Assembly (NCBI GenBank): GCA_021202925.1
Contig: JAJQCD010000010.1
Coordinates: 67,932 to 131,931 of the forward strand
Source: Clostridiales bacterium
GTDB taxonomy: Bacteria > Bacillota > Clostridia > Lachnospirales > Lachnospiraceae
DNA: 64,000 nucleotides
Direction: 5' to 3'
Shown here: positions 1 through 64,000 of the stretch, piece by piece
Layout: each line of letters opens with the position of its first letter
How positions within the stretch are numbered: position 1 is the stretch's first letter
Notes under the pieces: generated by a model
The model's database searches: none
What the model saw: only the letters and a program-made list of their open reading frames with translations
Told to the model about the DNA's origin: nothing
Position numbers and translations under genes: made by a program

Positions 1-103
1 ACGGAATGGAAGCCATCAGCCGTGCGTCTACAAGGTCTGGGACCAGAGCATCATAAGAGTTCGGGAAAATGATGCCCAGAGCATTTGCGTTGGAGTTTAC
101 CAT
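1..103 (-). CDS. glgD: Glucose-1-phosphate adenylyltransferase subunit GlgD, N-terminal fragment
   Basis: Only the first 34 codons lie in the window; the gene runs off the left edge. The start (ATG at 103-101) overlaps the stop of glgC by 7 bases in the form ATGGTAA, so the two are translationally coupled. The visible peptide begins [15 protein letters not shown] and continues through a stretch reading YDALVPDL, which fits the degenerate N-terminus of GlgD. GlgD is the non-catalytic or regulatory partner of GlgC in Firmicutes ADP-glucose pyrophosphorylase, used for glycogen synthesis. The assignment rests on the position after glgC and this short peptide. Confidence 0.8.
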
Positions 104-1305
104 CTTTCTTCACCATCCTTTACATCAGTATCAATCATGGCCTTCGGCCCGATCGTAGCGCCGGCGCCGATCTTCACGCCGGAACCGACGGTAGCAACGC
201 CCTTCTCCGTCTCGGTGGGCAGTGCGCCGACAACGGCGTTCTCGCCAATCTCAACATTCTCAGCGATGATGCAGTGACGAACCACCGCACCGGAGCGAAT
301 CGTCGTGCCGCCCATCACCACTGCGTCCTCAACGACTGCGCCCTTCTCAACCTTGACGCCTGCATAGAGGATGGAGTGTTTCACGCCGCCGGAAATGTGG
401 CAGCCATCGGTGATCATGGAGTTCGTAACAACAGCGCCTGCGGAGATCTTGTGGCCGGTCATACCGCTGTTGCGGCTGTAGATCTTCCAGTTCTCATCGA
501 AGAGGTTGATTCCGGAATGCTCCGGATCCAGAACTTCCATATTCGCTTCCCAGAGAGAGGAGATCGTTCCCACATCTTTCCAGTAGCTGCTGAAATGGTA
601 CGCATACATCTTACGGCCGTCTTTGAGCAGATTCGGGATGATGTTGTTACCGAAGTCGTTCTCCGAATTCGGATCTGCCTCGTCCTCTTCCAGATACTTC
701 TTCAGAATATCCCAGTTGAATATGTAGATACCCATGGAAGCCAGGTTAGACTTCGGATTCTTCGGCTTCTCCTGGAATTCAGTGATGCGGTCGTTCTCGT
801 CCGCGACCATCAGGCCGAAACGGGAAGCCTCTTCCCACGGAACCTCCATGACTGCAACGGAGAATTCCGCGCCCTTCTCCTTGTGGAAACGAAGGAAATC
901 ACTGTAATCCTGCTTGCAGATCTGGTCGCCGGAAAGGATAATGACATATTCCGGATTGTAACGGGAAATAAACGGAATGTTCTGATAAATCGCGTTCGCG
1001 GTTCCCTTGTACCAGTCTGAGCCGGATGCCTTCTGGTAAGGCGGGAGAACATGCACGCCGCCATAGAGACGATCCAGATCCCAGGGCTGACCATTGCCGA
1101 TGTACTCGTTGAGAACAAGCGGCTGGTACTGGGTCAGAATACCTACGGTGTCAATGCCGGAGTTCACACAGTTCGAAAGCGGGAAATCGATGATACGATA
1201 CTTGCCGCCGAAAGGAACTGCGGGTTTTGCCAGCTTCTGGGTCAGGGCGTACAGACGGGAACCCTGTCCACCGGCAAGAAGCATAGCAATCATTTCTTTA
1301 GCCAT
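97..1305 (-). CDS. glgC: Glucose-1-phosphate adenylyltransferase GlgC
   Basis: Makes ADP-glucose from ATP and glucose 1-phosphate, the committed step of bacterial glycogen synthesis in the cytoplasm. The 402-residue protein opens with [18 protein letters not shown], the nucleotidyltransferase loop, followed by [20 protein letters not shown] and the substrate-loop region GTANAIYQN. The C-terminal third has repeated hexapeptide-like turns ([19 protein letters not shown]) of a left-handed beta-helix. The ATG at 1305 is chosen because a GGAGGG ribosome site lies just upstream; the open frame extends 23 codons further without a ribosome site. It overlaps glgD, so the active enzyme is probably a GlgC/GlgD complex. 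Confidence 0.95.
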
Positions 1306-1344
1306 ATTTTTGTCCCTCCAAAAGAATTTATTGCATTTATAAGA

Positions 1345-1373
1345 ATTGTAACATAAATCCGGGAAAAAGGACA
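1345..1373 (-). promoter_or_regulatory. Candidate extended -10 promoter for glgC-glgD
   Basis: On the minus strand TGTTACAAT (TACAAT at 1350-1345 with an upstream TG) resembles an extended -10 element; the 17-base-distant -35 (TGTCCT) is poor. It sits about 40 bases before the glgC start. Confidence 0.4.
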
Positions 1374-1665
1374 CCTTTTTTGTCTGGAATTTTAAATAAA
1401 AATCGGCGTGTATTTTCTCTGTTTTGCCTAATGACAGGAAAAACGGGAAAATTCAGGTAAAGATATGGATGATTTCGTTAAATACAGGTAAAAGCCGTGC
1501 GATCCGAAACGATGCAATTTGGAATGCGGCCGCGTTCACATTTCGTTTACAAAACCGTTACAAAGTTTCTATGTTTCCGAAAAACTTCTTTCATAATTGA
1601 TGGATATACTTAAGACTGTCAAATGAAGCTGCCAACTACAATTTGATAAAATTTTTTTCATAATT

Positions 1666-1693
1666 GCCGGTGTTCCTGAGAGGGAGCACCGGC
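1666..1693 (-). terminator. Hairpin after tcdA, possible terminator
   Basis: An 11-pair stem (GCCGGTGTTCC against GGGAGCACCGGC, one G-T pair) with a 5-base loop begins 10 bases past the tcdA stop. On the minus strand it is followed by AATTATGAAAAAA and not by a run of T, so it is at best a weak intrinsic terminator. Confidence 0.35.
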
Positions 1694-1702
1694 TCCTCCC
1701 TT

Positions 1703-2479
1703 TTAGAGGAAGTTTTTTGTTTTATGGGAAAGCATATCGGGGGAGAGGCGTGTAAGATCCCGGATGACCTCTCCGACAAGGATGAGACCGGCGACGGACG
1801 GAACGAAAGCAGTGCTGCCCGGAACCTGGCGGCGCGCCGCAGACGCAGGGTCGTCGCCCGCCGGGCAGGCGTCTGAGGTGCCTTCGATGGGAACAAGCGG
1901 TTTTTCCTGTGAATAGACGACTTTTAAGCGCGGAATGCCGCGCTTTTTCAGTTCCCGGCGCATGACCTTTGCAAGGGGGCAGACGGAGGTCTCGTAAATG
2001 TCCGCAACGCGAAAGGCGGTGGGGTCGAGTTTGTTGCCGGCGCCCATGGAGCTGATGATTGGCGTCGCTGCGGCCTGTGCCCGGGAAACCAGCTCAATCT
2101 TGCCGGTTACGGTATCGATCGCGTCGACAACGTAGTCATATTCGGAAAAGTTGAACTGCGCTGCGGTCTCCGGTGTATAGAAGGTCTGGTATTTGACGAC
2201 GTTTGCGGCCGGATTGATGTCCAGGATACGTTCCTCGGCCACATCGACCTTGTATCGGCCGATGGTTTTGTGAGTGGCATATATCTGCCGGTTGATGTTC
2301 GTCAGGCTGACCCGGTCGTGATCGACCAGGATCAGCGTTCCCACGCCGCTGCGTGCCAGGGCTTCGACCGTATAGCCGCCCACGCCGCCGATGCCGAAGA
2401 CGGCGACCTTTGCGTTCTTCAGGCGCTCCATGTTCTCTTGTCCAAGTAAGCGTTCTGTTCTTGAAAACTGGTTCAGCAT
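1703..2479 (-). CDS. tcdA: tRNA threonylcarbamoyladenosine dehydratase (TcdA/CsdL, ThiF/E1-like)
   Basis: ATP-dependent E1-like enzyme that cyclises the t6A base at position 37 of ANN-decoding tRNAs to ct6A. The 258-residue protein has the N-terminal TcdA signature (FSRTERLLGQENMERL), a Rossmann nucleotide site (VAVFGIGGVGGYTVEALARS), the E1-like acid/arginine region (DHDRVSLTNINRQIYAT) and DAIDTVTGKIELV. The C-terminal GSTAFVPSVAGLILVGEVIR is also typical of TcdA rather than ThiF or MoeB. A GGAGG ribosome site precedes ATG 2479. It is a single-gene unit between glgC and the divergent GntR operon. Confidence 0.93.
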   Translation of the reverse strand: MLNQFSRTERLLGQENMERLKNAKVAVFGIGGVGGYTVEALARSGVGTLILVDHDRVSLTNINRQIYATHKTIGRYKVDVAEERILDINPAANVVKYQTFYTPETAAQFNFSEYDYVVDAIDTVTGKIELVSRAQAAATPIISSMGAGNKLDPTAFRVADIYETSVCPLAKVMRRELKKRGIPRLKVVYSQEKPLVPIEGTSDACPAGDDPASAARRQVPGSTAFVPSVAGLILVGEVIRDLTRLSPDMLSHKTKNFL

Positions 2480-2590
2480 ATCTGTTTCCTCCGTAAAATC
2501 AGAAAAAGTATAGCATTCGACCGGATTGGTGTCAAGTTTGACGGGCTCTGCGCGTCGTTTTCTGTCATAAAGTTGTAAGAATTTTGTGGG

Positions 2591-2619
2591 TTGTCAGAAC
2601 AGGAAGCATATGGTATAAG
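2591..2619 (+). promoter_or_regulatory. Sigma-A promoter of the GntR-ABC operon
   Basis: TTGTCA (2591-2596), 17 bases, TATAAG (2614-2619). The -10 is overlapped by the inverted repeat at 2615-2645, so a bound repressor would block polymerase. Confidence 0.8.
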
Positions 2620-2645
2620 TGTATTAAGATGATTAGTACACTTAT
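2615..2645. promoter_or_regulatory. YtrA-type operator
   Basis: Perfect inverted repeat ATAAGTGTA, 13 bases, TACACTTAT, between the -10 element and the GntR start codon. As I recall the family literature, Bacillus subtilis YtrA binds AGTGTA-N13-TACACT, and this site contains exactly those half-sites and spacing. The gene just downstream encodes a YtrA-type regulator, so autorepression is the natural inference. Confidence 0.85.
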
Positions 2646-2672
2646 GCAAACGGAATGAAAGGATGTGTTGGG

Positions 2673-3137
2673 ATGATATTGCTGGATTACAAGGACAGCC
2701 GCCCCATCTATGAACAGGTGGTGGAGAAGCTGCAGGAGCTGATGCTTCTGGGTGTGCTTGAGGAGGATGCCCAGATGCCGTCGGTGCGCAGTCTGGCGAC
2801 AGAGCTTTCCATCAATCCGAATACGATTCAGCGGGCTTACGGGGAATTGGAACGGAACGGATTTCTTTATACCGTGAAAGGAAGGGGAAGTTTTGTCGGC
2901 AGCATCCGGCGGCTGCGGGAGTCGCGGCGGGAGGAGTTTGAAGAGAAGCTTCTGACGCTGGCGCGTGAGGCGGGGAATATCGGTCTTTCGCGTGCGGAGT
3001 TTATGGAGGCCGCCGGGAAGGCCTATGAGCGTGGCGCTCCGGCACCGCTGCCTGAGAACGAAGAGAAAGCGGCAGACAGCAGTGCCTGGAGAGACCGGGC
3101 ATCGACAGACAGCAGGAAAGGGGATGAGGAAGGATGA
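2673..3137 (+). CDS. GntR family regulator, YtrA subfamily
   Basis: Short (154-residue) GntR repressor. The N-terminal winged helix spans about residues 10-70 (SRPIYEQVVEKLQELM, MPSVRSLATELSINPNTIQRAYGELERNG, VKGRGSFV). The C-terminal part is too small for a FadR or UTRA ligand domain, as expected of the YtrA group, and is probably a short dimerisation helix pair followed by a polar tail. ATG 2673 is preferred since AAAGGA lies at a suitable distance; an in-frame ATG 18 bases upstream is possible. Its stop overlaps the ABC ATPase start (ATGA), and a matching operator lies upstream, so it very likely represses its own operon. The inducing signal is unknown; in relatives it is often cell-envelope stress. 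Confidence 0.9.
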   Translation: MILLDYKDSRPIYEQVVEKLQELMLLGVLEEDAQMPSVRSLATELSINPNTIQRAYGELERNGFLYTVKGRGSFVGSIRRLRESRREEFEEKLLTLAREAGNIGLSRAEFMEAAGKAYERGAPAPLPENEEKAADSSAWRDRASTDSRKGDEEG

Positions 3138-4030
3138 TTGAGGCGGTCAATCTGACAAAACGATTTGACGATATTGTAGCGGTGGATCACATCCATGCGA
3201 CAATCCGGGAGGGCAGTGTCTTTGGTCTGATCGGGACGAACGGAGCCGGGAAGAGCACCTTCCTGCGAATGGCAGCCGGGGTGCTGCGTCCGGATGAAGG
3301 AACGGTAACCATCGACGGAATGCAGGTGTTTGAAAATGAGGAAGCAAAGCGGCGCTTTTTCTATATTTCCGATGACCAGTATTTTTTTGCGAACGCGACG
3401 CCGCTTGACATGATGCAATATTACCGGATTGTTTATCCGGGATTTGATGAGGAACGCTTTCATAAGCTGCTCGCGAATTTCGGGCTGGATGAGAAACGCC
3501 GGATTAATACGTTCTCCAAGGGAATGAAAAAGCAGGTTTCCGTGGTCTGCGGCGTCTGTGCCATGACCGAATATCTGTTCTGCGACGAGACCTTTGACGG
3601 ACTCGATCCGGTGATGCGCCAGGCGGTCAAGAGCATTTTCGCAAATGACATGGAGGAGAGGAACCTGACGCCGATCATTGCGTCGCATAATCTGCGAGAA
3701 CTGGAGGATATCTGCGATCATGTGGGACTCCTGCACCGGGGCGGAATTCTGCTCAGCCGGGAGTTGGACGAGATGAAGATGAATATCCATAAGGTACAGT
3801 GCGTCCTCAGGGAAGGGTGTATGCCGGAGAGCCTGGGTCTTGATATTATGAAGACGGAGCGAAGGGGCAAGCTGGTGACGCTGACCGTGCGGGGAAGCCT
3901 GAATGAGGTGGAATTGCGGATGCAGAGCGCGGATCCGGTCTTTTATGAGACGATACCGCTGTCGCTGGAGGAAATCTTTATCAGTGAAACGGAGGTGGTC
4001 GGTTATGACATCAAGAAGATTATATTTTAA
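3134..4030 (+). CDS. ABC transporter ATP-binding protein (YtrB-like)
   Basis: Cytoplasmic ATPase of an ABC transporter, 298 residues. Walker A is GTNGAGKS (34-41), the signature is a variant FSKGMKKQ (127-134) in place of LSGGQ, and Walker B with its glutamate is YLFCDE (147-152), then the D-loop region TFDGLDP; the switch histidine is in IIASHNLREL. The variant signature and the C-terminal extension of about 90 residues are common in the YtrB/YxlF-like group. It overlaps the GntR gene by 4 bases and the membrane protein gene by 26 bases, so the three form one translationally coupled operon. The substrate is not evident. Confidence 0.93.
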   Translation: MIEAVNLTKRFDDIVAVDHIHATIREGSVFGLIGTNGAGKSTFLRMAAGVLRPDEGTVTIDGMQVFENEEAKRRFFYISDDQYFFANATPLDMMQYYRIVYPGFDEERFHKLLANFGLDEKRRINTFSKGMKKQVSVVCGVCAMTEYLFCDETFDGLDPVMRQAVKSIFANDMEERNLTPIIASHNLRELEDICDHVGLLHRGGILLSRELDEMKMNIHKVQCVLREGCMPESLGLDIMKTERRGKLVTLTVRGSLNEVELRMQSADPVFYETIPLSLEEIFISETEVVGYDIKKIIF

Positions 4031-6203
4031 GCTGATGAGAGAGGATCTGAAGAGCCGGCTATGGGCGTTTGCGCAGCCATGCCTGGGATTTTTCTTCCTT
4101 TTTCCGGTGGGTGCGGCGTTTCTTGCGGGTGAGATTCGGGAATACGCTAATTATCAGACCGGTCTTTTGCGGTATCAGAAAGAACTTGCCATGCTGCTTG
4201 GTTTTGACAATGGAGTTACCGTGTTTCTGATGATCGTGGCGGCCCTCATCTGCGGGCTTAGCAGCTTTTCCTTCCTGAACAGCCGGAGCAAGGTGGATTT
4301 CTATCACAGCCTGCCGGTGAGACGGGAGATATTCTTCCTGGTGAATTATATTGATGGAATTCTGATCCTGATGATTCCTTATGCGGTATGTCTGGCGCTC
4401 GGCGTGATTCTGGGGATCGCAAACGGAGGCGTTGCCGGTACGGTGATTCCGCTGGCGGTCCGGTCGTTCGGGCTGGAGATGACCTACTTTGTTCTGATGT
4501 ATACGGTTGTCGTTGTTGCCGCCATGCTGACCGGTCATCTGGTGGTTGGATTCCTCGGATGTCTGGTGCTGGCCTTTCTGGTGCCGATTGCGGTTGGTGT
4601 GCTTCAGGGATATTTTGATACCTTCTTTTACTCGTATCTGTCCGGGTGGGGAGATGAATTCTTTGAGATGGGGATACGAATCTCACCGGTGACAGAGTAT
4701 ATCATGCGGGTTGCGTCTTATGGCAGCGGTGAGGGAATGACGATGGCGGTCTGTGTGGCCTGGGGAGTTTCCGTGATCCTGGCCGTGTGCGCCTGCCTGC
4801 TTTACCGGATCCGGCCGTCAGAGGCGGCGGGGAAAGCGATGGTCTTTGGGGTCAGTCGACCGCTTGTCCGTATTCCGGTTGTGATTGTGTCGGGACTCGG
4901 ACTGGGGCTTCTGTTCTGGTCGATTCGGGAGTCGACCGGCTGGGCGGTGTTTGGCGTTATCTGTGGCAGTGTCATCGCTCACTGCGTGATGGAGATGATC
5001 TACCATTTTGACTTAAAAAAGCTGTTTTCCTGCAAGGGGCAGCTTGCCGGGTGTATATTGGCCGGTGTGGCGGTGCTGCTCGTGTTCCGTTATGATGCAT
5101 TCGGATATGATACCTGGACGCCGAAGGAAGAGGAGCTTGCGAGTGCAGCTGTTTACTTTGGTTCCATGAGTGACTGGACCGATTACGGAGAGATTGTCAT
5201 GGAGGAGGATGGCTATTACAACTGGATTTCTGCGGATAATTTCAGCTGGGTATTTGACCGGATGGCGTATACGGATACAGAGAATATTCTTGGAATTGCA
5301 GAAGCCGGGATTGCAAAATTACAGGAACAGAAAGAGCGGACTGTGTTGAGAGAGGATGAGGCGGGCTATACATGGGGATATGAAAATGCGGGCGAGATTG
5401 ACGCGGAATATCCCGACGGGAATTATTACATTTATGTCTGCTTTCATCTGACGAACGGACGTAAGGTCTATCGGCAGTATATCATTTCGTTAAATGGTCT
5501 GGAAGAACGCCTTGACCGGATGATTACGGACCGGCAGTACCGGGAAGGCGTATATCCGCTGATGAACCTGCATGCGGAGGAAGTGGCCGGCATACATTTC
5601 CGGACAACGAGAAACGATGAGACGAAGCTGCTGGGACTGAAAGAAGAGGAAAAGAAGGCGCTTCTTGAAGCGTATCAGAGAGAGTTTTCGACGCTGACCT
5701 TTGAGGAAATGTATACGAAAGCCCCCATTGGTCTGATCCGGTTTACGACCGGCGAAGAGGAGGAAGCAGTCCAATGGTATGAGCGCCAGGAGGAACTGAA
5801 ATTCCGGGACTATTCGAACCGTTATCCTAATTACCGGCTGACGGATATGCAGTATTATCCGGTCTACGAATCCTTCGCGGAGACGATCCGTCTTCTTGAA
5901 GCACAGCAGATCAATACCGATTTTTATGAAAAGGCGGATATTTCCGGCATTACGGTAAACTGGTATGATAATTCAACGCAGGTGAACCATTCCGAACGGA
6001 TTACGGATGACAGGGAAGTGGAACAGATCCTTGCGGTTCTTGCGGTTCCCGGGTTACAGTATTACAATCAGTTTTACCGGTATTCGGATGTGAGCGCGGA
6101 CATCAGCATCGATGAGGGAAAGAGCGTTTCAAATTATACGATCAGCTTCCCAAGAGGACAGGTGCCGGAATCCATCCTTGAGAGACTCCGGGAAAACAGG
6201 TGA
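4005..6203 (+). CDS. ABC transporter membrane protein with large extracytoplasmic domain (DUF6449-like)
   Basis: 732 residues. The first 350 or so hold about eight hydrophobic segments of an ABC-2 type permease (for example FFLFPVGAAFLAGEI, VFLMIVAALICGLSSFSFL, FVLMYTVVVVAAMLTGHLVVGFLG, LLVFRYDAFGY at the end). The last 370 are hydrophilic and acidic with many Tyr, Asp and Glu and no hydrophobic stretch, probably folded outside the membrane; I recall such tails as DUF6449 in Lachnospiraceae. ATG 4005 has a GGAGGTGG ribosome site and overlaps the ATPase gene; longer in-frame starts lie inside that gene and are rejected. It is the membrane partner of the preceding ATPase. Export or signalling in response to envelope stress is inferred from the YtrA context only. 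Confidence 0.85.
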   Translation: MTSRRLYFKLMREDLKSRLWAFAQPCLGFFFLFPVGAAFLAGEIREYANYQTGLLRYQKELAMLLGFDNGVTVFLMIVAALICGLSSFSFLNSRSKVDFYHSLPVRREIFFLVNYIDGILILMIPYAVCLALGVILGIANGGVAGTVIPLAVRSFGLEMTYFVLMYTVVVVAAMLTGHLVVGFLGCLVLAFLVPIAVGVLQGYFDTFFYSYLSGWGDEFFEMGIRISPVTEYIMRVASYGSGEGMTMAVCVAWGVSVILAVCACLLYRIRPSEAAGKAMVFGVSRPLVRIPVVIVSGLGLGLLFWSIRESTGWAVFGVICGSVIAHCVMEMIYHFDLKKLFSCKGQLAGCILAGVAVLLVFRYDAFGYDTWTPKEEELASAAVYFGSMSDWTDYGEIVMEEDGYYNWISADNFSWVFDRMAYTDTENILGIAEAGIAKLQEQKERTVLREDEAGYTWGYENAGEIDAEYPDGNYYIYVCFHLTNGRKVYRQYIISLNGLEERLDRMITDRQYREGVYPLMNLHAEEVAGIHFRTTRNDETKLLGLKEEEKKALLEAYQREFSTLTFEEMYTKAPIGLIRFTTGEEEEAVQWYERQEELKFRDYSNRYPNYRLTDMQYYPVYESFAETIRLLEAQQINTDFYEKADISGITVNWYDNSTQVNHSERITDDREVEQILAVLAVPGLQYYNQFYRYSDVSADISIDEGKSVSNYTISFPRGQVPESILERLRENR

Positions 6204-6213
6204 GTGAAGGTGT

Positions 6214-6246
6214 GGGGGGAGCCGCGCGGCGGTTCCCCTCTGTCCG
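6214..6246 (+). terminator. Hairpin terminator after the ABC operon
   Basis: GGGGAGCCGC paired with GCGGTTCCCC (10 pairs, one G-T) about 12 bases past the stop, followed by a T/C-rich stretch rather than a clean T run. Confidence 0.5.
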
Positions 6247-6335
6247 TTTGGCCGGCCGCTGAATATTGAAGCTGTTTTTCCCATTCGTTTGCCGGGCGTG
6301 GTATCTTTCACCGGGAAAAGTCGTCCTCTGGGGGG

Positions 6336-6364
6336 TTTACATTTCGTGTTAAGTTTTGTAAAAT
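6336..6364 (+). promoter_or_regulatory. Promoter of the Rrf2 regulator gene
   Basis: TTTACA (6336-6341), 17 bases, TAAAAT (6359-6364), 26 bases before the start codon. Confidence 0.75.
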
Positions 6365-6389
6365 AGGGAGTACGAAAAGGAGTTTGGGC

Positions 6390-6824
6390 ATGAAGATTTC
6401 CACAAGGGGGCGCTATGCGCTGCGTATGATGATTGAGTTTGGAATGAATCCGGACGGCTGTACAAAGATCAGCCAGGTCGCGGAACGGCTCGGGGTGTCG
6501 GATAAGTATCTGGAACAGATTGTTTCGCTGTTGCACAAGGCCGGTTACGTTCGCAGTACGCGCGGCGCGCAGGGCGGTTATACGCTGACCCGCGATCAGC
6601 GGGATTATACGGTCGGCATGATTCTGCGGGTGACGGAAGGAAGTCTTTCACCGGTGGCCTGTCTGGACACGGATGAGGAAGGAACCTGTGACAAGAAGGT
6701 CTGCTGCAGCACATTGAGTCTGTGGCAGCAGATGAAGGATGCGATCGACGAAGTGGTCGATCATGTGACGCTTGCAGATTTGATTGAAGAACAGAAGAAG
6801 AAACCCGATGAGGCATTGATGTAA
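6390..6824 (+). CDS. Rrf2 family transcriptional regulator
   Basis: 145-residue winged-helix regulator of the IscR/CymR/NsrR family. The N-terminus MKISTRGRYALRMMIE and HTH region ISQVAERLGVSDKYLEQIVSLL followed by the wing VRSTRGAQGGYTL are diagnostic. A cysteine cluster in the effector region (VACLDTDEEGTC, then CC four residues on) could bind an Fe-S cluster, as in IscR and RsrR, though the spacing differs from E. coli IscR. Start ATG 6390 follows AAGGAG by 7 bases; the TTG just upstream is ignored. No cysteine or isc genes adjoin it, so its regulon is unknown. CymR-like control of cysteine metabolism is the alternative. Confidence 0.92.
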   Translation: MKISTRGRYALRMMIEFGMNPDGCTKISQVAERLGVSDKYLEQIVSLLHKAGYVRSTRGAQGGYTLTRDQRDYTVGMILRVTEGSLSPVACLDTDEEGTCDKKVCCSTLSLWQQMKDAIDEVVDHVTLADLIEEQKKKPDEALM

Positions 6825-6842
6825 TGCTCATGGAGGAAGAAG

Positions 6843-6867
6843 ACGCACTGAATACTTGGTGCGTTTT
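6843..6867 (+). terminator. Weak terminator after the Rrf2 gene
   Basis: ACGCAC paired with GTGCGT, 10-base loop, followed by TTTTG. It lies between the Rrf2 gene and nadE. Confidence 0.5.
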
Positions 6868-6892
6868 GTCGTAAATGGAGGAGGAATGGGAG

Positions 6893-8824
6893 ATGAAGGA
6901 CGGATTTTTCCGCGTCGCGGCGGCGACGCCGAAGATTCAGGTGGCGGATCCGGTTTATAACCGTGAGCGGATCTGTGAGATCATGGAGGAAGGCGGACGC
7001 CTGGGAGTGGGGCTGCTCGTGTTTCCGGAGCTGTGCCTGACGGCATATACATGCAATGATCTGTTTCTGCAGGATGTGTTGCTGCGGAAGGCGAAGGAGG
7101 AACTGCAGGCGATTGTCGCCTGTTCGGCCGGGAAGAATATGCTTGTGTTTGTCGGACTTCCGTGGATGCATGGGGGAAAGCTGTATAATGTCGCGGCGGC
7201 GGTATGCGGCGGACGGCTGCTGGGTCTGGTGCCGAAGAAGCATATACCGAATTATTCAGAATTTTACGAGAGACGGCATTTCACGCCCGGGATGGAGACG
7301 CCGGTATTTACCAGCTGGGAGAATGAGCGGATTCCGCTTGGCACGAATCTTCTGTTTGTCTGTAAGGAATATCCGGAGCTGGTGATTGGCGCCGAGATCT
7401 GTGAGGACGTCTGGGTGGCATGTCCGCCGAGTATTCGCCACGCGATGGCCGGCGCGACTGTGATTGTGAACTGTTCCGCGAGTGACGAGGTGGTGGGCAA
7501 GGACACCTATCGTCAGGAGCTGATCGGCGGGCAGTCGGCGCGGCTGGTCTGCGGTTATGTTTATGCGAATGCGGGAGAGGGCGAGTCCTCTCAGGATCTG
7601 GTCTTTGATGGACATAATATCATCGCGGAGAACGGTACGCTGCTGGCGGAGTCAAGACGGTTTGAACCGGGGATGATCATGGCGGATCTGGATCTGGAAC
7701 GCCTGACGGCGGAGCGACGCCGTCTGACGACCTTCCCGACGGCGGAAGATACGGCATATCTGCGCGTGGAGTTTTCGCTGGACTTAAACGACATGGAACG
7801 TCAGCAGGATGAAAAGCTGCTGCGATATATTGATAACCGGCCGTTCGTGCCGCATGATCTCTCGGAGCGCAGCAGACGGTGCGAGGAGATTTTTACCATT
7901 CAGGCGATGGGGCTGAAGAAACGCCTGGAGCACACCGGAGCGGCGCATGCGGTGATTGGAATTTCAGGAGGGCTGGATTCCACACTGGCGCTACTGGTGA
8001 CCGCACGCGCTTTCGACATGCTTGGTCTGTCACGGGCGCAGATTCAGGCGGTGACGATGCCCTGCTTTGGGACGACTGACCGGACTTACCACAATGCCTG
8101 TACGCTCACGCGGAAGCTGGGGGCGACGCTGACGGAAGTGGATATCCGCACGGCGGTGTTGCAGCATTTTTCCGATATCGGACAGGATTCGGCGGTCCAT
8201 GACGTGACCTATGAGAATGGACAGGCGAGAGAACGGACACAGGTACTGATGGATCTTGCAAACAAATGCGGCGGACTGGTGATTGGTACCGGCGACATGT
8301 CCGAGCTGGCGCTGGGCTGGGCGACCTACAATGGTGATCACATGTCCATGTACGGAGTGAATGTCTCTGTGCCGAAGACACTGGTGCGGCATCTGGTGCG
8401 CTACTACGCGGACGTCTGCGGAGAACAGGAGCTTGCGGATGTCTTGCTGGACGTGCTTGACACGCCGGTCAGCCCGGAGCTGCTTCCGCCGGAAGATGGT
8501 GTGATCTCACAGAAGACGGAGGATCTGGTGGGGCCGTATGAGTTGCATGATTTCTTCCTCTATTATGTTCTCCGTTTTGGTTATCTGCCGTCGAAGATCT
8601 ATCGGATGGCGGTCCGGGCTTTTGATGGCGAGTATGGAGCGGAATGCATCGCGAAATGGCTGAATGTGTTTTACCGCCGGTATTTTGCCCAGCAGTTTAA
8701 GCGCTCCTGTCTGCCTGACGGGCCGAAGGTCGGTTCTGTCGCTGTCTCGCCGCGGGGTGATCTGCGGATGCCAAGCGACGCCGCAAGAAGGATCTGGATG
8801 GAAGATCTGGCAAAAATCGGATAA
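6893..8824 (+). CDS. nadE: Glutamine-dependent NAD+ synthase
   Basis: Amidates nicotinic acid adenine dinucleotide to NAD+ using glutamine and ATP, the last step of NAD synthesis. The 643-residue length matches the two-domain form: an N-terminal nitrilase-type glutaminase (about 1-280) with catalytic Glu in FPELCLTAYTC, Lys in KKHIPNYSEFYE and Cys in GAEICEDVW, then a synthetase domain with PP-loop ISGGLDSTLALL and GTGDMSELALGWATYNGD. ATG 6893 is chosen because GAGGAGG lies 8 bases upstream; an in-frame ATG at 6875 overlaps that ribosome site. The next gene follows 26 bases later in the same direction. Confidence 0.96.
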   Translation: MKDGFFRVAAATPKIQVADPVYNRERICEIMEEGGRLGVGLLVFPELCLTAYTCNDLFLQDVLLRKAKEELQAIVACSAGKNMLVFVGLPWMHGGKLYNVAAAVCGGRLLGLVPKKHIPNYSEFYERRHFTPGMETPVFTSWENERIPLGTNLLFVCKEYPELVIGAEICEDVWVACPPSIRHAMAGATVIVNCSASDEVVGKDTYRQELIGGQSARLVCGYVYANAGEGESSQDLVFDGHNIIAENGTLLAESRRFEPGMIMADLDLERLTAERRRLTTFPTAEDTAYLRVEFSLDLNDMERQQDEKLLRYIDNRPFVPHDLSERSRRCEEIFTIQAMGLKKRLEHTGAAHAVIGISGGLDSTLALLVTARAFDMLGLSRAQIQAVTMPCFGTTDRTYHNACTLTRKLGATLTEVDIRTAVLQHFSDIGQDSAVHDVTYENGQARERTQVLMDLANKCGGLVIGTGDMSELALGWATYNGDHMSMYGVNVSVPKTLVRHLVRYYADVCGEQELADVLLDVLDTPVSPELLPPEDGVISQKTEDLVGPYELHDFFLYYVLRFGYLPSKIYRMAVRAFDGEYGAECIAKWLNVFYRRYFAQQFKRSCLPDGPKVGSVAVSPRGDLRMPSDAARRIWMEDLAKIG

Positions 8825-8850
8825 ACAGCAAGGAAAGGAATTTGCGCAGT

Positions 8851-9654
8851 ATGATAACCAGTACGGCAAATAAACAGCTGAAATACGTTTCGGCCCTGAT
8901 GCACCGGTCGAAGACACGGCGCGAGGAGGGACTGTTTGTGGCAGAAGGCGCGCGGATGTGCGGGGAGATTCCCGACGACCGTCTGGCGATGCTGTATCTC
9001 TCCGAAAGCTATGTGAAAACCCGGGAGGGGAAGCAGTTTGCACAGCGGGCACAGCGGGTGGAGTATGTGAGTGACGAGGTCTTCCGTTCCCTTTCGGACA
9101 CACAGAGTCCGCAGGGAGTTCTCGCTCTGGTGCGACAGTTCCAATATGGAATCGATGATGTGACAGAAGGCGGAGTGGCCGGGAAGCTGACTCTTCTCCT
9201 GATTCTGGAACACCTTCAGGATCCGGGGAACCTGGGTACCATGATCCGCGCCGGAGAGGGTGCGGGTGTGACCGGTATTCTAATGGATTCCGGCACCGCC
9301 GATATTTATAATCCGAAGGTGATCCGTTCAACGATGGGTTCCATACTCCGTGTTCCTTTTGTGTATGTGGAGGATCTGGGCGGAACGCTCGATTTGCTGA
9401 AGGAGAGAGGGATTCGTCTGTATGCGGCGCACCTGGAAGGGAAGAATACGTATGACCGGGAAGATTACTGCGGCAAAACGGGGTTTCTGATCGGCAATGA
9501 AGCAAACGGACTTTCCGACGGGATATCGGCGAAGGCAGACGGGAAGGTGCGTATTCCCATGGCGGGGAAGGTAGAGTCTCTGAATGCGGCGATGGCGGCT
9601 TCTGTCCTGTTGTTTGAGGCAGCGAGACAGAGACGCAACAAAAGCGACGCCTGA
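8851..9654 (+). CDS. RNA 2'-O-methyltransferase, TrmH/SpoU family
   Basis: SAM-dependent methyltransferase of the SPOUT class that probably methylates a ribose in 23S rRNA or tRNA. The 267 residues hold an N-terminal RNA-binding part (ANKQLKYVSALMHRSKTRREEGLFVAEG) and the three SpoU motifs: HLQDPGNLGTMIRAGEGAGV, FLIGNEANGLS and IPMAGKVESLNAAMAASVLL. The deep trefoil-knot motifs are intact. The exact target nucleotide cannot be told from sequence. ATG 8851 is preferred with AGGAAAGGA upstream; a TTG nine bases earlier is possible. It is likely co-transcribed with nadE. Confidence 0.9.
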   Translation: MITSTANKQLKYVSALMHRSKTRREEGLFVAEGARMCGEIPDDRLAMLYLSESYVKTREGKQFAQRAQRVEYVSDEVFRSLSDTQSPQGVLALVRQFQYGIDDVTEGGVAGKLTLLLILEHLQDPGNLGTMIRAGEGAGVTGILMDSGTADIYNPKVIRSTMGSILRVPFVYVEDLGGTLDLLKERGIRLYAAHLEGKNTYDREDYCGKTGFLIGNEANGLSDGISAKADGKVRIPMAGKVESLNAAMAASVLLFEAARQRRNKSDA

Positions 9655-9704
9655 TTTGCTGACCGCTTAGCGGATGCTTGCCTGCTTTTTCGTAAAAAGT
9701 GACA

Positions 9705-9733
9705 TTGTAAAGGGTCTGAATTTAGAGTATACT
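9705..9733 (+). promoter_or_regulatory. Promoter of the nfeD-SPFH-argF run
   Basis: TTGTAA (9705-9710), 17 bases, TATACT (9728-9733). It starts a tightly packed run of same-strand genes reaching to about 15.6 kb. Confidence 0.75.
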
Positions 9734-9849
9734 GATAATGATTGCGGACGGTGCAGGATCGGATGTGGAAGGATGCCGTTCGGAATCAGGATTCATACGA
9801 AATGAAGAATGGGGCGGATGCGGGTTCCGTCGAAGAAAGAGGGATGAAG

Positions 9850-10305
9850 ATGGTTTCCATTTACTGGCTGATCGCGTTTGTCGTGCTTGTGGGAATTGAG
9901 ATTGCCACGCTGGCCCTGACGACCATCTGGTTCGCAGGCGGTGCGTTTGTCGCGTTCCTTTTGTCGTTGTTTGGTGTGCGGGTGGAAGTGCAGCTGGCAG
10001 CGTTTGTGGTGGTTTCGTTCCTGATGCTGTATCTGACCAGACCAATGTCGATCCGTTATGTCAACAGCAATGCGGTCAGGACGAATGTCGACGACCTGAT
10101 TGGCAGAGATGCGCGTGTCACAGCAGAAATCAACAATGCGCTGGGGACGGGAACCGCGGTTGTGGGCGGCCAGGAATGGACGGCCAGAAGCGAGGAGGAT
10201 GGAACGACCTATGCCGTCGGAACGACGGTCCGGATCCGGTCGATTCAGGGAGTGAAACTGATCGTTTCTGTGGCGGAGACTTCTGCGCCGCAGACAGAGG
10301 AATAA
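9850..10305 (+). CDS. NfeD family membrane protein
   Basis: 151 residues. Two or three hydrophobic segments (WLIAFVVLVGIEIATLAL, IWFAGGAFVAFLLSLFGV, LAAFVVVSFLMLYLT) are followed by a C-terminal OB-fold-like domain (about 75-145) with GRDARVTAEINNALGTGTAVVGGQEWTA in its start; this is the short NfeD layout. NfeD proteins partner with SPFH proteins, and the SPFH gene follows 16 bases later. They are thought to organise membrane microdomains. I place the start at ATG 9850, 7 bases after AAAGAGG; a nearer ATG at 9844 and a long TTG-initiated form from 9742 are less likely. Confidence 0.88.
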   Translation: MVSIYWLIAFVVLVGIEIATLALTTIWFAGGAFVAFLLSLFGVRVEVQLAAFVVVSFLMLYLTRPMSIRYVNSNAVRTNVDDLIGRDARVTAEINNALGTGTAVVGGQEWTARSEEDGTTYAVGTTVRIRSIQGVKLIVSVAETSAPQTEE

Positions 10306-10321
10306 ACAGGAGGTTTGAACT

Positions 10322-11248
10322 ATGGCGGGATTTATTGTATTGATTGTTCTTTTGATTTTTGTGATTGCAATACTGTCTTCCTGTATTCGTATTGTTCCAC
10401 AGGCACAGGCGCTGGTGATTGAACGCCTGGGCGCCTATACGGGTACCTGCTCGGTTGGTGTGCATTTCCTGATCCCGGTGGTGGATCGGGTGGCAAAGCG
10501 GGTGACATTAAAGGAGCAGGTGGTGGATTTTGCGCCGCAGCCGGTGATTACGAAGGATAATGTCACAATGCGGATTGATACGGTGGTCTTTTTTCAGATT
10601 ACGGATCCGAAGCTTTACGCCTATGGCGTAGAGAATCCGATTATGGCGATTGAAAATCTGTCGGCGACAACGTTGAGAAATGTGATTGGTGATCTGGAGC
10701 TGGATGAGACTCTGACCTCCCGTGAGACAATCAACACGAAGATGCGTGCGTCGCTGGATATTGCGACCGATCCCTGGGGAATCAAGGTAAACCGTGTCGA
10801 GTTGAAGAACATCATTCTTCCGGCATCCATTCAGGACGCGATGGAAAAGCAGATGAAGGCAGATCGCGAAAAGCGTGAGGCGATTCTGCGCGCCGAGGGC
10901 GAGAAGCAGGCGACGATTCTGGTGGCGGAGGGCAAGAAGCAGTCCGCGATCCTGGATGCGGAATCCGAAAAGCAGGCGGCGATTCTCCGTGCGGAAGCAG
11001 AGAAGGAGAAACGGATTCGCGAGGCGGAAGGTGAGGCGGAAGCGATTCTGACGGTTCAGAAGGCGAATGCGGACGGGATTCGTTTCCTTAAGGAGGCGGC
11101 TCCGGACGCGGCGGTACTGCAGATGAAGAGCCTGGAGGCTTTTGCGGCCGCGGCCAATGGCCAGGCGACAAAGATTATCATTCCGTCGGATATTCAGTCG
11201 GTTGCCGGGCTGGCGAAATCCATCACGGAGATTGTGAAGGAAATGTAA
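10322..11248 (+). CDS. SPFH/Band 7 protein (paraslipin/QmcA-like)
   Basis: 308-residue membrane-anchored scaffold protein. One N-terminal membrane segment ([21 protein letters not shown]) is followed by the SPFH domain (about 28-190: [54 protein letters not shown]). Then comes an Ala/Glu/Lys-rich coiled coil in which a unit like [14 protein letters not shown] is repeated several times (about 180-245), the usual oligomerisation arm. The pairing with nfeD supports a role in membrane microdomain organisation or quality control. AGGAGG precedes the ATG. Confidence 0.94.
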
Positions 11249-11270
11249 GAGCACGAAGGAGAATAAGAGC

Positions 11271-12266
11271 ATGGACTTAAAAGGGAGAAATTTTCTGACA
11301 CTGAAGGATTATACGCCGGAGGAGATCCTCTATCTTCTGGATCTTGCGGCAGATCTGAAGGAAAAAAAGAAAAAGGGCATTTCAGTGGCGCACTGGACCG
11401 GGAAGAATGTGGCGCTGATTTTTGAAAAGACGAGTACAAGAACCCGCTGTTCGTTTGAGGTGGCGGCTCATGATATGGGGATGGGAACGACCTATCTGGA
11501 TCCATCCGGAAGCCAGATTGGAAAGAAAGAGAGCATTGCAGATACAGCCCGTGTGCTTGGCCGTATTTTTGACGGGATCGAGTATCGTGGATACGGACAG
11601 GAGATCGTGGAAGAACTGGCAAAATACGCCGGGGTTCCGGTGTGGAATGGTTTGACGAATGAATATCACCCGACGCAGGTGCTTGCAGACATGCTGACAG
11701 TGCGGGAGCATCTGGGACGTCTGGCCGGGGTGAAGCTGGTGTATATGGGTGACGCCCGCTACAATATGGGCAATTCTCTGATGATTGTCTGCGCGAAGCT
11801 GGGGCTACATTTTGTTGCATGTGCGCCGGAGAAGTATTTTCCGAACGCAGACCTGGTAGACGAATGCAGGGAGTACGCAAAGGCATCCGGTGGTACGATT
11901 ACCCTGACCGAGGACGTTGCGGAGGGCACGAAGGATGCGGATGTCATCTATACGGATGTGTGGGTATCGATGGGAGAACCGGATGAAGTCTGGGAAGAGC
12001 GAATCCGTGATCTGACGCCGTATAAGGTAACGGCGGATGTGATGAAACATGCCGGTGCGCAGTCGATCTTTCTTCATTGCCTGCCCTCCTTCCACGACCG
12101 CAAGACAAAGATCGGCAGGGAGATGGGAGAACGCTTTGATATCACCGACATGGAGGTAACGGATGAGGTGTTCGAATCGCCCGCCTCGAAAGTGTTCGAT
12201 GAAGCAGAGAACCGGATGCACACCATCAAAGCCGTGATGGCTGCGACATTGGCCGAGAGCAATTAG
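11271..12266 (+). CDS. argF: Ornithine carbamoyltransferase
   Basis: Condenses ornithine and carbamoyl phosphate to citrulline in arginine synthesis, or the reverse in the deiminase pathway. The 331 residues carry the carbamoyl-phosphate motif STRTR (55-59), the ornithine/catalytic region [11 protein letters not shown] and [10 protein letters not shown] with the catalytic cysteine. The length and the HCLP motif fit OTCase rather than aspartate carbamoyltransferase. No other arg gene adjoins it, so whether it is biosynthetic (argF) or catabolic (arcB) is inferred only from the absence of arcA and arcC nearby. AAGGAG lies upstream of ATG 11271. Confidence 0.93.
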
Positions 12267-12276
12267 GAGAGAATAC

Positions 12277-12585
12277 ATGGCAGTGAGGGAGAAGAAGAAT
12301 CCGCGCAATACTTCGGTGATGCTGGATCTGATTCATATTGTTGTAGGGATCCTGGTGGTAGTCTGCGTGGTACTTGCGTTTCTGTTTCCGGAGAAGAATC
12401 GCTTCCTGTTCCCGCTTGTGTTCTGGCTGGCGGCATTTCTGAACGGAGTCAATGGCTGGAATCGCCTGGTGCAGTCCGGCCATGACAGGAAGAAGAAGGC
12501 GGGGGGAGCGGCATTCTGTCTGGTGGCAGTGATTCTGCTCACAGTCGGTGTGCTGAGTGCGGTCAGTATGTGGAGGACGGCATGA
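12277..12585 (+). CDS. Small membrane protein of unknown function
   Basis: 102 residues, with a basic N-terminus and three hydrophobic segments (LIHIVVGILVVVCVVLAFLF, FPLVFWLAAFLNGVNGW, AAFCLVAVILLTVGVLSAVSM). No catalytic motif is visible. It sits 10 bases after argF and its stop overlaps the birA start (ATGA), so it is a real coupled gene. I do not recognise a family with certainty; similar three-helix proteins are common in Lachnospiraceae. Confidence 0.8.
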   Translation: MAVREKKNPRNTSVMLDLIHIVVGILVVVCVVLAFLFPEKNRFLFPLVFWLAAFLNGVNGWNRLVQSGHDRKKKAGGAAFCLVAVILLTVGVLSAVSMWRTA

Positions 12586-13562
12586 AGACAAAGATACTGA
12601 AATACCTGAAGGAGACAGATGGTTTTGTGTCGGGGCAGGAGCTGTGCGACCAGCTTGGCGTATCCCGGACGGCTGTATGGAAGATTATCCGGCAGCTCGA
12701 GGAGGAAGGGTATGAGATTGAGGCGGTGCGAAGTCGTGGATATCGTCTGACCGGAAGCGGCGACGTACTTTCTGAAGCCGAGATTCGCAGTACGCTTACA
12801 ACCAGGTGGGCCGGACAAAATCTGGTTGTCCATGATGAGATTGACTCGACGAATAATGAGATCCGCCACCTGGCGGAAAGTGGAGCAGTGGAAGGCACGC
12901 TGGCGGTAGCAGAGATTCAGACCGCCGGGAAAGGGAGACGTGGACGTGCCTGGAAATCTCCCCGGGGGATCGGAATCTGGATGAGTCTGCTTCTGCGGCC
13001 GCTCTTTCCCCCCAATCGTGCATCTATGCTGACTCTGCTTGCGGCGATGGCGGTGAATCGGGGAATCCGTGAGACGGTGGGGGTGGAGAGCGGCATCAAA
13101 TGGCCGAATGATATTGTACGGAATGGAAAGAAGCTGTGCGGAATTCTGACCGAGATGGCGACCGAGGAGGACGCCATTCGATATTGTGTGGTTGGAATCG
13201 GGATCAATGTCAACACAGAGGAATTTCCGGAAGAAATTCGGGATACGGCAACGTCGCTGTATCTGGAGACCGGGAGTCTGGTGCGCCGTGCGCCGGTTGT
13301 CAATGCAATCCTGTGCGCCTGGGAAGAATACTATGAGCAATATCAGAAGACACTGGATATGAGTCTGCTGATGGATGAGTACAATGCACAGCTCGTCAAC
13401 CGGGGGCGCGAAGTCCTTGTACTGGCGCCAGGTCATGAGTACAGTGGAATTTCTCATGGAATCAACCGGGAAGGAGAATTGCTGGTTGAGACCGGAGACG
13501 GGCAGATGCACGAGGTATTGTCCGGTGAAGTGTCGGTGCGTGGGGTTTACGGATATGTGTGA
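12582..13562 (+). CDS. birA: Bifunctional biotin-[acetyl-CoA carboxylase] ligase / biotin operon repressor
   Basis: Activates biotin as biotinyl-AMP and attaches it to carboxyl carrier proteins; the group II form also represses biotin genes. The 326 residues include an N-terminal winged helix (about 1-65: DGFVSGQELCDQLGVSRTAVWKIIRQL), the ligase core (IDSTNNEI, AEIQTAGKGRRGRAWKSP, KWPNDIV, VVGIGINVN) and a short C-terminal SH3-like domain. The N-terminal HTH shows it is the repressor-type enzyme. It overlaps the preceding gene by 4 bases and mutY by 8 bases. Confidence 0.95.
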   Translation: MKTKILKYLKETDGFVSGQELCDQLGVSRTAVWKIIRQLEEEGYEIEAVRSRGYRLTGSGDVLSEAEIRSTLTTRWAGQNLVVHDEIDSTNNEIRHLAESGAVEGTLAVAEIQTAGKGRRGRAWKSPRGIGIWMSLLLRPLFPPNRASMLTLLAAMAVNRGIRETVGVESGIKWPNDIVRNGKKLCGILTEMATEEDAIRYCVVGIGINVNTEEFPEEIRDTATSLYLETGSLVRRAPVVNAILCAWEEYYEQYQKTLDMSLLMDEYNAQLVNRGREVLVLAPGHEYSGISHGINREGELLVETGDGQMHEVLSGEVSVRGVYGYV

Positions 13563-14658
13563 GAATGAGGAGCGTACGGACAGGCAGGCAGACCCGGATG
13601 TGGGAACAATATCCCAGGAAGAAAGACTGCAGGCGCTGAATCAGCCGCTCCTGGCCTGGTATGCGGAACATGCCCGCTCACTTCCTTGGCGGGAAAATCC
13701 GGCTCCCTACCGGGTCTGGATATCGGAGATTATGCTGCAGCAGACCAGAGTGGAGGCCGTAAAGCCTTATTTTGAGCGTTTCGTGAGGGAATTGCCCAAT
13801 GCGACGGCGCTGGCGTTTGTCAGTGACGATCGTCTGATGAAACTCTGGGAGGGGTTGGGATATTACAGCCGGGCGAGGAACTTAAAAAAAGCGGCCAGGC
13901 AGATTCTGGAGGAGTACGGCGGGGAGATGCCGGCTGATTATGAGAAGCTGAAGTCGCTGCCGGGAATCGGCAGTTATACGGCGGGTGCCATTGCTTCGAT
14001 CGCGTTTGGTATTCCCGTGCCGGCCGTCGACGGCAATGTGCTGCGTGTTGTTGCCAGGATCACGGCAGGCCGCGAGGATATTCGGAAGGCGTCGACAAAG
14101 AAGCAGGTTGAGCAGGCGTTACTCCCCGTCATTCCCAGGGAGCATCCGGGTACCTTCAATCAGGGGATGATGGAGATTGGAGCGATGGTATGTCTTCCGA
14201 ACGGGGAACCAAGATGCGGCGACTGTCCATTTGTCGGAATCTGTCTTTCTGCATTGCATCACCTGACGGGGGAGATTCCTGTGCGGACTCCGAAGAAGCC
14301 AAGGCGTGTGGAAGACAAAACCGTCTGCATTCTGGAGTGCAGAAATCAGGTCGGGATTCGAAAGAGAGGAGCGGAAGGGCTCCTCGCTTTTCTCTATGAA
14401 CTGCCGAATGTGGAGGGGGTTCTGCAGGAGGAGGAGCTGGCGGATGCCTTCGGGTTTTCCCCGGGGGAGATCGTTCGCATCGAGCATCTGCCACCGGCGA
14501 AGCATATTTTTTCTCATGTGGAATGGCATATGGCAGGATACCGTGTTGTGCTGGAGAACCGTATCCCTTCCGGCCTGATTCCGGCTCAAAAGGAAGAACT
14601 GCGGACGGTTTATGCCCTCCCGGGAGCATTTGGTGCGTATACAAAGTTGATTCATTGA
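13555..14658 (+). CDS. mutY: A/G-specific adenine glycosylase
   Basis: Removes adenine mispaired with 8-oxoguanine. 367 residues: catalytic Glu region SEIMLQQTRVEAVKPYFERF, helix-hairpin-helix LPGIGSYTAGAIASIAFG with catalytic Asp in AVDGNVLRV, then a 4Fe-4S cluster loop CLPNGEPRCGDCPFVGIC. The first cysteine gap is 7 residues rather than the 6 of E. coli MutY. The C-terminal NUDIX-like recognition domain (about 230-360) includes HIFSHVEWHM. The ATG at 13555 lies inside the end of birA; its ribosome site is weak, which suggests coupled translation. The longer open frame reaching back to 13375 lies within birA and is ignored. Confidence 0.93.
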   Translation: MCENEERTDRQADPDVGTISQEERLQALNQPLLAWYAEHARSLPWRENPAPYRVWISEIMLQQTRVEAVKPYFERFVRELPNATALAFVSDDRLMKLWEGLGYYSRARNLKKAARQILEEYGGEMPADYEKLKSLPGIGSYTAGAIASIAFGIPVPAVDGNVLRVVARITAGREDIRKASTKKQVEQALLPVIPREHPGTFNQGMMEIGAMVCLPNGEPRCGDCPFVGICLSALHHLTGEIPVRTPKKPRRVEDKTVCILECRNQVGIRKRGAEGLLAFLYELPNVEGVLQEEELADAFGFSPGEIVRIEHLPPAKHIFSHVEWHMAGYRVVLENRIPSGLIPAQKEELRTVYALPGAFGAYTKLIH

Positions 14659-14689
14659 GAATACTGACAGGGAGAGGCGGTGACAGGTT

Positions 14690-15613
14690 ATGGCGGAACG
14701 AAAACGGTTGCTTCTGATCATCAATCCATGCTCCGGGCGGGTGCGGATTCGAACCCATCTGCTGGAGGTGCTGGATATTTTCATGAAGGAAGGCTGGCGT
14801 GTGCAGGCTTTTGTGACGCAGAAACCTCTGGATGCGCGTGACATTGCTGCAAGAGAGGGCCGGCACAGTGATCTGATTGTCTGTTGCGGAGGGGACGGTA
14901 CGCTCAATGAGACGGTTTCCGGTATGATGACGCTGGAGCGTCGACCTGCGCTCGGCTATATTCCATCCGGTTCGACGAACGATTTCGCGGCGGGACTGAA
15001 ACTGCCGAAACGTGTGCCGGATGCGGCGCGTGTGGCGGTGACCGGTGACCGGTTTCCGATTGATATCGGTGCGTTTTGTGATGACCGGTATTTTGTTTAT
15101 GTGGCGGGGTTCGGTATTTTTACGGAGATTTCCTATGCGACTCCCCAGGAACGGAAGAATAAACTCGGTCGTCAGGCATATCTGCTGGAAAGTCTGAAAA
15201 GCCTGGCTTCGATCCAGTCTTATGCCATGCGTGTGGAGTGGGAAGGCGGAGAGCTGGAGGGAGAGTTTATCTTTGGCATGGTGACGAACGCCCGCAGCGT
15301 CGGCGGATTCAGGGGGATTGTCACACAGGAGGTAGCATTGGATGACGGATTGTATGAGGTCCTGCTGGTTCGCATGCCGGGTACGCCGTTGGAACTCAGT
15401 ACGATGGTCAGCGATCTTTTTTCCCGGGAGCCATCCTCCAACGATATGATTTACCGGTTCCGGACGAACGCCATTTCCTTCACTTCCGGCAATCCGGTCG
15501 ACTGGGTTCTGGATGGGGAATTCGGCGGCAGCCGTACGGAAGTGAGAATTCAGAATCTGCAACGTCAGATCGCGATTCGAAAGGGGCAGTCGAAAAAATC
15601 TTCCAAAAAGTAA
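14690..15613 (+). CDS. Diacylglycerol/lipid kinase family protein (YegS/DagK-like)
   Basis: 307-residue ATP-dependent lipid kinase of the DAGK catalytic family. The N-terminus has LLLIINPCSGRVRIRTHL and the nucleotide motif VCCGGDGTLNETVSGMM (about 65-80), then LGYIPSGSTNDFAAGLKLP, a classic DagK/YegS motif. The C-terminal beta-sandwich has FVTNARSVGGF-like text (MVTNARSVGGFRGIV). A DgkB-like role in recycling diacylglycerol from lipoteichoic acid synthesis is likely but the lipid cannot be told from sequence. It follows mutY by 31 bases and precedes the rpoD promoter. Confidence 0.9.
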   Translation: MAERKRLLLIINPCSGRVRIRTHLLEVLDIFMKEGWRVQAFVTQKPLDARDIAAREGRHSDLIVCCGGDGTLNETVSGMMTLERRPALGYIPSGSTNDFAAGLKLPKRVPDAARVAVTGDRFPIDIGAFCDDRYFVYVAGFGIFTEISYATPQERKNKLGRQAYLLESLKSLASIQSYAMRVEWEGGELEGEFIFGMVTNARSVGGFRGIVTQEVALDDGLYEVLLVRMPGTPLELSTMVSDLFSREPSSNDMIYRFRTNAISFTSGNPVDWVLDGEFGGSRTEVRIQNLQRQIAIRKGQSKKSSKK

Positions 15614-15625
15614 GAGAAAATCATG

Positions 15626-15654
15626 TTGAAATCTGTGACCTCTTGTTATATAAT
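15626..15654 (+). promoter_or_regulatory. Promoter of rpoD
   Basis: TTGAAA (15626-15631), 17 bases, TATAAT (15649-15654), just after the lipid kinase gene. Confidence 0.85.
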
Positions 15655-15700
15655 GAATTGTTGAATGAATTTTTGTGCCTTTAAGCGAAAGGATGTTACT

Positions 15701-16831
15701 GTGGAGAAAGACAATTTTTTGGAGAAGCTGAAGAAACTGGTAGAAGTCGCGAAAAATAAGCACAACGCGCTGGATGTGACAGAGATCAACGACTTTTTCA
15801 CCGGTGATGATCTGTCTCCGGATCAGATGGAGCAGATTTACAGCTATCTGGAACAGAAGCATATTGATGTTGTTCCTGTGATCGATGATACTGTGCTGAC
15901 AGAGGAGCCGCTTCTTCTGGATGACGATGACATCGATATGGATGATAATTTTGCAAAAGAAAGCGAAGAGATTGAACTCGACGCTGTCGATTTGCTGGAA
16001 GGAATCGGCACTGAGGATCCGGTACGCATGTATCTGAAGGAGATCGGTACGGTTCCGCTTTTGAGTGCGGAGGAAGAGATCAGTCTGGCGAAGCGCAAGG
16101 CCGAAGGGGACGAGTTTGCGAAGGAACGCCTGATTGAGGCGAATCTGCGTCTGGTTGTCAGTATCGCGAAACGATATACCGGCCGTGGAATGAGCTTCCT
16201 TGATCTGGTTCAGGAGGGTAATCTGGGACTGATTAAGGGTGTGGAGAAATTTGATTATACGAAGGGGTACAAGCTGAGTACATATGCGACCTGGTGGATC
16301 AGACAGTCTGTAACCAGAGCATTGGCAGATCAGGCGCGTACCATCCGCGTACCGGTGCATATGGTTGAGACGATTAACAAGATGTCGAAGATGCAGCGGA
16401 AGCTGACGCTGGAACTGGGCTATGAGCCGTCCGTGACGGAACTGGCGGAAGCGCTGGATATGTCTGAGGAAAAGGTGATGGAGATCATGCAGATCGCCAG
16501 GGAGCCGGCATCTCTGGAGACGCCGATTGGCGAGGAAGACGATTCGAATCTTGGCGATTTTGTGGCGGACAACAATGTGGTGACACCGGAGGGCAATGTG
16601 GAGTCCGTTATGCTGAGAGAGCATATTGATGCGCTGCTGGGCGATTTGAAGGAGAGGGAGCGCCAGGTGATTGTCCTGCGTTTTGGCCTGGAGGATGGCC
16701 ATCCGCGCACACTCGAAGAGGTTGGCAAGGAGTTTAATGTGACGCGGGAGCGTATCCGTCAGATCGAAGCGAAAGCGCTGCGCAAGCTGCGCAACCCGGT
16801 TCGCAGCAAACGGATTCGGGATTTCCTGTAG
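15701..16831 (+). CDS. rpoD: RNA polymerase primary sigma factor (sigma-A/RpoD)
   Basis: Housekeeping sigma factor, 376 residues, the usual length for Firmicutes SigA. Region 1.1 is at the N-terminus, followed by an acidic linker ([13 protein letters not shown]), region 1.2 ([21 protein letters not shown]), regions 2.1-2.4 ([37 protein letters not shown]), region 3 and region 4.2 ([20 protein letters not shown]). I choose GTG 15701 because AAAGGA lies 8 bases upstream and [10 protein letters not shown] is a typical SigA start; an ATG at 15665 in frame is only 10 bases from the -10 element. dnaG, often upstream of rpoD, is absent here. queH follows 22 bases later. Confidence 0.97.
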
Positions 16832-16853
16832 ACAGTCATGAAATGGTGAGCGT

Positions 16854-17495
16854 ATGAATCAGAGAAATTTTCAGAAAGAACTGGAAAGGATCATAGCGAG
16901 ATGCGAACATGAGAGCCGGGTTCCCCGGCTCTTGCTGCATGCCTGCTGTGCGCCGTGCAGCAGCTATGTGCTGGAATATTTATCAAAATATTTTCTGATT
17001 ACTGTTTTCTATTATAACCCCAATATTTCTCCGGCGGAGGAATATGAAAAGAGGGTGGCGGAGCTTCGCCGTCTGATTGAAGAATTGCCGGTGAAACACC
17101 GGGTTCGCATGGAAACCGGTCCATATGAGCCGCTGCGTTTCTATGAGGTGAGCCGCGGCTATGAAGACGCGCCGGAGGGCGGCGAACGCTGTTTTCGGTG
17201 CTATCGTCTGCGCCTGGAGGAGACCGCGCGCATGGCGGCGGAGGGCGGTTACGATTATTTTACTACCACCCTGACAATCAGCCCCCTCAAAAATGCCCGC
17301 AGGCTGAATGAGATCGGAGAGGAGCTGGGAGAGCTTTACCAGGTATCGCATCTGCCTTCTGATTTCAAGAAAAAGAACGGCTATCAGCGTTCGATCGAAC
17401 TCTCTGCGGAGTATCATCTTTACCGGCAGAACTTCTGCGGATGTGTGTTTTCCCACCGGGAGCGTTGCGTGTCTGCGCAGCCGGAACTTCTGTGA
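16854..17495 (+). CDS. queH: Epoxyqueuosine reductase QueH
   Basis: Reduces epoxyqueuosine to queuosine in tRNA, the last step of queuosine synthesis, as a non-homologous replacement for QueG. The 213-residue protein has the two cysteine pairs of the family (DUF208): LLHACCAPCSSYVLEYL near residue 30 and GERCFRCYRLRLEETARMA near residue 110, plus TTLTISPLKN. These cysteines bind a 4Fe-4S cluster and a mononuclear iron. It lies close behind rpoD and may be co-transcribed with it. Confidence 0.92.
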   Translation: MNQRNFQKELERIIARCEHESRVPRLLLHACCAPCSSYVLEYLSKYFLITVFYYNPNISPAEEYEKRVAELRRLIEELPVKHRVRMETGPYEPLRFYEVSRGYEDAPEGGERCFRCYRLRLEETARMAAEGGYDYFTTTLTISPLKNARRLNEIGEELGELYQVSHLPSDFKKKNGYQRSIELSAEYHLYRQNFCGCVFSHRERCVSAQPELL

Positions 17496-17523
17496 AACCT
17501 GACGAATATTCGAACGGTTTGGC

Positions 17524-17552
17524 TTGACACCTCAGGCGATTTGTTATAAACT
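17524..17552 (+). promoter_or_regulatory. Promoter of the HPr gene
   Basis: TTGACA (17524-17529), 17 bases, TAAACT (17547-17552); leader of about 65 bases before the start codon. Confidence 0.75.
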
Positions 17553-17624
17553 AAATTGTATGAGGATCCTTGTAGCATTGCATGGATTTGAGGGAAAATA
17601 TTATAATTAAAAGGAGATCTGATT

Positions 17625-17891
17625 ATGCTTAGTAAGAAATTGACCATTGTAAACCCGTCTGGACTGCATTTGAGACCGGCGGGCGTACTGTCCCAGACTG
17701 CGATGAAGTTCAAGTGCGATGTATTCGTCGAGTATGGCGACAAGAAGATCATTGCGAAGAGCGTTCTGAACGTGATGGCGGCTGGCATCAAGACCGGTGC
17801 TGAGATCAACCTGATCACCGACGGCGAAGATGAGGCAGCAGCGATGGAGACCATCAGCAAGGCGATTGAGAGCGGCCTTGGCGAGATGTAA
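17625..17891 (+). CDS. ptsH: Phosphocarrier protein HPr
   Basis: Relays phosphate from enzyme I to sugar-specific EII proteins of the phosphotransferase system and, when phosphorylated on Ser46, mediates carbon catabolite repression with CcpA. The 88 residues include His15 in NPSGLHLRPAG and Ser46 in AKSVLNVMAAG, both at the canonical positions. The usual AR of GLHARPA is LR here. The gene stands alone with its own promoter and terminator; ptsI is not nearby. A strong AAGGAG ribosome site precedes ATG 17625. A Crh-like paralogue lacking His15 is ruled out. Confidence 0.94.
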   Translation: MLSKKLTIVNPSGLHLRPAGVLSQTAMKFKCDVFVEYGDKKIIAKSVLNVMAAGIKTGAEINLITDGEDEAAAMETISKAIESGLGEM

Positions 17892-17937
17892 GCAGTAGAA
17901 GGAATAGCTTGCGCGGTGTCCGAATGATAGAATGTGG

Positions 17938-17974
17938 GAAGCGTTATCCGAAGCGGGTGACGCTTCTTTTTTTT
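17938..17974 (+). terminator. Intrinsic terminator after the HPr gene
   Basis: GAAGCGTTATCCG pairs with CGGGTGACGCTTC (13 pairs counting G-T pairs, 3-base loop), followed by eight T. Confidence 0.9.
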
Positions 17975-17983
17975 AACACAGAG

Positions 17984-18029
17984 AATGCCATATGGCGACA
18001 GCAATCTGTCATCCATATGGCATTTTTGT
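17984..18029. terminator. Second hairpin between the convergent HPr and ACT genes
   Basis: Perfect 12-base arms AATGCCATATGG and CCATATGGCATT, with GACAG/CTGTC able to extend the stem inward, followed by five T on the plus strand. It may back up HPr termination and also serve the minus-strand ACT gene, where the run after the stem is only moderately T-rich. Confidence 0.7.
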
Positions 18030-18035
18030 GTGCAG

Positions 18036-18479
18036 TTACCGGTTTGCATGATAAGCCTCATCGGAATCGTATACGTCGAATCCGCTGGTTTGCAGAATAT
18101 CAATGGCTTTTTCCGGGTTGTCGCACTTGAGTACGGCTGCGGCATCTGCGCCGTTGGCAAACGCATACATATACTCGATGTTGATGTTTCCCTCCACGAT
18201 TTGATGCATGGCTGCGGAGAGAGAACCGACTGCGTGGGGAACCCTTAAGGCGACGACTTCTGTGAGCATGGAGGTGATACCGGCTTCTTTGAGGACATTT
18301 CGTCCCTTTTCCGGTTCGGATACGATCATGCGAAGCATGCCATAATCAGAAGTGTCAGCAAGACTGAGTGCCACAATATTTACATTTGCCTCGGCCAGGA
18401 CGTGCAGTACTTCATCCAGACGGCCTTCTCTGTTTTCCATGAAGACAGATAACTGTCGAATCGTATTGTTTGTCGCCAT
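18036..18479 (-). CDS. ACT domain protein
   Basis: 147 residues made of two tandem ACT modules (about 6-70: IRQLSVFMENREGRLDEVLHVLAEANVNIVAL; about 75-140: ALRVPHAVGSLSAAMHQIVEGNINIEYMYAF). No catalytic domain is attached, so it probably senses an amino acid. It lies 15 bases after paaK on the same strand. ACT genes are often found beside phenylacetate-CoA ligase genes in anaerobes, where the pair may serve aryl-acid metabolism linked to aromatic amino acids. The ligand is unknown. Confidence 0.88.
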   Translation of the reverse strand: MATNNTIRQLSVFMENREGRLDEVLHVLAEANVNIVALSLADTSDYGMLRMIVSEPEKGRNVLKEAGITSMLTEVVALRVPHAVGSLSAAMHQIVEGNINIEYMYAFANGADAAAVLKCDNPEKAIDILQTSGFDVYDSDEAYHANR

Positions 18480-18494
18480 GATGTTATCCCCTTT

Positions 18495-19826
18495 CTATAA
18501 TATCCGGTTGTCAATGACTCGCTTTGCCTTACCTTCGCTGCACTGAATGCTCTTTGGCTCGACCAGTTTCACACGCACGGCGATGCCGAGCGCCTGTTTA
18601 AGGACTGCAGCAACCTTATCACGCAGCTCGTCCAGTTTACGGATTTCATCAGAGAAGTATTCTTCACTGACTTCTACCATAACGGTCAGAACGTCCAGAT
18701 TATTTTCGCGATCGACGATCAGCATGTAATGTGGAGCGACGCCGCCGCCCATGGAGAGCAGGGCGGTCTCGACCTGAGTCGGGAAGACATTGACGCCACG
18801 AATGACCTTCATATCGTCTGTACGGCCGGTGAACTTCTGGATGCGCGGAAGCGTCCGTCCGCAGGCGCACTGCTTATGATCGATGCTGGTCAGGTCTTTG
18901 GTGCGGTAGCGGATCAGAGGCATTCCTTCTTTCGCGAGGGTGGTGAATACCAGTTCGCCTTCTTCGCCGTCCTCACAGGGGGCTCCGGTCGCAGGATTGA
19001 TGACTTCCGGATAGAAATAATCTTCATAGACATGCAGGCCTTTGTGATGGATGCAGTCCACTGCCACGCCGGGGCCGGTGACCTCGCAGAGACCGTAGAT
19101 ATCGAAGCTGTTGATATGGAGAATATCTTCGATTTTCTGACGCATCTCGTTTGTCCAAGGTTCGGCGCCATTGACGCTGGCTTTCAGCTGGAGCCGGTCG
19201 ACGATTCCGGCTTCCTCTGCTGCTTCCGCCAGATAGAGGGCATAGGAAGGTGTACAGCCAAAGGCGGTCGCGCCGAAATCCTCCATGCACATCAGCTGTC
19301 TTTTGGTATTGCCGGATGACATGGGGATCGCCATGGCGCCCAGCGCCTGCGCGCCGAGATCCAGTCCCATACCACCGGTGAACAGCCCATACCCGTAACA
19401 GATATGGATGCGGTCTTCGGAAGTGAGACCGGCCATGGTCAGCCCTCTTGCTACACATTCGCCCCACACTTCGACGTCCTTCTTTGTATAGGACGCCAGC
19501 GTCAGCTTGCCGGTTGTTCCCGAGGTCCCCTGTACCCGGGCAATCTTTTCCTGTGGAACAGCCAGCAGACCGAACGGATAGTTATCCCGCAGGTCTTCTT
19601 TGGTCGTGAATGGAAGCTTGCCGATGTCTTCCAGACCATGGATATCTTCCGGCTTAAGACCAATCTCATCCATCTTTCTGCGGTAGAACTCTACATGGTC
19701 ATAGACATTCTTCACCTGTTTGACCAGACGCTCGCTCTGCAGCGTGGTCATTTCGTCTCTGCCCATACACTCAATCTTCGGATCGCGATAGCGCTCCTTC
19801 CAGTTTTCCAATGATATCTTTGGCAT
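18495..19826 (-). CDS. paaK: Phenylacetate-CoA ligase family protein
   Basis: AMP-forming acyl-CoA ligase of the PaaK group, 443 residues, which joins phenylacetate or a related aryl acid to CoA. Visible features are LPFTTKEDLRDNYPFGLLAV, the ATP-binding loop QGTSGTTGKLTLASYT, YGLCEVTGPGVAVDC, RTKDLTSIDHKQCACGRTLP and the C-terminal lid with GRTDDMKVIRGVNVFP. ATG 19826 has an AGGAGG site; an ATG 18 bases upstream lacks one. It forms an operon with the ACT gene. In fermentative gut clostridia the enzyme may work on arylacetates made from aromatic amino acids; this is inference. Confidence 0.92.
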   Translation of the reverse strand: MPKISLENWKERYRDPKIECMGRDEMTTLQSERLVKQVKNVYDHVEFYRRKMDEIGLKPEDIHGLEDIGKLPFTTKEDLRDNYPFGLLAVPQEKIARVQGTSGTTGKLTLASYTKKDVEVWGECVARGLTMAGLTSEDRIHICYGYGLFTGGMGLDLGAQALGAMAIPMSSGNTKRQLMCMEDFGATAFGCTPSYALYLAEAAEEAGIVDRLQLKASVNGAEPWTNEMRQKIEDILHINSFDIYGLCEVTGPGVAVDCIHHKGLHVYEDYFYPEVINPATGAPCEDGEEGELVFTTLAKEGMPLIRYRTKDLTSIDHKQCACGRTLPRIQKFTGRTDDMKVIRGVNVFPTQVETALLSMGGGVAPHYMLIVDRENNLDVLTVMVEVSEEYFSDEIRKLDELRDKVAAVLKQALGIAVRVKLVEPKSIQCSEGKAKRVIDNRIL

Positions 19827-20121
19827 AAACCCCTCCTGTATCAATTATTTTTTGCCACACAGTACCGATTCCGCAACGTCCATCGTTGCTGGAAAGATCA
19901 TTTTTGATGATGACTGTGGTATTTCTCTATCATATCATGTGTATGGAAAGAAATCTACAGAAAGTTTATCAGGAGGAATTCAGGCAAATATATTCTGGCG
20001 TTTTGCGTGGCTATATATTATAATAGTTCGTGTTGGACGGATACCGGACGCGGAAATCCGTGTATGGAGTCCGGATTCTGTAAGAACAGGAAGACAGAAA
20101 ACGATTCAGGAGGAAATTGCC

Positions 20122-21093
20122 ATGGAGAACAGAACATTTGACGTGACTGCTTTGGGTGAGCTGTTGATTGATTTCACGGAGAACGGGGTCAGCGGACAGG
20201 GGAATCCGCTTCTGGAAGCCAATCCGGGAGGAGCGCCCTGCAATGTGCTGGCGATGCTGCAGCGGCTGGGCAGGAAGACGGCTTTTATCGGTAAGGTCGG
20301 AAAGGACATGTTTGGGGCACAGCTGCGGGAGGCAGTCGCGTCCGCCGGAATCGATCTGCGCAACCTGGTAGAGGATGAAGAGGTACATACGACGCTGGCT
20401 TTTGTACATACAAAGGAGGATGGAGACCGCGATTTTTCCTTTTACCGGAATCCGGGCGCGGATATGATGCTGCAGAAGGAGGAGATCCAGGATGAGCTGA
20501 TTCAGAATTCCAGAATCTTCCATTTTGGGACGCTTTCCTCTACGCATGATGGCGTCCGGGAGGCGACCAGACACGCGCTGCGGGTGGCAAAGGAAGCGGG
20601 ATGTATGGTCAGTTTCGACCCGAATCTGCGTCCGCCGTTATGGAAGTCACTGGATGACGCGAAGGCAGAGATCGAATATGGTCTGGCTCAGGCAGACATC
20701 CTGAAGATTTCAGATAATGAGGTGGAATTCCTCTTTGGTACGACCGACTATGATGCCGGGGCACGGATGCTGATTGAGAAATATCAGATTCCGCTGATCT
20801 GTATCACTCTGGGCAGGGAAGGAAGCCGCGCTTATTATAAGGGGCTGCGCGTGGACGCGCCTGGCTTTATTCAGAAGAATACCATCGAGACGACAGGCGC
20901 GGGAGACACGTTCTGTGGTTGTATGCTGAATTCTGTTCTGGAATACGGCCTGGACAATCTGACAGAGGAGAAGCTGAAGGAACTCCTTCTCTTTGCCAAT
21001 GCGGCTGCCTCTGTGATCACGACCAGAAAGGGCGCGCTCCGTGTGATGCCGACCAGGGAAGAGATCGACGCATGTCGGAACGGGAATCAGTAA
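20122..21093 (+). CDS. PfkB family carbohydrate kinase, fructokinase-like
   Basis: ATP-dependent sugar kinase of the ribokinase family, 323 residues. The N-terminal motif is ANPGGAPCNVLAMLQRLGRK, the glycine-rich anion hole and catalytic Asp lie in TTGAGDTFCGC (about 257-266), and SFDPNLRPPLW is typical of fructokinases. The start ATG 20122 follows AGGAGG by 7 bases; the open frame reaches 90 codons further upstream but has no ribosome site and crosses a candidate -10 TATAAT (20019-20024). The 295 bases between paaK and this gene hold divergent promoters only. The MATE gene follows 36 bases later. Confidence 0.92.
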   Translation: MENRTFDVTALGELLIDFTENGVSGQGNPLLEANPGGAPCNVLAMLQRLGRKTAFIGKVGKDMFGAQLREAVASAGIDLRNLVEDEEVHTTLAFVHTKEDGDRDFSFYRNPGADMMLQKEEIQDELIQNSRIFHFGTLSSTHDGVREATRHALRVAKEAGCMVSFDPNLRPPLWKSLDDAKAEIEYGLAQADILKISDNEVEFLFGTTDYDAGARMLIEKYQIPLICITLGREGSRAYYKGLRVDAPGFIQKNTIETTGAGDTFCGCMLNSVLEYGLDNLTEEKLKELLLFANAAASVITTRKGALRVMPTREEIDACRNGNQ

Positions 21094-21129
21094 ACCAAAA
21101 ACAGGCGGAAGGATTTTTGCAGAAAACAG

Positions 21130-22500
21130 ATGAAAAAAGAGACGGATAAGAAGGAAATATTTGAGTCCCTGCCGGTAGCGGAAGCAGTGCGGTTGATGGC
21201 GACGCCGATGGTCATCAGTATGGTGATTGTCCTGATTTACAATATGGCGGATACGTTTTATGTGGGCAGGACGAACGATCCTTATATGGTGGCCGGCATC
21301 TCGATGATGTTGCCCGTGTTTAATATTACGCTTTCCATCGCCGGTATCTCCGGCGTTGGCGGCGGTACGCTGGTTTCCAGGCTGCTGGGGCGCGAGGAAG
21401 AGAGAGAAGCAAGACGGGTCAGTGTGTTCAGCATTTATCTGGCGGTATTGCTGGCGGCCTGTTTTTCGGTCGGAATGGCCTGCTTTCTCGATCCGCTGCT
21501 GCGGGCGATGGGCGCCGGAGACAATACCATTGCCTATGCGAGACAATATACGTTCTGTGTGCTGGTGATCGGTGGTATTCCGACGGTTCTTTCCAATGTT
21601 CTCTCTAACCTGGTGAGATGCGTCGGGTATTCGAAGAAGGCGAGTTTCGGCATTGCGATGGGCGGTGTCTTAAATATTGTGCTGGATCCGCTGCTGATGT
21701 TTGTCATCCTTCCGCATGGGATGGAAGTGCTGGGTGTCGGGATCGCGACCTGCATTTCCAACTGCGTGGCATGTCTCTATTTCCTGATTACCGTTTATCG
21801 GACCAGGGAGGAACATGTCATCTGCCTGGATCCCCGTGAAGGGATGCCGACGGGAGAGAGCATCTGCTCGGTGCTGCAGGTTGGTATTCCTTCTTCTGTG
21901 ACGACACTGTTGTTTGATCTGGATTATGTGGTGCTGGACAGGCTGATGGTGACTTATGGCGATATTCCGCTCGCAGCGATCGGAATTGTCCTGAAAGCAG
22001 AACGATTCCCGCTGAACGTGGGAATCGGAATCTGTCAGGGCATGGTGCCACTCGTTGCTTATAATTTTGCTTCCGGAGATCATCAGAGGATGAATCAGGT
22101 GATTCACTGCGCCCGCCGGGCCGGTCTTCTCATCGGGCTGGCAAGCATCCTTGTTTATGAGATCTTTGCCGTTTCCCTGATGCGTATCTTTATTGCCAAT
22201 GCGGACACGGTTTCCCTGGGAACGACGTTTATCCGCATCCGCATTCTGGCGACGCCGATGATGTTCCTCTGCTTTTCCATGGTCCATGTCTTCAACGCCT
22301 TTGGGGAAGGCGGTTGGGCATTGCTCCTCGGCGTGTTGAGGTGGGCCGTCATCAATATTCCGATGCTGTTCCTCCTCAATGCGTTGTTTGGAATCTACGG
22401 TCTGGTCTGGTCGCAGCTGATTTCCGATGCTGTCATGGCCGCGATTTCGTTCTGCGTCTACCGCATATACGCGAGAAAGGCGTTTCAGGTGCAGGGATAG
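21130..22500 (+). CDS. MATE family efflux transporter
   Basis: Cation-coupled multidrug/organic exporter, 456 residues with twelve hydrophobic segments. The MATE start pattern is clear (VAEAVRLMATPMVISMVIVLIYNMADTFYVG) and the second half repeats it (VLQVGIPSSVTTLLFDLDYVVLD). It sits just downstream of the sugar kinase, probably in the same transcript. The ribosome site before ATG 21130 is weak. The substrate is not predictable. A second MATE gene lies at 26813-28219 on the other strand; the two are clearly diverged. Confidence 0.92.
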   Translation: MKKETDKKEIFESLPVAEAVRLMATPMVISMVIVLIYNMADTFYVGRTNDPYMVAGISMMLPVFNITLSIAGISGVGGGTLVSRLLGREEEREARRVSVFSIYLAVLLAACFSVGMACFLDPLLRAMGAGDNTIAYARQYTFCVLVIGGIPTVLSNVLSNLVRCVGYSKKASFGIAMGGVLNIVLDPLLMFVILPHGMEVLGVGIATCISNCVACLYFLITVYRTREEHVICLDPREGMPTGESICSVLQVGIPSSVTTLLFDLDYVVLDRLMVTYGDIPLAAIGIVLKAERFPLNVGIGICQGMVPLVAYNFASGDHQRMNQVIHCARRAGLLIGLASILVYEIFAVSLMRIFIANADTVSLGTTFIRIRILATPMMFLCFSMVHVFNAFGEGGWALLLGVLRWAVINIPMLFLLNALFGIYGLVWSQLISDAVMAAISFCVYRIYARKAFQVQG

Positions 22501-22522
22501 CGCGTATCGGCTGCTGGCTGCC

Positions 22523-23788
22523 TTATTCCATTGCTTCCCGGGCCACGGACAACATCAGCTTGATGCGGTTTTCCTGATTGACCTTCGTGGCGCCGGGGTC
22601 ATAATCGATGGGTACGATGTTGGCAAGCGGATACATCTCTTTGATTTTGTGAATCATGCCCTTACCGCATACATGCGTGGGCAGACAGCCAAAGGGCTGG
22701 GCGCAGACGATATTGGAGTAACCGTTTTTGACCAGTTCGATCATCTCACCGGGCAGGAACCATCCTTCCCCCATCCGGTTGCCGACATTCACAAGACCAT
22801 CCACCAGCGGTTTCGTATTCTCATAGCTGCACAGCTGGGTGAACACTCTGGATTTATCGATGCATTCCATGAAGACTTTTTCCACTTTTTTGAAATAATT
22901 CAGGAGCGAGGTGGCGACCGCCAGCTTGATCCGGCTTCCGCCATAAAGGCGGATGTCCTGGATACGGGCGTCTACCTTGAACATCAAAAAGCCCAGAAGA
23001 CCGGGTACCATCACCTCGCAGTCCTGTTCCGCAAGGAATTTTTCCAGGTGATTGTTGGCAAAACTGGCGTATTTCACATAGATTTCGCCGACAATGCCAA
23101 CCTTGACCTTTGGCGTTTTGTTAATCGGAACCTGCGTGAAGGAAGCAATGATTTTTTCAAAGTTTACCGCCATGTCGCGCAGGGAAAATTCCTTTCCTTT
23201 GCGGAACTGGCCGGTCAGCTGTGTGACCCATTCCCCGACCAGCCGGTCGGCATCACCTTTTGTAATCTCGTATGCCCGTACCTGGTTGGAGAGCAGCATC
23301 AGCATGTCGCCATAGATGACGCCGGCGGTGCAGCGGCGGATGATTGGAAGCGTCAGGTAAAAGCCGCTGTTAAGCTCTGTGCCGGACAGGTTGAAGGAAA
23401 TCACCGGAACCTGGTCGTAGCCGGCCTTTGCCAGTGCCTTCCGGAGCAGATGAATGTAATTTGAGGCGCGGCAGCCGCCGCCCGACTGCATGATCATCAG
23501 GGCAGTCCTGTTCACATCGTATTTTCCGCTCTGAAGCGCGTCCAGGAACTGACCAATGACAAGGATCGCGGGATAGCAGGTGTCATTGTGGACATAGCGC
23601 AGACCGAGCTGTTTCATTTCTTCCTTCGCGGTGTCCAGCAGTTCCAGATGGTAGCCCTCGTCGAGGAATACCTGTCTCATAATCGCAAAATGAATCGGCA
23701 GCATATCTGGAACCAGAATCGTATAATCCTTTTTCATTTCTTTCGTGAAAATAATCCGGCCGTTTTTGCCGCGTTTAAGCTTTGCCAT
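22523..23788 (-). CDS. Acyl-CoA dehydratase activase-associated protein (DUF2229/HgdB-like part)
   Basis: 421 residues. It carries the conserved blocks of the C-terminal half of large 2-hydroxyacyl-CoA dehydratase activase proteins: YVHNDTCYPAILVIGQFLDAL, SGGGCRASNYIHLLRKAL, GIVGEIYVKYA and the closing AQPFGCLPTHVCGKGMIHKI. Several cysteines suggest an Fe-S cluster. The ATG at 23788 lies inside the end of the preceding activase gene (14-base overlap), so the two are coupled. The large gene at 40085-44635 contains both parts fused in one chain. The exact biochemical role is unknown. Confidence 0.85.
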   Translation of the reverse strand: MAKLKRGKNGRIIFTKEMKKDYTILVPDMLPIHFAIMRQVFLDEGYHLELLDTAKEEMKQLGLRYVHNDTCYPAILVIGQFLDALQSGKYDVNRTALMIMQSGGGCRASNYIHLLRKALAKAGYDQVPVISFNLSGTELNSGFYLTLPIIRRCTAGVIYGDMLMLLSNQVRAYEITKGDADRLVGEWVTQLTGQFRKGKEFSLRDMAVNFEKIIASFTQVPINKTPKVKVGIVGEIYVKYASFANNHLEKFLAEQDCEVMVPGLLGFLMFKVDARIQDIRLYGGSRIKLAVATSLLNYFKKVEKVFMECIDKSRVFTQLCSYENTKPLVDGLVNVGNRMGEGWFLPGEMIELVKNGYSNIVCAQPFGCLPTHVCGKGMIHKIKEMYPLANIVPIDYDPGATKVNQENRIKLMLSVAREAME

Positions 23789-26699
23789 GTTTCTTTGCCT
23801 CCTGTTGTTCGAGAGCGGCAAGCAGGCTTCTAAGCCGCACCCGTACAGCACCCAGATTGGTGATTTCATCGATTTTAATCTGCGTATAGATCTTGCCGGA
23901 CGCTTCAATGATCGAACGAACCTCGTCCGTCGTAATCGCGTCCAGACCGCAGCCGAAGCTGACCAGCTGCACCAGATCCATATCCTCCTGTGTGCAGACA
24001 TATTTTGCCGCTGCGTAGAGCCGGGAATGATACATCCACTGGTTCAGAACATGAACCGGGAACCGGGACACCCTGTGGCTGATCGAATCTTCGGAAATGA
24101 CACTGACACCGAAACCGTTGATCAGCATGTCGATCCCGTGACTGATCTCCGGATCCACATGATAAGGGCGTCCGGCCAGGACAATGATCCGTCGTCCTTC
24201 GGCGCGCGCGGTTGTGATGATCTCGTCTGCTTTCGCACGGACCTGTGAGAGGAAACGGTCCCGCTCCTGGAAGGCGAGATCGCTGGCCTTCTTCACATCC
24301 GGATAGCGGATGCCGTCGAAATAGCGGCCAAGCAGTTCGGTCATCTTCTGTGGAAAGTATTTTTTCTTATGCGGTCCCACATAATCATTGATCAGTACGG
24401 TACCCTCGGGAAATTCCATATTGGCGGCGATCACCTCCGGGTAATAGGCGACGACCGGGCAGTTGTAATTGTTGTCGCCGAGTCCCTCGTCAAAATTAAA
24501 ACTCATACAGGGATAGAAGATGGCGTTTACCTTTTCGTCAATCAGGGTCGCGATATGCCCATGCAGCATCTTGGCGGGAAAACAGACCGTGTCACTGGGA
24601 ATGGAACCCTGTCCGCGCAGATACAGCCTACGGTCGGAAAACGGGGATACCGTGACGCCGAATCCCAGCGATTCGAAAAAGCAGTACCAGAACGGAATCA
24701 GCTCGTACATATTGAGTCCCAGAGGAAGTCCGATGGTCTCTTTGCGTGTCCCCTGATGACGGGTGTAGGAAGCCAGCAGCTCCTGCTTGTATTTGTAAAT
24801 GTTATGAAGCGAGTCGCTGGAACGTCTGGTCACCGGGCGTTCGCATTTGTTACCGGCAATGTATTTTCTTCCGCCTGAGAAGGTATTCACACTGAGACGG
24901 CAGTTGTTGCTGCAGAGACCACAGTTGATATTCTTCACCTCGTGAGTGAAGGAGCGAAGCGCATCCGCGCCCAGAATCGTGCTCGTTCCATCAGAGCGCA
25001 CCTGGGCATCCAGCGCGCAGCCGTAAGCGCCCATCAGCCCGGCGATCACCGGCCGCACGACAGAGAATCCAAGCTCCCGTTCAAACGCGCGCAGCACGGC
25101 GTCATTGAGAAAGGTTCCGCCCTGAACGACAATCTTTTTACCCAGTTCGTCCATGGTAGACGGCCGGATGACTTTGTAGATGGCGTTCTTGACCACGCTG
25201 ATGGACAGACCGGCAGAGATATCCGCTGTGCTGACGCCATCCTTCTGCGCCTGTTTGACAGAGGAGTTCATAAACACGGTGCAGCGGGAACCGAGATCAA
25301 CGGCATTCTTTGAAAACAGTCCCAGCCGGGAGAATTCCTCCGCGGAATAGTTCAGCGCGCCGGCAAAGGTCTGCAGAAAAGAGCCGCAGCCGGAGGAACA
25401 GGCCTCATTCAGATAAATGTTGTCGATCGCGCCGTTATGTATCTTGAAGCATTTCATATCCTGGCCGCCGATATCGATGATGAACTCCACGTCAGGCATA
25501 AATTCGCGCGCGGCCTTCAGATGAGCCATAGTCTCGACGAGACCGTGGTCGATGGAGAACGCATTGCGGATAATGTCTTCCCCGTATCCCGTCACGCAGG
25601 AGCCGGCGATTGTAAGCCGGGGCGCGCGCTCATAGAGACCCCGCAGATAATCGAGAACGATTGGTACCGGGTTGCCGCTGTTGGAAAGGTAAATGCTGTC
25701 CAAAATCTCATGTTCTTCACCCATGACGACCGCTTTGACTGTTGTGGATCCGGCGTCGATTCCGATATAGGCCGGACCGGTATAATCCGTCAGATTTCCG
25801 TAGCGGACGTCCGCCTTCCGGTGACGGTCGCAGAATTCCTGATATTCTCTTTCATTCTCAAACAGCGGGGGCAGCGTCTGAAATTCACTGACCGATTCAT
25901 AGCGGGAGAGAGCCGCGATTACTTCCTCGAGGTCGACATGGTTTTTTGCACAGAGGGCCGCTCCCATGGCGACATAATAGAGGGAGTGTTCCGGACAGGT
26001 ACCTGTGAGAGAGAGCGTCCGGTCAAAACTCCTGCGAAGCTCCGACATGAAAGTGAGGGGGCCGCCCAGATAGAGAATATTGCCGCGGATGCTGCGGCCC
26101 TGAGCCAGTCCACCGATGGTCTGGTTGACGACGGCGTAAAAGATACTCGCGGAAATATCGCGCTTGTCCGCGCCCTGATTGATCAGCGGCTGGATGTCGC
26201 TTTTGGCGAAGACGCCGCAGCGGGAGGCGATGGTATAGAGCCGCGTGTGTTCTTTGACGTACTCATTCATCTCATCCGGCGTGATGTTCAGCAGGGTAGC
26301 CATCTGGTCGATAAAGGCGCCCGTGCCACCGGCACAGGAGCCGTTCATGCGCGCTTCCATCGCGCCGCGCAGGAAGATAATCTTGGCGTCTTCGCCGCCA
26401 AGTTCAATGATCACATCCGTATCCGGCGCGTACTTTCCGGCGGCGACCTTCGTGGCATAGACTTCCTGAATGAAATCGATGGAACAGTTTTCCGCCATGC
26501 CCATTCCGGCAGAGCCGGAGATGACCAGGCTGGTTTCTTTCGCGTCAGGGAAGCGGTCGCGCACCTTTCTCAGCGCTTCGATCGTTTTGGCTGTAATCTG
26601 AGAAAAATGACGCTCATATGCGGAATAGATTATCTGGCCCATAGAATCCAGAACAATGGTTTTTATGGTTGTGGAACCCACATCTAAACCGATCTTCAA
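23775..26699 (-). CDS. 2-hydroxyacyl-CoA dehydratase activase, tandem BcrAD/BadFG ATPase domains
   Basis: 974 residues. Two ASKHA-type ATPase domains are in tandem: the first (about 1-260) has GLDVGSTTIKT, IELGGEDAK and cluster cysteine 122 in MNGSCAGGTGAF; the second (about 310-570) has GIDAGSTTVKA, IDIGGQDMK and NEACSSGCGSF (Cys434, Cys438). A DUF2229-like region follows, with CGLCSNNCRL and DTVCFPAKMLHGHI. In HgdC the dimeric activase uses ATP to push one electron into a dehydratase; here both domains are on one chain. No dehydratase alpha/beta subunits adjoin it. The start is TTG 26699, 10 bases after AGGAG. Confidence 0.88.
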   Translation of the reverse strand: MKIGLDVGSTTIKTIVLDSMGQIIYSAYERHFSQITAKTIEALRKVRDRFPDAKETSLVISGSAGMGMAENCSIDFIQEVYATKVAAGKYAPDTDVIIELGGEDAKIIFLRGAMEARMNGSCAGGTGAFIDQMATLLNITPDEMNEYVKEHTRLYTIASRCGVFAKSDIQPLINQGADKRDISASIFYAVVNQTIGGLAQGRSIRGNILYLGGPLTFMSELRRSFDRTLSLTGTCPEHSLYYVAMGAALCAKNHVDLEEVIAALSRYESVSEFQTLPPLFENEREYQEFCDRHRKADVRYGNLTDYTGPAYIGIDAGSTTVKAVVMGEEHEILDSIYLSNSGNPVPIVLDYLRGLYERAPRLTIAGSCVTGYGEDIIRNAFSIDHGLVETMAHLKAAREFMPDVEFIIDIGGQDMKCFKIHNGAIDNIYLNEACSSGCGSFLQTFAGALNYSAEEFSRLGLFSKNAVDLGSRCTVFMNSSVKQAQKDGVSTADISAGLSISVVKNAIYKVIRPSTMDELGKKIVVQGGTFLNDAVLRAFERELGFSVVRPVIAGLMGAYGCALDAQVRSDGTSTILGADALRSFTHEVKNINCGLCSNNCRLSVNTFSGGRKYIAGNKCERPVTRRSSDSLHNIYKYKQELLASYTRHQGTRKETIGLPLGLNMYELIPFWYCFFESLGFGVTVSPFSDRRLYLRGQGSIPSDTVCFPAKMLHGHIATLIDEKVNAIFYPCMSFNFDEGLGDNNYNCPVVAYYPEVIAANMEFPEGTVLINDYVGPHKKKYFPQKMTELLGRYFDGIRYPDVKKASDLAFQERDRFLSQVRAKADEIITTARAEGRRIIVLAGRPYHVDPEISHGIDMLINGFGVSVISEDSISHRVSRFPVHVLNQWMYHSRLYAAAKYVCTQEDMDLVQLVSFGCGLDAITTDEVRSIIEASGKIYTQIKIDEITNLGAVRVRLRSLLAALEQQEAKKHGKA

Positions 26700-26730
26700 A
26701 GGTGTTCACTCCTAATTCAATAATAATGGT

Positions 26731-26759
26731 ATTTTACCTCATTTTTCATGATTCGACAA
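26731..26759 (-). promoter_or_regulatory. Promoter of the split activase operon
   Basis: Minus strand: TTGTCG (26759-26754), 17 bases, TAAAAT (26736-26731). The -35 region is overlapped by a perfect inverted repeat. Confidence 0.7.
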
Positions 26760-26771
26760 GAACTCGAATCA
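26749..26771. promoter_or_regulatory. Inverted repeat over the activase -35 region
   Basis: TGATTCGA, 7 bases, TCGAATCA: perfect 8-base arms centred on the activase promoter. It looks like a repressor site, though no regulator gene is adjacent. It could alternatively be a hairpin at the end of the MATE transcript; no T run follows. Confidence 0.55.
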
Positions 26772-26812
26772 ACGGCATGTCGTTTATAATGCTTCCTGTT
26801 ACAGGTCATGCG

Positions 26813-28219
26813 TCAGCTGGCTGACGTGTGATCGGTAACGGCATCCCTCTGTCTGAGCGGGGTCAGGATATTTCGGTTAATTTTCTGCATGAAATACATA
26901 CAGCATGCCACGGATACCAGCTCCGCGATTGGCCAGGCATACCAGACCTTAGAGAGATCGCCCATCCTCGACAGGAAGAAGACCAGAGGAACAAGGAATA
27001 CCAGCTGACGGAAGAAGGAGACCAGCATGCTGTAGATTCCGTTACCTAGTGCCTGGAAAAAGGAAGATGAGATCACGGAAATTCCAGCAAAGAGAAAGCT
27101 GATGGCGATGGTTCGCAGGGCCGGCACGCCCATGGCAAGCATGGATTCCGACGCGTTGAAGAGTCCCAGCAGCTGTTCCGGGAAAATCTGCATGACGGCA
27201 AACGCGGCCACAAGGATGGATACCGCATAAACGTAGGCCAGGTTTCTGGTGCGGATGATTCGGTCCGGCTTTCCCGCGCCATAATTGTAGGCGACAATGG
27301 GAACCATGCCATTATTGAGACCGAAGATCGGCATGAAGACAAAGCTCTGGAGCTTGAAATATACGCCGAATACCGCGACGGCTGTGGAGGTAAATACTAC
27401 CAGCGTTTTGTTGACGCAGAAGGTCATGATGGAACCGATCGCGACCATGAGGACAGACGGGACGCCTATGTAAAGGATATTTCCGATCACAACGGGATTG
27501 AGGTGAAATCCCCTGAAACGGATCCGGATATCTTCGTTAAAAAGAATATTGAAAACAAATGCCAGGATGGCTGCCAGGATCTGGCCCAGTACGGTCGCGT
27601 AGGCAGCGCCGGCAATGCCAAATTTTGGAAAACCGAAAAGCCCGAAGATCAGGATCGGGTCCATAATGATGTTGGTGATGGCGCCGAGTCCCTGTGTGAA
27701 CATGGTATAGATGGTCTTTCCGGTCGCCTGCATCAGACGCTCAAAAACAAACTCGGCAAAAAGCCCAAAACTTGCGCACATGACAATAGACAGATAGGTG
27801 TGTCCATAGTCGGCAATCACATCCGACGCCCCCTGGATGACAAAGAACCATCTGGCGATGGTCAGCCCGAGTGTCAGAAAGATCACATATGCACAGGCGC
27901 AGAGCACGATACCGTGCAGAGCGGCTGCGTTGGCTGCGCGCGGATCCTTGCTGCCAAGCGCTTTGGAAACCAGGGCATTCATACCGACGCCGAGACCCGA
28001 GCCGACGCCGATCAGAAGGTTCTGCATGGGAAATGCCATCGATACCGCTGTCAGGGCGTCCTCCGCGATCATGGACACAAAGATACTGTCCACAACATTG
28101 TAAAGCGCCTGCACCAGCATGGAAATCATCATGGGCAGCGCCATGGTAATCAGGAGTCTGCCGATGGGCATGGTGCCCATTTTATTCTCCGCAGAAGAAG
28201 TCTGCTGTAAAGTTGACAT
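26813..28219 (-). CDS. MATE family efflux transporter (second copy)
   Basis: 468 residues, twelve hydrophobic segments. The N-terminal MATE pattern reads MPIGRLLITMALPMMISMLVQ and ALYNVVDSIFVSMI; the second half begins with IGVPSVLMVAIGSIMTF. It ends in a polar tail (RQRDAVTDHTSAS). GGAGG lies 7 bases before ATG 28219. It has its own promoter and is divergent from the aldo/keto reductase. The pattern is closer to the NorM/DinF-type proteins common in clostridia; the substrate is unknown. Confidence 0.93.
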   Translation of the reverse strand: MSTLQQTSSAENKMGTMPIGRLLITMALPMMISMLVQALYNVVDSIFVSMIAEDALTAVSMAFPMQNLLIGVGSGLGVGMNALVSKALGSKDPRAANAAALHGIVLCACAYVIFLTLGLTIARWFFVIQGASDVIADYGHTYLSIVMCASFGLFAEFVFERLMQATGKTIYTMFTQGLGAITNIIMDPILIFGLFGFPKFGIAGAAYATVLGQILAAILAFVFNILFNEDIRIRFRGFHLNPVVIGNILYIGVPSVLMVAIGSIMTFCVNKTLVVFTSTAVAVFGVYFKLQSFVFMPIFGLNNGMVPIVAYNYGAGKPDRIIRTRNLAYVYAVSILVAAFAVMQIFPEQLLGLFNASESMLAMGVPALRTIAISFLFAGISVISSSFFQALGNGIYSMLVSFFRQLVFLVPLVFFLSRMGDLSKVWYAWPIAELVSVACCMYFMQKINRNILTPLRQRDAVTDHTSAS

Positions 28220-28275
28220 AATCTGCCTCCGTTTTGTATGTAAATTGTCCGTCGCAATTTTTAGACGACATTTCT

Positions 28276-28304
28276 ATTATAATGGGCAGACGGTTTCTTG
28301 TAAA
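28276..28304 (-). promoter_or_regulatory. Promoter of the second MATE gene
   Basis: Minus strand: TTTACA (28304-28299), 17 bases, TATAAT (28281-28276). Confidence 0.85.
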
Positions 28305-28380
28305 GATACAGATTTTATGAAACTGCCTGAGAAACGTGCTTTTTTTCACGGACATACGGAAGGAAAATCGAAATTCGCTA

Positions 28381-28411
28381 TTGACCGGGGATATGGGTCC
28401 TGTAGTATAAT
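28381..28411 (+). promoter_or_regulatory. Candidate promoter of the aldo/keto reductase gene
   Basis: TTGACC (28381-28386), 19 bases, TATAAT (28406-28411). The spacer is longer than ideal. Confidence 0.55.
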
Positions 28412-28463
28412 GAACGAGTCGGAGTGAGAAGTTATTTCAATACAGGGAAGAGGAGAATATCAC

Positions 28464-29606
28464 ATGATTTACAGACAATTTCAGAATCTGGAGCTTTCGG
28501 CTCTCGGCCTCGGATGTATGCGGCTTCCGGTGGTTGGCGGGGACGATGGCACGATTGATGAATCAGCAGCGCAGGAAATGGTCGATTACGCGCTGGAGCA
28601 GGGAATCAATTATTTTGACACGGCCTGGGGCTATCACAACGGGCAGTCAGAGACAGTGATTGGTCGTTGTCTTAAGAAGCATCTCAGGGATCAGTTTTAT
28701 CTGGCTACAAAATTTCCAGGCTACGATCCGTCCAATATGGACAAAGTCGGGGAGATCTTCGAAAAGCAGCTGGAAAAGTGCCAGGTTGATTATTTTGATT
28801 TCTATCTCTTTCACAATGTCTGTGAGAAAAATATTGATGGATATCTGGACGAGACCCATGGGATTTTTCAGTATCTGATGAAGCAGAAAGAGAACGGCAG
28901 GATTCGGCATCTGGGATTCTCCGCGCATGGAGCCATGCCTGTCCTGAAACGGTTCCTGGCGCAATACGGAGCACATATGGAGTTTTGCCAGCTCCAGATT
29001 AATTATCTCGACTGGACCTTCCAGGATGCAAAGGCCAAGGTGGAGCTTCTGGATCAGTACGGGATTCCGGTATGGGTGATGGAGCCGCTTCGCGGTGGCC
29101 GCCTGGCGAACCTGAAAGCAGAGGATGCGACTGTACTTACCGCGCTTCGTCCACAGGAAGGTGTTCCGGCATGGGCCTTTCGCTTCCTGCAGACGATTCC
29201 TCAGGTGAAGATGATCCTTTCCGGCATGTCAAATATGGACCAGCTGAAAGATAACATCGCCACATTTGCCACAGACCAGCCGTTGAATGAAGAAGAAATG
29301 AGCGCGTTGGAGAAGATCGCGGACAGCATGACAAGAGAATTCCGGGTGCCGTGTACGGCCTGTCATTACTGTACCAGTCATTGTCCGCAGGGGCTGCCGA
29401 TTCCGGATCTGCTGCGCGTGTATCAGGAACAGCGCTTTTCTAATGGCGGCTTTATCCCGGCCATGTTTGTTAGTACGCTTCCGGAGGAGAAGCGCCCGTC
29501 CGCCTGCATTGGCTGTCGAAGCTGTGAAGCAGTCTGCCCGCAGCAGATCAAAATCTCTGAGATCATGGCAGACTTTACAGTGAAACTCAGCGAAGCCGAA
29601 GGCTGA
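28464..29606 (+). CDS. Aldo/keto reductase with C-terminal 4Fe-4S domain
   Basis: 380 residues. The AKR barrel (about 1-285) has the catalytic Asp and Tyr in YFDTAWGYHNGQSE, Lys in YLATKFPGY and His in YLFHNV. The C-terminal 90 residues carry two cysteine clusters, CTACHYCTSHCPQG and CIGCRSCEAVCPQ, for Fe-S clusters. This fused type is common in anaerobes and is thought to couple ferredoxin-like electron flow to carbonyl or related reductions; the substrate is unknown. GAGGAG precedes the ATG. The GH25 gene follows 28 bases later. Confidence 0.93.
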   Translation: MIYRQFQNLELSALGLGCMRLPVVGGDDGTIDESAAQEMVDYALEQGINYFDTAWGYHNGQSETVIGRCLKKHLRDQFYLATKFPGYDPSNMDKVGEIFEKQLEKCQVDYFDFYLFHNVCEKNIDGYLDETHGIFQYLMKQKENGRIRHLGFSAHGAMPVLKRFLAQYGAHMEFCQLQINYLDWTFQDAKAKVELLDQYGIPVWVMEPLRGGRLANLKAEDATVLTALRPQEGVPAWAFRFLQTIPQVKMILSGMSNMDQLKDNIATFATDQPLNEEEMSALEKIADSMTREFRVPCTACHYCTSHCPQGLPIPDLLRVYQEQRFSNGGFIPAMFVSTLPEEKRPSACIGCRSCEAVCPQQIKISEIMADFTVKLSEAEG

Positions 29607-29634
29607 GCGCGAAAGGACTGAACGTAAGGAATAT

Positions 29635-30507
29635 ATGAGAAGAAGAATCCCGAGTCTGCTTATTGTATTGGCTGTCGCGACCCTGTTTTCCTCCTGTAAA
29701 GGCAGGGAGACGGGAGCGCCTGCAGAGGAGGAAACGGCAGAGATCACCATATCCAGAGAACCCGACATTCTCTCCTTTGTGGACACGCACGGAAATGTAT
29801 ATGAGATGTCGATTGATCCGGACATTGCGGCCAATCCCTATGACGACAGCAACTTTGTGCGGGACGGCGTTCGCCTTTCCTATGAGGATGACGAGTATAC
29901 CTCGCGGACCGGCGTCGATGTCTCGTATTATCAGGGCGAGATTGACTGGGAAAAAGTGAGCGCAGCCGACATGGAATTCGCCATTCTGCGGATTGGATAC
30001 CGCGGTTACGGTACGAAGGGGAGCCTGAATCCGGATGCAACGTTTCAGGATAATCTGGAAGGAGCAAAGCAGGCGGGACTGGATGTGGGCGTATATTTTT
30101 TCTCCCAGGCTGTCAATGAGGAAGAGGCCCTGGAGGAGGCGCAGTTTGTTCTGGAAATGCTGGACGGGGAAGCACTGGAACTGCCGATCGTCTTCGACCC
30201 GGAACATATTTCAGACGCGCAGGCACGGACCGATTCGGTATCGGCCGAACAGTTTACCCGTAATGCGGCAGTGTTCTGTGCGGCGGTGGAGGATGCCGGA
30301 TACGAGGCGATGATCTACAGCAATATGGTCTGGGAAGCATACTGGCTCGACCTGAAGGAACTGGCGGATTATCCGGTCTGGTATGCGGACTATGAACCTC
30401 TGCCGCAGACTCCGTATGCGTTTGCGATCTGGCAGTATACGGAGAGCGGGAGCGTGGATGGGATCGAGGGAAGCGTGGATCTGAATCTTCAGATGCTCAG
30501 AAAATAA
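29635..30507 (+). CDS. Glycoside hydrolase family 25 (lysozyme-like) lipoprotein
   Basis: 290 residues. A lipoprotein signal with lipobox LFSSC puts the mature N-terminus at Cys21, so it is anchored to the outer face of the membrane. After a linker of about 65 residues comes the GH25 domain (about 90-288): GVDVSYYQGEIDWEKV, FAILRIGYRGYG, VGVYFFSQAVNEEEA, the catalytic strand IVFDPEHI, and WYADYEPLPQTPYAFAIWQY. It should cut the MurNAc-GlcNAc bond of peptidoglycan. The ATG lies 28 bases after the reductase gene with a moderate ribosome site. Confidence 0.92.
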   Translation: MRRRIPSLLIVLAVATLFSSCKGRETGAPAEEETAEITISREPDILSFVDTHGNVYEMSIDPDIAANPYDDSNFVRDGVRLSYEDDEYTSRTGVDVSYYQGEIDWEKVSAADMEFAILRIGYRGYGTKGSLNPDATFQDNLEGAKQAGLDVGVYFFSQAVNEEEALEEAQFVLEMLDGEALELPIVFDPEHISDAQARTDSVSAEQFTRNAAVFCAAVEDAGYEAMIYSNMVWEAYWLDLKELADYPVWYADYEPLPQTPYAFAIWQYTESGSVDGIEGSVDLNLQMLRK

Positions 30508-30531
30508 AATACAGAAAAACATATCATGCAA

Positions 30532-30577
30532 AAAACGGCAGAGGGATTGTCTGAGATCTTATCTGCCGTTTTGTTTT
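30532..30577. terminator. Bidirectional terminator between GH25 and LysR genes
   Basis: Arms AAAACGGCAGA and TCTGCCGTTTT around a 19-base loop, with T-rich tails on both strands. It serves both converging genes. Confidence 0.88.
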
Positions 30578-30607
30578 ATATTTTCAGCAAAGAATTGCCT
30601 TGTCTTT

Positions 30608-31582
30608 CTAATCTTTCAGTACCTTATCTGACGATACGACCTGAATAAATTCACAGTTGACAAGCACCTCCTGACGGACAATACGGATGACGTCACGGAT
30701 CAGGTGCTTTTTCTTATTATCCCGATTGTATGCGGCAACACATTTGCGCGTGTCCGGCATGCCATCAATCGTACAGAAATCCAGGCATTCCATGGCGGAG
30801 GCATTGGTTCCCATCTGCAAGATGCTGCCGGACAGCAGTTGAACACCAAGTCCGGCGACTGCCAGCTGAAGCCCGGTGTTCAGGTTGCTGACCGAAATGG
30901 TGCGGGATGGAGAAATGCCGTTTTTCATGATCAGGGACTCATAGCTGTTATAAAGACCATTGCTGACCTGCGGAATGATAAAAGGAAGGCCATTCAACGC
31001 TTCCGGCTGGAGCGTATAGGGATGTTCCGCACTGGTTTCTGAACGCAGATCCTGCGGTATCAGGCCATATTTTCTGTGGGCGATGAGGTACATTTTTTCA
31101 TACATCAGATCTTCCGTTTCGAGGTTGGAAACGGAAGCAGGCAATACGCCGAATACCAGATCAATCTGCCGGTTCTGGAGAGCTTCGCTCATATAGTTTT
31201 CCGCACCCTGGATGACCTGGATACTGACATCCGGATGGATGGAGCAGAAGGTGGGGAGAATCATGGGAAGCCAATGGTGTCCACGTACCTGTCCGATGCC
31301 GATCGAGAGCGTCTGGTTCGGATTGGCAATCAGACGAATGTTGCTGTACAGATACTGTTCCGAGGAAGAAATCTTTTTCATCTCTTCTACATAGTACGCA
31401 CCCGCTTCGGTCAGAGTGACCGGAGTGTGACTGCGGTCAAACAGCTTGACGCCCAGCTCAGCCTCCAGGCGGTTTAAGTACAGAGTCAGGGTTGGCTGAG
31501 AGATGAAAAGTCGTTTTGCAGCTCGTGTCAGATTCTGTTCCTCCGCAATTGTGAGAATGTAATTGAGTTTCTCATACAACAT
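30608..31582 (-). CDS. LysR family transcriptional regulator
   Basis: 324 residues. N-terminal winged HTH (about 1-60: LNYILTIAEEQNLTRAAKRLFISQPTLTLYLNRLEAELGVKLF) and a C-terminal periplasmic-binding-like effector domain (about 90-300). The HTH reads LYLNRLE where most LysR proteins have SxxIxxLE. AGGAGG precedes ATG 31582. It is divergent from the enolase-superfamily genes and shares with them a 250-base region holding a perfect TATC-G-GATA palindrome, so it probably controls that island in response to its substrate or an intermediate. Confidence 0.94.
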   Translation of the reverse strand: MLYEKLNYILTIAEEQNLTRAAKRLFISQPTLTLYLNRLEAELGVKLFDRSHTPVTLTEAGAYYVEEMKKISSSEQYLYSNIRLIANPNQTLSIGIGQVRGHHWLPMILPTFCSIHPDVSIQVIQGAENYMSEALQNRQIDLVFGVLPASVSNLETEDLMYEKMYLIAHRKYGLIPQDLRSETSAEHPYTLQPEALNGLPFIIPQVSNGLYNSYESLIMKNGISPSRTISVSNLNTGLQLAVAGLGVQLLSGSILQMGTNASAMECLDFCTIDGMPDTRKCVAAYNRDNKKKHLIRDVIRIVRQEVLVNCEFIQVVSSDKVLKD

Positions 31583-31642
31583 GATAGTTTCCTCCTTTGC
31601 AGGCCGACAAAAAGATATACGATTCCGTCATTATCTTTTTTT

Positions 31643-31671
31643 AGTATAGGAAAATTCCGGAGAAAAGTAAA
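31643..31671 (-). promoter_or_regulatory. Promoter of the LysR gene
   Basis: Minus strand: TTTACT (31671-31666), 17 bases, TATACT (31648-31643). Confidence 0.75.
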
Positions 31672-31721
31672 GAGCCGGAAAGCAGGATGGGAATTGAAAA
31701 AATTTATGAAAACCAATAAAA

Positions 31722-31738
31722 ATTTTATCGGATAAAAT
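31722..31738. promoter_or_regulatory. Palindrome in the LysR/enolase divergent region
   Basis: ATTTTATC-G-GATAAAAT, perfect 8-1-8 palindrome with the T-N11-A form expected of LysR sites. It lies about 95 bases before the first dehydratase gene and 50 bases behind the LysR -35. Confidence 0.7.
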
Positions 31739-31833
31739 CGGCTGATGATTCAATGAAAACACGGTATTGGACTTCGGAATCCTCTTTATGTTAGCATAAA
31801 ATCATCAAAAAAACCAAACAAGGAGGAGAAGGG

Positions 31834-32910
31834 ATGAAGATCACAAATGTCCGTACCGAGCAGTATCGCTGGCCAAAGGAGAAGCCGATTGCGAACGGGA
31901 AGCACGTTTACACGCACAATGATCTGAACCTGCTGGTGATCGAGACAGATGAGGGAATTACCGGCTATGGATGCAGCTGGGCAATCGAATTTGCAGACAG
32001 CATGGGTAAGGCGATCATCGGTGAAGATCCGCTGAACCATGAGCGTCTGTGGCAGAAAACCTATGTGCCGAAGTTTATTGGCAGAAGAGGAACCAGCTGT
32101 AAGACGGTATCGGCGATCGATATTGCTCTGTGGGACATCAAGGCCAAGGTGGCGGGCATGCCGCTTTACCGGTTGCTTGGCGGATACCGGGAAAGCATTC
32201 CCTGCTATGTGGCGGGCGGTTATTACGCGAAGGATAAGGGGATCCGGGAACTGCAGGAAGAAATGCTGGAATATAAGAGCTGGGGCATCCATGCGGTGAA
32301 GATGAAGGTGGGTGCCCTGCCGATGAGAGAGGACGCGGCGCGTGTGCGTGCGGTACGCGAGGTGATTGGCGAGGATACGGCGCTGATGCTGGACGCCAAC
32401 TGCTCCTATCGCTATTTCGAAGCGATCGAATTTTCCAAGATGGTGGAGGATTATCATCCATACTGGTTTGAGGAGCCGGTGGATGCGGATGACTACGACG
32501 GCTACCACAAGGTGGCGCAAAAAAGCAATATTCCGATTGCCGCGGGAGAAAATGAGGTTACCCGTTTTGGTTTCCGGGATCTGATCAATGCGCAGGCGGT
32601 CAGCATTCTGAATCCGGATGCAGCCTGTCTGGGCGGTGTAACGGAGTTCATGAAGGTCGCCGGTTATGCGGATGCCAACGGCATTGTCATGAGCCCGCAC
32701 GGACAGCAGCAGATTCATGTACACCTGGACTGTGCCGTTCCTAACGCAACGATTGCGGAGTTTTACCCGCCGCAGTATGACGCGAAGGTTTATGAGGCAT
32801 TTCTGAATCCGGTGGTATTTAACGCCGATGGTACGGTAAGTCCCAGCCAGGCACCGGGTGTCGGTCTGGATATCAATACCAAAGTGCTGGCGCCTTATCG
32901 GATCAGATAG
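31834..32910 (+). CDS. Enolase superfamily dehydratase/racemase, mandelate racemase group (first of three)
   Basis: 358 residues. Capping domain (about 1-120) and barrel. The catalytic set of the mandelate racemase group is intact: KMK (Lys156, Lys158), metal ligands Asp187 (MLDANCSY), Glu in FEEPVDADD (213-214) and Glu239 (AAGENE), and a His-Asp dyad (Asp262, His289 in MSPHGQQQ). Such enzymes abstract the alpha proton of a carboxylate; most act as acid-sugar dehydratases. AGGAGG precedes the ATG. It heads the plus-strand operon and is followed 17 bases later by a second family member. Substrate unknown. Confidence 0.92.
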   Translation: MKITNVRTEQYRWPKEKPIANGKHVYTHNDLNLLVIETDEGITGYGCSWAIEFADSMGKAIIGEDPLNHERLWQKTYVPKFIGRRGTSCKTVSAIDIALWDIKAKVAGMPLYRLLGGYRESIPCYVAGGYYAKDKGIRELQEEMLEYKSWGIHAVKMKVGALPMREDAARVRAVREVIGEDTALMLDANCSYRYFEAIEFSKMVEDYHPYWFEEPVDADDYDGYHKVAQKSNIPIAAGENEVTRFGFRDLINAQAVSILNPDAACLGGVTEFMKVAGYADANGIVMSPHGQQQIHVHLDCAVPNATIAEFYPPQYDAKVYEAFLNPVVFNADGTVSPSQAPGVGLDINTKVLAPYRIR

Positions 32911-32927
32911 CGAGGGGAGGGGTTATC

Positions 32928-34103
32928 ATGAAAATTACGGATGTCAGGGTTCTGCGGGCCAACCGGAGTGTATTCTGCAAAATAGATACCGATGAAGGGA
33001 TCACCGGGCTGGGAGAAAGTGGCGCCTGGGGGTTCCTGGAGGCATCTGCAGCTGCGATTCTGGTGATGAAAGAGTATCTGGTGGGGAAAAATCCACTGGA
33101 TATTGAACATCACTGGCAATATCTGTACCGCTTTTCTCACTTCCGCGGGGCGGCAGTGATGGGAGCGATGTCCGCGATCGATATTGCGCTGTGGGATATT
33201 GCAGGGAAATATTATCACGCGCCGGTCTACCGTCTTCTTGGTGGAAAATCCCGTGGGAAAATCCGGGTATACAACCATACGGGCGGGCGCACCGAAGAGG
33301 AACTGATTGAAAACGCGATCCGGGGCGTGGAGGAAGGATATACCGCATTGGGACATCTGAACCCTTATCTGGATGAGCCGCGCACCGTGCCATACGCAGA
33401 TGGAAATGCTGCCATGCTTTACAAGGCAGAACGTCGGATTGCGAAGATTCGTGAGGCGGTCGGTGAAGAAGTGGATCTGTGCCTGGAATTGCATCGTCGT
33501 CTGGAGCCGGGTCTTGCGGTGCAGCTGAGTGCCCGTCTGGAGCCATATAATCCGATGTTCCTGGAGGATCCCATCCGCCCGGATAATTTTGACGCGATGG
33601 GAGAAGTGGCCGCAAAATGCCGGATTCCGATTGCCACGGGTGAGCGGATTCATACGGTTCACGAGTTTGAAATGCTGCTGGAACGGGGAGCCTGCAGCTA
33701 TGTGCGTGCGTCTCTGGGCGTCTGCGGAGGCTTTACCGGGGCCAGAAAGATCGCTGCGGTGGCGGAAGCGCACCACTGCAGCCTGGTGCCGCACAATCCG
33801 TTAAGTCCGGTTATGACCAACGCAGTGCTGCATTTCGCGGCGGCGACGGATAATATTGCCATCTGCGAATATCCGAATCCTTACGCGGCGTCCACGGCGG
33901 ATCATCTGACCGGAAGCGGCGTGAAGCTGCGCCAGTGCGATATGGTGGATCATATTCCGGAGCTTGATCATGGTTATATTTCTGTACCGGAGGAGGATGG
34001 GATCGGCATCGATGTGATTCCGGATCTGGAAGAGAAATTCCCCTTCCGGCCACATCAGATCATGACACGGCTGAATATCGACGGTTCGATCTGCGATCAG
34101 TGA
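32928..34103 (+). CDS. Enolase superfamily sugar-acid dehydratase (second of three)
   Basis: 391 residues. Cap domain opens MKITDVRVLRANRSVFCKID and IDIALWDIAGK is typical. The barrel has ELHRRLEP (Glu187, His189) where many relatives have Asp-x-His, FLEDPIRPDN (Glu213) and ATGERIHTVHEFE (Glu239), and VPHNPLSPV late in the chain. There is no Lys-x-Lys pair at the second strand (GHLNP instead), as in ManD and DgoD type enzymes. A galactonate-, gluconate- or mannonate-type dehydratase is the best guess. It follows the first gene by 17 bases with a GGGGAGGGG ribosome site. Confidence 0.9.
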   Translation: MKITDVRVLRANRSVFCKIDTDEGITGLGESGAWGFLEASAAAILVMKEYLVGKNPLDIEHHWQYLYRFSHFRGAAVMGAMSAIDIALWDIAGKYYHAPVYRLLGGKSRGKIRVYNHTGGRTEEELIENAIRGVEEGYTALGHLNPYLDEPRTVPYADGNAAMLYKAERRIAKIREAVGEEVDLCLELHRRLEPGLAVQLSARLEPYNPMFLEDPIRPDNFDAMGEVAAKCRIPIATGERIHTVHEFEMLLERGACSYVRASLGVCGGFTGARKIAAVAEAHHCSLVPHNPLSPVMTNAVLHFAAATDNIAICEYPNPYAASTADHLTGSGVKLRQCDMVDHIPELDHGYISVPEEDGIGIDVIPDLEEKFPFRPHQIMTRLNIDGSICDQ

Positions 34104-34191
34104 ATAGAAATTCTACTGGACAAAATAACGCAAATCTGCAAAAATCTCCAGTAAAGGCTTCGTAGATGAACATGGATGAGTTCCTGTTCCA

Positions 34192-34206
34192 TCCAGACAG
34201 TCTGGA
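34192..34206. promoter_or_regulatory. Palindrome before the AraC gene
   Basis: TCCAGAC-A-GTCTGGA, perfect 7-1-7 palindrome, 35 bases before the AraC start codon. A possible operator. Confidence 0.5.
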
Positions 34207-34241
34207 ACAATAACAATAACGGTACCACGTGAGGATTGATC

Positions 34242-35339
34242 ATGCAAAAATATTTTTATGAGCACGTCAGGCCTGCCCGCAGCCTGAATATACAGCAATA
34301 TATCTATTATATCGGGCAGTATCGTTATAACTGGCATAAGGCGCTGGAGATCCTGCTGGTGATGAAGGGCAGGGTAGAAGTGAGCTACGGAGGAAAAACT
34401 GTTCTTATGGAGGAAGATGACCTGATGCTCATGGATTCCAATGTGGGGCATGCGACTCTGGCCAGAGAGGAAAAAAGCGTTGCGATGGTCATTCACCTTG
34501 AACCGGAATATCTGGAGGAATATTATCATCCGATGCAGGAGTGGAAATTTGAAGGGCATACGGATACAGGAAACCGCGGGGACGCTCTTCTGGCTGAGAT
34601 CCGTGGAATTATGGCCTGGATGATGACGCGCGCCGGTTCGAAGAACCCTCTGGATCAGATCACCTGGGATCAGGAACTGAATCATCTGCTCGCTCTGCTT
34701 TTTCAGGTATTCACTCCGGGACACCAGGCAGAGACAGAATATGCCCGCACAAAGAAGCAGAAGGACATGATGGAAAAAATCCTGCAGTATGTGGAGAAAA
34801 ACTACAGAGAAAAGCTTTCACTGAACGACTTAAGCAATCTGTGCCAGTACAATCCCAGCTATCTGTCAGTATTTTTCAGAAATCATGTCGGTGTTAATTT
34901 TTATGACTATCTGACCCGGATCCGTGTTCGTGAAGCCACACTGGAACTTTCGTCTACGGAGAATACTGTACTGGAGATTGCTCATAATCATGGCTTTCCG
35001 GACGTAAAGGCGTTTCATACGGCATTTCGGAAAACGTTCGGAAAATCTCCCATGGAGTATCGGCGACAGGTCCTTGCGGAGAACCGGGGAAAGGAGCTGT
35101 TGGAAAAGAGAACCTTTCTTCCCATGGATGATGAGACGATAAACCGGAAGCTGACACAATATCAAACGGCTGTCAGGCATGATAACGGTAATCAATTTTC
35201 CGGCAGCAAATTGTTACGGGAGGAACTCACGGAGGGTCTGAAACGACAGGTGGAGGAGTCCGGCAGAGAGTTGGACCATCTGCGGGAGAGCCTGGAGAAA
35301 ATACAGAAACGAGCGGAGGAATTAAGCCAGATTTTGTAG
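34242..35339 (+). CDS. AraC family regulator with cupin sensor domain
   Basis: 365 residues. An N-terminal cupin-like sensor (about 15-100: YNWHKALEILLVMKGRVEVSYGGKTVLMEEDDLMLM) precedes two AraC HTH motifs (about 180-280: LSLNDLSNLCQYNPSYLSVFFRNHVGVNFYDYL and VLEIAHNHGFPDVKAFHTAF). The last 80 residues are polar with a predicted coiled coil (LKRQVEESGRELDHLRESLEKI), which is unusual for the family. Start ATG 34242 follows GAGG; a TTG two codons earlier is ignored. It lies between the second and third dehydratase genes, so it probably tunes the island with the LysR protein. Confidence 0.92.
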   Translation: MQKYFYEHVRPARSLNIQQYIYYIGQYRYNWHKALEILLVMKGRVEVSYGGKTVLMEEDDLMLMDSNVGHATLAREEKSVAMVIHLEPEYLEEYYHPMQEWKFEGHTDTGNRGDALLAEIRGIMAWMMTRAGSKNPLDQITWDQELNHLLALLFQVFTPGHQAETEYARTKKQKDMMEKILQYVEKNYREKLSLNDLSNLCQYNPSYLSVFFRNHVGVNFYDYLTRIRVREATLELSSTENTVLEIAHNHGFPDVKAFHTAFRKTFGKSPMEYRRQVLAENRGKELLEKRTFLPMDDETINRKLTQYQTAVRHDNGNQFSGSKLLREELTEGLKRQVEESGRELDHLRESLEKIQKRAEELSQIL

Positions 35340-35375
35340 AAAAATATCTGGTCTAAAGATTTTCAATAAAGTGAA

Positions 35376-35455
35376 ATATTTAGATTAAATGAGGGAAAAT
35401 AAACGAAGGAATCCTGAAAATATAAGAGAATGAACAGGTAATATTTTAGATTAAA
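35376..35455. repeat. Pair of direct repeats before the third dehydratase gene
   Basis: ATATTTAGATTAAA (from 35376) recurs with one extra T as ATATTTTAGATTAAA (35441-35455), 65 bases apart and in the same orientation. They lie in the 272-base gap between the AraC gene and the third dehydratase gene, and could be AraC sites. Confidence 0.5.
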
Positions 35456-35611
35456 AATCAAAAAAGGCTGTGCCTGGTGGGCAGGGATCATTTTTGATGG
35501 ACGAGAAAAACGGCAAAAAATTGGAAAGAAATCTTTGTATAGAATTGCTAAAATGGTTTTATAAAAATCAGTCGTATTTAAACAGATACGACAAAAACAA
35601 GGAGGCAAGGT

Positions 35612-36754
35612 ATGAAGATTACAGATCTGACATTGGTACCGGCAAGCAAATATCTCTTCATCAGAATCCATACGGATGAAGGGATCACAGGCATTGGTGA
35701 GGTAGGTTCCTGGGGATTTATTGATGCGACGGCGGAATGTCTGCAAAAGTTCCGCGCGTATCTGATTGGAAAGGATCCGTTTGCGATCGAGCACCATAAC
35801 CAGTACATGTACCGCAGCATGTATTTCCGAGGCGCCGTCATTATGAGCGCGATTTCCGCGATTGATATTGCGCTCTGGGATATTAAGGGCAAGGCGCTGG
35901 GGGTTCCGGTATATGAGCTGCTGGGCGGACGGACCAGAGACAGGGTTCGCAGCTACGGTGCGGTATTTCAGTTTACTCCGGAAAGCATGGCGGAGGGATG
36001 TCTGGAGCTGAAAAAGCAGGGATTTTCCTGCGCCCGTCTGATGATCACCGGGGATATGCGCCAGGCGCAGACCGGCAGAGAGGATGATATCTACAACGGA
36101 AAGGTACAGCGCTATGTGGATATGGTAGCCGCGTGCCGCAAGGCGGTGGGAGATGATTTTGATTTTGTACTGGAATGTCACCGCTCGCTGAATCCGGCCG
36201 AAGCGGTAGCCTTCGGGAAGGCGGTGGAACCGTATCGTCCACTTTTCCTGGAGGATCCGATCGCCCCGGATAATGTGGAGGTGATGGCGGATGTGGCCTC
36301 GAAGCTGTCAATCCCGATCGCTACGGGAGAACGGTGCATCAATATCCAGGAGATGCAGCTGATCATGGAGAAGAAAGCCGCCCGGTATGTAAGACCCGAT
36401 GTATGTGCGCTGGGAGGGATCACTCCGTCGAAAAAGGTTGCCGCCATGGCGGAATCCCATTACGTGGGCATTGTGCCGCATAATCCGCTGGGGCCGGTTT
36501 CCACTGCGGCATGCCTGCAACTGGATGCTTCCATTCCGAATTTCACGATTCAGGAGTTCCCGTCGTTCTACCTGCAGGGAGGAGAAGCCGCGATGCTTAA
36601 GGAACCGCTGGAGGTGGAAAACGGATATATCCGGGTTCCGGATCGCCCGGGTATCGGCATTGAACTGATCGATGATATTACAGAAAGGTTCCCGCCGAAA
36701 CAACGCGGCATCAACGCACAGATTAATTATGACGGCTCAGTGCGGGATCTGTAA
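35612..36754 (+). CDS. Enolase superfamily sugar-acid dehydratase (third of three)
   Basis: 380 residues, closest in form to the second gene and to DgoD. Cap MKITDLTLVPASKYLFIRIH; barrel with ECHRSLNP (Glu188, His190), FLEDPIAPDN (Glu214), ATGERCINIQEM (Glu240), RPDVCALGGITPSKKVA and VPHNPLGPVSTAA. The first metal ligand position is again Glu. AGGAGG precedes ATG 35612. A possible separate promoter lies in the A+T-rich gap upstream with the direct repeats. The permease gene follows 131 bases later. A D-galactonate-like substrate is possible but unproven. Confidence 0.9.
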   Translation: MKITDLTLVPASKYLFIRIHTDEGITGIGEVGSWGFIDATAECLQKFRAYLIGKDPFAIEHHNQYMYRSMYFRGAVIMSAISAIDIALWDIKGKALGVPVYELLGGRTRDRVRSYGAVFQFTPESMAEGCLELKKQGFSCARLMITGDMRQAQTGREDDIYNGKVQRYVDMVAACRKAVGDDFDFVLECHRSLNPAEAVAFGKAVEPYRPLFLEDPIAPDNVEVMADVASKLSIPIATGERCINIQEMQLIMEKKAARYVRPDVCALGGITPSKKVAAMAESHYVGIVPHNPLGPVSTAACLQLDASIPNFTIQEFPSFYLQGGEAAMLKEPLEVENGYIRVPDRPGIGIELIDDITERFPPKQRGINAQINYDGSVRDL

Positions 36755-36885
36755 AGAAAAAAATTTCGTTCCAGTCTCATAAGAAAAAGTCAGTTAAGCT
36801 AAGAGGCTGGTTTCATAACCAATGGGTGTCTTTCACGGAAAGACAGATGATACGAACGGTATACAAAAAAGATAAGGAGAGAACA

Positions 36886-38175
36886 ATGAGTCAATTAACG
36901 ATTTGTCTGATTATATTTGCTCTGACGGTAGTCGGGTATTGCAGTGGGGCTTACAGCCTGGCAACGGTTTCGCTGACGTCGATGATGGCGCTGACTCTGA
37001 CCGGGTGTCTGGAGGCAAAGGACGCCATTGCTTATTTTGCGAATACAAACGTGATCATGATCGCGGGCATGTGTGTGGTAGCGGCAGGCTTTAACCGCAC
37101 CAGATTCTGCACCAGCATTGCCGATGGCATCTCCAGAATGGCGAACGGAAGTCTGAACAAAATGATGCTTGGTTACATTGTGATTGGCGTACTCTTGAGC
37201 CAGTTTATTCAGAGCCCAGTGGTCGTGTTCGGCATCGTGGCTCCAATGCTGATGGCCTCCGCGGAGAGCATGGGCATCAAGCCGAGTAAGGTGATGTTTC
37301 CGCTGGGCGCGGCGACGATTGTTACCTGCTGCACGCTTCCGGTCGGCGCAGGTGCTACCATAGCCGCAGAGCTGAACGGGTATCTGGAAAGCTATGGCTA
37401 CATGGATTTCATGGTGGGAATCACGGATCCCATGAAGGGTCGTCTCCCATTGCTGATTATCGCTGTGATCTATTTCGCGTTTTTCGCTACGAAGATAGCT
37501 CCGGATGCCCCTGTGGTGGAAACCTCCTACAGCGCGAAGAAGGCGACGGTGAAGGCGGAACTGAAACCCTATCAAGAGATCGCCGGTATCGTGATCTTCT
37601 TCGGTGATGCGCTGGCGCTGATGTTTGCGAGTACGCTGGGGCTTGCCAACTGGGAGATTACGGTGATCGGCGCTCTGCTGATGGTTCTCTTCGGTGTACT
37701 GCAGCCGAAGGAAGCAACCGCGTCTCTGCCGATGAGCATGCTGTTGCTGATCGTAGGAGCCCTGGCGATGTCCGGAGCTCTGAGCGGGACCGGCGCCGGC
37801 GATGCGATCGGAAGCCGGATCGCCGTGCTGGTGAGCGCGGTGGGAGGAAACTCTTACATTATAGGCTTTATCTTCTTCATTATCCCGTTCCTTTTGACGC
37901 AGGTGATGCAGAACCGTGGTACGATGCTGATCTTCCATCCCATCGCGATTGCAACCTGTGCATCGATTGGCGGAAATCCGGTTGGTCTGATGATTCTGAT
38001 TCAGGCGGCCTGTCTGTCTGCGTTTATGACACCAATGGCAACCGCGGCTGTGCCGTACATCATGGATTACGGCGGATATGATCAGGCTTCGATGTTCAAA
38101 CAGTCGGGGCTGATCGCGGTTATCTGCTGCGTGGTGAGTGTGGGCTGGATTATGACAGTGTTTCCGATTTTGTAA
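36886..38175 (+). CDS. SLC13/DASS-type anion permease
   Basis: 429 residues with about eleven hydrophobic segments. Features of the ion-transporter superfamily are VIMIAGMCVVAAGF, the hairpin-like MFPLGAATIVTCCTLPVGAGATIAAELN, and near the end FMTPMATAAVPYIMDYGGYDQASMF. Such proteins take up di- or tricarboxylates or related anions with sodium or protons. AGGAGAG precedes ATG 36886; an ATG 60 bases upstream lacks a ribosome site. As the last gene of the island it is the likely importer of the acid the three dehydratases use. An unusual choice, as sugar acids are more often carried by MFS or TRAP systems. Confidence 0.88.
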   Translation: MSQLTICLIIFALTVVGYCSGAYSLATVSLTSMMALTLTGCLEAKDAIAYFANTNVIMIAGMCVVAAGFNRTRFCTSIADGISRMANGSLNKMMLGYIVIGVLLSQFIQSPVVVFGIVAPMLMASAESMGIKPSKVMFPLGAATIVTCCTLPVGAGATIAAELNGYLESYGYMDFMVGITDPMKGRLPLLIIAVIYFAFFATKIAPDAPVVETSYSAKKATVKAELKPYQEIAGIVIFFGDALALMFASTLGLANWEITVIGALLMVLFGVLQPKEATASLPMSMLLLIVGALAMSGALSGTGAGDAIGSRIAVLVSAVGGNSYIIGFIFFIIPFLLTQVMQNRGTMLIFHPIAIATCASIGGNPVGLMILIQAACLSAFMTPMATAAVPYIMDYGGYDQASMFKQSGLIAVICCVVSVGWIMTVFPIL

Positions 38176-38243
38176 GGATGAAGTCAGCAAGAAATATCTG
38201 ACCGGTACTGGTGACTGATTTGTGCGATAGCAATGGAACAGAG

Positions 38244-38285
38244 TCGGGCTGAACATGGATATCTTGAATGTTCAGCCCGATTTTT
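38244..38285 (+). terminator. Intrinsic terminator of the dehydratase-permease operon
   Basis: Perfect 13-base arms TCGGGCTGAACAT and ATGTTCAGCCCGA, 11-base loop, five T. Confidence 0.93.
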
Positions 38286-38328
38286 GACCGCTTTGCTGTT
38301 GTCAGATCAACAGAACGCAGACGTGTGC

Positions 38329-39762
38329 TCAGTCGACGACAATCACCCGCATGATATTGGTATCGGTGGCCTGTGTCGAGGTGGCGCGGGTGACGACGCC
38401 TGCCGTGACGATGACGGTATCACCGACTGCCAGAACCTTCTTTTCCAGGAGCAGATCCAGGGAATACCAGATCAGTACGTCCGTGGAATCGGCGCGTTTG
38501 GCCAGGAAGGGGCGCACACCCCAGTAGATTTGCATCTGCCGTACGGTGGCCGGGTCGGGAGAAAGGCCAATGATGTCAGTGGCCGGTCTCCATTTGGAGA
38601 GCATCCGGGTGGTGAAGCCGCTGATCGACGGTGCAATGATTGCCCTGGCGCCCAGGCTGTATGCGGTAGATACGGAAGCAAAGCAGACCGCATTGGAAAT
38701 ATTCTGCATGTTTGCCGCGGAGACCTTGCGGCTGCGATAGGCGTCGTGATCCAGATGTTCTTCGGTCGCTTCACAGATATGAACCATCATCTGCAGTGCT
38801 TCGACCGGATATTTGCCCATGGCGGTCTCGCCGGAGAGCATGACGACATCGGTGCCGTCATAGACGGCGTTGGCTACGTCGGTGACCTCGGCACGGGTCG
38901 GCCGCGGATTGCGAATCATGGAATCCAGCATCTGGGTAGCAGTGATGACGGACTTGCCCGCCCGGTTGCACTTCTGGATCATAATTTTCTGCAGGTGCGG
39001 CACCTGTTCCGCCGGAATTTCCACGCCGAGGTCGCCCCGCGCCACCATAATCCCGTCGCTGGCCTCGATGATGGAATCCAGATTCTCGACGCCCTCCGCG
39101 TTCTCAATCTTGGCGATGATTTTGATGGAAGAACCGGCTTCGTCGAGCATCGCACGGATCTCATGGATTGCGTCAGCGGTGCGGACAAAGGAGGCCGCGA
39201 TGAAGTCGAATCCCTGTTCGATACCGAAGCGGATATCCTCTTTGTCCTTATCGGTCAGGGCGGGCAGTTTGATGCGGACATTGGGGACGTTTACGCCCTT
39301 GCGTTCACCGAGTTCCCCGCCGTTGATGACCTGGCAGACAATATCCGTTCCCTTCACTTCCAGCACACGCAGTTCGATCAGGCCATCGTCAATGAGAATG
39401 GTATTGCCCGTCGTGACGTCGCTGTTTAAGCCGTCATAATTGATATGGCCGATGGTTTCGTCGCCGGTGATTTCGCGGGTTGTCAGCGTGTAAGTCTGCC
39501 CCTCCTGCAGGGAAACCTTTTTGCCGTCTTTTAACAGTCCGGTGCGAATCTCCGGCCCTTTGGTATCCAGCAGGGCGGCGATGGGCAGATTCAGCTCCTC
39601 CCGCAGTTCTTTGAGCTGATCCAGACTGGCCTTCTGGGATTCGTGGGTTCCGTGCGAGAAGTTGAAGCGTGCGATGTCCATTCCGTTTTCCATCAGTGCT
39701 TTCATGATTTCGCGGTTATCGGTGTTCGGACCCATGGTGCAGATGATTTTTGTTTTTTTCAT
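38329..39762 (-). CDS. pyk: Pyruvate kinase
   Basis: Transfers phosphate from phosphoenolpyruvate to ADP, the last step of glycolysis. The 477 residues begin MKKTKIICTMGPNTDN and include FNFSHGTHE, LLDTKGPEIRTG, AKIENAEGVENLD, VARGDLGVEIP and MLDSMIRNPRPTRAEVTDVANA; the C-terminal domain closes the allosteric fold. It lacks the extra PEP-utiliser domain found in bacillar and many clostridial pyruvate kinases. ATG 39762 has an AGGAGG site. It is a single-gene unit. Confidence 0.97.
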   Translation of the reverse strand: MKKTKIICTMGPNTDNREIMKALMENGMDIARFNFSHGTHESQKASLDQLKELREELNLPIAALLDTKGPEIRTGLLKDGKKVSLQEGQTYTLTTREITGDETIGHINYDGLNSDVTTGNTILIDDGLIELRVLEVKGTDIVCQVINGGELGERKGVNVPNVRIKLPALTDKDKEDIRFGIEQGFDFIAASFVRTADAIHEIRAMLDEAGSSIKIIAKIENAEGVENLDSIIEASDGIMVARGDLGVEIPAEQVPHLQKIMIQKCNRAGKSVITATQMLDSMIRNPRPTRAEVTDVANAVYDGTDVVMLSGETAMGKYPVEALQMMVHICEATEEHLDHDAYRSRKVSAANMQNISNAVCFASVSTAYSLGARAIIAPSISGFTTRMLSKWRPATDIIGLSPDPATVRQMQIYWGVRPFLAKRADSTDVLIWYSLDLLLEKKVLAVGDTVIVTAGVVTRATSTQATDTNIMRVIVVD

Positions 39763-39802
39763 ATTGGCCTCCTTTGGTTTTCGACTCACTCAGGTCTAGT
39801 TT

Positions 39803-39831
39803 ATCATAATATGGAAAAAAATAATGATAAA
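39803..39831 (-). promoter_or_regulatory. Candidate pyk promoter
   Basis: Minus strand: TTTATC (39831-39826), 17 bases, TATGAT (39808-39803). Confidence 0.5.
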
Positions 39832-39931
39832 AATGTAAAAAAATTGAAAATTTATGCCGGGTGCTTTGCTAATATAACGTTAAGGTTTTATAAAAATCCG
39901 GAATTTGCCCGCCCGGACGCCCGGAATCGCC

Positions 39932-39960
39932 TTGACTTCGTATTTTTCGTTTGTTATAAT
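39932..39960 (+). promoter_or_regulatory. Promoter of the fused activase gene
   Basis: TTGACT (39932-39937), 17 bases, TATAAT (39955-39960); leader of about 115 bases. Confidence 0.88.
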
Positions 39961-40084
39961 GCGGATGATGAGCCGGGAGACGGCTGACATAGGGGGAGCG
40001 CCACAGGAATACAGGCTGGCAGATTCTCCTTTTTTGTGTTTGCGATTCTCCTTTTTGTATTTGTATCAGGAAAGGGATTTTTAC

Positions 40085-43000
40085 ATGAGCAGAGATTTAT
40101 CGGAGGAGCGGATGGTTTTTTCGCGTAAGGGTCACCGGAAGCATACGGTGTCCCAGGGATCGGCAGGCAGCGATCCGTATCTGGTCGGAATCGACGTCGG
40201 TTCCACTACGACAAAGATTGCGGTTGTGAATCCGGTAAACGGCGATATGATCTATTCGGATTATCGGCGCCATCACGCGGATCAGGCGGGAAGTGTGCGC
40301 AATATATTAAAGAACCTTGGCAAGCGGGAACCGGATAAGTGGTTTCGTGTGTGTCTGACCGGATCGGGAGCGAAGCCTCTGGCGGACATCATGGATGTGC
40401 CGTTTGCGCAGGAGGTAGCGGCGAATTCCGTGGCGATTCGCAGGCTGTATGGCCGGGTACGCACGGCGATTGAACTCGGCGGGCAGGACGCGAAGATGCT
40501 CTTTTTTAAGGAGGACACCGGCACGGGAGATCTGATCTGTTCGGATATGCGGATGAACGGAAGCTGTGCAGGCGGTACCGGCGCATTTATCGACGAGATT
40601 GCTTCTATTCTGAAGGTGCCGATTGAGGAGTTCAATGCGCTGGCTGCGCAGGGGACGATGGTCTATGATATATCCGGGCGGTGTGGCGTCTACGCGAAGA
40701 CCGATATTCAGCCGCTGTTAAACCAGGGCGTCCGCAGGGAAGATCTGGCGCTCTCGGCGTTTCACGCGATTGCCAGGCAGACGATTGGCGGGCTGGCACA
40801 GGGGCTGGATATCGAACGCCCGGTGATTTTTGAGGGTGGCCCTCTTACGTTCCACTCGACACTGGTTCGCGTGTTTGCGGAGCAGCTTAAGCTTGCCCCG
40901 GAGGAGATCATCATTCCGGAGCGACCGGAGATGATGGTCGCATATGGCGCTGCGCTGTCACTGAATCAGATGTTTTCCGAAAACACCAGGAAGGATACGG
41001 CGCTGGGATTGCTTCGTCGAATGGATGAGAACCGGGCATCAATGGGGAATCCGGACCAGAAGGAAGCGAAGCCGTTCTTTGAGTCGGAGGAGGAAAAGAC
41101 TGCGTTTTTCACGCGCCACGCGAGACCGGAGCTTCGGATGCATGCTCCGGAAGCCGGAACAAAAGTGCGAGCCTGGCTGGGCATCGATTCGGGCAGCACG
41201 ACGACAAAGTTTGTGCTGATGGATGAAGAGGAGAATATTCTCGATTCCTTCTACGCGCCGAATGAAGGGGAACCGCTGAAGGTAGCGAAGGACGCTCTGC
41301 TTGCCATGCGCGACCGGTATCGTGCGGTCGGCGTCAAACTGGAGATTGTGGCAGCCGGGACGACCGGTTATGGGGAGATGCTCTTTCACCGGGCGTTTCA
41401 GACCGAGTATCATACGGTAGAGACCGTGGCGCATGCGCGCGCTGCGGAGAAATATGTGAAGGATGCGACTTTTATCCTTGATATCGGCGGTCAGGATATG
41501 AAGGCGATCTGGCTGGATAAGGGGATTATCACGAACATTGTCGTGAACGAAGCCTGCTCGTCGGGATGCGGCTCCTTCCTGCAGAATTTTGCCGCTTCGC
41601 TGGGCATTTCTCTGGACGAGATTGCGCCGAAGGCATTTGCCTCCCGGACGCCGGCTGCATTGGGGAGCCGCTGTACCGTATTTATGAACAGCAGCATTAT
41701 CACGGAGCAGAGAAACGGCAAACAGACCGAGGATATCATGGCGGGACTTTGCCGTTCGATTATCGAGAACGTGTTTACAAAGGTGATCCGTCTGTCGAAT
41801 CTGGACTCCCTCGGAGAACGGATTGTGGTGCAGGGCGGAACCTTCGAGAATGACGCCGTCCTTCGGGCAATGGAACAGTATACGGGGCGTGAGGTTGTGC
41901 GTGCGCCGTATTCCGGCCTGATGGGCGCGATCGGCGCCGCGCTGCTGACAAAGGAGCAGGGTGCGATGCATGAAATGCAGCACAGCTTCATCGGACTGGA
42001 TGCGCTGGACGATTTTTCTTACACACAGAACGCCAACGCGCCGTGTCCGTTTTGCGGGAATCATTGCAAGAGGACGATTGTCACGTTCTCAAACGGCGCT
42101 TCCTGGGTGACCAACAACCGTTGCGAGCGGGGAGAGATTCTGGGCGATCCGAAGGATCAGGATGTCATTCGCAGGCTGAAGGAGAAGGCCGCGCAAAAAC
42201 CGGAGGCTGCGAATCTGTTCCGGCTGCGCCGGGAATTGCTGCTGAAAGAGTATCCGGCACCGGCGTTGTGCGAAGCGCGCCAGACTGTAATCGGCATTCC
42301 GCGGGTGCTGTCTTTCTGGGAGACGATGCCCTTCTGGACAACATTCTGGAAATCACTTGGCTTTTCGGTGCGTGTGTCGGATGCAAGTACGCGTAAGCTG
42401 TATGAGAGCGGACTGGCTTCCGTGACGTCGGATACGATCTGTTTTCCGGCAAAACTGGTGCATGGGCATATCCGCAATCTGGCACAGCATCAGGTGGACC
42501 GGATTTTTATGCCGACGATCACAACGGTACCCTCCGAGAACACGGCGAAGACCAGTGAATCCATGTGTGCGGTGGTAAAGGGGTATCCGATTGTTCTGCG
42601 TAATTCGGACAATCCGGAACGCCGGTTTGGCATCCCTTTTGACGCGCCGATGTTCCACTGGTATACGGACGAAGACCGTGATCGGCAGCTGACCCGGTAT
42701 ATGCAGGAGACGTTCGGTATATCAAAGGAGCTTTGCCGCGCCGCGGTGAAGGCGGGCGACGAAGCACAGCAGGCGTTTGCGACGGCCTTGAAACAGGCGG
42801 GGCAGGAGGTTCTCGATGAGGTGGAGAAAAAGGGAACCTATGCGATTGTCCTGGCGGCGCGTCCCTATCAGACGGATTCGCTGGTTAATCATGATCTGCC
42901 GGAGATGTTTACCAGACAGGGCATTCCGGTGCTGACGGCGGACAGTCTGCCGGAGGCTGCGCAGGTGGATCTTGGCCGGAGCCGGATTGATATCGTGAAC

Positions 43001-44635
43001 AATTATCACGCGAGAATGCTTTCATCCGCGGTGCTGGCGGCGCAGAATGAGCATCTGGAATATGTACAGTTTGTCAGTTTCGGCTGCGGGCATGACGCGT
43101 ATCTCTCCGATGAGATTATCCGTATCATGAACGAAATTTCCGGGAAGACGCCGCTGATTCTGAAGCTCGATGAAAGCGATGTGCAGGGACCGCTGCGCAT
43201 CCGTGTCCGTTCGTTCCTGGAAACCATCGACATGAAACGGCGCAAGGGCGTTCCGCAACAGGTGCGGGAGCTTAAGGATCCCTATCCGGTGAAATTCCGC
43301 AAAGAGGACCGGAAGGAGCGGGTGGTTCTGGTTCCCAATACGTCCCATGCATTTTGCCGGATTATGTCGGCGGCGATGGGCTCACAGGGAATCCGGACGG
43401 TCGCGCTTCCGATCGGACGGGAGGAGGCGATTCGCCTCGGAAAGCAGTATGTACATAATGATATCTGTTTTCCGGCGCAGATTGTGATCGGCGAGGCGCT
43501 GGCCGCCCTTCGCAGCGGCGAGTATGATCCGAAGCACACAGCGATCGCCATGGGTAAGTATGTCGGCGACTGCCGCCTGACCCATTACAGCGCCCTGCTG
43601 CGCAAGACACTCGACGACGCCGGTTATCCGGAGGTACCGATCCTGACGAATGACGACGTCGATTCGCATGACATGCATCCCGGTTTTAAGATGAATATGC
43701 TGTCGGCGCTGCGGATTGCATTTGCGTTGCCAATGATTGACGCATTGGAGGAACTTCTGCGCAAGATCCGGCCCTATGAACGGGTGAAGGGAGCCACGCA
43801 GGATGCGTTTGATCAGGGAATGGATTTCGTGGTGGATGGTCTGGCGAAACAGGGCGTCCGGGGATTGAAGAAGGGCTTTGAGCGGGCCATCGACCTGATG
43901 AATACGGTGGAGTACGATCGTTCCAATCCTCGTCCGGGTGTGCTGATCGTAGGCGAATATCTGCTGAATTTCCATCCGGGCGCGAATCATGACATTGAAG
44001 ATTACCTGGAAAAAAGTGGTTTTGAAATCATAGAGGCCCGGATGACAGACGTCATCCGCAAGACCTATTTTTACCAAGATGCACAGATTAAGGAATACCA
44101 TGTGAAGAAATCGATGGGACAGAAGGTCTGGTATGATACGGCAAACCGGATGTTTAATCTGGCTCACGATATGACGGATTCGATCGCGAAGCGCCATCCG
44201 CTTTATGAACCGGCCTGCCGGATGCAGGATCTGGTGAAGGAGAGTGATCTGGTCTTTCATCACACGTTTGACGCGGGCGAGGGCGTTCTGATTTCGGGTG
44301 AGATTCTGCATCATGCGGAACACGGGTGCAAGGCATTTGTCATTCTGCAGCCGTTCGGCTGCTTGCCGAACCATGTGGTGGGCCGGGGGATTATGCGGAA
44401 GTTAAAGGAACTGCATCCGGATGCGCAGATACTGGCGCTGGATTATGATCCGGATGTCAGCTTTGCGAATGTGGAGAATCGGCTGCAGATGCTGGTGATG
44501 AATGTGGTGAAACGGGAACAGCGTCCGGAACGGGTCGAGCCGCTTTATGAGAATGGGTGCACGGCCGGTACGACACAGGAAAAGCGGCAGAGAACCGTCG
44601 GCAGAACCTGTGGTTCATCGGCATTGAGACAGTGA
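40085..44635 (+). CDS. Fused acyl-CoA dehydratase activase, 1516 residues
   Basis: One chain covering what is split over two genes at 22523-26699. ATPase domain 1 (about 30-300) has GIDVGSTTTKI and MNGSCAGGTGAF; domain 2 (about 360-640) has GIDSGSTTTKF, LDIGGQDMK and NEACSSGCGSF; a cysteine knuckle CPFCGNHCKR sits near 655; DTICFPAKLVHGHI near 783; then HNDICFPAQIVIGEALAAL near 1124 and QPFGCLPNHVVGRGIM near 1422. Expected to use ATP to energise single-electron transfer through Fe-S clusters. No dehydratase subunits adjoin. ATG 40085 follows AGGAAAGGG; the frame upstream to 39905 overlaps the promoter and is excluded. Confidence 0.9.
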   Translation: MSRDLSEERMVFSRKGHRKHTVSQGSAGSDPYLVGIDVGSTTTKIAVVNPVNGDMIYSDYRRHHADQAGSVRNILKNLGKREPDKWFRVCLTGSGAKPLADIMDVPFAQEVAANSVAIRRLYGRVRTAIELGGQDAKMLFFKEDTGTGDLICSDMRMNGSCAGGTGAFIDEIASILKVPIEEFNALAAQGTMVYDISGRCGVYAKTDIQPLLNQGVRREDLALSAFHAIARQTIGGLAQGLDIERPVIFEGGPLTFHSTLVRVFAEQLKLAPEEIIIPERPEMMVAYGAALSLNQMFSENTRKDTALGLLRRMDENRASMGNPDQKEAKPFFESEEEKTAFFTRHARPELRMHAPEAGTKVRAWLGIDSGSTTTKFVLMDEEENILDSFYAPNEGEPLKVAKDALLAMRDRYRAVGVKLEIVAAGTTGYGEMLFHRAFQTEYHTVETVAHARAAEKYVKDATFILDIGGQDMKAIWLDKGIITNIVVNEACSSGCGSFLQNFAASLGISLDEIAPKAFASRTPAALGSRCTVFMNSSIITEQRNGKQTEDIMAGLCRSIIENVFTKVIRLSNLDSLGERIVVQGGTFENDAVLRAMEQYTGREVVRAPYSGLMGAIGAALLTKEQGAMHEMQHSFIGLDALDDFSYTQNANAPCPFCGNHCKRTIVTFSNGASWVTNNRCERGEILGDPKDQDVIRRLKEKAAQKPEAANLFRLRRELLLKEYPAPALCEARQTVIGIPRVLSFWETMPFWTTFWKSLGFSVRVSDASTRKLYESGLASVTSDTICFPAKLVHGHIRNLAQHQVDRIFMPTITTVPSENTAKTSESMCAVVKGYPIVLRNSDNPERRFGIPFDAPMFHWYTDEDRDRQLTRYMQETFGISKELCRAAVKAGDEAQQAFATALKQAGQEVLDEVEKKGTYAIVLAARPYQTDSLVNHDLPEMFTRQGIPVLTADSLPEAAQVDLGRSRIDIVNNYHARMLSSAVLAAQNEHLEYVQFVSFGCGHDAYLSDEIIRIMNEISGKTPLILKLDESDVQGPLRIRVRSFLETIDMKRRKGVPQQVRELKDPYPVKFRKEDRKERVVLVPNTSHAFCRIMSAAMGSQGIRTVALPIGREEAIRLGKQYVHNDICFPAQIVIGEALAALRSGEYDPKHTAIAMGKYVGDCRLTHYSALLRKTLDDAGYPEVPILTNDDVDSHDMHPGFKMNMLSALRIAFALPMIDALEELLRKIRPYERVKGATQDAFDQGMDFVVDGLAKQGVRGLKKGFERAIDLMNTVEYDRSNPRPGVLIVGEYLLNFHPGANHDIEDYLEKSGFEIIEARMTDVIRKTYFYQDAQIKEYHVKKSMGQKVWYDTANRMFNLAHDMTDSIAKRHPLYEPACRMQDLVKESDLVFHHTFDAGEGVLISGEILHHAEHGCKAFVILQPFGCLPNHVVGRGIMRKLKELHPDAQILALDYDPDVSFANVENRLQMLVMNVVKREQRPERVEPLYENGCTAGTTQEKRQRTVGRTCGSSALRQ

Positions 44636-44698
44636 TATTCCGGTCGGCATTGGCATAGGCTGGTGATGACGATTACATTGGGCAGGTAAGAAAGAAAC

Positions 44699-46408
44699 AT
44701 GCCGCAGAATCAGAAGCTGGAGGATCTGCTGAATCTGTCCCTGGAAACGCCGGAGGCAGAACGGGAACGTTCGGGAGAACTGGAAACCGGTTTTGATCCG
44801 CAGGAAAGGACCTGGGAACTGATTGTCCGCTATTCGGGCAGTCTGGATCCGGTTCGGGTATCTGGCATAACGGTGGAGGAACTGACGGGTGGATTTGCAA
44901 TCCTGACGGTTCCGGAATCGCTGGTGGATTTTGTCAGCACCCTGCCGCAAATTGAATATGTGGAAAAACCAAAGAGGCTGTTCTTTGCCGACAATCGGGC
45001 GAAGGCGGCCTCTTGTGTGAATGTCATGCAGGAGCAGCCGTGGTCACTGACCGGACGCGGCGTACTGACGGCGGTTCTGGATTCCGGGATTGATTATTTT
45101 CATGAGGATTTTCGGAACCCGGACGGAACCACCCGCATTGAAGTCCTGTGGGATCAGAGTCTCGGGCAGTATTTTGGCAGGGAAGAAATCAACCGTGCGC
45201 TGGAGAGTGGAAGCCGTGCGCGGGGGAGGGAGATTGTCCCAAGCGTCGATCTCAGTGGACACGGAACGGCAGTCGCCGGAATCGCGGCGGGAAATGGACG
45301 GGAAGGGAATGGACAATATCGCGGGATCGCTTATGAGAGCGAGCTGCTGATCGTGCGGCTGGGGACGGAAAGGCCGGGCGGATTTCCGCGGACGACAGAG
45401 CTGATGCGCGCGGCAGATTACGCGGTACAGACTGCGACAGGACTGAGGCTGCCCCTGGCTGTCAACATCAGCATCGGCAATACCTACGGTTCTCATGACG
45501 GCTCCAGTTTTTTGGAATCCTTTCTGAACACGGTCAGTCGATATGGAAGGACAGCGATTGTTGTCGGGAGTGGGAATGAGGGGGCGTCCGGCGGACATAT
45601 ATCCGGGACACTGAAAGAGCGGACAACCGCCCGGGTCGAGTTGTCCGTCGCGCCGTATGAGACTGGTTTCAGCGTCCAGATCTGGAAGGCTTATACCGAT
45701 CGCTTTGTCATATCGCTGCAGACTCCGTCCGGAGAAGTCCTGGGTCCGATTCGGGAGCGCCTGGGAGCGTCCCGGTTTCAGTGGCGCACGGCCTGGATTC
45801 TGGTCTATTATGGCCAGCCGAACCCATACAGTCTTTCGCAGGAGATCTATTTTGATCTGATTCCGGATACGGGCTCTTATGTGGAAAGTGGAATCTGGAC
45901 GTTCCTTCTGGTACCGGAACACCTTGTGGAAGGGCGGTATGATTTCTGGCTTCCATCCGCAGGCACTCTGAATCCGTCCACCCGTTTTCTGACTGCCACG
46001 CCGGATACGACGCTCACGATTCCGTCCTGTGCGGCCGGAGTGATTACCGCAGGCGCTTATAACAGCACATCCAATGCCATGGCGGATTTCTCCGGGCGAG
46101 GTTACACGCGTCTGACGAATCAGATTAAGCCGGATCTGGTGGCGCCGGGAGTAGGGCTGATGGCGCCGGCTGTGGGCGGCGGATACCTGGCGGTGACCGG
46201 GACGTCGTTTGCCGCACCGGTCGTCACAGGCAGCGCCGCGCTGATGATGCAGTGGGGGATCGTGGATGGGAACGATCCGTATCTGTACGGAGAAAAGCTG
46301 AAGGCCTGTCTGCACCGGGGAGCGAAGCCGCTGGCCGGATTTGACCGCTATCCGAACCCGGCCGCCGGATATGGGGCGCTTTGTTTAAAGAACAGCTTGC
46401 CAATATGA
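44699..46408 (+). CDS. S8 (subtilisin-like) peptidase, Csp-like
   Basis: 569 residues with the triad Asp128 (AVLDSGIDYFHEDF), His188 (LSGHGTAVAGIAAGNG) and Ser503 (VTGTSFAAPVV), so it should be active. There is no signal peptide. The N-terminal 100 residues look like a built-in propeptide (VEELTGGFAILTVPESLVDFV). A large insert of about 130 residues before the Ser region and this layout resemble the Csp proteases that process the cortex hydrolase SleC in clostridial spore germination. Assignment to that role is inference; many Lachnospiraceae have several such genes. It overlaps or abuts the NUDIX gene. Confidence 0.88.
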   Translation: MPQNQKLEDLLNLSLETPEAERERSGELETGFDPQERTWELIVRYSGSLDPVRVSGITVEELTGGFAILTVPESLVDFVSTLPQIEYVEKPKRLFFADNRAKAASCVNVMQEQPWSLTGRGVLTAVLDSGIDYFHEDFRNPDGTTRIEVLWDQSLGQYFGREEINRALESGSRARGREIVPSVDLSGHGTAVAGIAAGNGREGNGQYRGIAYESELLIVRLGTERPGGFPRTTELMRAADYAVQTATGLRLPLAVNISIGNTYGSHDGSSFLESFLNTVSRYGRTAIVVGSGNEGASGGHISGTLKERTTARVELSVAPYETGFSVQIWKAYTDRFVISLQTPSGEVLGPIRERLGASRFQWRTAWILVYYGQPNPYSLSQEIYFDLIPDTGSYVESGIWTFLLVPEHLVEGRYDFWLPSAGTLNPSTRFLTATPDTTLTIPSCAAGVITAGAYNSTSNAMADFSGRGYTRLTNQIKPDLVAPGVGLMAPAVGGGYLAVTGTSFAAPVVTGSAALMMQWGIVDGNDPYLYGEKLKACLHRGAKPLAGFDRYPNPAAGYGALCLKNSLPI

Positions 46409-46488
46409 AAAAAACGTATTATAGTGGACGGCATAAAGCCGGTTTCGCCCGGAAACGGATGGAACGACAGCAGGAGGATGAGGGAGCC

Positions 46489-47511
46489 ATGGAGAGGCTG
46501 AGCACATTGTGCTATATCGAACGGGACGGAAAGTATCTGATGCTTCACCGTACGGTGAAGAAGAATGACGTCAATAAGGATAAATGGATTGGCGTCGGCG
46601 GTCATTTTGAGGCGGATGAGAGTCCGGAAGAGTGCCTGTTGCGTGAGGTGAGAGAGGAGACCGGATATACGCTGACGTCTTATCAGTTTCGTGCGGTTGT
46701 GACCTTTGTTTCCGGCGGCGGGGTGACAGAATATATGCATCTGTTTACTGCGGACGGGTTCGAGGGAACTCCGGTCGCCTGTGATGAGGGTGAGCTGGAA
46801 TGGGTCGAAAAGGAAGCGGTATTGCGTCTGAATATCTGGGAAGGGGATAAGGTGTTTTTCCGTCTCATGAAGGAGCAGCCGGGCTTTTTCTCCCTGAAGC
46901 TGGTGTATGACGGCGGCGACCGGCTGGTGTCGGCAATGCTGGACGGAAAACCGATGGAACTGTTTGATGTTCTGACGGAAAACGGAGAACCGACGGGCGT
47001 CGTTCGGGAGCGCGGCGTGGTGCACCGCGAGGGCAGTCCACACGGGACGGCCCATATCTGGGTTGTGCGCAAGAACGCAGAGAGCGGGTATGACGTGCTG
47101 CTTCAGAAACGAAGCAGCCGGAAGGATTCCTATCCGGGCTGTTATGATATCTCGGCTGCCGGTCACGTTTCTGCGGGAGATGAGAACCTGGATACCGCGG
47201 TTCGTGAACTGTATGAGGAACTGGGAATCGCAGCAGCGCCGGAAGACCTGCAGCTTGTCGGTATCCACAGGGGATACTGGGAAGACGAATTTTACGGGAA
47301 GCCGTTTCGTGATTTTGAAATCAGCCAGGTGTATGTCTACCGGAAAACGGTGGATGCGGAAACGCTGCACCTGCAGGAAGAAGAAGTAGAGAGCGTGTGC
47401 TGGATGGACTATGCAGAGTGTGCACAGAAGATTGCTTCGCGGGCCATACCGACCTGCATCTACGAAGACGAATTCCGGATGTTGGGACGATACCTGGGAA
47501 TCGAGGCATGA
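46489..47511 (+). CDS. Tandem NUDIX hydrolase
   Basis: 340 residues with two NUDIX domains. The first (about 1-130) has the box GHFEADESPEECLLREVREE and is like MutT/MTH1 8-oxo-dGTP diphosphatases (GVGGHFEADE, MLHRTVKKNDVNK). The second (about 165-335) has GHVSAGDENLDTAVRELYEE and FDVLTENGEPTGVVRERG, the pattern of the IDI/YfcD group. Both boxes keep their metal-binding glutamates. I prefer ATG 46489 because the first domain starts there and AGGAGG lies upstream; an in-frame ATG at 46405 overlaps the peptidase stop (ATGA) and would add 28 residues. It may be translationally coupled to the peptidase gene. Confidence 0.85.
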   Translation: MERLSTLCYIERDGKYLMLHRTVKKNDVNKDKWIGVGGHFEADESPEECLLREVREETGYTLTSYQFRAVVTFVSGGGVTEYMHLFTADGFEGTPVACDEGELEWVEKEAVLRLNIWEGDKVFFRLMKEQPGFFSLKLVYDGGDRLVSAMLDGKPMELFDVLTENGEPTGVVRERGVVHREGSPHGTAHIWVVRKNAESGYDVLLQKRSSRKDSYPGCYDISAAGHVSAGDENLDTAVRELYEELGIAAAPEDLQLVGIHRGYWEDEFYGKPFRDFEISQVYVYRKTVDAETLHLQEEEVESVCWMDYAECAQKIASRAIPTCIYEDEFRMLGRYLGIEA

Positions 47512-47536
47512 GACGTACTGGGCTGCTACGTGGTGG

Positions 47537-48385
47537 TCAGTCGATATCATGCCTGCGGAATTTCCGGAAGTCTGCCGTGCGCTCGATGAAGCAGTTGATT
47601 TCCGCGCCAAAGAAGAGGATGCAGATGCAGAAATACAGCCACAGCATGAGCAGGACGATACCGGCAAGGCTTCCGTACATATAGGAGAAGCTGCTGAAGT
47701 TCGTAAAATAAATGGAAAAGCCATAGGAGAAAATCATCCAGGCGACAGCAGAGAAGACAGCCCCCGGAACCTGATGCTTCGGGTGCTGTTTTTTCTGCGG
47801 TACCAGGGTATAAAGCCCGATAAATACCAGGAAGAACAGGCAAAAGGTCAGAAGGCTACGGAAATTCAGAAGCGAACTGGTAAAATGAGAGAAGAAGGGA
47901 ATGTATGCCAGCACCAGATTCTGAATCGCGTTGCCGAAAACGAGCAGGGTCAGGCAGACCATACAGGCAATCATAAAGACCAGAGTGTAGACCGAACAGA
48001 TCAGGCGCGTGAGGATATAGTTTCGTTTTTCCGTGCTGCCATAGATCCGGTTCAGTCCTCGCTCGATGCCCATCATGCCGCGCGAGGCGGACCACAGGGC
48101 GGCAAGAGCGGTGACCGAAAGGATCGTCCCCGGATATTTGACATAGAGATTGTTGACGATGCCGGTGACCAGCGTGTGCAGCATATCGGGAAGGATCCGG
48201 TTTAGAATCGAGATCAGATCGGATTTGCTGACGGCAGGGTTCAGCTGAATCAGCGCCAGGAGCAGCATGATGAAGGGGAAGGCGGCAATCACAATGAAAA
48301 AGGATGCCTGCGCCGCGTATACGGTAACTTCATCCTTTACATATTTGTCCCAGAGCTGTTTCAGATCAAGAACCAATCGGAGCAT
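47537..48385 (-). CDS. YihY/BrkB family inner-membrane protein
   Basis: 282 residues, six hydrophobic segments. The family start VTVYAAQASFFIVIAAFPFIMLLLALI, central LAALWSASRGMMGIERGLNRIYG and late PGAVFSAVAWMIFSYGFSIYFTNF are all diagnostic. The function of the family is unsettled; it was once called RNase BN in error. The start ATG 48385 follows AAAGGATGGGATGGA; ATGs at 48406 and 48457 lack ribosome sites. It is convergent with the NUDIX gene (25-base gap). Confidence 0.9.
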   Translation of the reverse strand: MLRLVLDLKQLWDKYVKDEVTVYAAQASFFIVIAAFPFIMLLLALIQLNPAVSKSDLISILNRILPDMLHTLVTGIVNNLYVKYPGTILSVTALAALWSASRGMMGIERGLNRIYGSTEKRNYILTRLICSVYTLVFMIACMVCLTLLVFGNAIQNLVLAYIPFFSHFTSSLLNFRSLLTFCLFFLVFIGLYTLVPQKKQHPKHQVPGAVFSAVAWMIFSYGFSIYFTNFSSFSYMYGSLAGIVLLMLWLYFCICILFFGAEINCFIERTADFRKFRRHDID

Positions 48386-48486
48386 TCCATCCCATCCTTT
48401 TCGCATGACTGTGAAACTCAGCGAAGCCAGGACAAAGACGCAGGCCGAGTCTGGCATCGTTGCTTTTCATGATATCTTATGAAGAT

Positions 48487-48515
48487 AATGTACCATGAAT
48501 GCATAAAAATAGCAA
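48487..48515 (-). promoter_or_regulatory. Promoter of the yihY-like gene
   Basis: Minus strand: TTGCTA (48515-48510), 17 bases, TACATT (48492-48487). Confidence 0.6.
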
Positions 48516-48545
48516 GGCGGAAAGACTGGCAGCAGCGGCCGCAAG

Positions 48546-49397
48546 TCAGCCGCCTGACGTGGTCTTTCGCACGGAGGATGGCGTGCAGCCGTATAATTTT
48601 TTAAATTCACGGTTGAAACGCTTCTGGTTGGTGAGGCCGTTGTGTTCCATCACCTCCGATACCGGCAGATCGGTGTTCTGCAGATCCCGGTATGCGTGCG
48701 TCAGCCGAACTTCCGTCAGATACTGAAGGAACGAAGTTCCGGTGTGTTTCCGGAAAAAGCGGCAGAAATATTCCCGCCCCAGGCCAAGAACGTCTGCGGC
48801 ATCCCGGAGCGAGAGAGGCTCTGCAAAATGTTCTTCCACATAAGACATGATTTCGCGGATGCGCTCGACGGCCAGATGGTCATGATCCGAAATCGCCGGC
48901 AGGGTGTCGGCGGGGAAGAAGCGGAGCAGGCGGGCCATCAGCTGAAGCGTCATACCTTCCGCCTCCAGCAGAAAGCCAGGGGCGTCCTTGATGTAGAGAC
49001 GGACCATATCGGCTAGCAGAACGCAAAGCGCGAGATAATCATCCTGTTGCTCTTCCGTAATTTCATCGGGGATACAGCGAATACGGCGCAGCGAGATGCC
49101 TGGCAGATACGGCTCCAGCAATTCCTTGGACACATGGATACAGAGAAACATCGAGGTGCGGTCATGGTACAGGACACTGTGCACCTGGGCGCTCTCGATG
49201 ACCGTGACACGCTTGCGCGGCAGCTGGTGCTTCTGGCGGTCGATAAAGAGATCGGCTTCCCCGTTGAGCGGGTAAAGAATCTCTACCTCGTTGTGCCAGT
49301 GCGGCGCCACATAGCCGCCCGGCGTGGTGTGGAAGACAATCTGGATACCCAGAGGACTGGTGCGGTGGATGGTTTCGTGGATGACTGGTTCGGACAT
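48546..49397 (-). CDS. AraC family transcriptional regulator
   Basis: 283 residues. The N-terminal cupin (about 10-90) has the HWHNEVEILYPLNGEADLFID signature of sugar-responsive AraC sensors, and the C-terminal 100 residues carry two HTH motifs (LSLRDAADVLGLGREYFCRFFRKHTGTSF and VSEVMEHNGLTNQKRFNREF, ending in YGCTPSSVRK). AGGAG precedes ATG 49397. It has no obvious partner genes: the neighbours are yihY and the toxin locus. A perfect palindrome 80 bases upstream is a candidate site. Confidence 0.93.
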   Translation of the reverse strand: MSEPVIHETIHRTSPLGIQIVFHTTPGGYVAPHWHNEVEILYPLNGEADLFIDRQKHQLPRKRVTVIESAQVHSVLYHDRTSMFLCIHVSKELLEPYLPGISLRRIRCIPDEITEEQQDDYLALCVLLADMVRLYIKDAPGFLLEAEGMTLQLMARLLRFFPADTLPAISDHDHLAVERIREIMSYVEEHFAEPLSLRDAADVLGLGREYFCRFFRKHTGTSFLQYLTEVRLTHAYRDLQNTDLPVSEVMEHNGLTNQKRFNREFKKLYGCTPSSVRKTTSGG

Positions 49398-49478
49398 AGA
49401 TGGCTCCTTTTATCGGGAAACTACTGTTATGATTGCGATGAGATGGATGCAATGTTCATTTCATTATGTATTTGATTT

Positions 49479-49492
49479 CTGTTGCGCAACAG
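49479..49492. promoter_or_regulatory. Palindrome before the second AraC gene
   Basis: CTGTTGCGCAACAG, a perfect 14-base palindrome overlapping a possible -35 of the minus-strand AraC gene (a CATAAT -10 lies about 17 bases downstream). Candidate operator. Confidence 0.45.
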
Positions 49493-49610
49493 AGTGCGGA
49501 AATATACAACATCAGTATACTTAGAATAAAGAAAAAAATCAAGAAGAGGGTGAAAGCATTAAGAATGTGTGGTAGAATAAACAATATGGATTGAGATAAT
49601 CTTGCGGTTT

Positions 49611-50084
49611 TTAAATTCCCATAATATTCCGGAAGTATGGTAATGTGGAAAATTGATATTTTCGGGTAAATTCTTTTGGATGAAGGAGAGCGGTTCCGTT
49701 TGTATGACCGATGTATGTATCCACATAGTTATTGACTTCCCGGACGATTGTTGGAAGGTTTTTGATCATTTCATTGTATTCGTCCTGGTCAACAATGGCT
49801 GCAGTAGTCGAATCAAGGTAACCAGGTTCCTTGATAATGACAATTTTTGAGTAATCCAAGCCTGAATTTATCCGTTTCGAGCGCTTCGTGTCGGAAAAAA
49901 GAAACGAATTTTTATGGCGGATACCCGAACGGAAAGGGACACATATAAAGTAATCCTCATGTGAGTCAATGAGCAGACATGTGTATGGTCGTCCCTGTTT
50001 GTACATTAACTCGGGATATGAGGAAATGGGATAGTCCTGCATAAATTTTGATGACAGGAGATATAAGTAAGAATCAAATTCCAT
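49611..50084 (-). CDS. Type III toxin-antitoxin toxin, ToxN/AbiQ/TenpN-like
   Basis: 157 residues, basic. The core FICVPFRSGIRHKNSFLFSD, then GLDYSKIVIIKE, is the kind of small barrel seen in endoribonuclease toxins of the ToxN superfamily; I think TenpN is closest but am not sure. The strongest evidence is context: just upstream on the same strand are a strong promoter, two 53-base direct repeats that fold, and a terminator hairpin, the layout of type III loci in which the repeated RNA neutralises the toxin and the terminator limits toxin read-through. ATG 50084 follows GAGG; the frame reaching 50129 runs into the terminator and is rejected. It should cut RNA, including its own antitoxin precursor. 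Confidence 0.8.
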   Translation of the reverse strand: MEFDSYLYLLSSKFMQDYPISSYPELMYKQGRPYTCLLIDSHEDYFICVPFRSGIRHKNSFLFSDTKRSKRINSGLDYSKIVIIKEPGYLDSTTAAIVDQDEYNEMIKNLPTIVREVNNYVDTYIGHTNGTALLHPKEFTRKYQFSTLPYFRNIMGI

Positions 50085-50100
50085 GTTGAAAACCTCACAT

Positions 50101-50135
50101 AAAAAGCGAGGATGGATGTATGAATCCAACCTCGC
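50101..50135 (-). terminator. Terminator between antitoxin RNA and toxin gene
   Basis: Minus strand: GCGAGG..GGAT, 6-base loop, ATCC..CCTCGC, one internal mismatch, then five T. The toxin start codon is only 16 bases beyond the T run, so toxin mRNA depends on read-through. Confidence 0.88.
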
Positions 50136-50143
50136 AGGATTGT

Positions 50144-50196
50144 TCTTCGCCCGGTCAGTTTTTATTTTACCGATGTGTCAGAACCGTCACACATCA
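50144..50196 (-). repeat. Antitoxin repeat unit 2 (toxin-proximal)
   Basis: 53 bases; stem GATGTGT/ACACATC on the minus strand. It matches unit 1 at 47 of 53 positions. Confidence 0.88.
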
Positions 50197-50249
50197 TCTT
50201 CGCCCGGTCAGTTTTTATTTTATCGACGAGTCGGAACCGTCACTCGTCA
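50197..50249 (-). repeat. Antitoxin repeat unit 1 (promoter-proximal)
   Basis: 53 bases; stem GACGAGT/ACTCGTC on the minus strand. Four of its six differences from unit 2 are two compensating base-pair changes in this stem. Confidence 0.88.
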
Positions 50250-50287
50250 TCATTTAGCGAAGACAAGAAATTGCTTCTTGTGTTTAT

Positions 50288-50316
50288 ATTATATGCGAAT
50301 TATAGTAATTATGCAA
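50288..50316 (-). promoter_or_regulatory. Promoter of the toxin-antitoxin locus
   Basis: Minus strand: TTGCAT (50316-50311), 17 bases, TATAAT (50293-50288). Near-consensus, as expected for an abundant antitoxin RNA. Confidence 0.88.
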
Positions 50317-50403
50317 GTTGTTTTATGAAAAATTCAGGAAGGTATGCTTCTATTGGCGGACTGTTTGAACCACAAGTTAACGTGATTGGAAGGAAAATGT
50401 AAG

Positions 50404-51246
50404 ATGAGTAAGATTCGTGTTGCCATATTGCAGACACAGGTGTTTGAGGATAAAAAGGCAAATCTGCAACAGGCAGAGAAGCTCCTGGGGCAGGTCGCGT
50501 TTCAGAATATTGATTTAGCAATTCTTCCCGAGATGTTTGACTGTCCCTATGAGACCGGAAGGTTTCCAGTCTATGCGGAGGAGGAGGGCGGAGAATCCTT
50601 TCGGGCCTGTTCAGCGATGGCTGAAAAATACGGGATTTACCTGGCTGCCGGCAGTATGCCGGAGTGTGATCAGCAGGGGCGCGTTTATAACACAGCTTGT
50701 GTCTTTGACCGACAGGGTCGGAGGATTGCGAAGCATCGGAAGCTGCACCTGTTTGATATTGATGTGGAGGGTGGCCAGTCCTTCCGGGAGTCAGATACGT
50801 TGTCTGCCGGAGACGAGATCACTGTCTTTGACACGGAATACTGCCGGATGGGAATCTGCATCTGCTATGACCTGCGCTTCCCGGAGATTTTCCGGCTGAT
50901 GGCGCTTGACGGCGCGGAGGTTGTTCTCGTCCCCGCAGCCTTTAATATGACGACCGGTCCGGCACATTGGGAGCTTTTGTTCCGCCAGAGGGCGGTGGAT
51001 AATCAGGCCTGGTTTATTGGCGTTGCCAGCGCCAGAGACGGTCAGGCAGGCTATGTTTCCTGGGGACATTCGATTGTCACGGATCCCTGGGGCACTGTTG
51101 TGATGCAGATGGATGAGAAGCCAGGTGTGCGTGTCGTCGAGATCGACCTGGATATGGGGGAGCGTGTCCGCAGGGAACTGCCGTTTCTTTCGCAGCGAAG
51201 GACGGATCTTTACCGGGTGGAGAGGACAAAACAGGGAGACAGATAA
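50404..51246 (+). CDS. Carbon-nitrogen hydrolase (nitrilase superfamily, omega-amidase-like)
   Basis: 280 residues with the Glu-Lys-Cys triad: Glu in AILPEMFDCPYE, Lys in AKHRKLHLFDID and Cys in GICICYDLRFPE. The pattern is that of branch 10 Nit/omega-amidases, which hydrolyse alpha-ketoglutaramate, succinamate or damaged deaminated glutathione. Start ATG 50404 (MSKIRVAILQTQ) follows AAGGAAAA; an ATG 18 bases upstream is possible. It is divergent from the toxin-antitoxin locus. The HEPN gene follows 28 bases later. Confidence 0.92.
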   Translation: MSKIRVAILQTQVFEDKKANLQQAEKLLGQVAFQNIDLAILPEMFDCPYETGRFPVYAEEEGGESFRACSAMAEKYGIYLAAGSMPECDQQGRVYNTACVFDRQGRRIAKHRKLHLFDIDVEGGQSFRESDTLSAGDEITVFDTEYCRMGICICYDLRFPEIFRLMALDGAEVVLVPAAFNMTTGPAHWELLFRQRAVDNQAWFIGVASARDGQAGYVSWGHSIVTDPWGTVVMQMDEKPGVRVVEIDLDMGERVRRELPFLSQRRTDLYRVERTKQGDR

Positions 51247-51274
51247 TTTCTGACATTAGAGGATATCGAACAGT

Positions 51275-51682
51275 ATGGACGAAAAATTTATGAAGAGATA
51301 TGAATCCTTTTACAATTCACTGAATGCCCTGACTGAAGCAAAATACAGAGATATGTCGGATTCTTTTATATTGAGCGGAATCGGTGAGAAATTCCGCATT
51401 ACCTTTGATCTGGCATGGAAAGTAATGAAGGATATTCTGATTCAGAAATATGCGATCACTGATTTTATATCTGGTTCGCCTCGTGAAGTGTTGAGAGCGT
51501 CGTTTCGTGCGGAATTAATCCAGGATGACATCTGGATGGAGATGTTGACAATCAGAAATCAGCTGGCTCATGATTATGACGGCGCGATTGTGAAAGAATA
51601 TTGCATATCGATTGTTGATATTTATATAGAACAGATGAAGAAATTTCAGAAGACAGTTGAAAACCTGATTGAGGGAAGTTAA
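51275..51682 (+). CDS. HEPN-domain protein (nucleotidyltransferase substrate-binding, HI0074-like), orphan
   Basis: 135 residues, all-helical. The family pattern (RITFDLAWKVMKDIL, SPREVLRASFRAELI, WMEMLTIRNQLAHDY) is clear, and RNQLAH (94-99) is the HEPN R-x4-H motif that in active members cuts RNA. These proteins normally pair with a small MNT nucleotidyltransferase antitoxin encoded next door; none is seen on either side (nitrilase gene upstream, tRNA genes downstream). The base composition is more A+T rich than the neighbouring nitrilase gene, suggesting transfer. Loss of the partner or a separate role are both possible. Confidence 0.85.
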   Translation: MDEKFMKRYESFYNSLNALTEAKYRDMSDSFILSGIGEKFRITFDLAWKVMKDILIQKYAITDFISGSPREVLRASFRAELIQDDIWMEMLTIRNQLAHDYDGAIVKEYCISIVDIYIEQMKKFQKTVENLIEGS

Positions 51683-51774
51683 TCTTTGATGAAAAAATGA
51701 ATGTTTCCTGAAAAATACGAGAGAATGAGCAAAAAAGTCGAAAATTCCATGCGGGAAAATTGTAAAAATTTTTG

Positions 51775-51803
51775 TTGACAATTAGTACAATTTATATTAT
51801 ACT
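51775..51803 (+). promoter_or_regulatory. Promoter of the tRNA cluster
   Basis: TTGACA (51775-51780), 17 bases, TATACT (51798-51803), 12 bases before the first tRNA. Confidence 0.9.
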
Positions 51804-51814
51804 ATGTGAAGTGA

Positions 51815-51888
51815 CGAGGCGTGGCTCAGTTTGGTAGAGCGCTGCGTTCGGGACGCAGAGGTCGCAAGTTCAAATCTTGTCGCCTCGA
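51815..51888 (+). tRNA. tRNA-Pro (anticodon CGG)
   Basis: Full cloverleaf: acceptor CGAGGCG/CGCCTCG with A73, anticodon stem CTGCG/CGCAG around loop TTCGGGA, T loop TTCAAAT. CCA is not encoded. Confidence 0.95.
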
Positions 51889-51892
51889 TTTT

Positions 51893-51964
51893 GGCCTCGT
51901 GGTCAAGCGGCTAAGACGACGCCCTCTCACGGCGTAAACCCGGGTTCGATTCCCGGCGAGGTCA
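51893..51964 (+). tRNA. tRNA-Glu (anticodon CTC)
   Basis: Acceptor GGCCTCG/CGAGGTC (one G-T pair), anticodon stem ACGCC/GGCGT around CTCTCAC, T arm CCCGG/CCGGG-type with TTCGATT. Four bases after tRNA-Pro. Confidence 0.94.
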
Positions 51965-51967
51965 GTG

Positions 51968-51998
51968 GTGCTTTGGATATCATTCCAAGGCACTTTTT
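51968..51998 (+). terminator. Hairpin between tRNA-Glu and tRNA-Thr
   Basis: GTGCTTTGGA pairs with TCCAAGGCAC (10 pairs, one G-T), 6-base loop, five T. It looks like an intrinsic terminator for the first two tRNAs, leaving tRNA-Thr dependent on read-through or an unseen promoter. Confidence 0.8.
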
Positions 51999-52012
51999 CC
52001 CGAAAGGGATGA

Positions 52013-52085
52013 GCTTCCGTAGCGCAGCTGGTAGCGCAACGCATTCGTAATGCGTGGGTCGCCGGTTCGAATCCGGCCGGGAGCT
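52013..52085 (+). tRNA. tRNA-Thr (anticodon CGT)
   Basis: Acceptor GCTTCCG/CGGGAGC with T73, D stem GCGC/GCGC, anticodon stem ACGCA/TGCGT around TTCGTAA, T arm GCCGG/CCGGC with TTCGAAT. A run of six T follows at once and could end transcription. Confidence 0.95.
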
Positions 52086-52113
52086 TTTTTCATTAATAAA
52101 AATCATAAAATGA

Positions 52114-52142
52114 TTGACAGATGAATCCGATTGAGATATACT
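52114..52142 (+). promoter_or_regulatory. Promoter of the flavin reductase gene
   Basis: TTGACA (52114-52119), 17 bases, TATACT (52137-52142). The start codon is about 140 bases beyond the expected RNA start. Confidence 0.9.
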
Positions 52143-52149
52143 GAATTGG

Positions 52150-52203
52150 GACAACACAGGATACGGCAGGAATCATTCCCGATATTTGCTGGTGTCTTTT
52201 TTT
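52150..52203 (+). terminator. Leader terminator, possible attenuator
   Basis: Just after the expected transcription start lies a long imperfect hairpin (outer GACA/TGTC and ACAC/GTGT, inner AGGAAT/ATTCC) followed by seven T. It is 87 bases before the coding start, so it would end transcripts early unless regulated. No known riboswitch class was recognised. Confidence 0.55.
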
Positions 52204-52290
52204 ATGTTTTTATTTGTCATAGCAATAACGAACATGGGCTGATTTTCAGCTTAATGTAATAAATTTTTCACAAGGAGAAAAGGTGAAGTT

Positions 52291-54306
52291 ATGAAGAAAC
52301 AGGCAAAGAGGCTGACCGCGTTAGGTCTGGCCGCTGTTTTGTCAGCGATGGCGCTGACCGGCTGCGGTAGTTCCGGACAGTCGACGGAGACGACAGCCGC
52401 GGCGACAGAAGCGGAGACGGAAACGACGGCGGTGGCAGATGGGGAACAGGCAGAAGCAGAAGGCGACACCGGGCAGGGGACGGCAACCGGACGAAACGGA
52501 GATGTGACGATTTCTGTTACACTGGGGGAAGATGGAATGATCACAGCCATTGATGTAGTGGACTCTCAGGAGACGGAAGGAATCGGTGACGTGGCGATCG
52601 AACAGCTGAGCGCGGAGATTCTGGAGAATCAGAGCATTCAGGTAGACGCGATGTCCGGAGCGACGATCACGAGTGAGGCATTTCTGGCGGCGATTGAGGC
52701 AGCGATCAAAGACGCTGGTGCGGATCCGGATACCTATCGCGTTGCGGTTGCAAAGGAAGCCGGAGAAGATATGGAACTGTCCGCTGATATTGTAATTGTC
52801 GGCGCGGGCGGCGCGGGTCTGGCAGCTGCCGCGAGCGCGGGCGAAGCCGGCGCTTCCGTGATCGTTCTGGACAAGATGAAGGCGATTGGCGGCAACACGA
52901 CTCTCGGAGAAGGTACATATAATGTAGCGGATGTGGATCTGCTGGAGAAGACCAGCGCGAAGATGACGGCGTCTCTGGAAGCAGAGGTAGAAGAAGCCAT
53001 TTCCGTGGATACGGATAACGAAGCATATGCGGCCCTGATTGCAGCGGTAAAGGAAGATTATGACGCCTGGAAGGCATCCGGAACCGATACCATGTTCGAC
53101 AGCGCCAACTGGCATGCATTGCAGACTTATACCGGAGGCGGTGAGATTGGCGCTCTCGATCTGATCACGACCTTTGCGAACGGCGCAGTGGACAGCATGG
53201 ACTGGCTGCAGAATGTGATCGGTGTGCCGTTCAAGGACGATTACATTTTTATGGCGATCGGTGGCAAATGGCAGCGTGGACATCAGATTGACCTGATTAA
53301 GGCATCCGGCGCCGAGGGAGACAACGGCGGTAAAGTATATATCTCGATGCTGGAAGAGTATGCGACGGGCAAAGGCGCGGAAATCTATACAGACGCAAAT
53401 GTGAATACGATCCTTCTGGATGCGGATGGACGTGCCATTGGCGTGACTGCGGAGAGAAGCGATGGTTCGAAGATCACAGCGAATGCGGCGAAGGCCGTAA
53501 TTCTTGCCACGGGCGGATACGCGGCAAATTCGGATCTGGTTTATCAGTACAGCAATGGCGCGATCACGACGACTCTGACGAGCTGTGCGGTCAGCAGCAC
53601 GGGAGATGGCCTGGGGCTGGCGGAAGCGGCAGGAGCGAACCTGATTGACCTGGATCAGATTCAGGTGCATCCGCTCGGTGACCCGATTAACGATTGCGGC
53701 TGTGTGGCTGAATTTGTCGGCAACTGGCTGGGCGCACAGTATTACATGTTTGTCAACAAAGAAGGACAGCGTTTTGTCAAGGAAGACGGAACCCGCGCAG
53801 AGATGTCTGCGGCAGAGTTTGAACAGACGGACGGCCAGATGTATCTGATTGTGGATTCCAGTCAGATTGCCGGGGATGACAGCCGTACCGCGCAGATCGA
53901 ATCCCTGATTGCGGATGGACATACGGTGATGGGTGAGACGATTGAAGAGCTGGCAGAGAAGATTGGTGTCGATGCGGCGGTTCTTCAGGAGACGATTGAT
54001 AAATACAATGACGGTATGATCAATGGCAGCGACGAGTTTGGCAAGGCAACGAGTCCGGATTGTGTGATTGAGGTCGGTCCGTTCTATGCCAGCCTGAGAA
54101 CGCCTACGGTACATCATACGATGGGCGGCGTTCAGATCAATCCGGATGCACAGGTTCTGGATACAGAGGGCAATGTCATTCCGGGTCTGTATGCGGCCGG
54201 TGAGGTTGCCGGCGGCGTTCACGGTAACAACCGCCTGGGTGGCAATGCCTATGCAGATATTATGACTTATGGCCGGATTGCCGGAACCAACGCAGCAGCA
54301 GAGTAA
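52291..54306 (+). CDS. Lipoprotein flavin reductase: FMN-binding plus fumarate-reductase-like FAD domain
   Basis: 671 residues. Lipobox ALTGC puts the lipidated Cys at 25, followed by a Thr/Glu/Ala-rich linker. An FMN-binding domain (about 68-140) carries DAMSGATITS, the ApbE flavin-transferase target, with FMN expected on Thr125. The FAD-binding-2 domain starts near 165 with VIVGAGGAGLAAAASAG and ends with TMGGVQINPDAQVLD and GNNRLGGNAYADIM. This matches extracellular reductases such as fumarate, urocanate or cinnamate reductases, which take electrons from membrane quinol or flavin shuttles. The acceptor cannot be named from sequence. AAGGAGAAAAGG precedes ATG 52291. Confidence 0.9.
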   Translation: MKKQAKRLTALGLAAVLSAMALTGCGSSGQSTETTAAATEAETETTAVADGEQAEAEGDTGQGTATGRNGDVTISVTLGEDGMITAIDVVDSQETEGIGDVAIEQLSAEILENQSIQVDAMSGATITSEAFLAAIEAAIKDAGADPDTYRVAVAKEAGEDMELSADIVIVGAGGAGLAAAASAGEAGASVIVLDKMKAIGGNTTLGEGTYNVADVDLLEKTSAKMTASLEAEVEEAISVDTDNEAYAALIAAVKEDYDAWKASGTDTMFDSANWHALQTYTGGGEIGALDLITTFANGAVDSMDWLQNVIGVPFKDDYIFMAIGGKWQRGHQIDLIKASGAEGDNGGKVYISMLEEYATGKGAEIYTDANVNTILLDADGRAIGVTAERSDGSKITANAAKAVILATGGYAANSDLVYQYSNGAITTTLTSCAVSSTGDGLGLAEAAGANLIDLDQIQVHPLGDPINDCGCVAEFVGNWLGAQYYMFVNKEGQRFVKEDGTRAEMSAAEFEQTDGQMYLIVDSSQIAGDDSRTAQIESLIADGHTVMGETIEELAEKIGVDAAVLQETIDKYNDGMINGSDEFGKATSPDCVIEVGPFYASLRTPTVHHTMGGVQINPDAQVLDTEGNVIPGLYAAGEVAGGVHGNNRLGGNAYADIMTYGRIAGTNAAAE

Positions 54307-54324
54307 TCAGACGGAATGGATGCA

Positions 54325-54353
54325 GGAGTCGTGCAGATGCGCGGCTCCTTTTT
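54325..54353 (+). terminator. Terminator after the flavin reductase gene
   Basis: GGAGTCGTGC pairs with GCGCGGCTCC (G-T pairs included), short loop, five T. Confidence 0.85.
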
Positions 54354-54398
54354 GGTTCCGTCAGGCGCCCCCCTTTGGCTGTTGGTTTCAGAATCTGG

Positions 54399-54427
54399 TT
54401 GCGGCTCCGCACAAAAAAGATTATAAT
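54399..54427 (+). promoter_or_regulatory. Promoter of parE-parC
   Basis: TTGCGG (54399-54404), 17 bases, TATAAT (54422-54427). The leader to the start codon holds a long hairpin (54452-54494: CAGAATA/TATTCTG with GC-rich inner arms) not followed by T. Confidence 0.8.
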
Positions 54428-54525
54428 CATGGGCAGGATTGCAAAAAAGTTCAGAATAGGCAGCCGGGCCGCAGGCCGGGCTGAGCTTATTCTGGCTGTT
54501 AAGAAAGACAAGGAGTTTTGGGAAC

Positions 54526-56448
54526 ATGGCGAAGACACCACAATACAACGCGGACAGCATTACCGTGCTGGAAGGCCTGGAGGCCGTACGCCGCCGTCCG
54601 GGAATGTACATCGGCAGCATCGGGACGAAAGGGCTGAATCACCTGATTTATGAGATCGTGGATAATTCCGTGGATGAACATCTGGCCGGATTCTGCAGCG
54701 AGATCCGGGTGACGCTGGAGGCGGACGGATCGTGTACCGTGCGGGATAACGGGCGGGGAATTCCGGTAGGAATGCACAGCAAAGGCGTTTCGGCGGAGCG
54801 CGTCGTGCTCTCGACGCTGCATGCGGGCGGGAAGTTTGACAACGAAGCGTACAAGACGAGCGGCGGTCTGCATGGCGTCGGTTCTTCCGTGGTGAACGCA
54901 CTCTCCGCGCACATGGATGTGAAGGTTTACCGGGATGGAAAGATCCATCATGACGCATTTGAGAAGGGAGTTCCAACCGTTCCTCTGACGAACGGTCTTC
55001 TTCCGGTGGTGGGGAAGACAAAGGAGACCGGAACGGAGATCAATTTTCTGCCCGATGGGGAGATCTTTGAAAAAACGTATTTTCGCGCCGACTGGCTGAA
55101 AAGCCGCCTGCATGAGACGACCTATCTGAATCCGCAGCTGACGATTGTCTATGTAAACCGGCGGGAAGGCGAGGAGGAGGAGATTACCTACCGGGAGCCG
55201 GACGGTATCGTGGCCTATGTGAAGGAGCTGAACGCAGGAAAGACTGCGATCCATGAACCGATTTATTTCAAACGCCAGATTGACGGCGTGGAGATCGAAG
55301 CGGCGATTCAGTTTGTGGACGCTTTTGAGGAAAATATTCTCGGGTTCTGCAACAATATTTTTACGCAGGAGGGCGGTACACATCTGGTTGGTTTCAAGAC
55401 CCGTTTCACGCAGCTGATCAATTCCTACGCGAAGGAGCTTGGCATCTTAAAGGATAAGGATTCCAATTTTACCGGAGCAGATACGCGAAACGGCATGACA
55501 GCCATCGTTGCGGTCAAGCATCCGGATCCGATCTTTGAGGGACAGACAAAGACGAAGCTGGCGAGCGCGGATGCCTCGAAGGTTGTCTTTACGGCGACCG
55601 GTGAGATGCTGCAGCATTATTTTGACCGTAACCTGGAAGTGTTAAAGAGCGTCATCGGCTGCGCGGAGAAGTCGGCGAAGATTCGCAAGGCGGAGGAAAA
55701 AGCCCGGACGAATATGCTGACGAAGTCGAAGTTCTCCTTTGACAGCAATGGAAAGCTGGCAAACTGTGAGAGCCGGGATGCGGAGAAATGTGAAATCTTT
55801 ATCGTAGAGGGCGATTCGGCCGGCGGTTCGGCGAAAACCGCACGCAATCGTCAGTATCAGGCCATCCTGCCGATTCGCGGCAAGATTCTCAACGTGGAAA
55901 AAGCGTCGATGGATAAGGTGCTGGCGAATGCGGAGATCAAGACGATGATCAACGCCTTTGGCTGCGGGTTTTCGGAAGGATACGGCAATGATTTTGATAT
56001 CAGCAGGCTGCGCTACAACAAAATTATCCTGATGACGGATGCGGATGTGGACGGCAGCCATATCGATACCCTGCTTCTGATGTTTCTGTACCGGTTCATG
56101 CCGGAACTGATTTACAATGGCCATGTGTTTATCGCCATGCCACCTCTCTATAAGGCGATTCCGGCGAGAGGAGAGGAGAAATACCTCTATGACGACAAGG
56201 AGCTGGAGAAATACCGGAAAACGCATAAGGGCGATTTTCGCCTGCAGCGCTACAAGGGTCTGGGTGAAATGGATCCGGAACAGCTCTGGGAGACGACGCT
56301 GGATCCGGAACGCCGCGTACTGAAGCGCGTGGAGATCGAGGACGCCCGGCTGGCGTCTGAGGTGACGGGGATGCTGATGGGGACGGATGTATCGCCGCGC
56401 CGGCAGTTTATCTACGACCATGCGGACGAGGCGGAGATCGACGCATAG
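54526..56448 (+). CDS. parE: DNA topoisomerase IV subunit B (ParE/GyrB family)
   Basis: ATPase subunit of a type IIA topoisomerase, 640 residues. GHKL ATPase (about 1-220): LEGLEAVRRRPGMYIGS, EIVDNSVDEHLAG, VRDNGRGIPVG, SGGLHGVGSSVVNALS; transducer (220-390); TOPRIM with FIVEGDSAGGSAKTARNRQYQ and MTDADVDGSHI. The pair with the following subunit, whose C-terminus lacks the GyrA box, and the absence of oriC genes argue for topoisomerase IV over gyrase. GyrB and ParE are hard to tell apart by this subunit alone. AAGGAG lies upstream of ATG 54526. Confidence 0.88.
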   Translation: MAKTPQYNADSITVLEGLEAVRRRPGMYIGSIGTKGLNHLIYEIVDNSVDEHLAGFCSEIRVTLEADGSCTVRDNGRGIPVGMHSKGVSAERVVLSTLHAGGKFDNEAYKTSGGLHGVGSSVVNALSAHMDVKVYRDGKIHHDAFEKGVPTVPLTNGLLPVVGKTKETGTEINFLPDGEIFEKTYFRADWLKSRLHETTYLNPQLTIVYVNRREGEEEEITYREPDGIVAYVKELNAGKTAIHEPIYFKRQIDGVEIEAAIQFVDAFEENILGFCNNIFTQEGGTHLVGFKTRFTQLINSYAKELGILKDKDSNFTGADTRNGMTAIVAVKHPDPIFEGQTKTKLASADASKVVFTATGEMLQHYFDRNLEVLKSVIGCAEKSAKIRKAEEKARTNMLTKSKFSFDSNGKLANCESRDAEKCEIFIVEGDSAGGSAKTARNRQYQAILPIRGKILNVEKASMDKVLANAEIKTMINAFGCGFSEGYGNDFDISRLRYNKIILMTDADVDGSHIDTLLLMFLYRFMPELIYNGHVFIAMPPLYKAIPARGEEKYLYDDKELEKYRKTHKGDFRLQRYKGLGEMDPEQLWETTLDPERRVLKRVEIEDARLASEVTGMLMGTDVSPRRQFIYDHADEAEIDA

Positions 56449-56487
56449 CGGCGGCTGACAATGTGACAGAGAGGAAATGGATGAGTG

Positions 56488-58722
56488 ATGGCAGAAAAGA
56501 TTGTAACAACAGAATTTTCAGAGGAAATGCAGCGAAGCTACCTCAATTATTCCATGAGTGTGATCACGGCTCGCGCGATTCCGGACGCCAGGGACGGGCT
56601 GAAGCCGGTGCAGCGCCGCGTGCTTTATGATATGGGGGAACTGAAGCTGGGGCATGACAAACCGCATCGGAAGTCTGCGCGTATCGTAGGCGATACCATG
56701 GGTAAATATCATCCGCACGGAGATTCTTCCATCTATGATACACTGGTGGTCCTGTCGCAGGATTTTAAGAAGGGAATGCCGCTTGTCGACGGACATGGGA
56801 ATTTTGGTTCCATCGAAGGCGACGGGGCTGCTGCCATGCGGTATACAGAAGCCCGGCTGCAGAAATTCACGGAGGAAGTCTATCTGAAGGATCTGGACAA
56901 AACGGTGCATTTTGTCCCGAATTACGACGAACAGGAACAGGAACCGGAGGTGCTTCCGGTGCGGATTCCCAATCTTCTGGTCAACGGATCGGAAGGCATA
57001 GCCGTTGGCATGAGCACCAGTATCCCCACACACAACCTGGGCGAGGTGATTGATCTCGTCCAGGCCTATATTGACCATCCTGATATGACAACGGATGAGA
57101 TGCTTGCCATTATGCCGGGGCCGGACTTTCCGACCGGGGGTATCCTGGCGAACCAGTGTGATCTGAAGGAGATCTATGAGACGGGCGTGGGCAGGCTCCG
57201 TCTTCGCGGCAAAATCGAAGTGGAACTGGGCAAACGCCGGACGGACCGGGACAAATTGGTCATTACCGAGATCCCTTATACGATGATTGGCGCCGGGATT
57301 AACAAGTTTCTGACGGATGTGGCGGAGCTGGTGGAGACGAGGAAGCTGCCTGAGGTGACGGATATTTCCAACCAGTCGAACAAGGATGGGATCCGCATCG
57401 TTCTGGAACTGAAAAAGGACGCCGACATCGACCGGATCCGCGCGGTTCTGTACAAGAAAACAAAACTGGAAGATACGTTTGGCGTCAATATGCTGGCGAT
57501 TGCGCATGGCCGGCCGGAGACACTGAACCTGCGCGGTATTCTGAACAATTATCTGGAATTCCAGTATGAGAATACGGAGCGCAAGTACCGGGTGCTGCTG
57601 GAAAAGGAACTGGAAAAGAAAGAGATTCGGGAAGGATTGATTCACGCCTGTGACGTGATTGATCTGATCATCGCGATCCTGCGTGGCGCAAAAAATCTCA
57701 AAGATGCGAAAGCATGTCTGATGGAGGGAGACACCTCGAAGATTCAGTTTCGCACCCCCGGTTTTGAAGAGGACGCGAAACAGCTTCGCTTTACGGAAAA
57801 GCAGGCGACCGCGATTCTGGAAATGCGGCTGTATCGGCTGATTGGCCTGGAAATCATGGCGCTGAAAAAGGAATATGACGAGTGCGTGAAGAAAATCTGG
57901 CAGTACGAAAAAATCCTCAAAAGCCGTGCGAATATGAACCAGGTGATCCAGGCTGATCTTGCTCAGATCAAAAAGGAATTTGCCGTTCCGAGGAAGACCA
58001 GGATCGAGGATTCCAAACCGGTCGTTTACGAGGAAACGCCCGTACAGATACAGAATGTCGTCTTTGTCATGGACCGGTTTGGATATTGCAAACTTCTTGA
58101 TCAGAGTATTTTTGACCGCAATCAGGAGACGGTGACGCAGGATTATCGTTATCAGATCCCCTGCCAGACCACAGACAAACTCTGTATTTTTACAGACATT
58201 GGCAACCTGCATCAGGTCAGGGTGTCGGAGATCCCGTTCGGAAAGCTGAAGGATAAAGGTACGCCGATTGACAACGTCAGCAAATACGACGGAAGCAAAG
58301 AGGAGATTGTCAGCCTGGTTAATCTGGGGCGTCTGACCGGGCAGCTGCTTCTGTTCGCCACCAGACGGGGTATGGTGAAGCAGGTTCCGGCAGAGGAATT
58401 TATTACGAACAACCGGACCGTGGCGGCGACGAAGCTGATGGAGGGCGACCGGCTGGCCGTTGTGCGGATCATCGGCGCGGAGAATGATCTGGTTCTGCAG
58501 ACAGCGGACGGAATGTTCCTTCGCTTCTCCATGGATGAGATACCGGAATTGAAGAAGAACAGCCGCGGTGTGCGGGGAATCCGGCTTGGTGAGCAGGATA
58601 CGCTGGAGAGAGTCTGGTTTGTCGGTCAGGAACCGCAGATTCGTTACCGGGAGAAGGACGTCTCACTGAAACGCCTGAAGATCGCCCGCAGGGATACAAA
58701 GGGCACGAAGATAAGGTTGTAA
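56488..58722 (+). CDS. parC: DNA topoisomerase IV subunit A (ParC/GyrA family)
   Basis: DNA-cutting subunit, 744 residues. The winged-helix/tower core has EEMQRSYLNYSMSVITARAIPD, HPHGDSSIYDTLV and the catalytic Tyr region AAMRYTEARL. The C-terminal beta-pinwheel (about 520-740) shows repeated blades such as VVFVMDRFGYCKLL and LLFATRRGMVKQVPAEEF. No GyrA box (QRRGGKG type) is visible and the chain is shorter than a typical GyrA, so decatenation by topoisomerase IV is the likelier role. ATG 56488 is used; a GTG one codon earlier is possible. It follows parE by 39 bases. Confidence 0.88.
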   Translation: MAEKIVTTEFSEEMQRSYLNYSMSVITARAIPDARDGLKPVQRRVLYDMGELKLGHDKPHRKSARIVGDTMGKYHPHGDSSIYDTLVVLSQDFKKGMPLVDGHGNFGSIEGDGAAAMRYTEARLQKFTEEVYLKDLDKTVHFVPNYDEQEQEPEVLPVRIPNLLVNGSEGIAVGMSTSIPTHNLGEVIDLVQAYIDHPDMTTDEMLAIMPGPDFPTGGILANQCDLKEIYETGVGRLRLRGKIEVELGKRRTDRDKLVITEIPYTMIGAGINKFLTDVAELVETRKLPEVTDISNQSNKDGIRIVLELKKDADIDRIRAVLYKKTKLEDTFGVNMLAIAHGRPETLNLRGILNNYLEFQYENTERKYRVLLEKELEKKEIREGLIHACDVIDLIIAILRGAKNLKDAKACLMEGDTSKIQFRTPGFEEDAKQLRFTEKQATAILEMRLYRLIGLEIMALKKEYDECVKKIWQYEKILKSRANMNQVIQADLAQIKKEFAVPRKTRIEDSKPVVYEETPVQIQNVVFVMDRFGYCKLLDQSIFDRNQETVTQDYRYQIPCQTTDKLCIFTDIGNLHQVRVSEIPFGKLKDKGTPIDNVSKYDGSKEEIVSLVNLGRLTGQLLLFATRRGMVKQVPAEEFITNNRTVAATKLMEGDRLAVVRIIGAENDLVLQTADGMFLRFSMDEIPELKKNSRGVRGIRLGEQDTLERVWFVGQEPQIRYREKDVSLKRLKIARRDTKGTKIRL

Positions 58723-58766
58723 CGTCCGCGAGAGAAAAACAAATGTACATTTATGGCGAATAGGTC

Positions 58767-58795
58767 TTGCTTTTTTACAGATTTTGAGATAGGAT
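58767..58795 (+). promoter_or_regulatory. Candidate asd promoter
   Basis: TTGCTT (58767-58772), 17 bases, TAGGAT (58790-58795). The 120-base leader that follows is G+C rich with potential stems (TCGGG..CCCGA, CCTGG..CCAG) but does not match the lysine riboswitch as I know it. Confidence 0.5.
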
Positions 58796-58923
58796 AGTCG
58801 GGAGTCCGGATCCTGCCTGGAAACGCGGCGAAGCCAGACCCCCGAAAGACTTTCGCACAAACGGAGACAGGAAAGCGCAATCGGAGACCGGAATTATTGA
58901 GGAAAAGAGGAGCATGAAAAACG

Positions 58924-60009
58924 ATGGATCAGAAGTTAAGAGTCGGCGTTCTCGGAGCGACCGGCATGGTAGGACAGCGATTTCTCTCGATTTTGGAAAA
59001 CCATCCGTGGTATGAAGTGGTGACCGTGGCTGCCAGTCCCCGTTCCGCGGGTAAGACCTATGAGGAGGCGGTAGGCGGACGCTGGAAGATGACGACTCCC
59101 ATGCCCGAGAGCGTGAAAAAGCTGGTTGTGAAAAACGTCAATGAAGTGGAGGCAGTCTCTGCTGACGTGGATTTTGTTTTCAGCGCGGTGGACATGACAA
59201 AGGAAGAGATTCGCGCGATTGAGGAGGTGTATGCGAAGGCGGAGACACCGGTTGTCTCGAACAACAGTGCACATCGCTGGACGCCGGATGTACCGATGGT
59301 TGTGCCGGAGATCAATCCGGAACACTTTGCCGTCATTCCATATCAGAAGAAGCGTCTGGGCACGACCCGCGGTTTTATTGCCGTCAAGCCGAACTGTTCG
59401 ATTCAGAGCTATGCGCCTGTGCTGACGGCGTGGAAGGAGTTTGAACCGTATGAGGTCGTGGCGACGACCTATCAGGCGATTTCAGGAGCGGGAAAGACCT
59501 TTCAGGACTGGCCGGAGATGGAAGGCAATATCATTCCTTACATCGGCGGCGAGGAGGAGAAGAGCGAGCAGGAGCCGCTGCGTCTGTGGGGCAGGATCGA
59601 AGACGGCGTGATCGTGAAGGCATCGGAGCCGATGATCACCTGCCAGTGTATCCGTGTGCCGGTTCTGAATGGCCACACCGCCGCGGTATTTGTGAAGTTC
59701 CGCAAAAAGCCGACGAAGGAGCAGCTGATTGAGAAGCTGCGTGCATTCCGCGGCCTGCCTCAGGAGCTGGCGCTTCCGAGCGCACCGAAGCAGTTTATCC
59801 GCTATATGGAGGAGGACAACCGGCCTCAGGTCGCACTGGATGTAGATTATGAGGGAGGCATGGGTATCTCTGTGGGACGCCTTCGTGAGGATACCATCTA
59901 TGATTACAAGTTTGTCGGCCTGTCTCACAATACGCTTCGCGGCGCTGCGGGTGGCGCGGTTCTGTGCGCGGAACTGCTCACCGCTCAGGGCTACATTCAG
60001 AAGAAATAA
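58924..60009 (+). CDS. asd: Aspartate-semialdehyde dehydrogenase
   Basis: Reduces aspartyl phosphate to aspartate semialdehyde for lysine/diaminopimelate, threonine and methionine synthesis. The 361 residues have the NADP site VGVLGATGMVGQRFLSIL, the catalytic cysteine 158 in VKPNCSIQSY and a late SVGRLREDTIYDYKFVGLSHN. The sequence, with a long insertion before the cysteine and GGAVLCAEL at the end, fits the archaeal/fungal-like class of the enzyme found in many clostridia. ATG 58924 lies 12 bases after AGAGGAG, a slightly long gap. Confidence 0.95.
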   Translation: MDQKLRVGVLGATGMVGQRFLSILENHPWYEVVTVAASPRSAGKTYEEAVGGRWKMTTPMPESVKKLVVKNVNEVEAVSADVDFVFSAVDMTKEEIRAIEEVYAKAETPVVSNNSAHRWTPDVPMVVPEINPEHFAVIPYQKKRLGTTRGFIAVKPNCSIQSYAPVLTAWKEFEPYEVVATTYQAISGAGKTFQDWPEMEGNIIPYIGGEEEKSEQEPLRLWGRIEDGVIVKASEPMITCQCIRVPVLNGHTAAVFVKFRKKPTKEQLIEKLRAFRGLPQELALPSAPKQFIRYMEEDNRPQVALDVDYEGGMGISVGRLREDTIYDYKFVGLSHNTLRGAAGGAVLCAELLTAQGYIQKK

Positions 60010-60021
60010 GCAACTGCGGAA

Positions 60022-60070
60022 GAATCTGGCTGCATAATTTGCCGCATGACCGGCAGATGCGGCCAGATTC
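60022..60070 (+). terminator. Long hairpin after asd
   Basis: GAATCTGGCTGCA pairs with TGCGGCCAGATTC (13 pairs, one G-T); an inner TGCCG/CGGCA can extend it. No T run follows, so it may be an RNA-stabilising or Rho-independent-like element of uncertain role. Confidence 0.45.
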
Positions 60071-60106
60071 AATCCAATCATTATAAAAGAAAGAGAGGGA
60101 AACATT

Positions 60107-61165
60107 ATGCCATGGAGTAAAGAACCATTTGGAACCTTGCCAGACGGGACGCAGGCGCATAAGTATACGCTGACCAATACAAACGGGGCGTCCGCGGCGT
60201 TTACCGATCTCGGGGGAATCTGGCTGGCAATGATTGTGCCGGATCGGAATGGCGTGCCAGGCGATGTGCTGCTGGGCTGGGACAGCGTCGAAGGCTGCCT
60301 GCACAACAGCGGCCATCTGGGGGAGATCGTCGGCCGCAATGCCAACCGCATCGGCGGCGCAGCGTTTACGCTGAACGGCGTCACCTACACACTGGCGGTG
60401 AATTCCGGTTCCCGGAACAATCTGCACAGTGGTCCGGATTATTACCGGGATCGTCTGTGGGATACGGAAGTTGAGGAGTCTGAGCTGGGGACGACCATTT
60501 CCTTCTCTTTGTTCAGTCCGGACGGCGATCAGAATTATCCGGGAAATGCAAGGATTACCGTCAGCTATACGCTGACGCCGGATAACAGCCTGAAGCTGGA
60601 GTATTTCATGGTGTCCGACGCCGATACCATTGCCAATTTTACGAATCACGCTTATTTCAATATTGCCGGACACGACGCGGGGACGATCCTCGACCAGAAG
60701 GTGTGGATCGACGCCGATACCTGGACCATTGCGGATGCGGAGTCTATCCCGACGGGCGAACTGGTTGCGGTGAAGGGAACGCCGATGGATTTCACGGTTC
60801 TGACGCCGATCGGGCAGAATATCAATGCGGATTACGCACCCCTTCAGTATGCGGGCGGCTATGATCACAACTGGGTATTCAATCATGCGCCGGGCGAACT
60901 GGCGCTCTCCTGCAAGGTTGTGGATGAGAAGTCCGGCCGGGTGATGGAGGTGTATACGGATCTGCCGGGGGTGCAGTTCTATACGGCCAACAGTCTCAAA
61001 CCGAACGTCGGCAAGGGTGGAGTGACCTATGGACCGCGGGGCGGATACTGCTTCGAGACGCAGTATTTCCCGGACTCCATTAACAAACCGCAGTTCCCGT
61101 CGCCAATCCTGAAGGAAGGCAAGGAGTACAGGACAACGACGATCTATAAGTTTTCTACGCTTTGA
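60107..61165 (+). CDS. galM: Aldose 1-epimerase (galactose mutarotase)
   Basis: Interconverts the alpha and beta anomers of galactose or glucose. 352 residues: GGIWLAMIVPDRNGVPGDVLLG, GRNANRIGGAAFTLNG, catalytic His in NNLHSGPDYY and in FTNHAYFNIAG, and the base Glu in GGYCFETQYFPDSINKPQFPSP. Length and motifs are typical. GAGAGGGA precedes ATG 60107. The sugar ABC transporter genes follow 36 bases later and may be co-transcribed. Confidence 0.95.
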   Translation: MPWSKEPFGTLPDGTQAHKYTLTNTNGASAAFTDLGGIWLAMIVPDRNGVPGDVLLGWDSVEGCLHNSGHLGEIVGRNANRIGGAAFTLNGVTYTLAVNSGSRNNLHSGPDYYRDRLWDTEVEESELGTTISFSLFSPDGDQNYPGNARITVSYTLTPDNSLKLEYFMVSDADTIANFTNHAYFNIAGHDAGTILDQKVWIDADTWTIADAESIPTGELVAVKGTPMDFTVLTPIGQNINADYAPLQYAGGYDHNWVFNHAPGELALSCKVVDEKSGRVMEVYTDLPGVQFYTANSLKPNVGKGGVTYGPRGGYCFETQYFPDSINKPQFPSPILKEGKEYRTTTIYKFSTL

Positions 61166-61201
61166 TCAATGACAGATGATAAGAAAAGAGGAGGCAGGAT
61201 T

Positions 61202-62542
61202 ATGATGAAAAAAGTAGTGGCAGCTCTTTTAACAACAGCGACAGTTGCATTGGCTCTGAGTGGCTGTTCCGGTTCTGGCAGTACAGCTGATAGTACAGTG
61301 ACGGAACAGACACAGGCGGCTGCAGCGGACAGCTCATCAGAGGAGACCGGAAATTCTGATGAGGAGATTGTTCTTACGATGTGGTACTGGAAGAACAGCA
61401 TTCGTGAAGATCTGATTGAACAGGTCTCAGAGCAGTTTCCCGGTGTAACAATCAAGGCGGAACTGTTCTCCGCGGACGACATTGAAGAAAAAATCAATAC
61501 GACGATTGCCAGCGGCGGCGAGCTCCCGGATCTTCTTCCGATGGATGACTGGATTGCGAATCTGCTTCAGTATCCGGAACTGTTTGTCGATCTCTACCAG
61601 GAACCATGCAATGCGGCTGAGATCGAGGATCAGTATGTGGAGTGGAAATGGAAACGTGCAGAAACCGTGGATGGAAAGCTGATTGCGTTGCCAATGGATA
61701 TCGGGCCGACCTGCATGTTTTACAATGCATCCCTGTTTGAGGCTGCAGGACTTCCGACGGAACCGGATGAAGTGGCTGCGATCATGTCTACCTGGGATGA
61801 TGCCTATGCGACGGCGGAGAAACTGCAGCAGGCAACGCCGGATGTAAAGATGTTCGATTTTATGGGCCATCTGTTTGTATCTGCGCTTGGACAGCAGTCT
61901 CAGCACATGATCGATAAGGAAGGAAATTTCATTGCCGACCAGGATCATGTTCGCAGTGCGTTTATGACTGCGGTTGCCGGTAAACCATATGTGTATGGTG
62001 GTGATACGGAGTGGTCTTCTGAGTGGGCTGCTTCCATGAACAACGGTGATGTTGCGGCGTTTGTCGGAGCAGTATGGATGAAACCGGAAATTGAGGATGC
62101 GGCTCCCGATACGGCGGGACAGTGGAGAGTCACCTCTGCTCCGGGAGGAGCGGGAAATGTCGGCGGCTCTTCCATTGGTATTACAAAAGACTGTGAACAT
62201 GTTGAAACCGCTTATCAGGTACTTACCTGAATGACGAATACGGAAAATCAGGTAGAGTCTCTGGCTCAGCTTGGCCTGTTCCCGTCTCTGATTTCTGCGT
62301 TGGATGATCCTTCTCTGATGTATGAAGAGGAGTTTTTCGGCAACCAGATTGTAAATGAATATTTTGTGGAAGCAGCAAAGCAGATTGATGATTTCTATTA
62401 TCCGCCGAACTACAGCTCTTATCAGTCCGTATTTGAACAGCAGCTTTTGCTGGTTCAGGATCAGGATAAGGATCCGGAGGAAGCGTTCAACGATGCAGTA
62501 GCGGAAGCAAAGGAAATTTATGATCTGGAGTATATGAACTGA
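61202..62542 (+). pseudogene. Sugar ABC transporter substrate-binding lipoprotein, interrupted by an in-frame TGA
   Basis: The reading frame would encode about 445 residues but is cut by TGA at 62228-62230 after residue 342; the same frame continues without a gap as MTNTENQVESLAQLGLFPS to 62542. The first part has a lipobox (ALSGC), a Ser/Thr/Glu-rich linker and the family-1 sugar-binding pattern (IVLTMWYWKNSIREDL, PMDDWIANLLQYPELF, TSAPGGAGNVGGSSIGIT). The second part is the missing C-terminal lobe. A W codon TGG changed to TGA would explain it, since the site aligns with the usual YQVLTY/W-M join. Either a recent nonsense mutation, a sequence error, or read-through. GGAGG precedes ATG 61202. 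The two permease genes that follow are intact. Confidence 0.85.
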
Positions 62543-62561
62543 GAGAATACGGGAGACAACA

Positions 62562-63455
62562 ATGAAAAAGAAAGACCTGCTTCATGAAATTTATAAAAAC
62601 CGGATGATCTATCTGCTGATCTGCCCATTTTTCCTGATTTATGCGATCTTCTGGATCTTTCCGATTTTTTACTCCTTTTTTCTGTCGTTCCATAAGTGGG
62701 GCGGAGTGGGAGAGAAGCAGCTTGTTGGACTTTTTTACTTCAAACATTTGCTGCAGGATAGCGTGTTCCTGCTTTCTATCAGGAACACGCTGATTATCTG
62801 GTGCCTGTCGACGATCCCGATGGTGTTGATTGCGATCGTCCTTGCATTTATTCTGAATCAAAAGCTGTTAAAAGGAAAAAATTTCTTTCGCACGGTGTAT
62901 TATCTCCCCAACATTACCTCTACGGTAGCAATCGCCATTGTATTTGCCAATATTTTTGGCAACAAGTATGGTATTCTGAACTATTTCATCAGTCTTCTGG
63001 GCTTTGACCCGATTCAGTGGCTGTCATTAACCTGGGGTGTCCACGTGGCGATCGCCGCGATTGTAATATGGAGGTGGACCGGCTACAACGCAATTATCCT
63101 GCTCGCCGGCCTGCAGAAGATACCGAGTTCACTTTATGAGGCGGCCAGTCTGGATGGAGCCAGCACCTTCCAGGTATTTCGCTATATTACTGTCCCGTTG
63201 CTGAATCCTGTAATCCAGTTTGTGGTAATCACATCGACGATTGGCGGCTGGCAGTTATTTGCGGAAGCGCAGATGCTGGTGGGCTCTTCGGGGGGTATAG
63301 GAAAGAGTGGCATGACTGTTGTGCTATATCTGTACAATCAGGCCTTTGGAAACCGACAGTTTGGCTATGGTTCAGCCATATCCTGGGCGCTGGTGCTGAT
63401 CATTGGCCTGTGTTCCGTGATTAACTGGATGCTGACCAGGCGGGAGGTGGATTGA
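62562..63455 (+). CDS. Sugar ABC transporter permease (MalF/UgpA type)
   Basis: 297 residues, six hydrophobic segments. The EAA loop that contacts the ATPase is YEAASLDGASTFQVFRYITVPLLNP (about 188-213). It follows the binding-protein gene by 19 bases and its stop lies two bases from the next permease gene start. The sugar is not evident; galM upstream hints at galactose- or glucose-containing sugars. Confidence 0.93.
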   Translation: MKKKDLLHEIYKNRMIYLLICPFFLIYAIFWIFPIFYSFFLSFHKWGGVGEKQLVGLFYFKHLLQDSVFLLSIRNTLIIWCLSTIPMVLIAIVLAFILNQKLLKGKNFFRTVYYLPNITSTVAIAIVFANIFGNKYGILNYFISLLGFDPIQWLSLTWGVHVAIAAIVIWRWTGYNAIILLAGLQKIPSSLYEAASLDGASTFQVFRYITVPLLNPVIQFVVITSTIGGWQLFAEAQMLVGSSGGIGKSGMTVVLYLYNQAFGNRQFGYGSAISWALVLIIGLCSVINWMLTRREVD

Positions 63456-63456
63456 T

Positions 63457-64000
63457 ATGAATCGAAAAATAAATGCGCCGATCCTGATTCTGTATGTTTG
63501 TCTGATCCTTGGTGCTCTGGTTTCCCTGTTTCCGTTTTACTGGCTGGCCGTCATGGCGACAAACAGTTCGTCCGCTTTCATGAGATTTCCGCCGGTGATG
63601 ACGTTTGGGAGTCAGTTTATCCAGAATGTGGGAAATCTTTTGCACTCGATTAACTTTGGGAGGGCAATGTTCAACACCTTTGTTGTGTCGGCGGTTAAAA
63701 CCGGCGGGGGTGTTTTCTTCTGTTCTCTGGCGGCGTTTTATTTTGCAAAATTCCGCTTTCCGGGCAGAAGACTTCTGTTTGCCTTATGTCTGATTACGAT
63801 GATGATTCCGCCGCAGCTGAATCTGATTCCGCAGCTGATTATTATGAACCGGCTGAACTGGCTTTCCACCTTTAAGGCACTGATTATGCCCGGCCTGATT
63901 CCGGCGTTTGGTATTTACTGGATGAATCAGTATTGTGTGGGAGCGATTCATGATGATCTGATTGATTCGGCGAGAATTGACGGATGCAATACGTTTGGAT
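63457..64000 (+). CDS. Sugar ABC transporter permease (MalG/UgpE type), partial at right edge
   Basis: 181 codons are in the window. The start ATG 63457 has a GGGAGG site. Hydrophobic segments ILILYVCLILGALVSLFPFYW, FVVSAVKTGGGVFFCSLAAFYF, LFALCLITMMIPPQLNLIPQL and the beginning of the EAA loop (DDLIDSARIDGCNTFG) are visible. It is the second membrane subunit of the transporter; the ATPase (MsmK-type, often encoded elsewhere) is not in the window. Confidence 0.93.
   Translation, partial: MNRKINAPILILYVCLILGALVSLFPFYWLAVMATNSSSAFMRFPPVMTFGSQFIQNVGNLLHSINFGRAMFNTFVVSAVKTGGGVFFCSLAAFYFAKFRFPGRRLLFALCLITMMIPPQLNLIPQLIIMNRLNWLSTFKALIMPGLIPAFGIYWMNQYCVGAIHDDLIDSARIDGCNTFG

Follow-up and report, generated by a model that had tools for sequence, protein, structure and literature searches.

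A two-unit TenpIN toxin-antitoxin locus of a Clostridiales bacterium and related antitoxin units without a detectable toxin in phages

The TenpIN system of Photorhabdus luminescens (NF047358) is reported to abort phages (PMC5086642, PMC5377504), and the units of ToxI-type antitoxins are described as 34 to 36 nt long, in 2.8 to 5.5 copies (PMC5086642). Here we analyze a locus in a 64,000-nt stretch of DNA from a Clostridiales bacterium (the window) that shares with TenpIN both the toxin family and the order of repeat RNA, terminator, and toxin, and that differs from the Photorhabdus system in belonging to a Firmicutes subgroup with two 53-nt units. We are highly confident in the overall reading, in which a likely endoribonuclease of predicted ToxN fold is probably bound and held inactive by the two-unit RNA, for which two pseudoknots enclosed by a closing helix are predicted, and the toxin-less unit found in phages is likely a decoy antitoxin.

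Layout, family, and distribution of the locus

Direct reading of the sequence, combined with tools, placed a promoter, a 5' hairpin, two direct repeats, a terminator, a ribosome-binding site, and an open reading frame in this order on the minus strand, from 50316 to 49611 (Table 1). The preliminary description, made from the sequence alone, had the hairpin, the two repeats, the terminator, and the reading frame beginning 16 nt past the T run right, and its assignment to the type III toxin-antitoxin loci is supported by the toxin family and the order of the parts. It had also spoken of a near-consensus promoter, which is true of the −10 hexamer but not of the −35 hexamer (3/6), and of a basic protein, which is in fact neutral (18 K+R versus 18 D+E, 4 H, pI 6.9).

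Table 1. Positions of the locus features in the window
Feature	Position	Strand	Basis
−35 hexamer TTGCAT	50311..50316	−	Sequence read; conserved spacing in relatives
−10 hexamer TATAAT, 17 nt past −35	50288..50293	−	Sequence read; position conserved in relatives
5' hairpin, 7 bp, loop GCAAU, at predicted RNA start	50263..50281	−	Sequence and fold
Leader strand CUUCGC of predicted closing helix	50257..50262	−	MFE fold; leader:last-tail pairing in relatives
TenpI-type unit 1, 53 nt	50197..50249	−	Repeat finding and alignment of units
TenpI-type unit 2, 53 nt	50144..50196	−	Repeat finding and alignment of units
GCGAAG, 3' strand of predicted closing helix, end of last unit	50145..50150	−	Fold and relatives
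Intrinsic terminator, hairpin 50135-50106 and five T	50101..50135	−	Sequence and fold
Ribosome-binding site GUGAGG (DNA GTGAGG)	50093..50098	−	Sequence read
TenpN-family toxin gene, intact, 157 aa, ATG at 50084	49611..50084	−	ORF, family model, predicted fold

The two units are 89% identical, with a start-to-start spacing of 53, and the terminator hairpin consists of 6 bp, one U.U mismatch, and 5 bp. At −54.9 kcal/mol, the predicted fold of the RNA between 50281 and 50101 is more stable than those of 199 of 200 dinucleotide shuffles (shuffle mean −41.1 kcal/mol, z = −3.1). The window promoter is credible because TTGNNN-16/18-TATAAT (at least 5/6) lies upstream of 50 of the 61 non-viral arrays, versus 2/61 in reversed sequences. 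A consensus scanner reported neither the window promoter nor the terminator, since its rules demand at least 4/6 for both hexamers and, for the terminator, a loop of 3 to 8 on a stem free of mismatches.

The window protein matched the TenpIN equivalog NF047358 at 165.5 bits, for a curated cut-off of 90, and this was the sole NCBIfam model matched up to an E value of 1 in a library that may lack ToxN or CptN models. The preliminary description had wavered between a TenpIN-like locus and a new branch; the fit of the curated model decides for the former and rules out a new type III branch. No Pfam family was found for the protein, and a PADLOC match to CARF4--CARF_PDDEXK (14 bits, E = 0.0056) was taken as chance.

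Searches retrieved 451 homologues of the window toxin. In genome contigs the toxin occupies 41 loci; most carry Lachnospiraceae, Oscillospiraceae, or Clostridia in their titles, and Streptococcus, Anaerovibrio, and Phascolarctobacterium contribute one record each. Genomes with TenpIN above its cut-off numbered 15 of 397 in the family, 12 of 391 in the class, and 4 of 24 in the genus, source genome included. Distant toxin relatives (29 to 37% identity) were found on 11 plasmid records, and a search for the repeat in plasmids gave no match. The source genome, searched with the window protein, holds a single copy of the toxin, and no empty insertion site was seen in the 24 genomes of the genus, none of which matched both flanks of the locus. 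Three consecutive tRNA genes lie at 51815-52085 (+), about 1.5 kb from the locus.

RNA of the window type recurs upstream of toxin relatives with 41 to 78% toxin identity. Among the 62 non-viral arrays, two units were counted in 53 and one in 9, so that the pair of units in the window is typical of this TenpIN subgroup rather than odd. Ten loci repeating a place already represented were dropped before the counts, and the spurious rows L085 and L042 were removed from the unit alignment and from the array and promoter counts. Three bacterial genomes (L127, L129, and L131) carry single orphan units with no toxin match within about 1.5 kb; by eye, the L129 unit is followed by an apparent toxin stump. 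Taken by itself, the window locus is an ordinary new TenpIN member.

Repeat units and the predicted closing helix

Each unit is predicted to form a stem whose loop pairs downstream as a pseudoknot. In unit 1, the stem joins 50248-50242 to 50231-50225 and the loop CGGUU (50239-50235) faces GACCG (50209-50205); in unit 2, the stem joins 50195-50189 to 50178-50172 and CGGUU (50186-50182) faces GACCG (50156-50152). Across 60 distinct units, the first stem covaries strongly, being paired in 98.6% of cells with double-sided changes at four of the seven pairs; its variants include GACGAGU, GAUGUGU, GUCCUGU, GUCGAGU, GAGGUGU, and GACGUGU, each with a complementary 3' arm. In the window and in many relatives the stems of the two units differ (GACGAGU, then GAUGUGU), the remainder is nearly identical, and the order recurs. 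Such a difference may keep the two units from mispairing or recombining with each other. At gathering score, Rfam returned nothing but tRNAs over the window and no family over TenpI units in the 12 and 10 loci scanned; an Rfam family for the repeat RNA was discarded, only chance-level matches appearing even at E values up to 10.

In predicted duplexes of the relatives, the leader ahead of unit 1 pairs with the tail behind the last unit. The set comprised 91 rows, reduced to 70 non-redundant arrays and to 69 after removal of the spurious L085 match. The mean leader:tail duplex in these 69 arrays is −10.3 kcal/mol, versus −7.5 with permuted tails, and none of 10,000 permutations was as good. The result is the same when arrays with the common CUUCGY leader are set aside (38 left, −9.4 versus −6.3 kcal/mol, 0 of 10,000), and in the 16 viral arrays alone a single permutation of 10,000 equalled the pairing of each leader with its own tail.

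In 35 arrays the tail of unit 1 and that of the last unit differ in their first eight bases; here the leader prefers the last tail in 26 cases and the first in 4, and 5 are tied. The outcome is less sharp with longer 16-nt windows, for which 51 two-unit arrays gave 31 for the last tail, 11 for the first, and 9 equal. For the leader of the window array, the ends of unit 1 (−12.9) and unit 2 (−13.5) are nearly equivalent partners, and with 16-nt windows it favors the first tail by 1.0 kcal/mol. The closing helix is predicted to wrap the whole array. The inter-unit junction is the only exposed unit boundary in the model, with GCGAAGAUGA single-stranded there.

Toxin-less units in phages

A stringent unit pattern found 25 stretches in IMG/VR and a related pattern added two, making 27 records; the first pattern reversed gave no match. 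Toxin is present in two of the 27 (L063 and L054). Of the 25 other records, all but L065 and L068 were searched whole (27-142 kb and 15-67 kb, many of them fragments), and TenpN was detected in none of these 23, with both positive controls recovered. A wider viral pattern matched 40 stretches, including 13 new ones, of which none had more than 5/7 stem pairs and none, by eye, RACCG. A peptide pattern found no toxin relative in viral contigs, a negative that reflects the limit of such patterns given that two viral records do hold the toxin, and tblastn of the window protein against INPHARED gave no toxin match.

In 19 of these 25 records the unit adjoins tRNA genes on the same strand. The module there is one full unit in its own closing helix, formed for instance by CUACCC...GGGUAG, CUGUCC...GGACAG, or CUUCACCA...UGGUGAAG. 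A PHROGs scan of 20 neighbor proteins identified terminase and portal at L046, L047, and L070, and portal at L062. Among 45 phage records, YonF of SPbeta (SPBc2) is similar to the terminase of L047 at 38%, hence the label "SPbeta-like". In the search for a host, TerL at E = 1e-60 was found in 3 of 331 genomes of the class (best, 52%), and the 120 listed of 1710 TerL homologues included no host organism name.

Of 78 terminase loci, 11 were left out with the gene start or upstream region cut off. In 16 of the remaining 67 a unit lies between tRNA-Phe and tRNA-Lys, and in 51 it is absent. Four relatives with 95% identical terminase have no unit, and by eye the slots of L196 and L217 differ by a block swap of a module of about 70 nt. 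The tRNA-slot module looks like accessory cargo in an arms race.

Other RNAs were seen near orphan units or phage tRNA genes. The skipping-rope RNA (RF02924) occurs at L253:4111-4190, L254:4108-4187, and L255:2111-2190 on the plus strand and at L052:773-842 and L058:11103-11175 on the minus strand, covering three phage contexts and lying some 34 to 200 nt away from an orphan TenpI unit. The scan took in 20 unit loci without the toxin, and three of these 5 positive ones are near-identical phages; none was found at 13 terminase-related loci without a TenpI unit. By eye, a structured-looking RNA with CCUCCGGUGAAA- and CAACGGGACUU-like blocks occupies the slot upstream of tRNA-Lys in L160, L173, L178, L181, L175, and L177, with or without a TenpI unit in the phage tRNA slot, and Rfam gave no match over it in L178, L175, L177, and L181. 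In relatives of the module phages, ROOL RNA is found close to the tRNA genes (L166:1-361, L177:1-403, and L213:3283-3859), as is tmRNA in L166 and L177.

A pattern for a second TenpI subtype matched 11 viral stretches. Eight share flanks, seven with one unit (L238-L240, L242, L243, L245, and L247) and one with two (L246); L244 is a TenpIN cassette cut by the contig end, and L241 and L248 appear to be chance matches. L239 matches the Clostridioides difficile phage phiCDIF1296T at 100%, and its kin. BLAST with the L118 RNA gave 89 records at E values up to 10, of which the named phages and MT835727 were examined; it found phiCDIF1296T, AR1086-1, and the Enterocloster bolteae phages CB457P2, CB473P1, CB473P2, and CB473P3. 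No feature is annotated at the RNA site in the complete genomes of these four E. bolteae phages. In the three of them that were examined in detail, a TTGACA-18-TAGAAT promoter precedes two units, and the pseudoknot helices of the RNA (UCAGG:CCUGA and UCGAU:AUCGA) are those of the toxin-linked L095 and MT835727.

TenpN was not detected in the whole records of CB473P1, CB473P3, CB457P2, phiCDIF1296T, AR1086-1, and L246, in a search that detected the positive control MT835727 at 62.7 bits. Short toxin pieces can escape this profile, since it missed the 63-residue cut toxin of L244, which a subtype profile found. By eye, the single unit of phiCDIF1296T looks like a fusion of the two of AR1086-1, and its loop helix would need two wobble pairs. 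Neither Enterocloster nor C. difficile is named among the 120 listed of 137 homologues of the second-subtype toxin. For big C. difficile phages, an unspecified toxin/antitoxin system is mentioned in PMC5786514.

We consider it unlikely that the phage units are functionless, drifting leftovers of TenpIN cassettes in decay. Broken pairs or a degraded look do occur in some copies: L053 and L055 each have one broken pseudoknot pair, L078 has broken pairs and, like phiCDIF1296T, a degraded appearance, and in L069, which the bacterial L129 resembles, two units are followed by a toxin start that keeps about 13 recognizable residues (both by eye). However, all seven stem pairs are intact in the 16 units at the one tRNA-Phe/tRNA-Lys site, the groups of tRNA-slot units differ in their closing helices and yet keep the pairing, and the viral arrays retain the leader:tail match given above. 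Moreover, three named phages with complete genomes retain two-unit antitoxins that have a promoter but lack the toxin.

An equally doubtful alternative is that the modules are active antitoxins against the toxins of rival prophages or plasmids, in anti-addiction or superinfection conflict, rather than against chromosomal defense. Complete TenpIN cassettes in viral records (L063, L054, and MT835727) and the plasmid-borne toxin relatives fit such targets. Against this stand the 41 toxin loci in bacterial genome contigs, counted irrespective of mobile elements; the two kinds of target are not separable by sequence.

Pseudoknot, toxin fold, and proposed mechanism

The pairing of the loop CGGUU with downstream RACCG is present in 99.3% of cells of the 60 units, versus 43.1% for an alternative partner. 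The helix is nearly invariant: a double-sided change was seen once (L032, CGGCU:GGCCG), and 11 changes on one side turn U-G to U-A, so that in the window's subgroup the pseudoknot is consistent with the data rather than proven. In some distant TenpI arrays the helix does vary: the two units of L071 differ by compensatory changes (GGGUA:UGCCC versus GGAUG:CGUCC), and compensatory changes in the loop:downstream helix between units of one locus also occur in L095 and L090. A pseudoknot scan of distant TenpI regions scored at least 18 in 9 of 21, versus 8 of 168 shuffled controls, the other 12 regions falling below 18; an earlier version scored at least 16 in 8 of 20, versus 2 of 100 controls.

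The GGU and ACC downstream of the stem could instead form a simple second hairpin, which we regard as improbable. Pairing is feasible in window unit 2 and for most relatives (85.5% of cells), but of the three pairs one is broken in 5, one in 17, and one in 4 of the 60 units, whereas each loop:RACCG pair breaks in at most one, and some distant arrays keep the loop:downstream helix with the compensatory changes given above. Unlike the locus itself, the covariation-supported RNA model for this TenpI subgroup, with a predicted helix closing around the array, is out of the ordinary.

No PDB relative of the window protein was found by phmmer, and we know of no TenpIN structure. The preliminary description named the lack of a structural match to the ToxN fold as a ground for refuting it, but such a match was seen: when the predicted model was aligned with VIA-align, the first five ranks went to Bacillus thuringiensis ToxN, AbiQ, Escherichia coli ToxN, Pectobacterium ToxN, and CptN, over almost the whole chain. 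The protein is predicted to have the ToxN fold and is likely an endoribonuclease. It is very improbable that it belongs to the MazF/Kid-like mRNA interferases and that the repeat RNA upstream has nothing to do with it: MazF chains head the list of Foldseek alone (Pectobacterium ToxN is fifth, and no match falls below E = 0.001), but VIA-align scores the five type III toxins at 12.6 to 9.8 versus 6.2 for MazF, the TenpIN equivalog matches, and the repeat RNA stands upstream of the toxin in relatives too.

The proposed mechanism draws on what is published on ToxIN, CptIN, and TenpIN. In it, the toxin would cut the precursor RNA at the junction GCGAAGAUGA, where a cut is expected as this is the only unit boundary exposed in the model, and the pieces would hold it inactive. 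Most transcripts would end at the terminator, leaving RNA in excess of toxin. Phage infection would halt the supply of the short-lived RNA, and the toxin would then cut RNA and block the phage. A phage module, co-transcribed with tRNAs or expressed from its own promoter, would top up the antitoxin during infection. The observations beneath this reading are the order of the parts, the toxin family, the conservation and covariation of the RNA, and the phage records that hold a unit and no detectable toxin.

We lean slightly toward a further proposal, in which the stand-alone TenpI modules of large Firmicutes phages, most often about 70 nt with a closing helix and one pseudoknot between tRNA genes, act as uncuttable RNA counter-defense against TenpIN, and phage tRNA arrays are islands of counter-defense RNA, with skipping-rope as the next candidate. 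The modules may resist cutting because the closing helix hides the unit ends and a single module has no inter-unit junction. Single phage units may be too few, given that Pectobacterium ToxI is reported to need 2.5 repeats (PMC5086642). The proposal offers a possible function for unannotated RNA of phage tRNA arrays. RNA mimicry against type III systems in nature also becomes directly testable, since the mimic appears ready-built, among others in complete-genome phages with named hosts.

Compared with ToxIN and AbiQ (2xd0, 4ato, 7d8o, and 4glk), the window toxin has 9 to 10% sequence identity in structural alignment, and the portions of the literature surveyed make no mention of a closing helix around the array for those systems. 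CptIN (4rmo) differs in both toxin family and RNA sequence. The phage modules are likely natural antitoxin decoys, by analogy with expanded pseudo-ToxI and solitary anti-CRISPR repeats. Pseudo-ToxI of phage PhiTE is likewise described as a phage-borne, antitoxin-like RNA without a toxin; wild-type PhiTE is reported to hold 1.5 repeats, not one full pseudoknot, and to escape only after expansion or recombination under selection (PMC3475682). Most TenpI modules here are, in contrast, full units that match the TenpIN family, and they are the first sign, in the literature surveyed, of natural phages in several contexts keeping full antitoxin units without the toxin. Phage tRNAs themselves are reported to be capable of counter-defense (PMC11555353). 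RNA anti-CRISPRs (Racr) are also described as solitary phage repeat units mimicking a host defense RNA, with CRISPR-Cas rather than a toxin as their target (PMC10651486).
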